This document shows positions 1 to 33,191 of a stretch of 33,191 nucleotides of DNA, piece by piece. The position numbers were made by a program, and so were the translations under genes. The number at the start of each line of letters is the position of its first letter. The first letter of the stretch is position 1. The notes under the pieces were generated by a model, which saw only the letters and a program-made list of their open reading frames with translations, searched no databases and was not told where the DNA came from. This DNA is from Thermus aquaticus (GTDB taxonomy: Bacteria; Deinococcota; Deinococci; Deinococcales; Thermaceae): the NCBI RefSeq assembly GCF_001280255.1, contig NZ_LHCI01000106.1:182104-215294 (forward strand), written 5' to 3'.

Positions 1-1519
1 GTTCCTTTGGGAAGTTGAGCGGTTGGGGGATCCGTTCAAGGGGTTTCTTTTGCAGCTCGGGGGCAAGCTGGGGCTGCCCAGCGAGAGGGATGGTCCGTAC
101 CTGCTCCTGAGGGGCCTGGTTCGCCTGCTCAACTATGAAGTCACCCAAGAACTCTTGAAGCAGGCTAAGGGAGGGCGAGGAAGGAGTTTTGGGTAAAGCC
201 CTGCGGTCCTCTCCTTTGAGGTCCACGCCGGGGTAGCTCCGGGGTAAAAGCTTCCGCTCCCAGGCGGCCTTGTGGAGCTCCTCCCGGAAGTCGGGGTGGG
301 CGATCCCTATGAGGGCCATGGCCCTCTCCCTCAAGGAGCGGCCGAAGAGCTCGGCCACGCCCCACTCGGTGACCACGTAGTGGACGTCGGCCCGGGTGGT
401 GACCACCCCGGCCCCCGGCTTCAGGTAGGGGACGATGCGGCTATGCCCTTTGGCCGTGGAGGGGAGGGCGATGATGGGCTTTCCCCCCTCGCTCCTGGCC
501 GCCCCCCGGATGAAGTCCAGCTGGCCGCCGAAGCCGGAGTAGATGCGGGTGCCGATGGAGTCCGCCACCACCTGGCCGGTCAGGTCCACCTCTATGGCGG
601 AGTTGATGGCCACCATCTTGCGGTTCTGGGCGATGACGAAGGGGTCGTTGACGTAGTCCGCAGGGTGGAGCTCAAAGAGGGGGTTGTCGTGGACGAAGCG
701 GTAAAGCCGTTCCGAGCCCAGGACGAAGGTGCCCACGATCTTGCCCGGGTGGAGGGTCTTCCTGCTACCCGTGATGAGCCCCTTTTCCAGGGCCTCCACC
801 ACCCCGTCGGAGATCATCTCCGTGTGGATGCCCAGGTCCCTGCGGCCCTCGAGGCTGGCCAAGACGGCGTCGGGGATGGCCCCGATGCCCATCTGCAAGG
901 TGGCCCCGTCCTCTATGAGGCTTGCCACGTTTTCCCCGATGCGCCTTTCCACCTCCCCGAACCCCTCCCGCCTCAGCTCGGGCAGGGGGTAGTCCATCTC
1001 CACGATGGCGGTGAGGCGGGAGACGTGGACGAAGGTGTCCCCCAGGGTTCTCGGCATCCTGGGATTCACCATGGCGATGACGATGGGGGCCACCTCCAAG
1101 GCCGCCTTGGAGGCGATGACCTCCACGCCCAAGGAGCAGAAGCCGTGCTCGTCGGGCGGGGAGACCTGGATGATAGCGGCGTCCAGGGGCAGGACCCGGC
1201 GCTTGAAGAGCCAGGGGACCTGGTGGAGCATGATGGGCACGTAGTCGGCCCGGCCCTGGTTTACCGAATCCCGGTCGGCGGGGCCCACGAAGAGGGAGCG
1301 CCGGCGGAAGTGGCCCTCCATCTCCGGCCCGGCAAAGGGGTCGTGGCCCATCTGCAGGAGGTGGATGAGCTCCACCCCTTCCAGCTCGTCCTTGCGGGCC
1401 GCCAGGGCCTCGAGGATGGGCGTGGGTGTGGCGGCGTTGCCGGAGACGAAGACCCGCATCCCCGACCGGATCAGGGTGACGGCGTCCTCGGCGGAGGTCA
1501 GCTTCTTGCGGTAGCTCAT
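1..1519 (-). CDS. Acetyl-CoA hydrolase/transferase (4-hydroxybutyrate CoA-transferase-like), frame open past left edge
   Basis: This is a class I-type CoA-transferase, which would move CoA between carboxylic acids or hydrolyse acetyl-CoA. Reading from ATG at 1519 the protein begins MSYRKKLTSAEDAV and carries the family's conserved blocks: FVSGNAATPTP near the N-terminus, VSPPDEHGFCSLG in the middle, GATLQMGIGAIPDAV, and the C-terminal YSGFGGQLDFIRGAARSEGG and AHPDFREELHKAAW. The family normally ends close to this last block, near position 200-245. Here I find no in-frame stop down to base 1, so the tail after about position 200 is either a non-native extension or an annotation artefact; it reads Pro/Gln-rich. 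The start overlaps the stop of the upstream alanine dehydrogenase-like gene (ATGA), so the two are translationally coupled. The physiological substrate cannot be told from sequence. Confidence 0.88.
   Translation of the reverse strand, partial: MSYRKKLTSAEDAVTLIRSGMRVFVSGNAATPTPILEALAARKDELEGVELIHLLQMGHDPFAGPEMEGHFRRRSLFVGPADRDSVNQGRADYVPIMLHQVPWLFKRRVLPLDAAIIQVSPPDEHGFCSLGVEVIASKAALEVAPIVIAMVNPRMPRTLGDTFVHVSRLTAIVEMDYPLPELRREGFGEVERRIGENVASLIEDGATLQMGIGAIPDAVLASLEGRRDLGIHTEMISDGVVEALEKGLITGSRKTLHPGKIVGTFVLGSERLYRFVHDNPLFELHPADYVNDPFVIAQNRKMVAINSAIEVDLTGQVVADSIGTRIYSGFGGQLDFIRGAARSEGGKPIIALPSTAKGHSRIVPYLKPGAGVVTTRADVHYVVTEWGVAELFGRSLRERAMALIGIAHPDFREELHKAAWERKLLPRSYPGVDLKGEDRRALPKTPSSPSLSLLQEFLGDFIVEQANQAPQEQVRTIPLAGQPQLAPELQKKPLERIPQPLNFPKE
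2..196 (+). CDS. C-terminal end of an unrecognised protein (partial)
   Basis: An open frame enters from the left edge and gives 64 residues before TAA at 194-196. The peptide has an ordinary globular composition with a Leu-rich stretch (YLLLRGLVRLLNYEV) and a basic tail (KGGRGRSFG). I do not recognise the family. It lies exactly antisense, codon on codon, to the continued open frame of the CoA-transferase gene on the minus strand. That antisense peptide is rich in Pro and Gln and looks like a shadow, so I prefer the plus-strand reading here. Third-position GC is about 70%, lower than in most neighbours, so this may be accessory DNA. The call is uncertain because only the tail is visible. Confidence 0.45.
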   Translation, partial: FLWEVERLGDPFKGFLLQLGGKLGLPSERDGPYLLLRGLVRLLNYEVTQELLKQAKGGRGRSFG

Positions 1520-2583
1520 TCTAGGTGGCCTCCTTTCTGGCCCAGAACCAGGTAGGCCCCCTGGCGCAGGGCGGGGACCCGGAGGGGGTCGTCTTCCATC
1601 TCCAGGAGGAAGGGCAGGAGGGTGGCGGTGAGGGCGTGGCTGGCGGTGCGGGGCGCCAGGGCGGGGACGTTGGGCAGGCAGAAGTGGGTGACGCCCATCT
1701 CCTGGTAGAGGCCCACCCGGCTGGTCTCGGCGATGCCGCCCTGGTCAATGGCGAAGTCCAGGAGGACGCTTCCCGGGCGCATGCGGGAGAGGAGGTCCCG
1801 GGTGAGGAGGACGGGGGTCCTTTCCCCGGGCACGGCCACCGCCCCCACCAGCACGTCGGCGAAGGCCACGTAGCGCTCCAGGCGGCTTTGGGTGACGAGG
1901 GCGGTCACCGCCCCCGGGGCCTCCTTGGCGGCCTCTTCTAGCGCGGAAAGGGCCTTGTCCAGAACGTAGACCGAGGCCCCGGCCCCCAGGAAGGCCCGGG
2001 CGGCGGCCCGGCCCAGAACCCCCGCCCCCAGGATGACCACGTCGGCGGGGGGGATGCCGGGAAGGCCGGAGAGGAGGATCCCGGGGCCAAGAGGGGCCTC
2101 TAAAAGCCTCCCGGCGATCTGGGGAGCAAGCCTCCCGGCGATCTCGCTCATGGCCTTGAGGACGGGCCGCCTTTCCCCGTCCCCGATGAGCTCGTAGCCG
2201 ATGGCGGTGAGGCCCTTCTCGGCCATGGCCTCAATGAGGCCCGACTCCGCCGTGGCCAGGTGCAAAAAGCCCATCAGGGTGGCCTCGGGGCGGAGGAGGG
2301 CGATCTCCTCGAGGGTGGGCCGGGAGACCTTGAGGACCACCTCGCCCCGGCCGAAGGCCTCCTCCCGGCTCACCAACCTGGCCCCGGCCGCCTCGTAAAG
2401 GGCGTCGGGGAAGCCCGCCCGCTCCCCGGCCCCCCGCTCCACGTAAACCCGGTGTCCTTTGGCGGCGAGCTCCCGCACCCCCTGAGGGGTGAGGGCCACC
2501 CGCCCCTCCCGAACCTCTTCCCCGAAGAAGGGAAGGGTCTTGAGCACCATGCGTTCCCTGGGTAGCCCGATGTCCATAGCCAT
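1516..2583 (-). CDS. Alanine dehydrogenase / PNT-family NAD-dependent dehydrogenase
   Basis: A 355-residue member of the alanine dehydrogenase/transhydrogenase-alpha family, which in the classic enzyme interconverts L-alanine and pyruvate with NAD. The N-terminal substrate domain shows EGRVALTPQGV (Arg28), VVLKVSRP (Lys85) and MGFLHLAT (His108), matching the pyruvate-binding Arg, Lys and His of alanine dehydrogenases. The Rossmann domain has VVILGAGVLGRAAARAF followed by an acidic residue (VYVLDKA), and FAIDQGG supplies the conserved Asp. It ends with the typical LPNVPALAPRTASHALTATLLPF segment. ATG at 2583 is preceded by TAGGGT with a 5-nt gap, a leaderless arrangement; ATG at 2577 is possible. 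The stop overlaps the CoA-transferase start by ATGA. Whether alanine is the true substrate is not certain, because divergent Ald-like paralogues exist. Confidence 0.85.
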   Translation of the reverse strand: MAMDIGLPRERMVLKTLPFFGEEVREGRVALTPQGVRELAAKGHRVYVERGAGERAGFPDALYEAAGARLVSREEAFGRGEVVLKVSRPTLEEIALLRPEATLMGFLHLATAESGLIEAMAEKGLTAIGYELIGDGERRPVLKAMSEIAGRLAPQIAGRLLEAPLGPGILLSGLPGIPPADVVILGAGVLGRAAARAFLGAGASVYVLDKALSALEEAAKEAPGAVTALVTQSRLERYVAFADVLVGAVAVPGERTPVLLTRDLLSRMRPGSVLLDFAIDQGGIAETSRVGLYQEMGVTHFCLPNVPALAPRTASHALTATLLPFLLEMEDDPLRVPALRQGAYLVLGQKGGHLE

Positions 2584-2588
2584 CTCCC

Positions 2589-2594
2589 ACCCTA
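2589..2594 (-). promoter_or_regulatory. Candidate leaderless -10 box for the Ald-like gene
   Basis: On the minus strand TAGGGT lies 5 nt before the ATG at 2583. This matches the TANNNT-N5-7-start pattern repeated through the window. No convincing -35 is seen. Confidence 0.45.
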
Positions 2595-2651
2595 GCCTAG
2601 GGGAGGCCTGGGGAGGCGAATGTCCTTTTTCCTTCTCACGGAGCTTTCCCT

Positions 2652-2657
2652 TAGGCT
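2652..2657 (+). promoter_or_regulatory. Candidate leaderless -10 box for the DUF456 gene
   Basis: TAGGCT followed by six bases and the GTG start at 2664. It is divergent from the Ald-like promoter within about 60 bp. Confidence 0.4.
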
Positions 2658-2663
2658 TTTCCC

Positions 2664-3143
2664 GTGGAGGCCTTCGCCGACTGGCTCTTCGTGGTCCTCT
2701 GGCTTTTAGGGGTGGTCCTCACCTTCGTGCCCTTCGTCCCCGCCACCCTGGTCATCCTCCTGGCGGCCTTTTTGCACGAGCTCCTCGTGGGCTTCCGGGA
2801 GCTTTCCCTGGGAACCTGGCTCCTCCTTGGGGTCCTGGCCCTTTTGGCCATGGTCCTGGACAACCTGGCCGCCCTTTTGGGGGCGAGGCGGTACGGAGCG
2901 GGGCGGGCGGGGCTCTGGGGGGCTTTTCTGGGGGGGCTTCTGGGCCTTTTCCTGGGCGTCTTTGGGGTCCTCTTTCTCCCCTTCCTCCTGGCCTGGCTCT
3001 TTGAGTACCTCTCGGGGCGGAAGCCCGAGGAGGCCCTGAGGGCGGCCTGGGGGACTTTAGTGGGGCTCATGGGGGGCGTGGTGGCCAAGGTCCTGGTCCA
3101 CCTGGCCATGGGGCTTTTGGTGGTGCAGGCCATCTTCGGGTAG
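2664..3143 (+). CDS. DUF456 family integral membrane protein
   Basis: A 159-residue, very hydrophobic protein with about four or five predicted membrane segments: residues ~5-40, ~48-70, ~82-112 and ~125-158. Glycine-rich helices of the glycine-zipper type (AGLWGAFLGGLLGLFLGVFG) and the sequence FVPFVPATLVILLAAFLHEL are typical of DUF456 proteins. The family function is unknown. GTG at 2664 is chosen because the hydrophobic helix starts directly after it and a TAGGCT box sits 6 nt upstream. The next gene follows after 10 nt. Confidence 0.8.
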   Translation: MEAFADWLFVVLWLLGVVLTFVPFVPATLVILLAAFLHELLVGFRELSLGTWLLLGVLALLAMVLDNLAALLGARRYGAGRAGLWGAFLGGLLGLFLGVFGVLFLPFLLAWLFEYLSGRKPEEALRAAWGTLVGLMGGVVAKVLVHLAMGLLVVQAIFG

Positions 3144-3146
3144 GCT
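3141..3146 (+). promoter_or_regulatory. Candidate leaderless -10 box for the thiol-redox gene
   Basis: TAGGCT, beginning at the TAG stop of the DUF456 gene, lies 7 nt before the ATG at 3154. Confidence 0.35.
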
Positions 3147-3153
3147 TAGGCCC

Positions 3154-3384
3154 ATGGGCTTGGTCTTGGTCACCCGGGAGGGATGCGGGCTTTGCGAGAA
3201 GGCGGAGAGGGCCCTTTGGACCCTGGGGGTGCCCTACGTGCGGCGGGACGTGGACCGGGAGCCAAAGCTCGCCCCCTACGCCCTTCGGGTTCCCGTCCTC
3301 CTTCTGGAGGAGACCGGAGAGGTCCTTCTGGAGGGCCCCTTTACCGAGAAGGCGCTTCTTGACCTTGTGGGAGGTGCGGCGTGA
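3154..3384 (+). CDS. Glutaredoxin-like thiol-redox protein (DUF836 type)
   Basis: A 76-residue single-domain protein with a thioredoxin-fold start ([19 protein letters not shown]) carrying a CGLC dithiol motif at residues ~11-14. The Val-Pro of [13 protein letters not shown] matches the conserved cis-Pro position, and an [11 protein letters not shown]-terminal helix follows. This fits small glutaredoxin-like/DUF836 proteins that act in cytoplasmic thiol-disulfide exchange. Its partner is unknown. The stop overlaps the lgt start (GTGA at 3381-3384), so the two are probably translated together. Confidence 0.82.
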
Positions 3385-4223
3385 ACCCCACCATGATCCA
3401 GATCGGCCCCGTGCGCATCCAGTGGTACGGCTTTCTCCTCACCCTGGCCATCTTCATCGGCTTTGAGCTGGCCAAGCGCCGCCTGAAGGCCTGGGGCTTT
3501 GACCCGGAGCGGTTTGAGACCGTGGCCTTCTTTGCCGTGGTCTTCGGCGTGGTGGGGGCCAGGCTGGGCTACGTCCTCACCTCCCCCGGTTACTTCCTGG
3601 AAAACCCTGTGGAGATCCTCTACATCTGGCACGGGGGCCTCTCCTTCCACGGGGCTATTCTGGGCGGGGCCCTGGTCTTCCTCTACTACCACAGGAAAAA
3701 GGGCTACCCCCTCTGGCCCTACCTGGACGCCGCCACCCCGGGGGTGGCCCTGGGCATCATCGCCGGGCGCATCGGCAACCTCATGAACGGCTCGGACACC
3801 GTGGGCCGCCTCACCACTTTGCCCATCGGCTTCACCTGGCCGGAGTGGGCCAAGGGCTTCCCCGGGATCTGCCCCGGCATTGACGACATCTCCCAGGTCT
3901 ACCGGTGCCAGGAGCTTCTCAGGGGCCCGGTCCACCTCACCCAGATCTACGGGGCCCTGGTGGGGCTCATCCTCCTGCCCCTTTCCTTCTACTGGCTTCG
4001 GAAAAAGCCCTTCTACGGCTACGCCTTCTGGCAGTTCCTCCTCTGGTACAGCGTCCTCCGCTCCCTTTTGGAGGAGCCCTTCCGCCTCAACCCCCTCTGG
4101 CTTCCCGTCTACCGCAACGAGGAGCTGGGTATCGGCCTCTTCACCGCCACCCAGGTCATAAGCCTGCCCCTCGTCCTCTTCTCCCTTTACATGCTGAGGC
4201 GGCTTGGGGCCCAGGCTCGCTAA
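3381..4223 (+). CDS. lgt: Prolipoprotein diacylglyceryl transferase Lgt
   Basis: Lgt transfers diacylglycerol from phosphatidylglycerol to the lipobox cysteine of prolipoproteins in the inner membrane. The 280-residue protein shows several membrane segments, the [15 protein letters not shown] block with its conserved histidine, and the family signature [14 protein letters not shown] around residues 130-143, close to the canonical GRxGNFxNxExxG. EEPFR near the C-terminus is also typical. The length is normal. GTG at 3381 overlaps the preceding stop; ATG at 3393 is an alternative. The window encodes at least two lipoproteins that would be substrates (12743- and 28894-starting genes). Confidence 0.96.
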
Positions 4224-4226
4224 GAT
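4221..4226 (+). promoter_or_regulatory. Candidate leaderless -10 box for glmU
   Basis: TAAGAT begins at the lgt TAA stop and lies 6 nt before the glmU ATG at 4233. This suggests glmU has its own leaderless promoter in addition to read-through. Confidence 0.45.
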
Positions 4227-4232
4227 AGGGCC

Positions 4233-5594
4233 ATGCACGCCCACGTGATTCTGGCCGCCGGGCAGGGGACCAGGATGAAGTCCCGCCTGCCCAAGGTGCT
4301 CCACCCCCTTCTGGGCAAGCCCATGGTGGCCTACGCCGTGGAGGCCGCTTTAGCCCTGGCCCCGGAGAAGCTGGTGGTGGTGGTGGGCCACGGGGCCGAG
4401 GCGGTGATGGAGGCCCTAGAGGGCTACCCCGTGGCCTTCGCTAAGCAGGAGGAGCAGCTGGGGACCGCCCACGCCCTCTTGCAGGCGGAAAGCCTCCTTG
4501 GGGGCTTTCCCGGCCCCTTCCTGGTCACCCAGGGGGACACCCCCCTCCTCCGCCCCGAGACCCTAAAGGCCCTCCTCGAGGGGGTGGAGGAAGGGGCCGG
4601 CATGGCCCTCCTCACCGTGGAGCTTCCCGACCCCACCGGCTACGGCCGCATCCTCAGGCGGGGGGAGGAGGTCTTGGGCAACGTGGAGGAAAAGGACGCC
4701 TCCCCTGAGGTCAAGGCCCTGAAGGAGGTGAACGCCGGGGCCTACGCCTTTGACGGCTTCCTCTTCCAGGCCCTCAAGGAGGTGCGAAACGAGAACGCCG
4801 CCAAGGAGTACTACCTTCCCGACCTCATCGCCATCTACCGGGCCCACGGGAAGCGGGTGGTGGCCGTGCGGGGGGAGGCGGAGGAGGCCTTGGGGGTCAA
4901 TACCCGGGAGGAGCTCGCCCGGGTGGAGGCGGTCCTCCTGAAGGCCCTCCGCGCCCACTGGATGCGCCAGGGGGTCAGGATGATCCTGCCGGAGACCATC
5001 TACCTGGAGCCCACGGTGGAGCTCGCCCCCGACGTGACCCTCTGGCCCGGGGTGGTCCTGAAGGGAAGGACCCGGATCGGGGAGGGGTGCCAGGTGGGGG
5101 CCTATAGCCTCCTGGAGGACACCATCCTGGAGCCGGGGGCCCGGGTCCACGCCCACACCGTGGCCCAGGGGGCCCACCTTTTTCCCGGGGCCGAGGCGGG
5201 GCCCTTCGCCAGGCTGAGGCCGGGGGCGGTCCTCATGGAGGAGGTCCACGTGGGCAACTTCGTGGAGGTGAAGAATAGCCGCCTCCACAAGGGGGTGAAG
5301 GCGGGCCACCTGGCCTACCTGGGGGACGCCGAGGTGGGGGCGGGGACCAACATCGGGGCCGGGGTCATCACCGCCAACTACGACGGCAAGAGGAAGCACC
5401 GGACCGAGATCGGCGAGAGGGCCTTCATCGGCTCTAATAGCGTCCTGGTGGCCCCGGTGAAGGTGGGGGATAGGGCCATGGTGGGGGCGGGGAGCGTCAT
5501 CACCCAGGACGTCCCCGACGGGGCCCTAGCCGTGGCCCGGGGGCGGCAGAGGAACCTCGAGGGCTACGCCCTCAAGAAGCTGGGCGAAGAGTAG
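4233..5594 (+). CDS. glmU: Bifunctional UDP-GlcNAc pyrophosphorylase / glucosamine-1-phosphate acetyltransferase
   Basis: GlmU makes UDP-N-acetylglucosamine for peptidoglycan and surface polysaccharides in the cytoplasm. The 453 residues have the standard two-domain order. Residues ~1-225 are the nucleotidyltransferase with AAGQGTRMKSRLPKVLHPL, TQGDTPLL and GNVEEKDA. Residues ~245-453 are a left-handed beta-helix of hexapeptide repeats with FVEVKNSRLHKG, HLAYLGDAEVGAGTNIGAG and NYDGKRKHRTEIG, which hold the acetyltransferase site. The length matches the family and no key motif is missing. Confidence 0.98.
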   Translation: MHAHVILAAGQGTRMKSRLPKVLHPLLGKPMVAYAVEAALALAPEKLVVVVGHGAEAVMEALEGYPVAFAKQEEQLGTAHALLQAESLLGGFPGPFLVTQGDTPLLRPETLKALLEGVEEGAGMALLTVELPDPTGYGRILRRGEEVLGNVEEKDASPEVKALKEVNAGAYAFDGFLFQALKEVRNENAAKEYYLPDLIAIYRAHGKRVVAVRGEAEEALGVNTREELARVEAVLLKALRAHWMRQGVRMILPETIYLEPTVELAPDVTLWPGVVLKGRTRIGEGCQVGAYSLLEDTILEPGARVHAHTVAQGAHLFPGAEAGPFARLRPGAVLMEEVHVGNFVEVKNSRLHKGVKAGHLAYLGDAEVGAGTNIGAGVITANYDGKRKHRTEIGERAFIGSNSVLVAPVKVGDRAMVGAGSVITQDVPDGALAVARGRQRNLEGYALKKLGEE

Positions 5595-5626
5595 GGCCTT
5601 TCATCCTCCCTTCAGCCTGCGGGTGC

Positions 5627-5632
5627 TAAACT
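5627..5632 (+). promoter_or_regulatory. Candidate leaderless -10 box for tatA
   Basis: TAAACT lies 7 nt before the tatA ATG at 5640. The intervening GGGAGG would sit only 1 nt from the start, too close to serve as a normal ribosome binding site, which favours a leaderless message. Confidence 0.45.
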
Positions 5633-5639
5633 GGGAGGC

Positions 5640-5858
5640 ATGAACCTCGGCATGCCAGAGATCCTGGTCATCCTTTTGGTGGCCCTCCTCATCTTCGGGC
5701 CCAAGAAGCTCCCCGAGCTGGGGCGCTCCCTGGGCCAGAGCATCCGCGAGTTCAAGCGGGGGGCCCAGGAGATCCGCGAGGAGCTGGAGAGGAGCGTGGA
5801 GGTCAAGGAAGAGCCCAAGCCCACCCAGGCCCCTAAGGCCGAGGAGCCTAAGGCTTGA
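5640..5858 (+). CDS. tatA: Sec-independent protein translocase subunit TatA
   Basis: A 72-residue protein with one N-terminal membrane helix (residues ~7-21), the FGPKKLPELGRSLGQSIREFKRG hinge and amphipathic helix, and a charged Lys/Glu/Pro-rich tail. This is the TatA/TatE pattern (FGPKKLPELG is diagnostic). With TatC it forms the twin-arginine export channel for folded proteins. The stop overlaps the tatC start (TTGA at 5855-5858). No tatB is present here, as in two-component Tat systems where one TatA protein does both jobs. Confidence 0.96.
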   Translation: MNLGMPEILVILLVALLIFGPKKLPELGRSLGQSIREFKRGAQEIREELERSVEVKEEPKPTQAPKAEEPKA

Positions 5859-6598
5859 AGGAAGCCCCCCTTGTAGAACACCTGGAGGAGCTCCGCGCCC
5901 GCCTCATCTGGGCCCTCCTTTCCTGGGCGGTGGGGACCGGGGTGGCCTGGACCTTCCGGGTCCAGCTTCTGGACTGGCTGAAGCGCCCCTTGGACCTGGC
6001 GGCCAAGCAGAACGGGATCCAGGTCAACCTCATCGTCCTGGACATCACCGAGCCCTTTCTGGTCTCCTTGAAGGTGGCCGCCTTCGGCGGCCTGGTCCTG
6101 GCCCTGCCCTTCATCGTCTACCAGGTCTGGGCCTTCATCGCCCCGGGGCTTTACGAGCACGAGAAGCGCCTGGCGGGGCCCTTTTTGCTGGGGGCGGGCT
6201 TCAGCTTCGCCCTGGGGGCCCTCTTCGCCTACTACGGCTTTCTGCCCTTCGCAATCCCCTTCCTCCTGGGCTTTCTGGGGGACGTGGTCACCCCCCAGAT
6301 CTCCATCGGCCGCTACATGGGCCAGGTCCTCATGATGATGACCGTCATGGGCCTGGTCTTTGAGATGCCGGTGGTGAGCTACCTTCTGGCCCGGCTGGGC
6401 CTCCTTTCCTCGGCCTTTCTGGCCCGCAACTGGCGCATCGCCGTGGTCCTCCTCCTCACCCTGGCGGCGGTCATCACCCCCACGGTGGACGTGGTGAGCC
6501 TCTCCATCGTGACCCTTCCCCTCCTGATCCTCTACTGGATCTCGGTCCTGGTGGCCCGGGTGGCGGAGCGGGCCAGGCCTAAGGAGGAGGCCGCTTGA
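5855..6598 (+). CDS. tatC: Sec-independent protein translocase subunit TatC
   Basis: A 247-residue, six-helix membrane protein that recognises twin-arginine signal peptides. The cytoplasmic N-terminus has the conserved VEHLEELRARLIW, and the first loop region has the typical ALPFIVYQVWAFIAPGLYEHEKR. The start is TTG at 5855, overlapping the tatA stop. The next in-frame start would remove the conserved N-terminal motif, so TTG is favoured. The stop TGA at 6596-6598 lies inside a TTGACA hexamer that probably serves as the -35 of the next gene. Confidence 0.96.
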   Translation: MKEAPLVEHLEELRARLIWALLSWAVGTGVAWTFRVQLLDWLKRPLDLAAKQNGIQVNLIVLDITEPFLVSLKVAAFGGLVLALPFIVYQVWAFIAPGLYEHEKRLAGPFLLGAGFSFALGALFAYYGFLPFAIPFLLGFLGDVVTPQISIGRYMGQVLMMMTVMGLVFEMPVVSYLLARLGLLSSAFLARNWRIAVVLLLTLAAVITPTVDVVSLSIVTLPLLILYWISVLVARVAERARPKEEAA

Positions 6599-6626
6599 CA
6601 GCCAGGGGGAGCTTTCCCCATAAAAT
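6595..6626 (+). promoter_or_regulatory. Candidate promoter for the chorismate mutase-DAHP synthase gene
   Basis: A perfect TTGACA at 6595-6600 overlaps the tatC stop. TAAAAT at 6621-6626 is 5 nt before the ATG at 6632, so the transcript would start at or near the A of ATG. The 20-nt spacing is long; CATAA at 6620 is an alternative -10 at 18-19 nt. Confidence 0.55.
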
Positions 6627-6631
6627 AGCCC

Positions 6632-7711
6632 ATGGACGAGCGCATCCAGGCCCTTAGAAGGGAGGTGGACCGGGTCAACCGGGAGCTCCTTCGGCTCCTT
6701 TCCGAGAGGGGCCGGCTGGTACAGGAGATCGGCCGCATCCAGACCGAGCTGGGCCTGCCCCACTACGACCCTAAGCGGGAGGAGGAGATGCTCGCCTACC
6801 TCACCCGGGAAAACCCGGGCCCCTTCCCCGCCGAGACCATCAAGAAGCTCTTCAAGGAGATCTTTAAGGCCAGCCTGGACCTCGAGGAGAAGGAGGACCA
6901 GAAGAAGTTCCTCTACTCCCGGAAGACCAAGCCCGAGCCCACCCAGGTGCGGGTGAAGGACGTGGTCTTCGGGGAACGTCCCCTCCTCATCGCCGGGCCC
7001 TGCTCCATTGAGAGCGAGGAGCAGATGATGGAAACCGCCCGCTTCCTGGCGGGCAAGGGGGTGAAGGTCCTAAGGGGCGGGGCCTTCAAGCCCAGGACCA
7101 GCCCCTACGGCTTCCAGGGCCTGGGGGTGGAGGGGCTTAGGCTTGGCCGGAAGGCGGCAGACGCCTTCGGCATGGTCTTCGTTACCGAGGTCATGGACAC
7201 CCGGGACGTGGAGGTGGTGGCGGAGTACGCCGACATCCTCCAGATCGGGGCCAGGAACATGCAGAACTTCGCCCTCCTCAAGGAGGTGGGGAAGGCGGGG
7301 CGGCCCGTCCTCCTCAAGCGGGGGCTCGCCGCCACCATGGAGGAGTGGTTCTACGCCGCCGAGTACATCCTTTCCCAGGGGAACGGGCAGGTGATCCTGG
7401 CGGAAAGGGGCATCCGCACCTTTGAGCGCTGGACCAGGAACACCCTGGACCTCTCCGCCGTGGCCCTGGCCAAGCAGGAGACCCACCTGCCCGTGGTCGT
7501 GGACGTGACCCACGCCGCCGGGCGCACGGACCTCCTGGCCCCCCTGGCCCGGGCGGCCTTGGCGGTGGGGGCGGACGGGGTGCACGTGGAGGTTCACCCC
7601 AACCCCAAGGTGGCCCTTTCCGACAACCAGCAGCAGATGGACTTCGCCCAGTTTGAGCGCTTTTTGGAGGCCATTCAGGACCTCCTCAAGGCCCCTGCCC
7701 CCAGACCCTGA
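6632..7711 (+). CDS. Bifunctional chorismate mutase / 3-deoxy-7-phosphoheptulonate synthase
   Basis: This enzyme condenses phosphoenolpyruvate and erythrose 4-phosphate, the first step of aromatic amino-acid synthesis, and carries an N-terminal AroQ chorismate mutase domain. Residues ~1-90 form the mutase-type helical domain (DERIQALRREVDRVNRELLRLL; ERGRLVQEIGRIQ). Residues ~105-359 are a type I-beta DAHP synthase barrel with AGPCSIES (metal-binding Cys), RGGAFKPRTSPYGFQG, GARNMQNF, VTHAAGR and GVHVEVHPNPKVALSD. In related fusions (Bacillus AroA) the mutase domain mediates feedback control by chorismate or prephenate. The gene is often named aroF, aroG or aroA in this lineage. The next gene follows after 6 nt. 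Confidence 0.96.
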   Translation: MDERIQALRREVDRVNRELLRLLSERGRLVQEIGRIQTELGLPHYDPKREEEMLAYLTRENPGPFPAETIKKLFKEIFKASLDLEEKEDQKKFLYSRKTKPEPTQVRVKDVVFGERPLLIAGPCSIESEEQMMETARFLAGKGVKVLRGGAFKPRTSPYGFQGLGVEGLRLGRKAADAFGMVFVTEVMDTRDVEVVAEYADILQIGARNMQNFALLKEVGKAGRPVLLKRGLAATMEEWFYAAEYILSQGNGQVILAERGIRTFERWTRNTLDLSAVALAKQETHLPVVVDVTHAAGRTDLLAPLARAALAVGADGVHVEVHPNPKVALSDNQQQMDFAQFERFLEAIQDLLKAPAPRP

Positions 7712-7717
7712 CCCCCC

Positions 7718-8659
7718 ATGGGCCTCCTGGACAACCTCCTAAACGCCTTTCTCAAGGCTACGGACCCAAGGCCCCGCTACACCGAAAGCAGGTGCCTCCT
7801 CTACAAGAACAGCGTGGGGGGGTGCGACCGGTGCTACCAGGTCTGCCCCAAGGGGGCGGTGCGGCTGGAGGGGTGGCGGGTGGAGCTGGACGAGGTGCTC
7901 TGCACGGGGTGCGGCCTCTGCACCGGGGTCTGCCCCGGGGTGGCCCTGGAGTACCCCCTGGGGGCCATCCAGGAGGCCCTGATCCGGGGCAAGGGGCAGA
8001 TAAGGTGCTCCAAGGCGGAGGGCAAGGGGGAGGAGGTCCTCTGCCTGGGCCGCCTCACCCCGGGCCTTCTGGCCGAGGCGGGAAGCCGCTTCAGGAAGGT
8101 GGTCCTGGCCCGGGGGGACTGCGCCACCTGCCGCATCGGGGGGCCTTCCGTGCCGGAGCACCTGGAAAGGATGGCCGAGGAGGCCAGGCGCTACCACCCC
8201 GTGGAGGTGGAGGTGGTGGAAGGCCCCCTGCCGGGGGAGCCCGTGGGCCGACGGGAGCTTTTCCAGGCCCTTCTGGGAAGCGCCCGGCGCGCCGCCGCCG
8301 ACCTGGTCCCCGAGCCTCCCCTCCCCGCCCCCGAGGAGGAGAAGGGCCTGCCCGCTGAGCTTCGCCTGAGGCTTGTGGCCGCCAGGCGGGCCTCCGAGGT
8401 CCGCTGGCCCCGGATCCGGGTGGAGGAGGGGTGCACCCTCTGCCCGGTCTGCGCCAACGTCTGCCCCACGGAGGCCGTGCGGCGGGTGAGGGAGGGGGAG
8501 GAGTATGTCCTCCTCCTGAAGGTGGAGGCCTGCACGGGGTGTGGGGCTTGTGTGGAGAGCTGCCCGCCCCAGGTGATCCGCCTCGAGGAGGCCCCCAAGG
8601 AGGAGCTTCACCAGGAGGTGGAGCTCTTCCGGGGCAAGCCTCCCTGGTACGACCTTTGA
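7718..8659 (+). CDS. Multi-cluster 4Fe-4S ferredoxin-type protein
   Basis: A 313-residue soluble iron-sulfur protein with two dicluster modules. The N-terminal module has CDRCYQVCP and CTGCGLCTGVCP (residues ~36-75). The C-terminal module has CTLCPVCANVCP and CTGCGACVESCPP (residues ~240-285). The middle (residues ~90-230) includes a separate CATC pair and may form its own domain. The pattern supports up to four [4Fe-4S] clusters and a role in electron transfer. The partner is not known; it sits 24 bp upstream of a flavoprotein dehydrogenase, which has its own TATAAT promoter. No signal peptide or twin-arginine motif is seen. Confidence 0.82.
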   Translation: MGLLDNLLNAFLKATDPRPRYTESRCLLYKNSVGGCDRCYQVCPKGAVRLEGWRVELDEVLCTGCGLCTGVCPGVALEYPLGAIQEALIRGKGQIRCSKAEGKGEEVLCLGRLTPGLLAEAGSRFRKVVLARGDCATCRIGGPSVPEHLERMAEEARRYHPVEVEVVEGPLPGEPVGRRELFQALLGSARRAAADLVPEPPLPAPEEEKGLPAELRLRLVAARRASEVRWPRIRVEEGCTLCPVCANVCPTEAVRRVREGEEYVLLLKVEACTGCGACVESCPPQVIRLEEAPKEELHQEVELFRGKPPWYDL

Positions 8660-8665
8660 ACCTAG

Positions 8666-8671
8666 TATAAT
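8666..8671 (+). promoter_or_regulatory. Consensus -10 box for the FAD-binding dehydrogenase gene
   Basis: A perfect TATAAT lies 12 nt before ATG 8684, implying a leader of about five bases. No good -35 is seen at 16-18 nt, and CTTTGA at 8654 is too close. Confidence 0.55.
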
Positions 8672-8683
8672 CCCCTTAAACCT

Positions 8684-10324
8684 ATGGATGCGGATGTCCT
8701 TGTGGTGGGTGGGGGCTTGGCGGGCCTGGTGGTGGCCACCGAGGTGGCGGTAAGGGGCAAGCGCGTCCTCCTCCTGGAGCAGGAGCCTTACTTGGGCGGG
8801 CAAGCCTTCTGGTCCTTCGGGGGGCTTTTCTTGGTGAATTCCCCCGAGCAGAGGCGGCTTGGCATCCGGGACTCCCTGGAATTGGCCCGCCAGGATTGGT
8901 TCGGCTCGGCAGGCTACGATCGGCCTGAGGACGCTTGGGGGCGGCGCTTTGCTGAGGCTTACCTGGAGTTCGCTGCCTCGGAGAAGCGGGCCTGGCTCCG
9001 TGCCTTAGGGGTGAGGTTCTTCCCCGTGGTGGGCTGGGCGGAGCGGGGCGGCGGGCTGGCCACAGGCCACGGCAACTCCGTTCCCCGGTTCCATATTGTC
9101 TGGGGCACGGGTCCAGGCCTCCTGGAGCCCTTCCTCCGGCGCCTTGACTCCCTGGAGGAAAAGGGCTTGGTCCGGGTCCTACTCCGCCACCGGGTGGAGG
9201 AGGTTTTGGTGGAAGGCGGCAGGGCGGTGGGCGTAGCGGGAGTGGTGCTGGAGCCCGATCCCAGCCCGAGGGGTGCCCCCAAAAGCCGCAAGGCCATAGG
9301 AGAGTTCCGCTTCCTGGCTCAGGCGGTGGTCCTGGCCACGGGGGGCATCGGGGCCAACCTGGACCTGGTGCGGCGCTACTGGCCTAAGTACCTGGGTAGG
9401 CCACCCGAAAGGCTTCTTTCCGGCGTGCCGGACCACGTGGACGGGAGCGGGATCTTGGCCGCAGGAAAGGCGGGGGCGCACCTTGTCAACCTGGACCGGA
9501 TGTGGCACTACCCCGAGGGGGTGGAGAACCACACCCCCATCTGGAGCCGCCACGGGATCCGCATTCTCCCTGGGCCCTCTGCCCTTTGGGTGGACGCCAC
9601 CGGAAGGCGCCTTCCCCCACCCCTCTTCCCGGGGTTTGATGCCCTGGAGACCCTGCGCTACCTCCGGGGTGCGGGATTTGACTGGAGTTGGTTTGTGCTC
9701 AACCTGCGGATCCTTAAAAAGGAGTTTGCCCTCTCGGGCTCGGAGCAGAACCCAGACCTCACGGGAAAGAGCCTGGTGCAGGTGCTGCGCAACCGCCTTT
9801 TTGGCCCACCAGCGCCAGTCAAGGCCTTCCTGGAGCGGGGGAAGGACTTTGTGGTGGCGGGGAACCTCTCCGAGCTCATGCGCAAGATGGACGCCCTGGC
9901 CCCAGGGGTCCTGGACCCCGCGCGCTTGGAAAAGGAGGTGAAGGCCCGGGATTTGGAGTTTTTAAACCCCTTTGCCAAGGACTCCCAGGTCCTGGCCCTC
10001 CGGGGCTTCCGCCGCTACCTGGGCGACCGCCTCTTCCGGGTGGCCCCCCCGGCCCCCATCCTGGATCCCAAGGGCGGTCCCTTGGTGGCCGTGCGCCTTT
10101 GGACCCTCACCCGCAAGACCCTGGGAGGTATACAGACAGACCTCGAGGGCCGGGCCCTTACCCCCGCGGGAAACCCCCTTCCAGGCCTTTTCGCCGCCGG
10201 GGAGGCCGCGGGGTTCGGTGGGGGTGGGGTGCACGGGTACAAGGCCCTCGAGGGCACCTTCCTGGGAGGGTGCCTCTTCTCGGGCCTCCAGGCGGCCAAG
10301 GGGGTGCTGAAGGGTCTAGAATAG
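8684..10324 (+). CDS. FAD-binding dehydrogenase (3-ketosteroid dehydrogenase/fumarate reductase flavoprotein superfamily)
   Basis: A 546-residue flavoprotein. The N-terminus is a Rossmann FAD site (VLVVGGGLAGLVVATEVA with a following acidic LLLEQ). Residues ~215-225 hold AVVLATGGIGANLDLV. The C-terminus has PGLFAAGEAAGFGGGGVHGYKALEGTFLGGCLFSG, which closes the FAD site as in the succinate dehydrogenase/KsdD group. Sequence style fits the broad 'FAD-binding dehydrogenase' family whose natural substrates are mostly undefined. It may exchange electrons with the adjacent ferredoxin, but this is inference from position. Third-position GC is slightly lower than in the neighbouring housekeeping genes. 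Confidence 0.88.
   Translation: MDADVLVVGGGLAGLVVATEVAVRGKRVLLLEQEPYLGGQAFWSFGGLFLVNSPEQRRLGIRDSLELARQDWFGSAGYDRPEDAWGRRFAEAYLEFAASEKRAWLRALGVRFFPVVGWAERGGGLATGHGNSVPRFHIVWGTGPGLLEPFLRRLDSLEEKGLVRVLLRHRVEEVLVEGGRAVGVAGVVLEPDPSPRGAPKSRKAIGEFRFLAQAVVLATGGIGANLDLVRRYWPKYLGRPPERLLSGVPDHVDGSGILAAGKAGAHLVNLDRMWHYPEGVENHTPIWSRHGIRILPGPSALWVDATGRRLPPPLFPGFDALETLRYLRGAGFDWSWFVLNLRILKKEFALSGSEQNPDLTGKSLVQVLRNRLFGPPAPVKAFLERGKDFVVAGNLSELMRKMDALAPGVLDPARLEKEVKARDLEFLNPFAKDSQVLALRGFRRYLGDRLFRVAPPAPILDPKGGPLVAVRLWTLTRKTLGGIQTDLEGRALTPAGNPLPGLFAAGEAAGFGGGGVHGYKALEGTFLGGCLFSGLQAAKGVLKGLE
10317..10322 (+). promoter_or_regulatory. Candidate leaderless -10 box for the epimerase gene
   Basis: TAGAAT overlaps the end of the dehydrogenase gene and lies 6 nt before the ATG at 10329. 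Confidence 0.45.
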
Positions 10325-10328
10325 GCCC

Positions 10329-10721
10329 ATGCGGCTTCACCACGTGGGCATCGCCGTGGAGGACCTGGAAGAGGCCAAGGCCCGCTACCTGCTCCTGGGC
10401 TTTAGGGTGGAGGCCGAGGGGGAGGTGGCGGCCCAGGGGGTGCGGGTGGCCATGCTAAAGGGGGAAGGGGAGGCCCTTCTGGAGCTTTTGGCCCCCCTGG
10501 GACCGGAAACCCCGGTGGGGCGCTTTTTGGCGAAGCGGGGCCCCGGGCTTCACCACCTGGCCTTCGCCACAGGGCGCATAGAGGAGGACCTGGCCCGGCT
10601 CAGGGCGGAAGGGGCCAGGCTCATTGACGAGGTCCCCCGGCCTGGCTTCGGCGGGCACCGGGTGGCCTTCCTCCACCCCACCTTTGGCCTCGGGGTCCTC
10701 TGGGAGCTGGTGGAGGCCTAA
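10329..10721 (+). CDS. mce: Methylmalonyl-CoA epimerase (VOC family)
   Basis: A 130-residue vicinal-oxygen-chelate protein that interconverts (R)- and (S)-methylmalonyl-CoA, linking propionyl-CoA to succinyl-CoA. It has the two beta-alpha-beta-beta-beta modules of the family. Likely metal ligands are the His of LHHVGIAVEDL (residues 4-5), the His pair in GLHHLAFAT (~75) and the Glu of LWELVEA at the end. The length and ELLAPLGPETPVGRFLAKRGPGLHH block are typical of this enzyme. The stop codon opens the 10719 hairpin repeat. Confidence 0.93.
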   Translation: MRLHHVGIAVEDLEEAKARYLLLGFRVEAEGEVAAQGVRVAMLKGEGEALLELLAPLGPETPVGRFLAKRGPGLHHLAFATGRIEEDLARLRAEGARLIDEVPRPGFGGHRVAFLHPTFGLGVLWELVEA

Positions 10722-10757
10722 GTACCCCGCCGTGGCAAAAGCCACGGCGGGGGCCCC
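10719..10757 (+). repeat. Stop-codon-linked hairpin element, copy 1 (probable terminator)
   Basis: Starting at the TAA of the epimerase gene: GTACCCC, then a perfect 12-bp inverted repeat CCCCGCCGTGGC / GCCACGGCGGGG with an AAAA loop, then GGCCCC. The same layout, with compensatory changes in the stem, occurs at 32925 and (shortened) at 18018 on the minus strand. There is no U-tract, so the hairpin may end transcription in another way or protect the 3' end. Confidence 0.75.
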
Positions 10758-10770
10758 TAGATCAGGGATT

Positions 10771-11127
10771 ATGGGCCAACGCTTGGCGGGGAAGCGGCTC
10801 TACCTGGTCCTGGCCCTGGGCTGGATGGGGGTCTTGTGGTACTTTTCCTCCCTGCCCGCCACGGGGGCGGGCCTCCCCCACCCTTGGGACAAGGGGGCCC
10901 ACCTCCTGGCCTACGCCCTTTTGGGCTTCCTCCTTGGGCGGGGGCTTGGGGGCTTGTATCCCGCCTTTTTCCTCGCCGCCCTCTACGGCCTGGTGGACGA
11001 GTGGCACCAGAACTTCGTCCCCGGGCGGGAGGCCTTTGGCCTGGACCTTATGGCCGACTTCCTCGGGGCCTACCTGGGGGCTAGAGGGGCGGGTAGATGG
11101 GAAGCTCTAAGAGGCGCCCGCCCTTAG
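10771..11127 (+). CDS. VanZ-like family membrane protein
   Basis: A 118-residue membrane protein with about four helices. It has the VanZ-like signature: DKGAHLLAYALLGFLLG (residues ~38-54) and DEWHQNFVPGREAFGLDLMADFLGAYLGA (residues ~74-102), where the acidic residues and HQxFVPGR motif are conserved. The family function is poorly defined; VanZ itself gives low-level teicoplanin resistance. ATG at 10771 is the first start after the hairpin element. The 3' end overlaps the convergent SDR gene by 47 bp. Confidence 0.85.
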   Translation: MGQRLAGKRLYLVLALGWMGVLWYFSSLPATGAGLPHPWDKGAHLLAYALLGFLLGRGLGGLYPAFFLAALYGLVDEWHQNFVPGREAFGLDLMADFLGAYLGARGAGRWEALRGARP

Positions 11128-11764
11128 CCTCTGCCGCCTGGACCACCATCTCCGCCACCAGTTCCGGGGCGATCCAGCGGCTGGGGTCGGCCTCGGGCAT
11201 GGCCCGGCGGTTGGCCTCGGTGTCCAGGGTGCCCATGGGGTAGACCACCAGAAAGCGCACCCCCGCCACCTCCCCCTGCAGGGACTTGAGGAGGCTCGCC
11301 AAGGCAGTCTTGGCCATGGTGTAGAGGGCCCGGCCCGGCCCCGTCCCCGTCCAGGCGGGTCCGGCGGCGAAGGCGGCGAAGAAGCCCTCTTGACGGGCCT
11401 CCATGTAGGGGAGGACGGCCTTTAGGAGGTTGTAGGTGGTGCGCAGGTTCAGGTCTAGCATCCAGTCGTAAAGCCCCGGCTCCGAGTCCAGAAAGCGCCC
11501 GGCGGCGAACCCCCCCACGGTGTGGACCACGCCGTAGAGGGGGGCTTCCCCTTCCACGAAGCGGGCCAGGGCCAAGGCCTCCTCCAGTCTGGTCAGGTCG
11601 GCCACGAAGGTCTTAGCCCCCACCGCCTCCGCCCTTTCCGCCATGCGCTCTAAGCGGGGGTCGGAGAGGAAGAGCCTGGCCCCCGCCCGGTGGAAGGCGG
11701 GAATGAGGGCCCTGGCAAGGGCGCCCCCGGCCCCGGTGATGAGAAAGGCCTTTCCTTCCAGCAT
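11081..11764 (-). CDS. Short-chain dehydrogenase/reductase with atypical catalytic site
   Basis: A 227-residue Rossmann protein of classical-SDR size. The cofactor motif is ITGAGGALARAL at the N-terminus, FVADL gives the conserved Asp near residue 61, and the active-site YTMAK holds Tyr and Lys. The catalytic Ser expected 13 residues before Tyr is a Gly in an AAFAAGPAW stretch, and the usual NNAG motif reads HTVGG. The fold is clear, but activity may be altered. ATG 11764 has TAGAAT 6 nt upstream. The substrate is unknown. Confidence 0.85.
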   Translation of the reverse strand: MLEGKAFLITGAGGALARALIPAFHRAGARLFLSDPRLERMAERAEAVGAKTFVADLTRLEEALALARFVEGEAPLYGVVHTVGGFAAGRFLDSEPGLYDWMLDLNLRTTYNLLKAVLPYMEARQEGFFAAFAAGPAWTGTGPGRALYTMAKTALASLLKSLQGEVAGVRFLVVYPMGTLDTEANRRAMPEADPSRWIAPELVAEMVVQAAEAKGGRLLELPIYPPL

Positions 11765-11768
11765 GGCC

Positions 11769-12743
11769 TCATTCTACGGGGATGAAGGCCAGGAACTGGG
11801 GCGGGAAGCCCAATGAGGGGAGGGCCACCCTCTGGGGCGGGGAGGGGACCAGGTCGTAGACGTAGAGGAGGCTTCCTGAGGCCAGGTAGAGGTAGCTATC
11901 CTGCCCCACCAGGCCGGCGGCGAAGTTCAGGAAGACCTCCTGAGGCCCTGAGTCCCTGGGCTCCAGGACCTGGAAGCCCCGGCCCAAGGCCGCAAGCCCC
12001 GCCACCGGGTCCAGGGCCAGCCGGGCCTGCCCTGGGAAATCCCCCAGGACCTTACGGCTTTGCAGGGTGTCCCCTAGGAGGGTGTAGAGGCGGGTTTCCG
12101 TGGCCGTGGCCCCCAGGCTCAGAAGCCTTCCCCGGCTTCCGTCCGCCCTGAAGTCAAAGGGTCCCTGGGCCAGGGGCAGATCCAGGGGCTTTTCCAGCCT
12201 GGGGCTTCCCCCGGGGTTTTGGGCCGGGCGGAAGCCCATGGCGCTTGGGGTCATGTAGGCCAAGAGGTCCAGGGTGCCCTGGGGGAGGAGGGCGAGGCGG
12301 AGGGGCCCCTCGAGGCCCGTGAGGTCGGCCTCGAGGGGGTCCTCCAGGCCGGGGGGAAAGAGGAAAGCCTTTCCCGCCTCCGGGCAGTGGACCAGGAGCC
12401 GGTTCTGCCCCAGGCGCAGGTAGCCCCCGGCGCAGCCCGTGAGGGGCGCCGTGGCCTGGAGGTTCTGGGGGACGGAGGCCTCGCTGAAGCCTGAGGTGGC
12501 GTAGGCCTCGAGGCGGTCCAGGAAGAGGAGGTAAAGCCGCCCCTGGCTCCCCCAGTAGGCCAGGTCCTGGAGGCCATCCTTGCTCCAGGTGGCCACGGGG
12601 GCGGCCAGGCCCGCCTGGAGGTCCCGGGCCCGGTAAAAGCGCACCTCGCTCCCGCTCCCCGCCGCCACCAGGGCGGGGAGGGGGGGCTCCTGGCTTCCCG
12701 TGCAGGCGGAAAGGAGAAGGAGAAGGAGGAGCCACTTCCTCAC
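11769..12743 (-). CDS. Lipoprotein encoded at the end of the Lpt-like cassette
   Basis: A 324-residue protein with a short lipoprotein signal: MRKWLLLLLLLSAC, with the lipobox cysteine at residue 14. The rest is a run of short beta-prone segments (for example GRLYLLFLDRLEAY, GYLRLGQNRLLVHC, DSYLYLASGSLLYVYDL) resembling a beta-propeller; I cannot name a family. The GTG start at 12743 overlaps the LptD-like stop (GTGA) and has GGGAGG just upstream, so the long N-terminal extension possible in this frame is rejected. Tight coupling to LptD suggests an outer-membrane partner role, comparable in position to LptE, but this is inference. Confidence 0.8.
   Translation of the reverse strand: MRKWLLLLLLLSACTGSQEPPLPALVAAGSGSEVRFYRARDLQAGLAAPVATWSKDGLQDLAYWGSQGRLYLLFLDRLEAYATSGFSEASVPQNLQATAPLTGCAGGYLRLGQNRLLVHCPEAGKAFLFPPGLEDPLEADLTGLEGPLRLALLPQGTLDLLAYMTPSAMGFRPAQNPGGSPRLEKPLDLPLAQGPFDFRADGSRGRLLSLGATATETRLYTLLGDTLQSRKVLGDFPGQARLALDPVAGLAALGRGFQVLEPRDSGPQEVFLNFAAGLVGQDSYLYLASGSLLYVYDLVPSPPQRVALPSLGFPPQFLAFIPVE
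11771..11776 (-). promoter_or_regulatory. Candidate leaderless -10 box for the SDR gene
   Basis: TAGAAT on the minus strand, within the last codons of the lipoprotein gene, lies 6 nt before the SDR ATG at 11764. Confidence 0.45.
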
Positions 12744-15211
12744 GGCCCACCTCCCAGCTTCACGCCCTCCTCGGAGAGGAGGAGGCCTGCCGCCTGCCCC
12801 CCGTAGAGGAAGGCCAGGCCGAAGCTTCCCTTGGCGGCGTCCACCGTGACCCGCATGGCCCAGCAGCACCGGTCCAGGACCAGGATAAACCGGGGCTTCA
12901 AGGCCTCCCCGGGCAGGTTCTGGGTGAGGAGGGCGGCGAGGTGGAGCCGGGTGTTCTCCCGGCCCAGGAAGGTGAGGGTGGGGCCGAAGGCCCGTAGGGC
13001 GAGGTTGTAGCCTTCGGGCCGGTCGGGGCGGCGGGTGTAGGTGAGGCTTCCCGAGAAGGCGAGGCCCGGGATGGCGTTCCCCCCTTCCTCGTCGGGAGGG
13101 GTGGGCCGCCAGAGCTCGGCGCCCCCGGTGAAGGTGGCGTCCCTTAGGTAGACCCCGGGGTCCCCCACCTCGGGCAGGTGGAGGTTGGCCGTGAGGCGGA
13201 AGCCCACCTCGGGGAGGGCCTGGCTCAAGGCGAGGCGCAGGTTGCTGGCCCGGAAGCCTTCCTGGTAGCGGCCCGAGAGAGCGAGGTCAAAGAGGGGCCC
13301 CGGGGCTACCCCAAAGCGCAGGCCCGTCTGGTAACCCAGGGCCTGGGCGTCCAGGCTGAGCTGGAGGCTTAAGCTGGTGGGGCCCCAGATGGCCTGCCCT
13401 GAGAGGCTTGTGGTGTTCCTGGCCCAGTCCCGGCGGCCCTGGAGGGTGTAGGCCTCTTGGCCCTCCCGGAAGGCGAAGGCGAGGGCGGTCTCCAGGGGGC
13501 CCTCCCCGTTCAGGCCGTGGCGGTGGCTGAGGTTCAGGCTGCCCCCGGGAAGGGCGTAGCCCCCCTGGAGGAGGAGGGGGTCAAAGAGGCCTTGGGCATG
13601 GTCGTAGCGGAGGCTGGCCCTTAAGGAGAAGGGGTAGGGGGTGAGGGCCGCCTCGGCCCGGGTCTCCAGGGGACCTTCCCCCTCGAGGCCCCGCTTGTGG
13701 TAGGCCCTGAGGGCGTAGCCCGTCTCCTGAAGGCGGGCCTCCAGTTCCAGGGGCAGGTAGACCCCCTTCTCCAGGTCCCGCCCCCCCTTGAGGTTTAGAA
13801 AGAGGGGCCTCTCCGTGTACCCCAGGGCCAGGGTGGCCTGGTGGCTCCGCCTTCCCGGGAGGGCATCAAAGCGGAAGGGGCTTTCCCCCTCCTGGACGCT
13901 TCTCCCGTAGGCCAGCTCCACGCTGAACCCCCCCAGGGCCTGGCGGAAGCTGGCGCTAGTGGTCCAGTCCACCTGCCTCTCGTGCTCCCCGTCCGGGTTC
14001 TGCGTGGTGTAATAAAAGCCCCGGAAGCGGTTCTCCGCCCGGAAGGTGGCCCCGGGCCAGGGGGTGAGGGTGAGGGCCTCGGCGTGGCTCAGGAGGGCCC
14101 GCCAGGCCTCCCCGTAAGGCCCTAGGGCCCGGGCGGAGCGGTTTAGGGGGTTGGTCTCCGCCAGGTAGCGGCCCAGGACCAGGCTCCCCTGGAAGGTGAA
14201 GGGGCCTTCCCGGAGGACGGGGCTTTGCGCCTCCAGCTCGGGGAGGCGCTGGAGGGTCCTGGGCGGGGGGGTGGCGGGGTCGTGGTCCAGGAAGCCCTCG
14301 AGCCTCAGGGCGTAGCGCCAGTCCTGGGGCCCGGGGGTGCCGGGGAGGAGGCCTTCCAGGCGGAAGCGGGAAAGCTTCTCCCGGGTGTCGTCCCGCTCCA
14401 GAAGGGCCGAGACCGAAAACTCCGCCCGCTTCAGGGCGTACTCCCCCCGGTACTGGAAGGTGTCCGGGGGGGTGTGGAGAAAGAAGTAGCGCTCCCTGGC
14501 CTCCCCAAGGCCCACGTGGTCCAAGCCGAAGCCGTAGCCCCGGCCCCCGTAGTAGTGAAGGAGGGTGTAGCCCAGGCCCAGCTCGGACACGTAGGGGAGG
14601 GCGGCCTTCACGTAGACCCCCTTGTCGTCCTGGCCCACCTCCAGCCTGGGTTGCCTCTCCGAGAGGAAGAGGAGGAGGACGGGAAGCTCCAAAAGGGGCT
14701 TTTCCTGGACCAGGAGGACCACCCCCCGGGCCACCACCCGGTCCCCGGGGTAGAGGACGATCTCCCGGGCCCGGAAGGCGTAATCGGGCACCGCCTGGCC
14801 GCAGGAGGCGCAGGGGGTGGCGTAGCCCCTCTGGAGGAGGATGGCCCCTGCCGCTCTTTGGCAGAGGGGGCCGGTGAGGAGGAGGTCCTTGGCCTCTATG
14901 CGCACCTCCAAGGCGTCAAAGCTCTCGTCGGAGAGGTCCACCTGAAGCTCCTCGGCCTCTATGAGGCGGCCCTCCTTGTCCTTGTAGCGCACCTTCCCCG
15001 AGAGGAGTAAAAGCCGCTTTCCCCGAAAGTAGACCACCCTTTCCGCCTCCAGGGCCTCCCCGTCCCGTTCCAGACGCACGGGGCTTCCCACCAGCACGTA
15101 GACCTCCTCCCCGCCCTCCTCCCGGAGCTCCAGCCTCTCGGCCTCCAACACCTTTAAGGTCCCCGCCATGGCCGGGAGAAGGAGGAAGAGGAGAAGGAGG
15201 CTCCACCTCAC
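12740..15211 (-). CDS. lptD: LptD-like (OstA) outer-membrane assembly protein
   Basis: An 823-residue protein. Residues 1-17 are a signal peptide (MRWSLLLLFLLLPAMAG). Residues ~18-110 form an OstA/LptA-like jellyroll repeat (RVVYFRGKRLLLLSGKVRYKDKEGRLIEAEELQVDL). A linker with Cys117 and TPCASC (Cys134, Cys137) follows, then about 660 residues of alternating beta-strands consistent with a large barrel. The C-terminus has adjacent cysteines 782-783 (LDRCCWAMRV), matching the Cys-Cys pair that forms interdomain disulfides in E. coli LptD. LptD inserts LPS into the outer leaflet; Thermus is regarded as lacking LPS, so the cargo may be another glycolipid. GTG at 15211 overlaps the preceding permease stop. 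Confidence 0.9.
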   Translation of the reverse strand: MRWSLLLLFLLLPAMAGTLKVLEAERLELREEGGEEVYVLVGSPVRLERDGEALEAERVVYFRGKRLLLLSGKVRYKDKEGRLIEAEELQVDLSDESFDALEVRIEAKDLLLTGPLCQRAAGAILLQRGYATPCASCGQAVPDYAFRAREIVLYPGDRVVARGVVLLVQEKPLLELPVLLLFLSERQPRLEVGQDDKGVYVKAALPYVSELGLGYTLLHYYGGRGYGFGLDHVGLGEARERYFFLHTPPDTFQYRGEYALKRAEFSVSALLERDDTREKLSRFRLEGLLPGTPGPQDWRYALRLEGFLDHDPATPPPRTLQRLPELEAQSPVLREGPFTFQGSLVLGRYLAETNPLNRSARALGPYGEAWRALLSHAEALTLTPWPGATFRAENRFRGFYYTTQNPDGEHERQVDWTTSASFRQALGGFSVELAYGRSVQEGESPFRFDALPGRRSHQATLALGYTERPLFLNLKGGRDLEKGVYLPLELEARLQETGYALRAYHKRGLEGEGPLETRAEAALTPYPFSLRASLRYDHAQGLFDPLLLQGGYALPGGSLNLSHRHGLNGEGPLETALAFAFREGQEAYTLQGRRDWARNTTSLSGQAIWGPTSLSLQLSLDAQALGYQTGLRFGVAPGPLFDLALSGRYQEGFRASNLRLALSQALPEVGFRLTANLHLPEVGDPGVYLRDATFTGGAELWRPTPPDEEGGNAIPGLAFSGSLTYTRRPDRPEGYNLALRAFGPTLTFLGRENTRLHLAALLTQNLPGEALKPRFILVLDRCCWAMRVTVDAAKGSFGLAFLYGGQAAGLLLSEEGVKLGGGP

Positions 15212-16251
15212 CTGCGCCCTCCCAGGAAGAGGAGAAGCCCGAGAAGCCCATAGAGGAGGTTGGGCCCCCAGGCGGCGAGAAGGGGGTCCAGGGCGTTCTG
15301 CTCCCCCATGATGCGGCCCACGCTCCAGGTGGCGTAGTAGAAGAAGGTGAGGATGGCCACGCCTACCCACCCCAGGCTGCGGCTTCCCCCCAGGAGGTAA
15401 AAGGCCAGGCCCACGGCGAAGAGGGCGAAGACCACCGCCGAGGCGGGTTCGGCGTAGCGGCGGTGGTAGGTGGTGGCCTCGAGGCCCGCCTTCACCCCCA
15501 GGGCCCGCAGCCGCTCCACCTCCTTCTTCAGTTCCCCCAGGGTCATCCGGTTGGCCGGGTTCTGCCAGGGCTCAAAGGTGAGGTCCTTGAGGAGGATCTC
15601 CCCCTTCTGGAAGCGGGTTAAGGTCCTGGGCCTGTCCCCCTCGTAGGTGACCCTCTGGCCCTCCTCTACCAGCAAGACCCCTTCCCGGAACCGGCCCCTT
15701 TCCGCCAGAAGCACCTCCTCCTGGGAGAGGACCCTGAGCTTCCCGATCCTGTCCCCGGCCACCTCCCCCACGTAGACCACCCGCCCCCTGGCGTCCTGGA
15801 AGGTGGTCCCGGGGGTGAGGAGGGCCCTGGGCCTCTCCAAAACCTGCCGCCTTAGGAGGTCCTGCCCCGCCGCCAGGGCCTTGGGTACCAGGCTTTCCCC
15901 CAGGAGGAAGACCGCGAGGGCGATGAGGAGGGCGAGGAGCAAAAAGGGCAAGAGAACCCGCTCCCGGGCCACGCCCAAGGCCAGGAGGGCCTTCAGCTCC
16001 GAGTCCTCGGCCATGCGGGAGAGGAGGAGCAAGAGGGCGAAGAGGTACGCCACCGGGGCCCCCCGCACCAGGGCCTCGGGGGCGCGGTAGAGGAGGTAGA
16101 GGAGGAGGGTGTAGGGGTCGGCCCCCTTAGCCACCAGGGGGGCCAGGACCTCGTAGACCGCCCCCGCCAGGAAGAGGAGGACGATGGCCGCAAGCCCTCC
16201 CAGGAAGAGAGAGAGGGCCTCGCGCAGGAGGTAGCGGTCCAGGGTCTTCAC
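15208..16251 (-). CDS. LptF/LptG-family permease (second of pair)
   Basis: A 347-residue inner-membrane protein of the YjgP/YjgQ family. The N-terminus MKTLDRYLLREALSLFLGGLAAIVLLFLAG and the motif SRMAEDSELKALLALGVARERVLLPF are characteristic. There are three N-terminal helices, a periplasmic beta-rich domain (residues ~140-235) and three C-terminal helices. In Lpt systems LptF and LptG extract lipid from the inner membrane with the ATPase LptB, which is not in this window. GTG at 16251 overlaps the upstream permease stop (GTGA) and the stop overlaps the lptD-like start. Confidence 0.93.
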   Translation of the reverse strand: MKTLDRYLLREALSLFLGGLAAIVLLFLAGAVYEVLAPLVAKGADPYTLLLYLLYRAPEALVRGAPVAYLFALLLLLSRMAEDSELKALLALGVARERVLLPFLLLALLIALAVFLLGESLVPKALAAGQDLLRRQVLERPRALLTPGTTFQDARGRVVYVGEVAGDRIGKLRVLSQEEVLLAERGRFREGVLLVEEGQRVTYEGDRPRTLTRFQKGEILLKDLTFEPWQNPANRMTLGELKKEVERLRALGVKAGLEATTYHRRYAEPASAVVFALFAVGLAFYLLGGSRSLGWVGVAILTFFYYATWSVGRIMGEQNALDPLLAAWGPNLLYGLLGLLLFLGGRR

Positions 16252-17258
16252 CGTAGCCTCCAGGTGAGGTAAAGGGCGAGAAGCCCATAGAGCCCGTTGG
16301 GCAGATGGGCCAGGAGGGGGCTCACATCGTAGCGGGCCAGCTGGGCCGAGAGGGTCCAGAGGACGTAGTAGCCGAAGATGAGGAGGACCACGCCCAAGAA
16401 GGCCCAGGCCGCCTCCCTGAGGGAAAGGCCCAGCGCGGCGGCGGCGAAGCCCAGGAAGAACCCCCCCAGGGCGTCCGCCAGGCGGCGGTGGAGGGCGAAG
16501 CGGGCCGCGGGCTCCACCCGGGCCCTCTGCCAGAGCTCCTCCAGGGTGCTGGAGTCATAGGGGTCCTTGGAGCCCAGGCTTTCCTTGGGGCGGAAGAGGG
16601 CGGGGAAGGGGAGGATGCCCTGGAAGGGCTTGAGCTTGCCCTCCTCCAAGACGTACCCCAGGAACTGCCAGCCCTCCCGGTCCCAGACCCCTTCCTTGGC
16701 GCTATAGATGCGCCCTTTCTCGTCCACCACCCTGAGGCCATAGAGGCGGTTCTGCCCCACCCCGGGCACCACCTCCTCGGCGTAGTAGACCCCCTGGCCC
16801 TCCAGGGCGTAGACCTGCCGCCTCAGGACCCCGCTTAGCCCCCCTTCCCCGTAGAGGAGGCGGGCCAGGGCCCGGTCGTAGGCCTCGAGGGCCCTGGGCC
16901 TCACCTCGGCCAGGTTGTAGAGGTTCACCAGGGCCACGAGGAGGGAGAGGAGGAGAAGGGGCTTCAAGAGGGCCAAAGGGGGAATCCCGGCGGCGTAGGC
17001 CGCCTTCAGTTCCGAGTGGCGGATGAGGCGGGAAAGCCCCACCAGGATGGCGAAGACCAGGCCCAGGGGCAGGGCCAGGCTCAGGGTCCAGGGGAGGCGG
17101 TAGAGCACCAGGAGCAGGATGGCCTCCGCCCCCGCCCCCCGGCTTAGGAAGACTCCGGAGAGGCTGGAGAGAAGGTCAAAGGTCAGGAGGGCCATGAAGA
17201 GGAAGACCCCCACCCCGTAGGGGAGGAGGACCTCCTTGAGGACGTAGCGACCCAGCAC
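16248..17258 (-). CDS. LptF/LptG-family permease (first of pair)
   Basis: A 336-residue paralogue of the next gene with the same three-helix, periplasmic domain, three-helix layout. MLGRYVLKEVLLPYGVGVFLFMALLTFDLL and SRLIRHSELKAAYAAGIPPLALLKP are the family hallmarks. Which of the two permeases is the LptF and which the LptG equivalent cannot be settled by eye. GTG at 17258 is preceded at 6 nt by TATACT, so the whole four-gene cassette probably runs from one leaderless promoter. Confidence 0.93.
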   Translation of the reverse strand: MLGRYVLKEVLLPYGVGVFLFMALLTFDLLSSLSGVFLSRGAGAEAILLLVLYRLPWTLSLALPLGLVFAILVGLSRLIRHSELKAAYAAGIPPLALLKPLLLLSLLVALVNLYNLAEVRPRALEAYDRALARLLYGEGGLSGVLRRQVYALEGQGVYYAEEVVPGVGQNRLYGLRVVDEKGRIYSAKEGVWDREGWQFLGYVLEEGKLKPFQGILPFPALFRPKESLGSKDPYDSSTLEELWQRARVEPAARFALHRRLADALGGFFLGFAAAALGLSLREAAWAFLGVVLLIFGYYVLWTLSAQLARYDVSPLLAHLPNGLYGLLALYLTWRLR

Positions 17259-17264
17259 GGGGGC

Positions 17265-17270
17265 AGTATA
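17265..17270 (-). promoter_or_regulatory. Candidate leaderless promoter of the Lpt-like cassette
   Basis: TATACT on the minus strand, 6 nt before the GTG at 17258. It matches the -10 consensus at five of six positions. Confidence 0.55.
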
Positions 17271-17294
17271 CGGGAGGGGGATGAGAAAAGGCTT

Positions 17295-17708
17295 TTAGGG
17301 GTGGGCGATGACGTGGATCACCGGCAGGCCGAAGCGCTCGGCCTGGGTGTGCACGTCCAGCCTCAGCCAGCGGGAGATCCCCGGGGGCAGGGTGGCCAGG
17401 ACGATGGCCTGGTAGGCCCCGGGGTGGGCGAGGAGCTCCTCCTCTATGGCGAGAAGGGGGGAGATGTCCCCCGCCTTGGCCTGGGCGATGGGGATGCCCT
17501 GGGCCTCGAGGGCCGCCTTGGCCGCCTGGGCCTCCTCCTCCGCCTTCTTCCGCACCTCGTTCTCCTCGTAGACCCACCCGGGCGGGGGCACGGCGGGCAC
17601 CAGGAGGACGAAGCGGGCCGTGGGGTCCCGTTCCTGGATTTCCCTAAGCTTGGCCGCCAGCTCGGGGCTTTTGGCCGTGCGGTGGGCCACCACCAGGTAC
17701 TGGGCCAT
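17295..17708 (-). CDS. Small USP-like conserved protein
   Basis: A 137-residue soluble alpha/beta protein. It begins with a hydrophobic strand and a basic loop (YLVVAHRTAKSPELAAKL), has FVLLVPAVPP, a charged helix, then AIVLATLPPGISRWLRLDVHTQAERFGLPVIHVIAHP at the end. This ordering resembles single-domain universal-stress-type alpha-hydrolase folds, but the glycine-rich nucleotide motif of true UspA proteins is not clear. I do not assign a function. AAGGAGG at 17714-17720 gives a good ribosome binding site 5 nt from ATG 17708. Confidence 0.72.
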   Translation of the reverse strand: MAQYLVVAHRTAKSPELAAKLREIQERDPTARFVLLVPAVPPPGWVYEENEVRKKAEEEAQAAKAALEAQGIPIAQAKAGDISPLLAIEEELLAHPGAYQAIVLATLPPGISRWLRLDVHTQAERFGLPVIHVIAHP

Positions 17709-17713
17709 GGGCG

Positions 17714-17720
17714 CCTCCTT
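17714..17720 (-). promoter_or_regulatory. Ribosome binding site of the USP-like gene
   Basis: AAGGAGG on the minus strand, 5 nt from ATG 17708. It contrasts with the leaderless starts around it and implies a real 5' leader lying in the intergenic region upstream. Confidence 0.7.
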
Positions 17721-17843
17721 GGCCCTCAGAATGCCAGGGCGGCGCCACCTTGGCGGGCTCTAGGGCACATTTGCCTTTTTGGGTTTATTACGATGTGTTT
17801 TCACCGACCCCCCTCGCACCCCCTCCGGGGCGGGATTTTCTGC

Positions 17844-17878
17844 ATACCACTTTACATACCGGCAACCCGTGGTATACT
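17844..17878 (+). promoter_or_regulatory. Promoter-like pair flanked by inverted half-sites
   Basis: On the plus strand, TTTACA at 17851-17856 and TATACT at 17873-17878 are separated by 16 nt. ATACCAC at 17844-17850 and GTGGTAT at 17869-17875 are perfect inverted repeats that bracket the -35 and overlap the -10, as an operator would. No coding gene follows on this strand. Confidence 0.5.
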
Positions 17879-17899
17879 AAGGGAGTCAGAGGAAGAAAA

Positions 17900-17928
17900 G
17901 CCGCCTGCGGGCGGCCGGTTTTGTTTTA
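17900..17928. terminator. Bidirectional intrinsic terminator
   Basis: Stem GCCGCC / GGCGGC with loop TGCG, followed on the plus strand by CGG and TTTTGTTTT, and on the minus strand by TTTTCTTCCT. It could end alcohol dehydrogenase transcripts (minus) and anything starting at the 17851-17878 promoter (plus). Confidence 0.65.
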
Positions 17929-17948
17929 AGGGCCCGCGCTTTGGCTTC

Positions 17949-18018
17949 GCGACACGGGGTGCCCAAGTCGGGGCCTTGGAAGGGCTTTTCTGGGGCCCCC
18001 GCCGCGGTGGGGTACTTA
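17949..18018 (-). repeat. Stop-codon-linked hairpin element, copy 2 (shortened stem, long tail)
   Basis: On the minus strand it runs from the alcohol dehydrogenase TAA as GTACCCCACCGCGGC, then GGGGGCCCC, then a tail AGAAAAGCCCTTCCAA... ending in TGTCGC. The tail is almost identical to that at 32973-33007. Relative to the other copies the AAAA loop and most of one stem arm (about 12 nt) are missing, so the hairpin is degraded. Confidence 0.75.
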
Positions 18019-19050
18019 AGGCACCAGGGCCACCTTGGTGGCTTTGCGCTCGTGGAAGAGGCGGTACCCCTCGGCCGCCTCCGCCAGGGGCAGGCGGTGG
18101 CTGAAGACGAAGCGCCCCTTCAGCCGGCCTACCCGTTGCAGGGCCAGCACCTCGGCGATGTAGCGGGGGATGTTGGCCAGGGCGCTCCTTAAGGTGATGC
18201 CCCGGCTGAAGGCGGGAAGCCAAGGGTAGTCCAGTTTTTCCGCCGTGGGCACCCCTAGGCTGGAGACCACCCCGCCCGGGGCGGCCAGCTTCAGGGCGGT
18301 CTTCAGGGCCTCCCCCTCCCCGCCCACGGCCTCCACCACCAGGTCCGCCCCCAAGCCCTCGGTGGCTTGGCGGACCCGGCCGATGGGGTCCTCGGCCTGG
18401 GGGTTGATGGGGAGGCTTCCCAGCTCCCGGGCCTTTTCCAGACGTGAGGCTTCCGGGTCTATGGCGAAGACCGGGCCCGCTCCCAAGGCGTGGGCCACCA
18501 TCTGGGCGAGAAGGCCCACGGGGCCTGAACCCACCACGGCCACGCTCATCCCCGGGGCCAGGAAGGGCCTAACCCCCCCGTAGGCGGTGGTGAGGATGTC
18601 CCCCGCCAGAATGGCCTCCTCGGCGGGGAGGTCCCCGATGGGGAAGAGGCTATAGCGGGCGAAGGGCACCCGCACCTGCTCGGCCTGGGCCCCTTGCAGG
18701 TTGCCCAGGGCCAGGCCGAAGCCGTAGACCCCGCCCCGCAAGCAGGCGAAGAACTGGCCCTTGCGGCAGGCGGGGCAGTCCCCGCAGGCCACCTGGAAGC
18801 TCCCCACCACCCGCTCCCCCAAGGCGAAGGGGACCAGGGGCCCCTTCTCCACGATGCGCCCCACGAACTCGTGGCCCAGGATGGTGCCGGGGAGGACCCC
18901 GGCGATCTTGCCGTGGTAGATGTGGAGGTCGGAGCCGCAGATGGCGGCGAGCTCCACCTCGAGGATGGCGTCCGTGTCCGCCTCCAGCCGGGGTTCCGGG
19001 ACTTCCTCCACGGCCACCTGGAAGGGGCCGCGGTAGACCACCGCCTTCAT
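18016..19050 (-). CDS. Zinc-dependent alcohol dehydrogenase (MDR superfamily)
   Basis: A 344-residue medium-chain dehydrogenase. Catalytic zinc ligands are seen as Cys38 (ICGSDLH) and His60-Glu61 (GHEFVG). The structural zinc lobe has four cysteines at 89, 92, 95 and 103 (ACGDCPACRKGQFFAC). The Rossmann motif is VAVVGSGPVGLLAQ, followed by FAIDPE, which favours NAD. It belongs with tetrameric bacterial alcohol/polyol dehydrogenases; the substrate is unknown. ATG 19050 overlaps the SCP2 gene stop (ATGA), so the pair is co-expressed. Confidence 0.92.
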   Translation of the reverse strand: MKAVVYRGPFQVAVEEVPEPRLEADTDAILEVELAAICGSDLHIYHGKIAGVLPGTILGHEFVGRIVEKGPLVPFALGERVVGSFQVACGDCPACRKGQFFACLRGGVYGFGLALGNLQGAQAEQVRVPFARYSLFPIGDLPAEEAILAGDILTTAYGGVRPFLAPGMSVAVVGSGPVGLLAQMVAHALGAGPVFAIDPEASRLEKARELGSLPINPQAEDPIGRVRQATEGLGADLVVEAVGGEGEALKTALKLAAPGGVVSSLGVPTAEKLDYPWLPAFSRGITLRSALANIPRYIAEVLALQRVGRLKGRFVFSHRLPLAEAAEGYRLFHERKATKVALVP

Positions 19051-19439
19051 GCCACCTCCCGGGCCACCTTGACCAGCTCCTGGGCCGCCTGGGCGTAGGG
19101 GGCCAGGGCGGCGATGGTGCCCTTCTTCAGCTCCAAAAGGCCCCGCATCAGGGCGGTGAGGGGCTCCAGGCGGCCCTCCAGGACCTCCTGCCAGGTGGCG
19201 AGGTCCGCCTCAATGACGAAGTCGGCCTCGGCTCCCCCCTCCACCACCTTCACCCCCCGGCAGGCCCCGTGCCAGAGGTCCAGGACCACGGCCACCCCCC
19301 GGGGGAACCCCGCCTTGGGGTCGGGGCGCAAGGCCAGGGCCAAGGAGCCCTCCCAGGTGCTGGCCGCCTTCCTGTAGGCCTCGCTCTCGTTTAGCTTCTG
19401 GCAGTAGGCCTGGGCCCACGCTTCCCCGAAAAGTTCCAC
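19047..19439 (-). CDS. SCP2 sterol-carrier-like domain protein
   Basis: A 130-residue single-domain protein resembling the SCP2 lipid-binding fold: MELFGEAWAQAYCQKLNESEAYRKAASTWEGSLAL at the N-terminus, a central beta-sheet (GVAVVLDLWHGACRGVKVV, ADFVIEADLATWQEVLEGRLEPLTALMRGLLELKKG), and a C-terminal helix. GTG 19439 is chosen over the upstream GTG 19472 because AAGGAGG sits 5 nt before it and SCP2 proteins begin at this point. It is the first gene of a pair with the alcohol dehydrogenase; a lipid-like or acyl substrate for the pair is possible but unproved. Confidence 0.85.
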   Translation of the reverse strand: MELFGEAWAQAYCQKLNESEAYRKAASTWEGSLALALRPDPKAGFPRGVAVVLDLWHGACRGVKVVEGGAEADFVIEADLATWQEVLEGRLEPLTALMRGLLELKKGTIAALAPYAQAAQELVKVAREVA

Positions 19440-19458
19440 GGCTTCCTCCTTTGCACCG

Positions 19459-19482
19459 AGTATAAGCCCCACCCGGTAAGCT
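19459..19482. promoter_or_regulatory. Back-to-back promoters for the SCP2 and HAD-like genes
   Basis: On the minus strand TATACT at 19459-19464 fits a short leader containing AAGGAGG (19445-19451) before SCP2. On the plus strand TAAGCT at 19477-19482 is 6 nt before GTG 19489. The two -10 boxes are only 12 bp apart, so the two polymerases would compete. Confidence 0.5.
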
Positions 19483-19488
19483 GGGGAA

Positions 19489-19917
19489 GTGGTCTACCTC
19501 CTGGACCTTTGCGGGGTCTACTGCGAGCCCGTGGAGCCCCGCCTCCTCCACCTCCTGGCCGAGCAAAGTGGGGAGCCCGTCTTTTACTTGTCCCAGGCCT
19601 TTTACGATCTCCTCCCCCGCCTGAAGGCGGAGGGGCCTTCCGTCCTGGAGGCCCTCTTCCCCGGGGCCTCCGGCCTTTACCCAAAGGCCTTTCAAAGAAG
19701 GCCCATGGCCTTCCCCGAGCCCTTCCACCTGGTGGCGGACCTCCCACCCCCGGAGGGGCTTCAGGCCTTCTTCCACCCCGATAAGCTCACCGCCATCCGC
19801 CTGGCCCTAAAGGCCCTGGGCCTTGCCCCAGAGGAGGCCATCTACCTGGACGACAACCCCCTCTGGGCGGTCAAAGCCAGGGAGCTTGGAGTGAGGGCGG
19901 AGGTCTTCCTGCCCTAG
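19489..19917 (+). CDS. Small HAD-superfamily protein
   Basis: A 142-residue protein with the core of a haloacid-dehalogenase fold. Motif I is LLDLCGVYC, where the second catalytic Asp of DxD is replaced by Cys. HPDKLTAIRLALKALGL gives the motif III lysine and IYLDDNPLWAVKARELGV is a good motif IV. The helical cap is reduced to about 80 residues. The missing second Asp makes normal phosphatase activity doubtful, as that residue is the general acid/base. GTG 19489 matches a TAAGCT box 6 nt away. The stop shares CTAG with the convergent hrpB stop. Confidence 0.82.
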   Translation: MVYLLDLCGVYCEPVEPRLLHLLAEQSGEPVFYLSQAFYDLLPRLKAEGPSVLEALFPGASGLYPKAFQRRPMAFPEPFHLVADLPPPEGLQAFFHPDKLTAIRLALKALGLAPEEAIYLDDNPLWAVKARELGVRAEVFLP

Positions 19918-22174
19918 GGCTTTTCCGGCCAGGGGTGCTTGGGGTAGCGGCGCATGAGCTCCTTGCGCACCTCGGGGTAGCGCTTTTCCCAGAAGCTTTG
20001 CAGGTCCTGTGTGACCTGGACCGGCCTTCCGGCGGGGGAGAGGAGCTCCACCACCACCGGGACCCGCCCCTCCAGGACCCTGGGGGTCTCCTTGAGGCCG
20101 AAGGCCTCCTGGACCCGCAGGGAGAGGACCGGTGGGGCCCCTTCCCGGTAGCGGAGGCGCTTTCTTCGCCCGTTCGGAAGCGGAAGGCTCTCCGGGGCGA
20201 GCCTCTCCACAAGAGCCCGCTTCTCCCCCAGATGGCTCAAAAGCATCTCCTTCCAGGGAAGGGCCTTTAGGTCCTCCAGGCGGCGCACCCCCTGGGCCCA
20301 GGGGAGGAGCCAGGAGGGGTCTTCCAGGGAAGGCGCTTCCACCTCCACCCCGTGGGCCTTCAGGAAGCGGAGGCGGAGGAGGACCTCCTCCCCTTCCTCG
20401 GGGAGGGTGAACCCCTTCAGGGCCTCCTTCAGGTGCTGGGCCGTGGGCGGCCCCGGGTCCACGGGTAGGCGCTCCAGGACTAAGGCCCCAAGCCGTCTTT
20501 CCAGGTAGCCCCTAAGCCTGCCCTCCTCCCACCCCGTCCAGAGGGCCACCTCCGCCCTCTTTAAAAGGTCCTCACGGGAAAGGGGGGCGTAGAGGAGGAC
20601 CCGCCCCTCCCTCTCGCCAAGCTCGGCCCCCACGGCCACCAGGTACGGGGGGCCTCCCTCCAGGCGCAGGGCAGGGCCGGTGACCAGGCGGTAGCGCCCG
20701 GGGGCCAGGCGCTCCGCCGCCCGGTCGGGGTAGGCGGCCATGAGGAGCCTGCCCACCTCCTCGGGGTGGGGGAGGGCCTTTAAGGGGGGCGCGCCCAGGC
20801 GGCCCCGCCAGAGGGCGCTGGCCCTTTCCGCCCGGGTGGGCCTCCCGGCCCAGCGGGCCTCCAGGAGGGCTTCCAGGTGGACCATGAGGTCCTTTTCCCC
20901 CTCGAGGCCCTCCTCCAGAAGGGCCATGAGGTCGGCGGCCAGGGGGAGGAGGCCCTCTTTTTCCGCCTCCAGGGCCAGCCGGGCCAGGCGGGGGTGGGTG
21001 GGGAGGGTGAGCATCCGCTTGCCCAAAGGGGTCAGGGCCTCCCCCTCCACGGCTCCCAGGAGGCGGAGGAGGTTCCAGGCGGCCTCTAGGGCCCCCTGGG
21101 GGGGCTTGGTGGGGAGGGGAAGCTCTTCCAGGCGCTCCCCAAAGGCCAGGGCCAGGAGGAGGGCCCGGGAGAGGTCGGCCTCCAGGATCTCCGGCCGCTT
21201 GGGGGGAAAGGGACCTTCGGGGTAGAGGCGGAAGACCCGCCCCGGCCCGGTGCGCCCGGCCCGGCCCGCCCTCTGCCGGGCGGACTCCTCGGGGATCCGC
21301 ACCAGGGCCAAGCGGGTGAGGCCGGTCCTGGGGTCAAAGCGGGGCTTTTTGGCCAGGCCCGTGTCCACCACCGCCCGCACGTTGGGCAGGGTGAGGCTGG
21401 TCTCGGCCACGTCCGTGGCCAGGACGATCTTCCTTGGGCCGGGCCTAAGGAGGGCGGCCTGCTCTTTTAGGGGAAGCCCCCCGTGGAGGGGGAAGGCGGG
21501 GAGGTCCTGGAGGAGGCTTCGTGCCCGTTCAATCTCCGCCTTGCCGGGCAGGAAGACCAACACGTCCCCCTCCCCCTCCAGGAAGGCCCTGCGGGCGTAG
21601 CGGGCGGCCAGGGCCTCGAGGGGGCCTTGGGGTGGGCGGTCCAGGTGGAAGACCTCCACCGGGTGGCCTTCCCCCTCCAGGGCCAGGACCTCCCCCTTCA
21701 GGGCCCGGTTCAGGTCCTCGTCGGGGGTGGCGGTGAGGAGGGCCAGCTTGAGGTCGGGGCGGATGGTCTCCTGCACCTTGAGGAGCAGGGCCAGGGCCAG
21801 ATCCCCCTCCAGGTGGCGCTCGTGGGCCTCGTCCAACAGGACGGCGGAGACCCCCTCCAGCGTGGGGTCCTCCAGGAGGAGGCGGAGAAGAAGCCCCTCG
21901 GTCATGACCAAAAGCCGGGTTTCCCGGCTCTCCCGCCCCTCCAGGCGCACCCGGTAGCCCACAGTCTTCCCCAAAGGCTCCCCCAGGTTCTCCGCCAGCC
22001 GGGCCGCCACCGCCCGGGCCGCCACCCGCCGGGGCTCAAAGAGGAGGACCTTGCCGGGAAGGGCCTTGAGGAGCCTCAGGGGAAAGAGGGTGCTCTTCCC
22101 CGCTCCGGGGTAGGCCTTGAGGAGAAGGCGGCCTTCCCGGAGGAGGAGGGCCACCGCCTCTTCCATCCAGTCCA

Positions 22175-22175
<1 letters not shown>
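19914..22175 (-). CDS. hrpB: ATP-dependent helicase HrpB (DEAH family)
   Basis: A 753-residue DEAH-box helicase. The order is AYPGAGKSTLFP (Walker A, residues ~20-31), FEPRRVAARAVAARL (Ia), LLDEAHERHL (DEAH), LLTATPDE (motif III), TDVAETSLT (V) and RQRAGRAGRTGPG (VI). The C-terminal ~200 residues match the HrpB-specific region, ending in DLQSFWEKRYPEVRKELMRRYPKHPWPE, which is diagnostic. The role in bacteria is poorly known. The ATG at 22175 overlaps the gyrB TGA by one base (TGATG), implying termination-reinitiation; a second ATG is three codons in. Confidence 0.96.
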
Positions 22176-26597
<4,422 letters not shown>

Positions 26598-27785
26598 TTA
26601 GCGGATTATACCGAGCCTGCGGCCCACCTTCTCGTAGGCCTCGAGGGCCTTGTCCAGCATCTCCACCGTGTGGGCGGCGGTGACGATGTTGCGGATCCTG
26701 GCCTTCCCCCGGGGCACGGTGGGGAAGCCGATGCCCACGGCGAAGACCCCCTCCTCCAGGAGCATGCGGCTCGCCTCAAAGGCCAGGGGGGCCTCGCCGA
26801 AGTGGACCGGGGTGATGGGGGTCTGGCTCCCCAGGGTGTCGTAGCCCAGCCGGGCCAGCTCGGCCTTGAAGTAGCGGGTGTTCTCCCAGAGCCTGGCGAT
26901 CCTATCGGGCTCCTTCTCTATGAGCTCCAGGGCGCCCAGGAGGGCCCCCACCACCGCCGGGGGGTGGGTGGTGGAGAAGAGGAGGGGCCTGGCCTTGTTG
27001 ATGAGGAGCTCCTTGAGCTCCATGGCCCCGGCGGCGTACCCGCCCATCACCGCCCAGGCCTTGGAAAGGGTGGCCACCTGGACCACGTCCGGGTCCTTCT
27101 GGAAGCCGAAGTGGTGCACCGTGCCCTCGCCCCTTTCCCCCAGGACCCCGCTTCCGTGGGCGTCGTCCACGTAGACCACCGCCCCGTACTTCTTGGCCAG
27201 GGGGACGATGCGGTCCAGGGGGGCGATGTCCCCGTCCATGGAGAAGACCCCGTCGGTGACGATGAGCTTGAGGCCCTCGGTGTCGTGGGCCTTGAGGAGC
27301 TCCTCCAGGTGGTCCACGTCGGCGTGGCGGTACACAAACCGGGTGGCCTTGGTGAGGCGGAGGCCGTCGATGATGCTGGCGTGGTTCAGCTCGTCGGAGA
27401 AGACCAGGTCCCCCTCCTTGAGGAGGGCCCCCAGGACCCCCTGATTGGCGGTGAAACCCGACTGGAAGACCAAAGCGGTCTCCGTGCCCTTGAAGCGGGC
27501 CAGGGCCTCCTCCAGCTCCAGGTGGTAGGGGAAGGTGCCGGCGATGGTGCGCACCGCCCCGCTTCCCGCTCCCCACTTTTCCAGGTACTGGCGGGCCTTC
27601 TCCTTGAGGTAGGGGTGGTTGGCGAAGCCCAGGTAGTTGTTGGAGGCCAGGTTCACCACCTCCCGCCCCGCCACCCGGGTCACGGGCTCCTGGGGGGCCT
27701 CGAGGACCCGGGGACGGATGTAAAGCCCCTCGGCCTTCAGCCTGGCGATCTCCTCCGCGATGCGCGCCTTCAGGTTCACGCTCAC
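26598..27785 (-). CDS. Alpha-oxoamine synthase: 2-amino-3-ketobutyrate CoA ligase / 8-amino-7-oxononanoate synthase type
   Basis: A 395-residue fold-type I PLP enzyme that condenses an amino acid with an acyl-CoA. Motifs: NLASNNYLGFANHP near the N-terminus, GSGAVRTIAGTFPYHLELE, ELNHASIIDGLRLT, VDDAHGSGVLGERGEG (PLP-binding Asp and His) and VATLSKAWAVMGGY with the Schiff-base lysine. The C-terminus has TPITPVHFGE and FPTVPRGKARIRNIVTAAHT. The family splits into Kbl (threonine degradation) and BioF (biotin); I cannot separate them from motifs, and Thermus enzymes of this group may have broad specificity. GTG 27785 is chosen by family length; the longer frame to 28088 runs into the divergent gene. 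Confidence 0.93.
   Translation of the reverse strand: MSVNLKARIAEEIARLKAEGLYIRPRVLEAPQEPVTRVAGREVVNLASNNYLGFANHPYLKEKARQYLEKWGAGSGAVRTIAGTFPYHLELEEALARFKGTETALVFQSGFTANQGVLGALLKEGDLVFSDELNHASIIDGLRLTKATRFVYRHADVDHLEELLKAHDTEGLKLIVTDGVFSMDGDIAPLDRIVPLAKKYGAVVYVDDAHGSGVLGERGEGTVHHFGFQKDPDVVQVATLSKAWAVMGGYAAGAMELKELLINKARPLLFSTTHPPAVVGALLGALELIEKEPDRIARLWENTRYFKAELARLGYDTLGSQTPITPVHFGEAPLAFEASRMLLEEGVFAVGIGFPTVPRGKARIRNIVTAAHTVEMLDKALEAYEKVGRRLGIIR
26605..26610 (-). promoter_or_regulatory. Candidate leaderless promoter of the TaqI methylase gene
   Basis: A perfect TATAAT on the minus strand, 7 nt before ATG 26597, lying in the last codons of the upstream PLP-enzyme gene. Confidence 0.6.
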
Positions 27786-27791
27786 GCCCTC

Positions 27792-27797
27792 ATCTAA
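27792..27797 (-). promoter_or_regulatory. Possible -10 box for the alpha-oxoamine synthase gene
   Basis: TTAGAT on the minus strand lies 6 nt before GTG 27785, the common spacing here, but the second base departs from the consensus. Confidence 0.3.
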
Positions 27798-27836
27798 CGC
27801 CCAAACCCCCCGCCTTGTCCAGGGCCTCATGGTCTT

Positions 27837-27866
27837 TTGACCAAGCCGTGCTACCCTGGGTTTAGG
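27837..27866 (+). promoter_or_regulatory. Possible promoter for the ParB-like gene
   Basis: TTGACC at 27837-27842 and TTTAGG at 27861-27866 with an 18-nt spacer. The -10 is a poor match. The transcript would have a leader of about 20 nt. Confidence 0.3.
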
Positions 27867-27891
27867 GGCGTGTGGTAGGGCTTCCAACCCT

Positions 27892-28782
27892 ATGGGCATG
27901 CGGTCTTGGCAGGTGGAGTCGGAGAAGGAGCGCCTGGAGCTTCGGGCCAGGCTCCACGAGCTCCTGCACCGCCTTAAAGGGGAGCCCAACACCCTTTTGC
28001 CCTTCCACCAGGCCCTGGCCCTGAGGCCCAAAGGGGAGCACCACCTGGGCCTAAGGACCATAGAGGTGGACAAGGTGGTGGGCTCCATGGACCGCTACGA
28101 GGACTTTGACCACACCTTCCTCCCCAAGACCCCCCACACCCTGGAGCGCTGGAAGCGCCTCCGGGCCCTGCAGCTATCGGGGGTGGAGCTTCCCCCCATA
28201 GAGGTCTACCAGGTGGGGGAGGCCTACTTCGTCAAGGACGGGAACCACCGGGTGGCCCTGGCCAAGGCCACGGGGCAGAAGTACATGGACGCCTACGTCA
28301 TCGCCCTGGACGTCCCCGTCCCTGTGGAGCCTGGGGACACCGTGAAGGACCTGATCCTCAAGGCGGAGTACGCCCACTTCCTGGAAAAGACCAGGCTGAA
28401 GGAGCTCGTCCCTGAGGCCGAGGAGATCTGCTTCACCACCCTGGGCCGCTACGACCTCCTCCTGGACCACATCACCACCAGGCGGTACTTCAAGGGGCTA
28501 GAAGAAGGCCGGGAGGTGTCCGGGGAGGAGGCGGTGGTGGACTGGTACGAGAACCTCTACAAGCCCACGGTGGAGGCCATCCGCCGCCTGGGGCTCCTCA
28601 AGGACTTCCCCGGGCGGACGGAGGCGGACCTCTCCCTCTGGGTCATGGACCACCGCCACTTTTTGGCCCAGGAGGGGCAGGAGCTTTCCCCAGAGGAGGC
28701 GGCCAGGAGCTACGAGGAGCGGTTCGGGCCCCTCTGGAAGCGGCTTGGGGGGGCGTTGAAGAGGTTGCTAGCAAAAGCTTAG
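27892..28782 (+). CDS. ParB/Srx-like fold protein of unknown function
   Basis: A 296-residue protein. Residues ~90-150 resemble the ParB/sulfiredoxin-like nuclease fold: LQLSGVELPPIEVYQVGEAYFVKDGNHRVALAKATGQKYMDAYVI, where DGNHR is the usual phosphate-binding motif. There is no DNA-binding helix-turn-helix like that of chromosomal ParB, so it is not a partition protein. The C-terminal half (residues ~170-296) is helical and unrecognised, with YENLYKPTVEAIRRLGLLKDFPGRTEADLSLWVMDH as a distinctive block. Function unknown. ATG 27892 or 27898 may be the start. It is divergent from the PLP enzyme with 106 bp between. Confidence 0.75.
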   Translation: MGMRSWQVESEKERLELRARLHELLHRLKGEPNTLLPFHQALALRPKGEHHLGLRTIEVDKVVGSMDRYEDFDHTFLPKTPHTLERWKRLRALQLSGVELPPIEVYQVGEAYFVKDGNHRVALAKATGQKYMDAYVIALDVPVPVEPGDTVKDLILKAEYAHFLEKTRLKELVPEAEEICFTTLGRYDLLLDHITTRRYFKGLEEGREVSGEEAVVDWYENLYKPTVEAIRRLGLLKDFPGRTEADLSLWVMDHRHFLAQEGQELSPEEAARSYEERFGPLWKRLGGALKRLLAKA

Positions 28783-28858
28783 CATTCTACAAAATCTGCC
28801 CCATTTGTCAAGTGCAAATTTGGCAGAGCTTAAGTTCGGTGTGCCCTACCCTGAGCCT

Positions 28859-28888
28859 AGGGGAAATTCATTTCCCCTTTGGGAGGAG
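28859..28888 (+). promoter_or_regulatory. 5' hairpin and ribosome binding site of the CsgG-like gene
   Basis: Perfect 9-bp stem AGGGGAAAT / ATTTCCCCT (28859-28867 and 28870-28878) followed by GGGAGGAG at 28881-28888, 5 nt before ATG 28894. TACCCT at 28847-28852 could be the -10 that places the hairpin at the very 5' end of the message. The region 28783-28858 otherwise shows only a relatively AT-rich stretch (28785-28835). Confidence 0.5.
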
Positions 28889-28893
28889 TGCGT

Positions 28894-29697
28894 ATGGTGC
28901 GCAGAAGCCATCTTGGGGTTTTGGCAGTCGGTCTTGTTCTTGCGGCGTGTGCGCCTTCGGTTACGACCAATGTCAGCTCGGGGTTGTCCGAGAATAACCC
29001 TTACGCCAACTACACGGGGCCCCGGGCAAAGGTAGTAGTGGCTTCCTTCCCTTGCAAGGCGGATAAATGCCAGGGCGGCGCTAGTCCAGACCAGGTGGGT
29101 GCGGCAATTTTAGGCAAGCTTTTTGGTGTGGAGGTATCCACAAGCAAGGGAGATATTGGAGCAGGCGTAGCAGATATGCTGACTACGGCCCTGATTAACA
29201 CCAACCACTTCATTGTCTACGAGCGTAGCGTCCTGGATCAGCTGCAAAAAGAAGCCAGTTTAGGCAATCAATACCAGCAGATTCAAGGAGCTGAAATCCT
29301 TATTACGGGAACCATCACGGCCTTTGAACCCGATGCCGGCGGTACGCGAGGAGGGGGAGGAGGTCTTCTGGGAGGCGTTTTAGGCGCTTTGGGAGGGGGC
29401 CAGAAAAAGGCCTACGTAGCGGTGGACTTCCGTGCGGTGGATGTGCGGACGGGAGCTATCGTAGCTGCTTTTAGGGTAGAAGGGGAGGCTTCGGACACAG
29501 ACTTTGGCGGGTTGCTGGGAGCACTTGTGCCCGGAGCTGCCCTAGGCGGAGCCTTGAGCCAATACCAGAAGACCCCGATGGGTAAGGCTTTGGCGGTAAT
29601 GGTTTCTAGGGCCGTAGATGAGTTGATCAAGCGCATTCCTCGTTCCTACTTCCGCTACGGCCCCGATGGTCAGCCTGTACCTCAATCCAGTTTGTAG
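28894..29697 (+). CDS. CsgG-family outer-membrane lipoprotein
   Basis: A 267-residue lipoprotein with signal peptide MVRRSHLGVLAVGLVLAAC (lipobox LAAC). The mature part resembles CsgG/HfaB proteins: KVVVASFPCKADK, GAGVADMLTTALINTNHFIVYERSVLDQLQKEASLG, GAEILITGTITAFEPDAGG, KKAYVAVDFRAVDVRTGAIVAAFRVEGEASD, and a C-terminal helix (AVDELIKRIPRSYF). CsgG forms an oligomeric secretion pore for curli subunits; no csgA, B, E or F neighbours are seen. Glycine-rich stretches (GGGGGLLGGVLGALGGG) replace the usual transmembrane hairpins. ATG 28894 is chosen over TTG 28879 because of the GGGAGGAG site. Third-position GC is low for this genome. Confidence 0.82.
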   Translation: MVRRSHLGVLAVGLVLAACAPSVTTNVSSGLSENNPYANYTGPRAKVVVASFPCKADKCQGGASPDQVGAAILGKLFGVEVSTSKGDIGAGVADMLTTALINTNHFIVYERSVLDQLQKEASLGNQYQQIQGAEILITGTITAFEPDAGGTRGGGGGLLGGVLGALGGGQKKAYVAVDFRAVDVRTGAIVAAFRVEGEASDTDFGGLLGALVPGAALGGALSQYQKTPMGKALAVMVSRAVDELIKRIPRSYFRYGPDGQPVPQSSL

Positions 29698-29718
29698 CGA
29701 GAAGGGGGGTTAAGGTCT

Positions 29719-29745
29719 AGCCGCGGCCCTAGGGCTGCGGCTTTA
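29719..29745 (+). terminator. Hairpin terminator after the CsgG-like gene
   Basis: Near-perfect 11-bp stem AGCCGCGGCCC / GGGCTGCGGCT (one G-T pair) with a TA loop, followed by TTTAGCTT. The T-tract is weak. Confidence 0.6.
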
Positions 29746-29747
29746 GC

Positions 29748-29777
29748 TTGACCTGAAGAACCATCTCTCATTATCCT
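29748..29777 (+). promoter_or_regulatory. Promoter of the GntR-proline catabolic operon
   Basis: TTGACC at 29748-29753 and TATCCT at 29772-29777 with an 18-nt spacer. The start point would be about 29784, 3 nt before ATG 29787, so the message is nearly leaderless. Confidence 0.55.
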
Positions 29778-29788
29778 GTATACAGGAT
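29773..29788. promoter_or_regulatory. Perfect 16-bp palindrome, probable GntR operator
   Basis: ATCCTGTATACAGGAT is fully symmetric. It overlaps the -10, the predicted transcription start and the first two bases of the ATG. Its size and position fit a dimeric GntR/FadR-type repressor site for autoregulation of the regulator and the two proline genes. Confidence 0.7.
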
Positions 29789-30446
29789 GCAGGCCACGGA
29801 CTTCCGCCGGCCCAACCAGGTGCGCGAGGCGGTCTACGGCCATCTCAAGGCCCTCCTCCTCTCCGGCCGCTTCGCCCCGGGGGAGAGGCTTTCCGAGCCC
29901 CTTTTGGCCAAGGAGCTTGGGGTTTCCCGCACCCCCGTGCGCGAGGCCCTTATGCGGCTGGCGGAGGAGGGGCTTTTAGAGCTCGTTCCTGGCAAGGGAG
30001 CCAGGGTCAGGGCCTTCACCCCAGAGGAGGTGGAGGAGGTCTACAGGGTGCGGGCCCTTCTGGAGGGGGAAGCGGCCAAGGAGGCGGCCCTTCGGGCCAG
30101 GCCCTGGGAGCTTTTGGAGCTGGAGGAGCTTTTGCGGGCCATAGACGAGGCCCCCAGGGAAGACTACCCCGAGCAGATGCGCCGGGACCTGGAGTTCCAC
30201 CGGGCCCTGGTGCGCCTTTCCGGCAACCGGACCCTCTACCGCCTCTACGAGGACCTCTTGGCTACCCTGGCCCTGGCCCGGAGTGCTGTGCCCATGCTTT
30301 CCCAGGACGAGGCCACCCGGCGGGAGCACTGGGCCATCCTAAAGGCCCTGAAGGCCCGGGACTCCGAAGGGGCTAAGAGGGCGGTGGAGGCCCACATCTA
30401 CCGCTTCCGGGACCTGGTGGTGCGGCGACTTTTGGAGGGAGTATGA
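29787..30446 (+). CDS. GntR-family regulator with FCD ligand domain
   Basis: A 219-residue FadR-subfamily regulator. Residues ~8-75 are a winged helix-turn-helix ([63 protein letters not shown]). Residues ~80-215 form the FCD domain, with the likely metal-site residues in [11 protein letters not shown] (Asp, His), [10 protein letters not shown] (His) and [10 protein letters not shown] (His). The effector is probably a carboxylic or amino acid such as proline or P5C, judged from the operon only. Its stop overlaps the proline dehydrogenase start (ATGA). A perfect palindrome covers its own promoter. Confidence 0.92.
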
Positions 30447-31366
30447 ACCTGGATCTGGCCTATCGCTCCTTCGTCCTCAGCGTGGCAGGGAAAAAAGAGG
30501 TGGAGCGCCTCATCAAGACCCGGGCCCGGGGGCTGGTGCGGCGCTACGTGGCGGGGGAGAGCCTGGAGGAGGCCCTGAAGGTGGCGGAGGCCCTCGAGGG
30601 GGAGGGTGTCCACGCCATCCTGGACCTCCTGGGGGAGATGGTGAAGACCGAGGGGGAGGCCAGGGCGTTTCAGGAAAGGATCCTGGAGCTGGTGCGGGCC
30701 GTGGCCCTTAGGCCCTGGCCCAAGTACGTCTCCCTTAAGCCTTCCCAGCTGGGGCTGGACCTCTCCGAGGGCCTGGCCCGGGAACTCCTAAGGGAAGTCC
30801 TCAAGGAGGCTGAGCCCCGGGGGGTCTTCGTCCGCCTGGACATGGAGGACTCCCCCCGGGTGGAGGGCACCCTGCGCCTCTACAAGGCCATGCGGGAGGA
30901 GGGGTTTTCCCTTCTCGGAATCGTCCTCCAGAGCTACCTCTTCCGCACGGAGAAGGACTTCTTTGACCTCCTCCCCTACCGCCCCAACCTGCGCCTGGTG
31001 AAGGGGGCTTACCGGGAGCCCAAGGAGGTGGCCTTCTGGGACAAGCGCCTCATTGACGCCGAGTACCTGCACCTGGGGAAGCTGGCCCTCAAGGAGGGGC
31101 TTTACGTGGCCTTCGCCACCCACGACCCCCGGCTCATCGCCGAGGTGAAGCGCTACGCCGAGGCCATGGGCATCCCCAAGGAGGGCTTTGAGTTCCAGAT
31201 GCTTTACGGGGTCCGCCCCGAGGCGCAAAGGCGCCTGGCCCAGGAGGGGTACACCGTGCGGGCCTACGTGCCCTACGGGAAGGACTGGTACCCCTACCTG
31301 ACCCGGCGCATCGCCGAGAGGCCGGAGAACCTGCTTTTGGTGCTGAGGAGCCTCTTAGGAGGCTAG
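30443..31366 (+). CDS. Proline dehydrogenase (FAD)
   Basis: PRODH oxidises L-proline to P5C with FAD as first step of proline degradation and passes electrons to the membrane. The 307-residue length equals that of the well-studied T. thermophilus monofunctional enzyme. It shows a (beta/alpha)8 barrel with KPSQLGLD (proline-binding Lys), [31 protein letters not shown] and the substrate-carboxylate arginines 288-289 in [13 protein letters not shown]. The N-terminal arm is helical. A GGAGGG site precedes ATG 30443. The next gene follows after 10 nt. Confidence 0.97.
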
Positions 31367-31376
31367 GGAGGAAGGT

Positions 31377-32927
31377 ATGACGGTAGAACCCTTTCGGAAC
31401 CAGCCCATAGAGACCTTTGCCGGCGAAGAGGCCAGGCGGGAGATGCGGGAGGCCCTGAGGCGGGTCAGGGAGGAGTTCGGCCGCCACTGGCCCCTCTACA
31501 TCGGGGGGGCGTGGGTGGACACGGGGGAGAGGATCGTTTCCCTAAACCCCTCCGCCCCCAGCGAGGTGGTGGGGACGGTGGCCAAGGCGGGGAAGGCCGA
31601 GGCCGAGGCCGCCCTCGAGGCCGCCTGGAAGGCCTATAGGACCTGGAAGGACTGGCCCCAGGAGGACCGGAGCCGCCTCCTCCTGAAGGCGGCGGCCATC
31701 ATGAAGAGGAGGCGGCGGGAGCTGGAGGCCACCCTGGTCTACGAGATCGGCAAAAACTGGGTGGAGGCCAGCGCCGAGGTGGCCGAGGCCATAGACTTCC
31801 TGGAGTACTACGCCCGCCAGGCCCTCAAGTACAAGTACCCCTCGGTGGAGGTGGTGCCCTACCCCGGGGAGGACAACGAGAGCTTCTACCTGCCCCTGGG
31901 GGCCGGGGTGGTCATCGCCCCCTGGAACTTCCCCATCGCCATCTTCACCGGGATGATCGCCGGGCCCGTGGCCGTGGGCAACACCGTGGTGGCCAAGCCC
32001 GCCGAGGACACGCCGGTCATCGCCGCCAAGGTCTTTGAGATCTTCCACGAGGCGGGCTTCCCCCCGGGGGTGGTGAACCTGGTCCCCGGCGAGGGGCAGG
32101 AGGTGGGGGCCTACCTGGTGGAGCACCCCAGGACCCGGTTCATCAACTTCACGGGGAGCCTCGAGGTGGGCCTCTGGATCAACCAGGCGGCCAGCCGCCT
32201 GGCCCCGGGCCAGCGGTGGATCAAGCGGGTCTTTTTGGAGCTAGGCGGCAAGGACGCCATCATCGTGGACGAGACCGCCGACTTTGACCTGGCCGCCGAG
32301 GGGATCCTGGTCTCCGCCTACGGCTTCCAGGGGCAGAAGTGCTCGGCCGCAAGCCGCCTCATCCTCACAGAAGGGGCTTACGAGCCCGTTTTGGAGCGGG
32401 TTTTGGAGCGGGCCCGGCGCCTCACCGTGGGCCCGGCGGAGGAGAACCCCGACCTGGGCCCCGTGGCCTCCCAGGCCCAGGAGGCGAAGATCCTCTCCTA
32501 CATTGAGATCGGCAAGGGGGAGGGAAGGCTCGTCCTGGGGGGCGAGCGCCTGGAGGGCGAGGGCTACTTCATTGCCCCCACGGTCTTCACCGAGGTGCCC
32601 CCCACGGCCAGGATCGCCCAGGAGGAGATCTTCGGCCCGGTCCTCTCCGTGATCCGGGTAAAGGACTTCGGCGAGGCCCTGGAGGTGGCCAACGGCACCG
32701 TCTACGGCCTCACGGGCGGGGTCTACTCCCGTAAGCGGGAGCACCTGGAACGGGCCAGGCGGGAGTTCCACGTGGGGAACCTCTACTTCAACCGCAAGAT
32801 CACCGGGGCCCTGGTGGGGGTTCAGCCCTTTGGCGGCTTCAACCTCTCCGGCACCGACACCAAGGCCGGCGGCCCCGACTACCTCCTCCACTTCCTGGAG
32901 ATGAAGACCGTGGCTGAGCGCTTCTAA
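31377..32927 (+). CDS. 1-pyrroline-5-carboxylate dehydrogenase
   Basis: This aldehyde dehydrogenase converts glutamate semialdehyde (from P5C) to glutamate with NAD, the second step of proline breakdown. The 516 residues match the T. thermophilus enzyme in length. The catalytic Cys322 ([12 protein letters not shown]) and Glu288 ([10 protein letters not shown]) fall on the expected numbers. [14 protein letters not shown] and the C-terminal [21 protein letters not shown] are typical of P5C dehydrogenases. GGGAGG at 31366-31371 serves as ribosome binding site. The gene ends at the 32925 copy of the hairpin repeat. Confidence 0.97.
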
Positions 32928-33007
32928 GGTACCCCACCGCGGCAAAAGCCGCGGTGGGGGCCCCAGAAAAGCCCTTCCAAAGCCCCGGCTTGGGCACCCT
33001 ATGTCGC
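32925..33007 (+). repeat. Stop-codon-linked hairpin element, copy 3 (full length)
   Basis: From the P5C dehydrogenase TAA: GGTACCCC, perfect stem CCCCACCGCGGC / GCCGCGGTGGGG with AAAA loop, GGCCCC, then a tail AGAAAAGCCCTTCCAAAGCC... to TGTCGC. The tail matches the reverse complement of 17949-17995 with only a few differences. It is probably a terminator or 3'-end element. Confidence 0.78.
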
Positions 33008-33191
33008 ATGTATCTTGCCCTCTGAGGGAGGTCCTACCGCCTATGTTGCCGGGCTCCCACGCCCGCGACTTTGATCGGTAGCCACCCGCCCCGGCCTCCC
33101 CGCCGCACAGTATCCCGGTCGTCAAAGACCGCATCCACATGGACGGCCCACGGGGTCGGGTGGCCACCTCCCTCAGTCTACCCAAAGGAGA
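33008..33191. other. Non-coding right edge with nested inverted repeats
   Basis: No convincing gene in 184 bp. CTGAGGGAGGT at 33022-33032 is perfectly inverted as ACCTCCCTCAG at 33166-33176. A second pair, GGTAGCCACCCGCCCC near 33076 and GGGGTCGGGTGGCCACC near 33152, is imperfect. It could be a small mobile element, a structured RNA or the end of an insertion sequence; I cannot classify it. Confidence 0.4.

Follow-up and report, generated by a model that had tools for sequence, protein, structure and literature searches.

In Thermus aquaticus, an Lpt bridge has probably been kept after the loss of lipid A and now moves a putative LPS-like glycolipid cargo. At the center of this machine, in the window analyzed here (the whole stretch of 33,191 nucleotides), is a four-gene operon on the minus strand at 11769–17258, which encodes two LptF/G permeases, LptD, and a lipoprotein.

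Organization of the operon

The first gene of the operon encodes LptF/LptG-type permease 1 (P0003; 16248–17258, minus strand), and the second encodes LptF/LptG-type permease 2 (P0002; 15208–16251, minus strand). They matched PF03739 in full length, over positions 1–353 and 1–352 of 353, with 190.7 and 256.9 bits, respectively, at a cut-off of 27.9 bits. Both scored under the LptF and LptG equivalog cut-offs. The third gene, lptD (P0001; 12740–15211, minus strand), encodes an 823-aa protein with a signal peptide, and the fourth (P0004; 11769–12743, minus strand) encodes a beta-propeller lipoprotein, a candidate partner of LptD. Adjoining genes share four bases, GTGA in every case (16248–16251, 15208–15211, and 12740–12743). 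The preliminary description of a permease pair, an LptD-like protein with an OstA domain, and a lipoprotein joined by GTGA overlaps was thus borne out on the minus strand. The order of two LptF/G genes followed by lptD is kept in four families of the phylum, and the operon goes far beyond chance, with homologues in 106 of 111 phylum genomes and a conserved gene order.

Two parts of the preliminary description require correction. The range given for the cassette, 12740–17258, leaves out the lipoprotein gene and should read 11769–17258. Moreover, the cassette was called complete, but lptB, lptA, and an lptC-like gene are encoded elsewhere and LptE is missing, the operon containing the propeller lipoprotein instead.

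A short-chain dehydrogenase gene (11081–11764) begins 4 nt past the lipoprotein gene. It was rejected as a fifth operon member because it shares the strand of the operon in Thermus and the sister genus g5 alone and lies on the opposite strand in genera g2–g4. Just upstream of the operon, on the same strand, there is a 137-aa ORF (17295–17708) assigned to no family, which was seen only in Thermus among the loci compared.

Identification of LptD

The 823-aa protein is LptD, as indicated by its fold, its invariant cysteines, bridge proteins in other phyla, and the position of its gene behind LptF/G. P0001 had no usable direct sequence match in Pfam, NCBIfam, or the PDB. A search of 41 homologues against Pfam and NCBIfam gave no LptD match and only weak matches to LptA and LptC, and the 41-member profile retrieved LptA and LptD from the PDB at E values of about 0.1, ranked behind unrelated porins at 0.002. 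The AlphaFold2 model of P0001 (pLDDT 88.4, pTM 0.54) was used for Foldseek, in which ranks 1–22 were all LptD with a best E value of 2e-17. VIA-align of the model with full-length LptD gave Z scores of 16–20.6 at an rmsd of 15–17 Å, and we therefore limit the claim to topology and domain order; with this rmsd and a pTM of 0.54, the barrel size and domain arrangement of the model are uncertain.

The predicted periplasmic beta-taco (OstA) domain comprises about residues 17–182 (14666–15163, minus strand). Residues 16–137 of the model were superposed on LptA (2r1a) with a Z score of 13.6 and an rmsd of 2.4 Å over 116 residues, and the beta-taco region also gave a weak PF03968 match (E value of 0.094). 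The predicted outer-membrane barrel comprises residues 198–813 (12773–14620, minus strand), for which DSSP on the model assigned 38 strands, and it matches LptD barrels. The structure prediction, on which the preliminary description had staked the LptD-like reading, thus contains both a beta-taco domain and a barrel.

Bridge proteins from Armatimonadetes and Omnitrophota match P0001 and also the NCBIfam LptD model NF003358 (1.5e-9 and 1.2e-10, respectively, both under the curated cut-off). The Armatimonadetes bridge gene starts right after the stop of an LptF/G permease gene, and direct phmmer of its product against the PDB gave no match. LptD homologues were detected in 106 of the 111 Deinococcota genomes. 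In G100 and G008, which have LpxC and one LptF/G permease, LptD was not detected; these are either incomplete assemblies or real exceptions.

Among 57 LptD sequences of the phylum, C134, C137, C782, and C783 are invariant. The former two form a CxxC in a [T/S]-P-C-x-x-C-G-Q motif (14801–14812, minus strand), and the latter two are consecutive in a DRCCWA motif (12863–12868, minus strand). The suggestion that LptD-like gating cysteines are retained therefore stands for these four; C117, which had been listed with them as conserved, is not conserved across the phylum. In the bridge LptDs, which have a single cysteine pair, the cysteine of FTSC/FTTC aligns with C134 and that of DLHCW aligns with C783. 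Putative disulfides from C134/C137 to C782/C783 would lock the beta-taco domain onto the barrel.

Propeller lipoprotein adjoining lptD

The mature N-terminus of P0004 is predicted to be C-T-G-S-Q-E-P, starting with the lipidation cysteine (12684–12704, minus strand). In an alignment of 46 sequences, C14 and G16 are invariant, T15 and E19 are conserved at 90% or more, and C104 and C120 are nearly invariant; across homologues, the mature protein begins with C-T/S-G-S/T. The first impression that the lipoprotein is restricted to Thermaceae was overturned by an iterated profile, which located its gene immediately behind lptD in four families (f1, f4, f5, and f2). It adjoins lptD in genomes with and without LpxC.

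The P0004 model (pLDDT 95.5, pTM 0.91) is a beta-propeller and was superposed on 1ri6 with a Z score of 26.2 and an rmsd of 3.0 over 290. Judged by its best structural matches, the predicted propeller is most likely seven-bladed. The matches included BtuG2 and its relative BT1954, and BtuG is a precedent for a propeller lipoprotein capping a barrel. LptE (PF04390) was found in none of the 111 Deinococcota genomes, and the E. coli, Caulobacter, and Bacteroides controls were all detected. P0004 was rejected as LptE since no genome gave a PF04390 match and its model is a high-confidence propeller. Because LptE was not detected, we classed the system as an Lpt variant and not as an LptDE system. 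We propose that the propeller lipoprotein may be the LptD partner in Deinococcota.

Other Lpt components and a shared promoter element

As the preliminary description had suggested, we looked for lptB, lptA, and lptC homologues, and LptB, two LptA, and an LptC-like protein are encoded elsewhere in the genome. LptB is represented by one TIGR04406 equivalog (327 bits, cut-off 240). LptA is encoded at L046:7025–7882 (PF03968, 38.8 bits, 1.2e-9, cut-off 20.4) and followed by a second LptA-like gene; directly before it lies an LptC-like ORF of 188 aa with one N-terminal hydrophobic stretch and no family match. LptA is present in 106 of the 111 phylum genomes.

A third LptF/G permease is encoded at L047:7241–8973. 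Almost all genomes of the phylum have such a permease, and about three of the LptF/G type in total. The partner of the third permease is an OstA-like protein of 209 aa without a Pfam match, and the two possibly form a second lipid route. In LpxC-less genomes of g13, g14, and f2, the third permease gene is located directly after fabZ (L136:8096–9229, L137:6635–7768, L138:8877–10199, L139:8049–9200, and L147:8686–9819), where LpxC-bearing relatives have lpxA.

A putative promoter element, TTCTCA-N11-TATACT, is located at 17265–17287 on the minus strand. TATACT (17265–17270) lies 6 nt ahead of the GTG of the first permease gene, a leaderless-type spacing. The TATACT promoter postulated at this site was present ahead of the same gene in all Thermus loci examined, most of which also have TTCTCA. 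The pattern TTCTCA-N11/12-TANNNT, partly fitted after inspection of the lpt loci, had three matches in 199,582 strand-bases around the lpt genes, each upstream of an lpt operon: lptFGD-lipoprotein (window 17287, minus strand), lptC-A-A (L046:6443), and the OstA-like gene with the third permease (L047:7220). Three of the four lpt loci thus carry the element, lptB being the one without it. In other Thermus loci, all 16 matches were at lpt operons. Sampling of the rest of the genome gave two matches in 1,480,000 strand-bases, about 1.4 per million, and at this background, two more matches in 60-bp upstream regions are very unlikely to arise by chance. The two non-lpt matches (L168:12396 and L191:6899, both on the minus strand) also stand just before ORFs. 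A sigma-70 scan of the region upstream of the operon found no −35/−10 pair, and a literature search for an ECF sigma consensus like the TTCTCA element returned nothing relevant. The element at the third-permease operon is only partly conserved between species; by sharing it, the third permease is linked to the same regulon.

Since the third permease has an OstA-like partner and shares the element, several lipids may be moved, which would suit a system that carries ordinary phospholipid or serves as a link between the S-layer or wall polymers and the outer membrane. We consider such a role unlikely. The hallmark of large-amphiphile export to the outer leaflet is an LptD translocon with gating cysteines. 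In addition, outer-membrane lipid homeostasis in E. coli depends on other routes, YhdP/TamB/YdbH (PMC8593681).

Loss of lipid A genes around fabZ

LpxC was detected in 61 of the 111 genomes, but all 27 Thermus genomes are without it. In the T. aquaticus genome, LpxC, LpxB, and LpxA were searched for and not found, in agreement with the assignment of this lineage to those without LPS. In Meiothermus, Calidithermus, Trueperaceae, and others, the locus has the order mreB-lpxD-lpxC-oxidoreductase-fabZ-lpxA-lpxB-msbA, and that in Thermus and its sister genus is mreB-fabZ-S4 protein-rpoB. The lipid A genes have been excised on both sides of the retained fabZ in Thermus. A full lipid A pathway, which would have spoken against the preliminary description, is therefore absent, the locus being reduced to fabZ.

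On the LptD tree, the LpxC state changed at least four times, the fourth change being in G083, a single metagenome-assembled genome. The absence of LpxC in G084 and G088 was not scored as loss, as their contigs end next to mreB. LptD is retained in 47 of the 50 LpxC-less genomes, and the three without it are 58–72% complete. LptD thus outlasted the lipid A genes in about four separate losses. The cluster of G083 (Trueperaceae, one contig, L122:5418–13651) no longer contains lpxD and lpxC and keeps the oxidoreductase gene, fabZ, lpxA, and lpxB-like and msbA-like genes; it is a half-eroded lipid A cluster.

The gene-by-gene erosion in G083, together with the divergent LpxB of relatives, which only just reaches the Pfam cut-off, could indicate that the bridge still carries LPS and that the searches overlooked a divergent lipid A pathway behind it. 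This is very improbable, however, because searches readily recover LpxC in relatives (up to 232 bits) but in not one of the 27 Thermus genomes, only fabZ remains at the syntenic locus, and the LpxA search of T. aquaticus gave at best weak hexapeptide matches, including one inside a GlmU-like ORF.

Selection on the lpt genes

The dN/dS of lptD in Thermus was 0.31–0.34, versus 0.10–0.12 for mreB and recA. Thus, lptD is under purifying selection, at a rate above that of cytoplasmic core genes, which is what would be expected of a surface protein. A −1 change splits lptD in three Thermus genomes: G051 (L131) and G050 (L132) have it at nt 739, within a C7 run, and G047 (L133) has it near nt 947. 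These changes represent sequencing error, slippage, or phase variation. The least probable reading of all is that the lpt genes are relics, expressed yet dispensable leftovers of the lost LPS pathway: the three frameshifts and the dN/dS of 0.58 for the lipoprotein in Thermus would fit it, but the frameshifts in G050 and G051 sit in a homopolymer, LptD has persisted through about four losses of LpxC, and lptD shows purifying selection, invariant cysteines, and a conserved promoter.

Proposed mechanism and cargo

If the Lpt bridge has been kept after lipid A loss for an LPS-like glycolipid, the operon would supply the LptF/LptG pair for the inner membrane, LptD as the translocon of the outer membrane, and a propeller lipoprotein associated with that translocon. 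LptB2 and the permease pair would use ATP to pull the amphiphile out of the inner membrane, and the LptC-like protein and LptA would hand it along a continuous beta-taco groove. LptD would then release it sideways into the outer leaflet, if the transport direction is that of E. coli. For the E. coli Lpt system, LptD disulfides and lipid transfer have been described (PMC10567701).

The ancestor would have exported lipid A-based LPS. Lipid A synthesis would then have been lost, and the bridge kept, in Thermus and in about three further lineages independently. The present cargo would be a multi-acylated surface glycolipid, such as the neutral glycolipids or phosphoglycolipids of Thermus. The surface glycolipids of T. 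thermophilus have up to four sugars and three acyl chains (PMC3398001), and these physically LPS-like molecules are the most plausible cargo. We further consider it possible, with confidence a little below even, that this is a Deinococcota-specific form of Lpt, combining an LptD barrel enlarged to about 38 strands, a propeller lipoprotein in place of LptE, a rare promoter common to dispersed lpt operons, and about four separate conversions from LPS to glycolipid export through loss of the lipid A genes.

Comparison with known systems

A passage of PMC10353723, citing Putker 2015, describes Thermus as having Lpt orthologues without LPS, with glycolipids as the likely cargo, and the paper names T. 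thermophilus as a further LPS-less Lpt case. An LPS-containing outer membrane has been assigned to the ancestor of Deinococcus/Thermus, with loss in some members (PMC5007114). According to PMC8871954, on the other hand, neither lptD nor lptE ever occurs in atypical diderms of this kind, and an evolutionary argument is founded there on that absence. Published surveys thus conflict on LptD in Deinococcus-Thermus, and the statement that lptD is never found is contradicted by its phylum-wide presence here, under the reach of curated models; LptE was undetected, and another lipoprotein stands beside lptD.

Whereas Thermus Lpt orthologues and glycolipids as their possible cargo were already published, the phylum-wide LptD, the propeller partner candidate, the gene excision at fabZ, and the shared promoter are new. 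In the literature searched, which covered few subscription journals, we found no description of the propeller lipoprotein, the lpx loss around fabZ, or the shared promoter. With the repeated, locus-resolved lpx loss around fabZ, the role of an LPS-free Lpt machine becomes open to testing in T. thermophilus, a species with an established gene-manipulation system (PMC3398001), and the phylum offers matched relatives with and without lipid A.

The Thermus system resembles E. coli Lpt (LptB2FG-C-A-DE) in having LptF/G, LptB, LptA, and an LptD with a beta-taco domain and a barrel, and both LptDs have two cysteine pairs, of which the C-terminal pair is consecutive. It differs in that the N-terminal cysteines form a CxxC, the barrel is predicted to have about 38 strands against the 26 of E. 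coli LptD, LptE is missing and the candidate lipoprotein partner is a beta-propeller, lipid A genes are absent, lptFG, lptD, and the lipoprotein gene form one operon, and a third LptF/G permease is present. The E. coli lipoprotein LptM (YifL) is likewise associated with the translocon (PMC10567701); it is small, in contrast to the full beta-propeller of Thermus, and the analogy concerns the role and implies no sequence relation. Borrelia burgdorferi is also an LPS-less diderm with LptA, B, C, D, F, and G, for which a glycolipid cargo has been proposed and LptE has not been reported (PMC10353723). It belongs to another phylum, and its genes are in three E. coli-like loci, with no propeller lipoprotein reported. 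Within the phylum, Meiothermus, Calidithermus, and Trueperaceae share the LptF/G-LptD-lipoprotein cassette and the mreB-fabZ locus with Thermus but still possess lpxD, lpxC, lpxA, and the lpxB-like and msbA-like genes.
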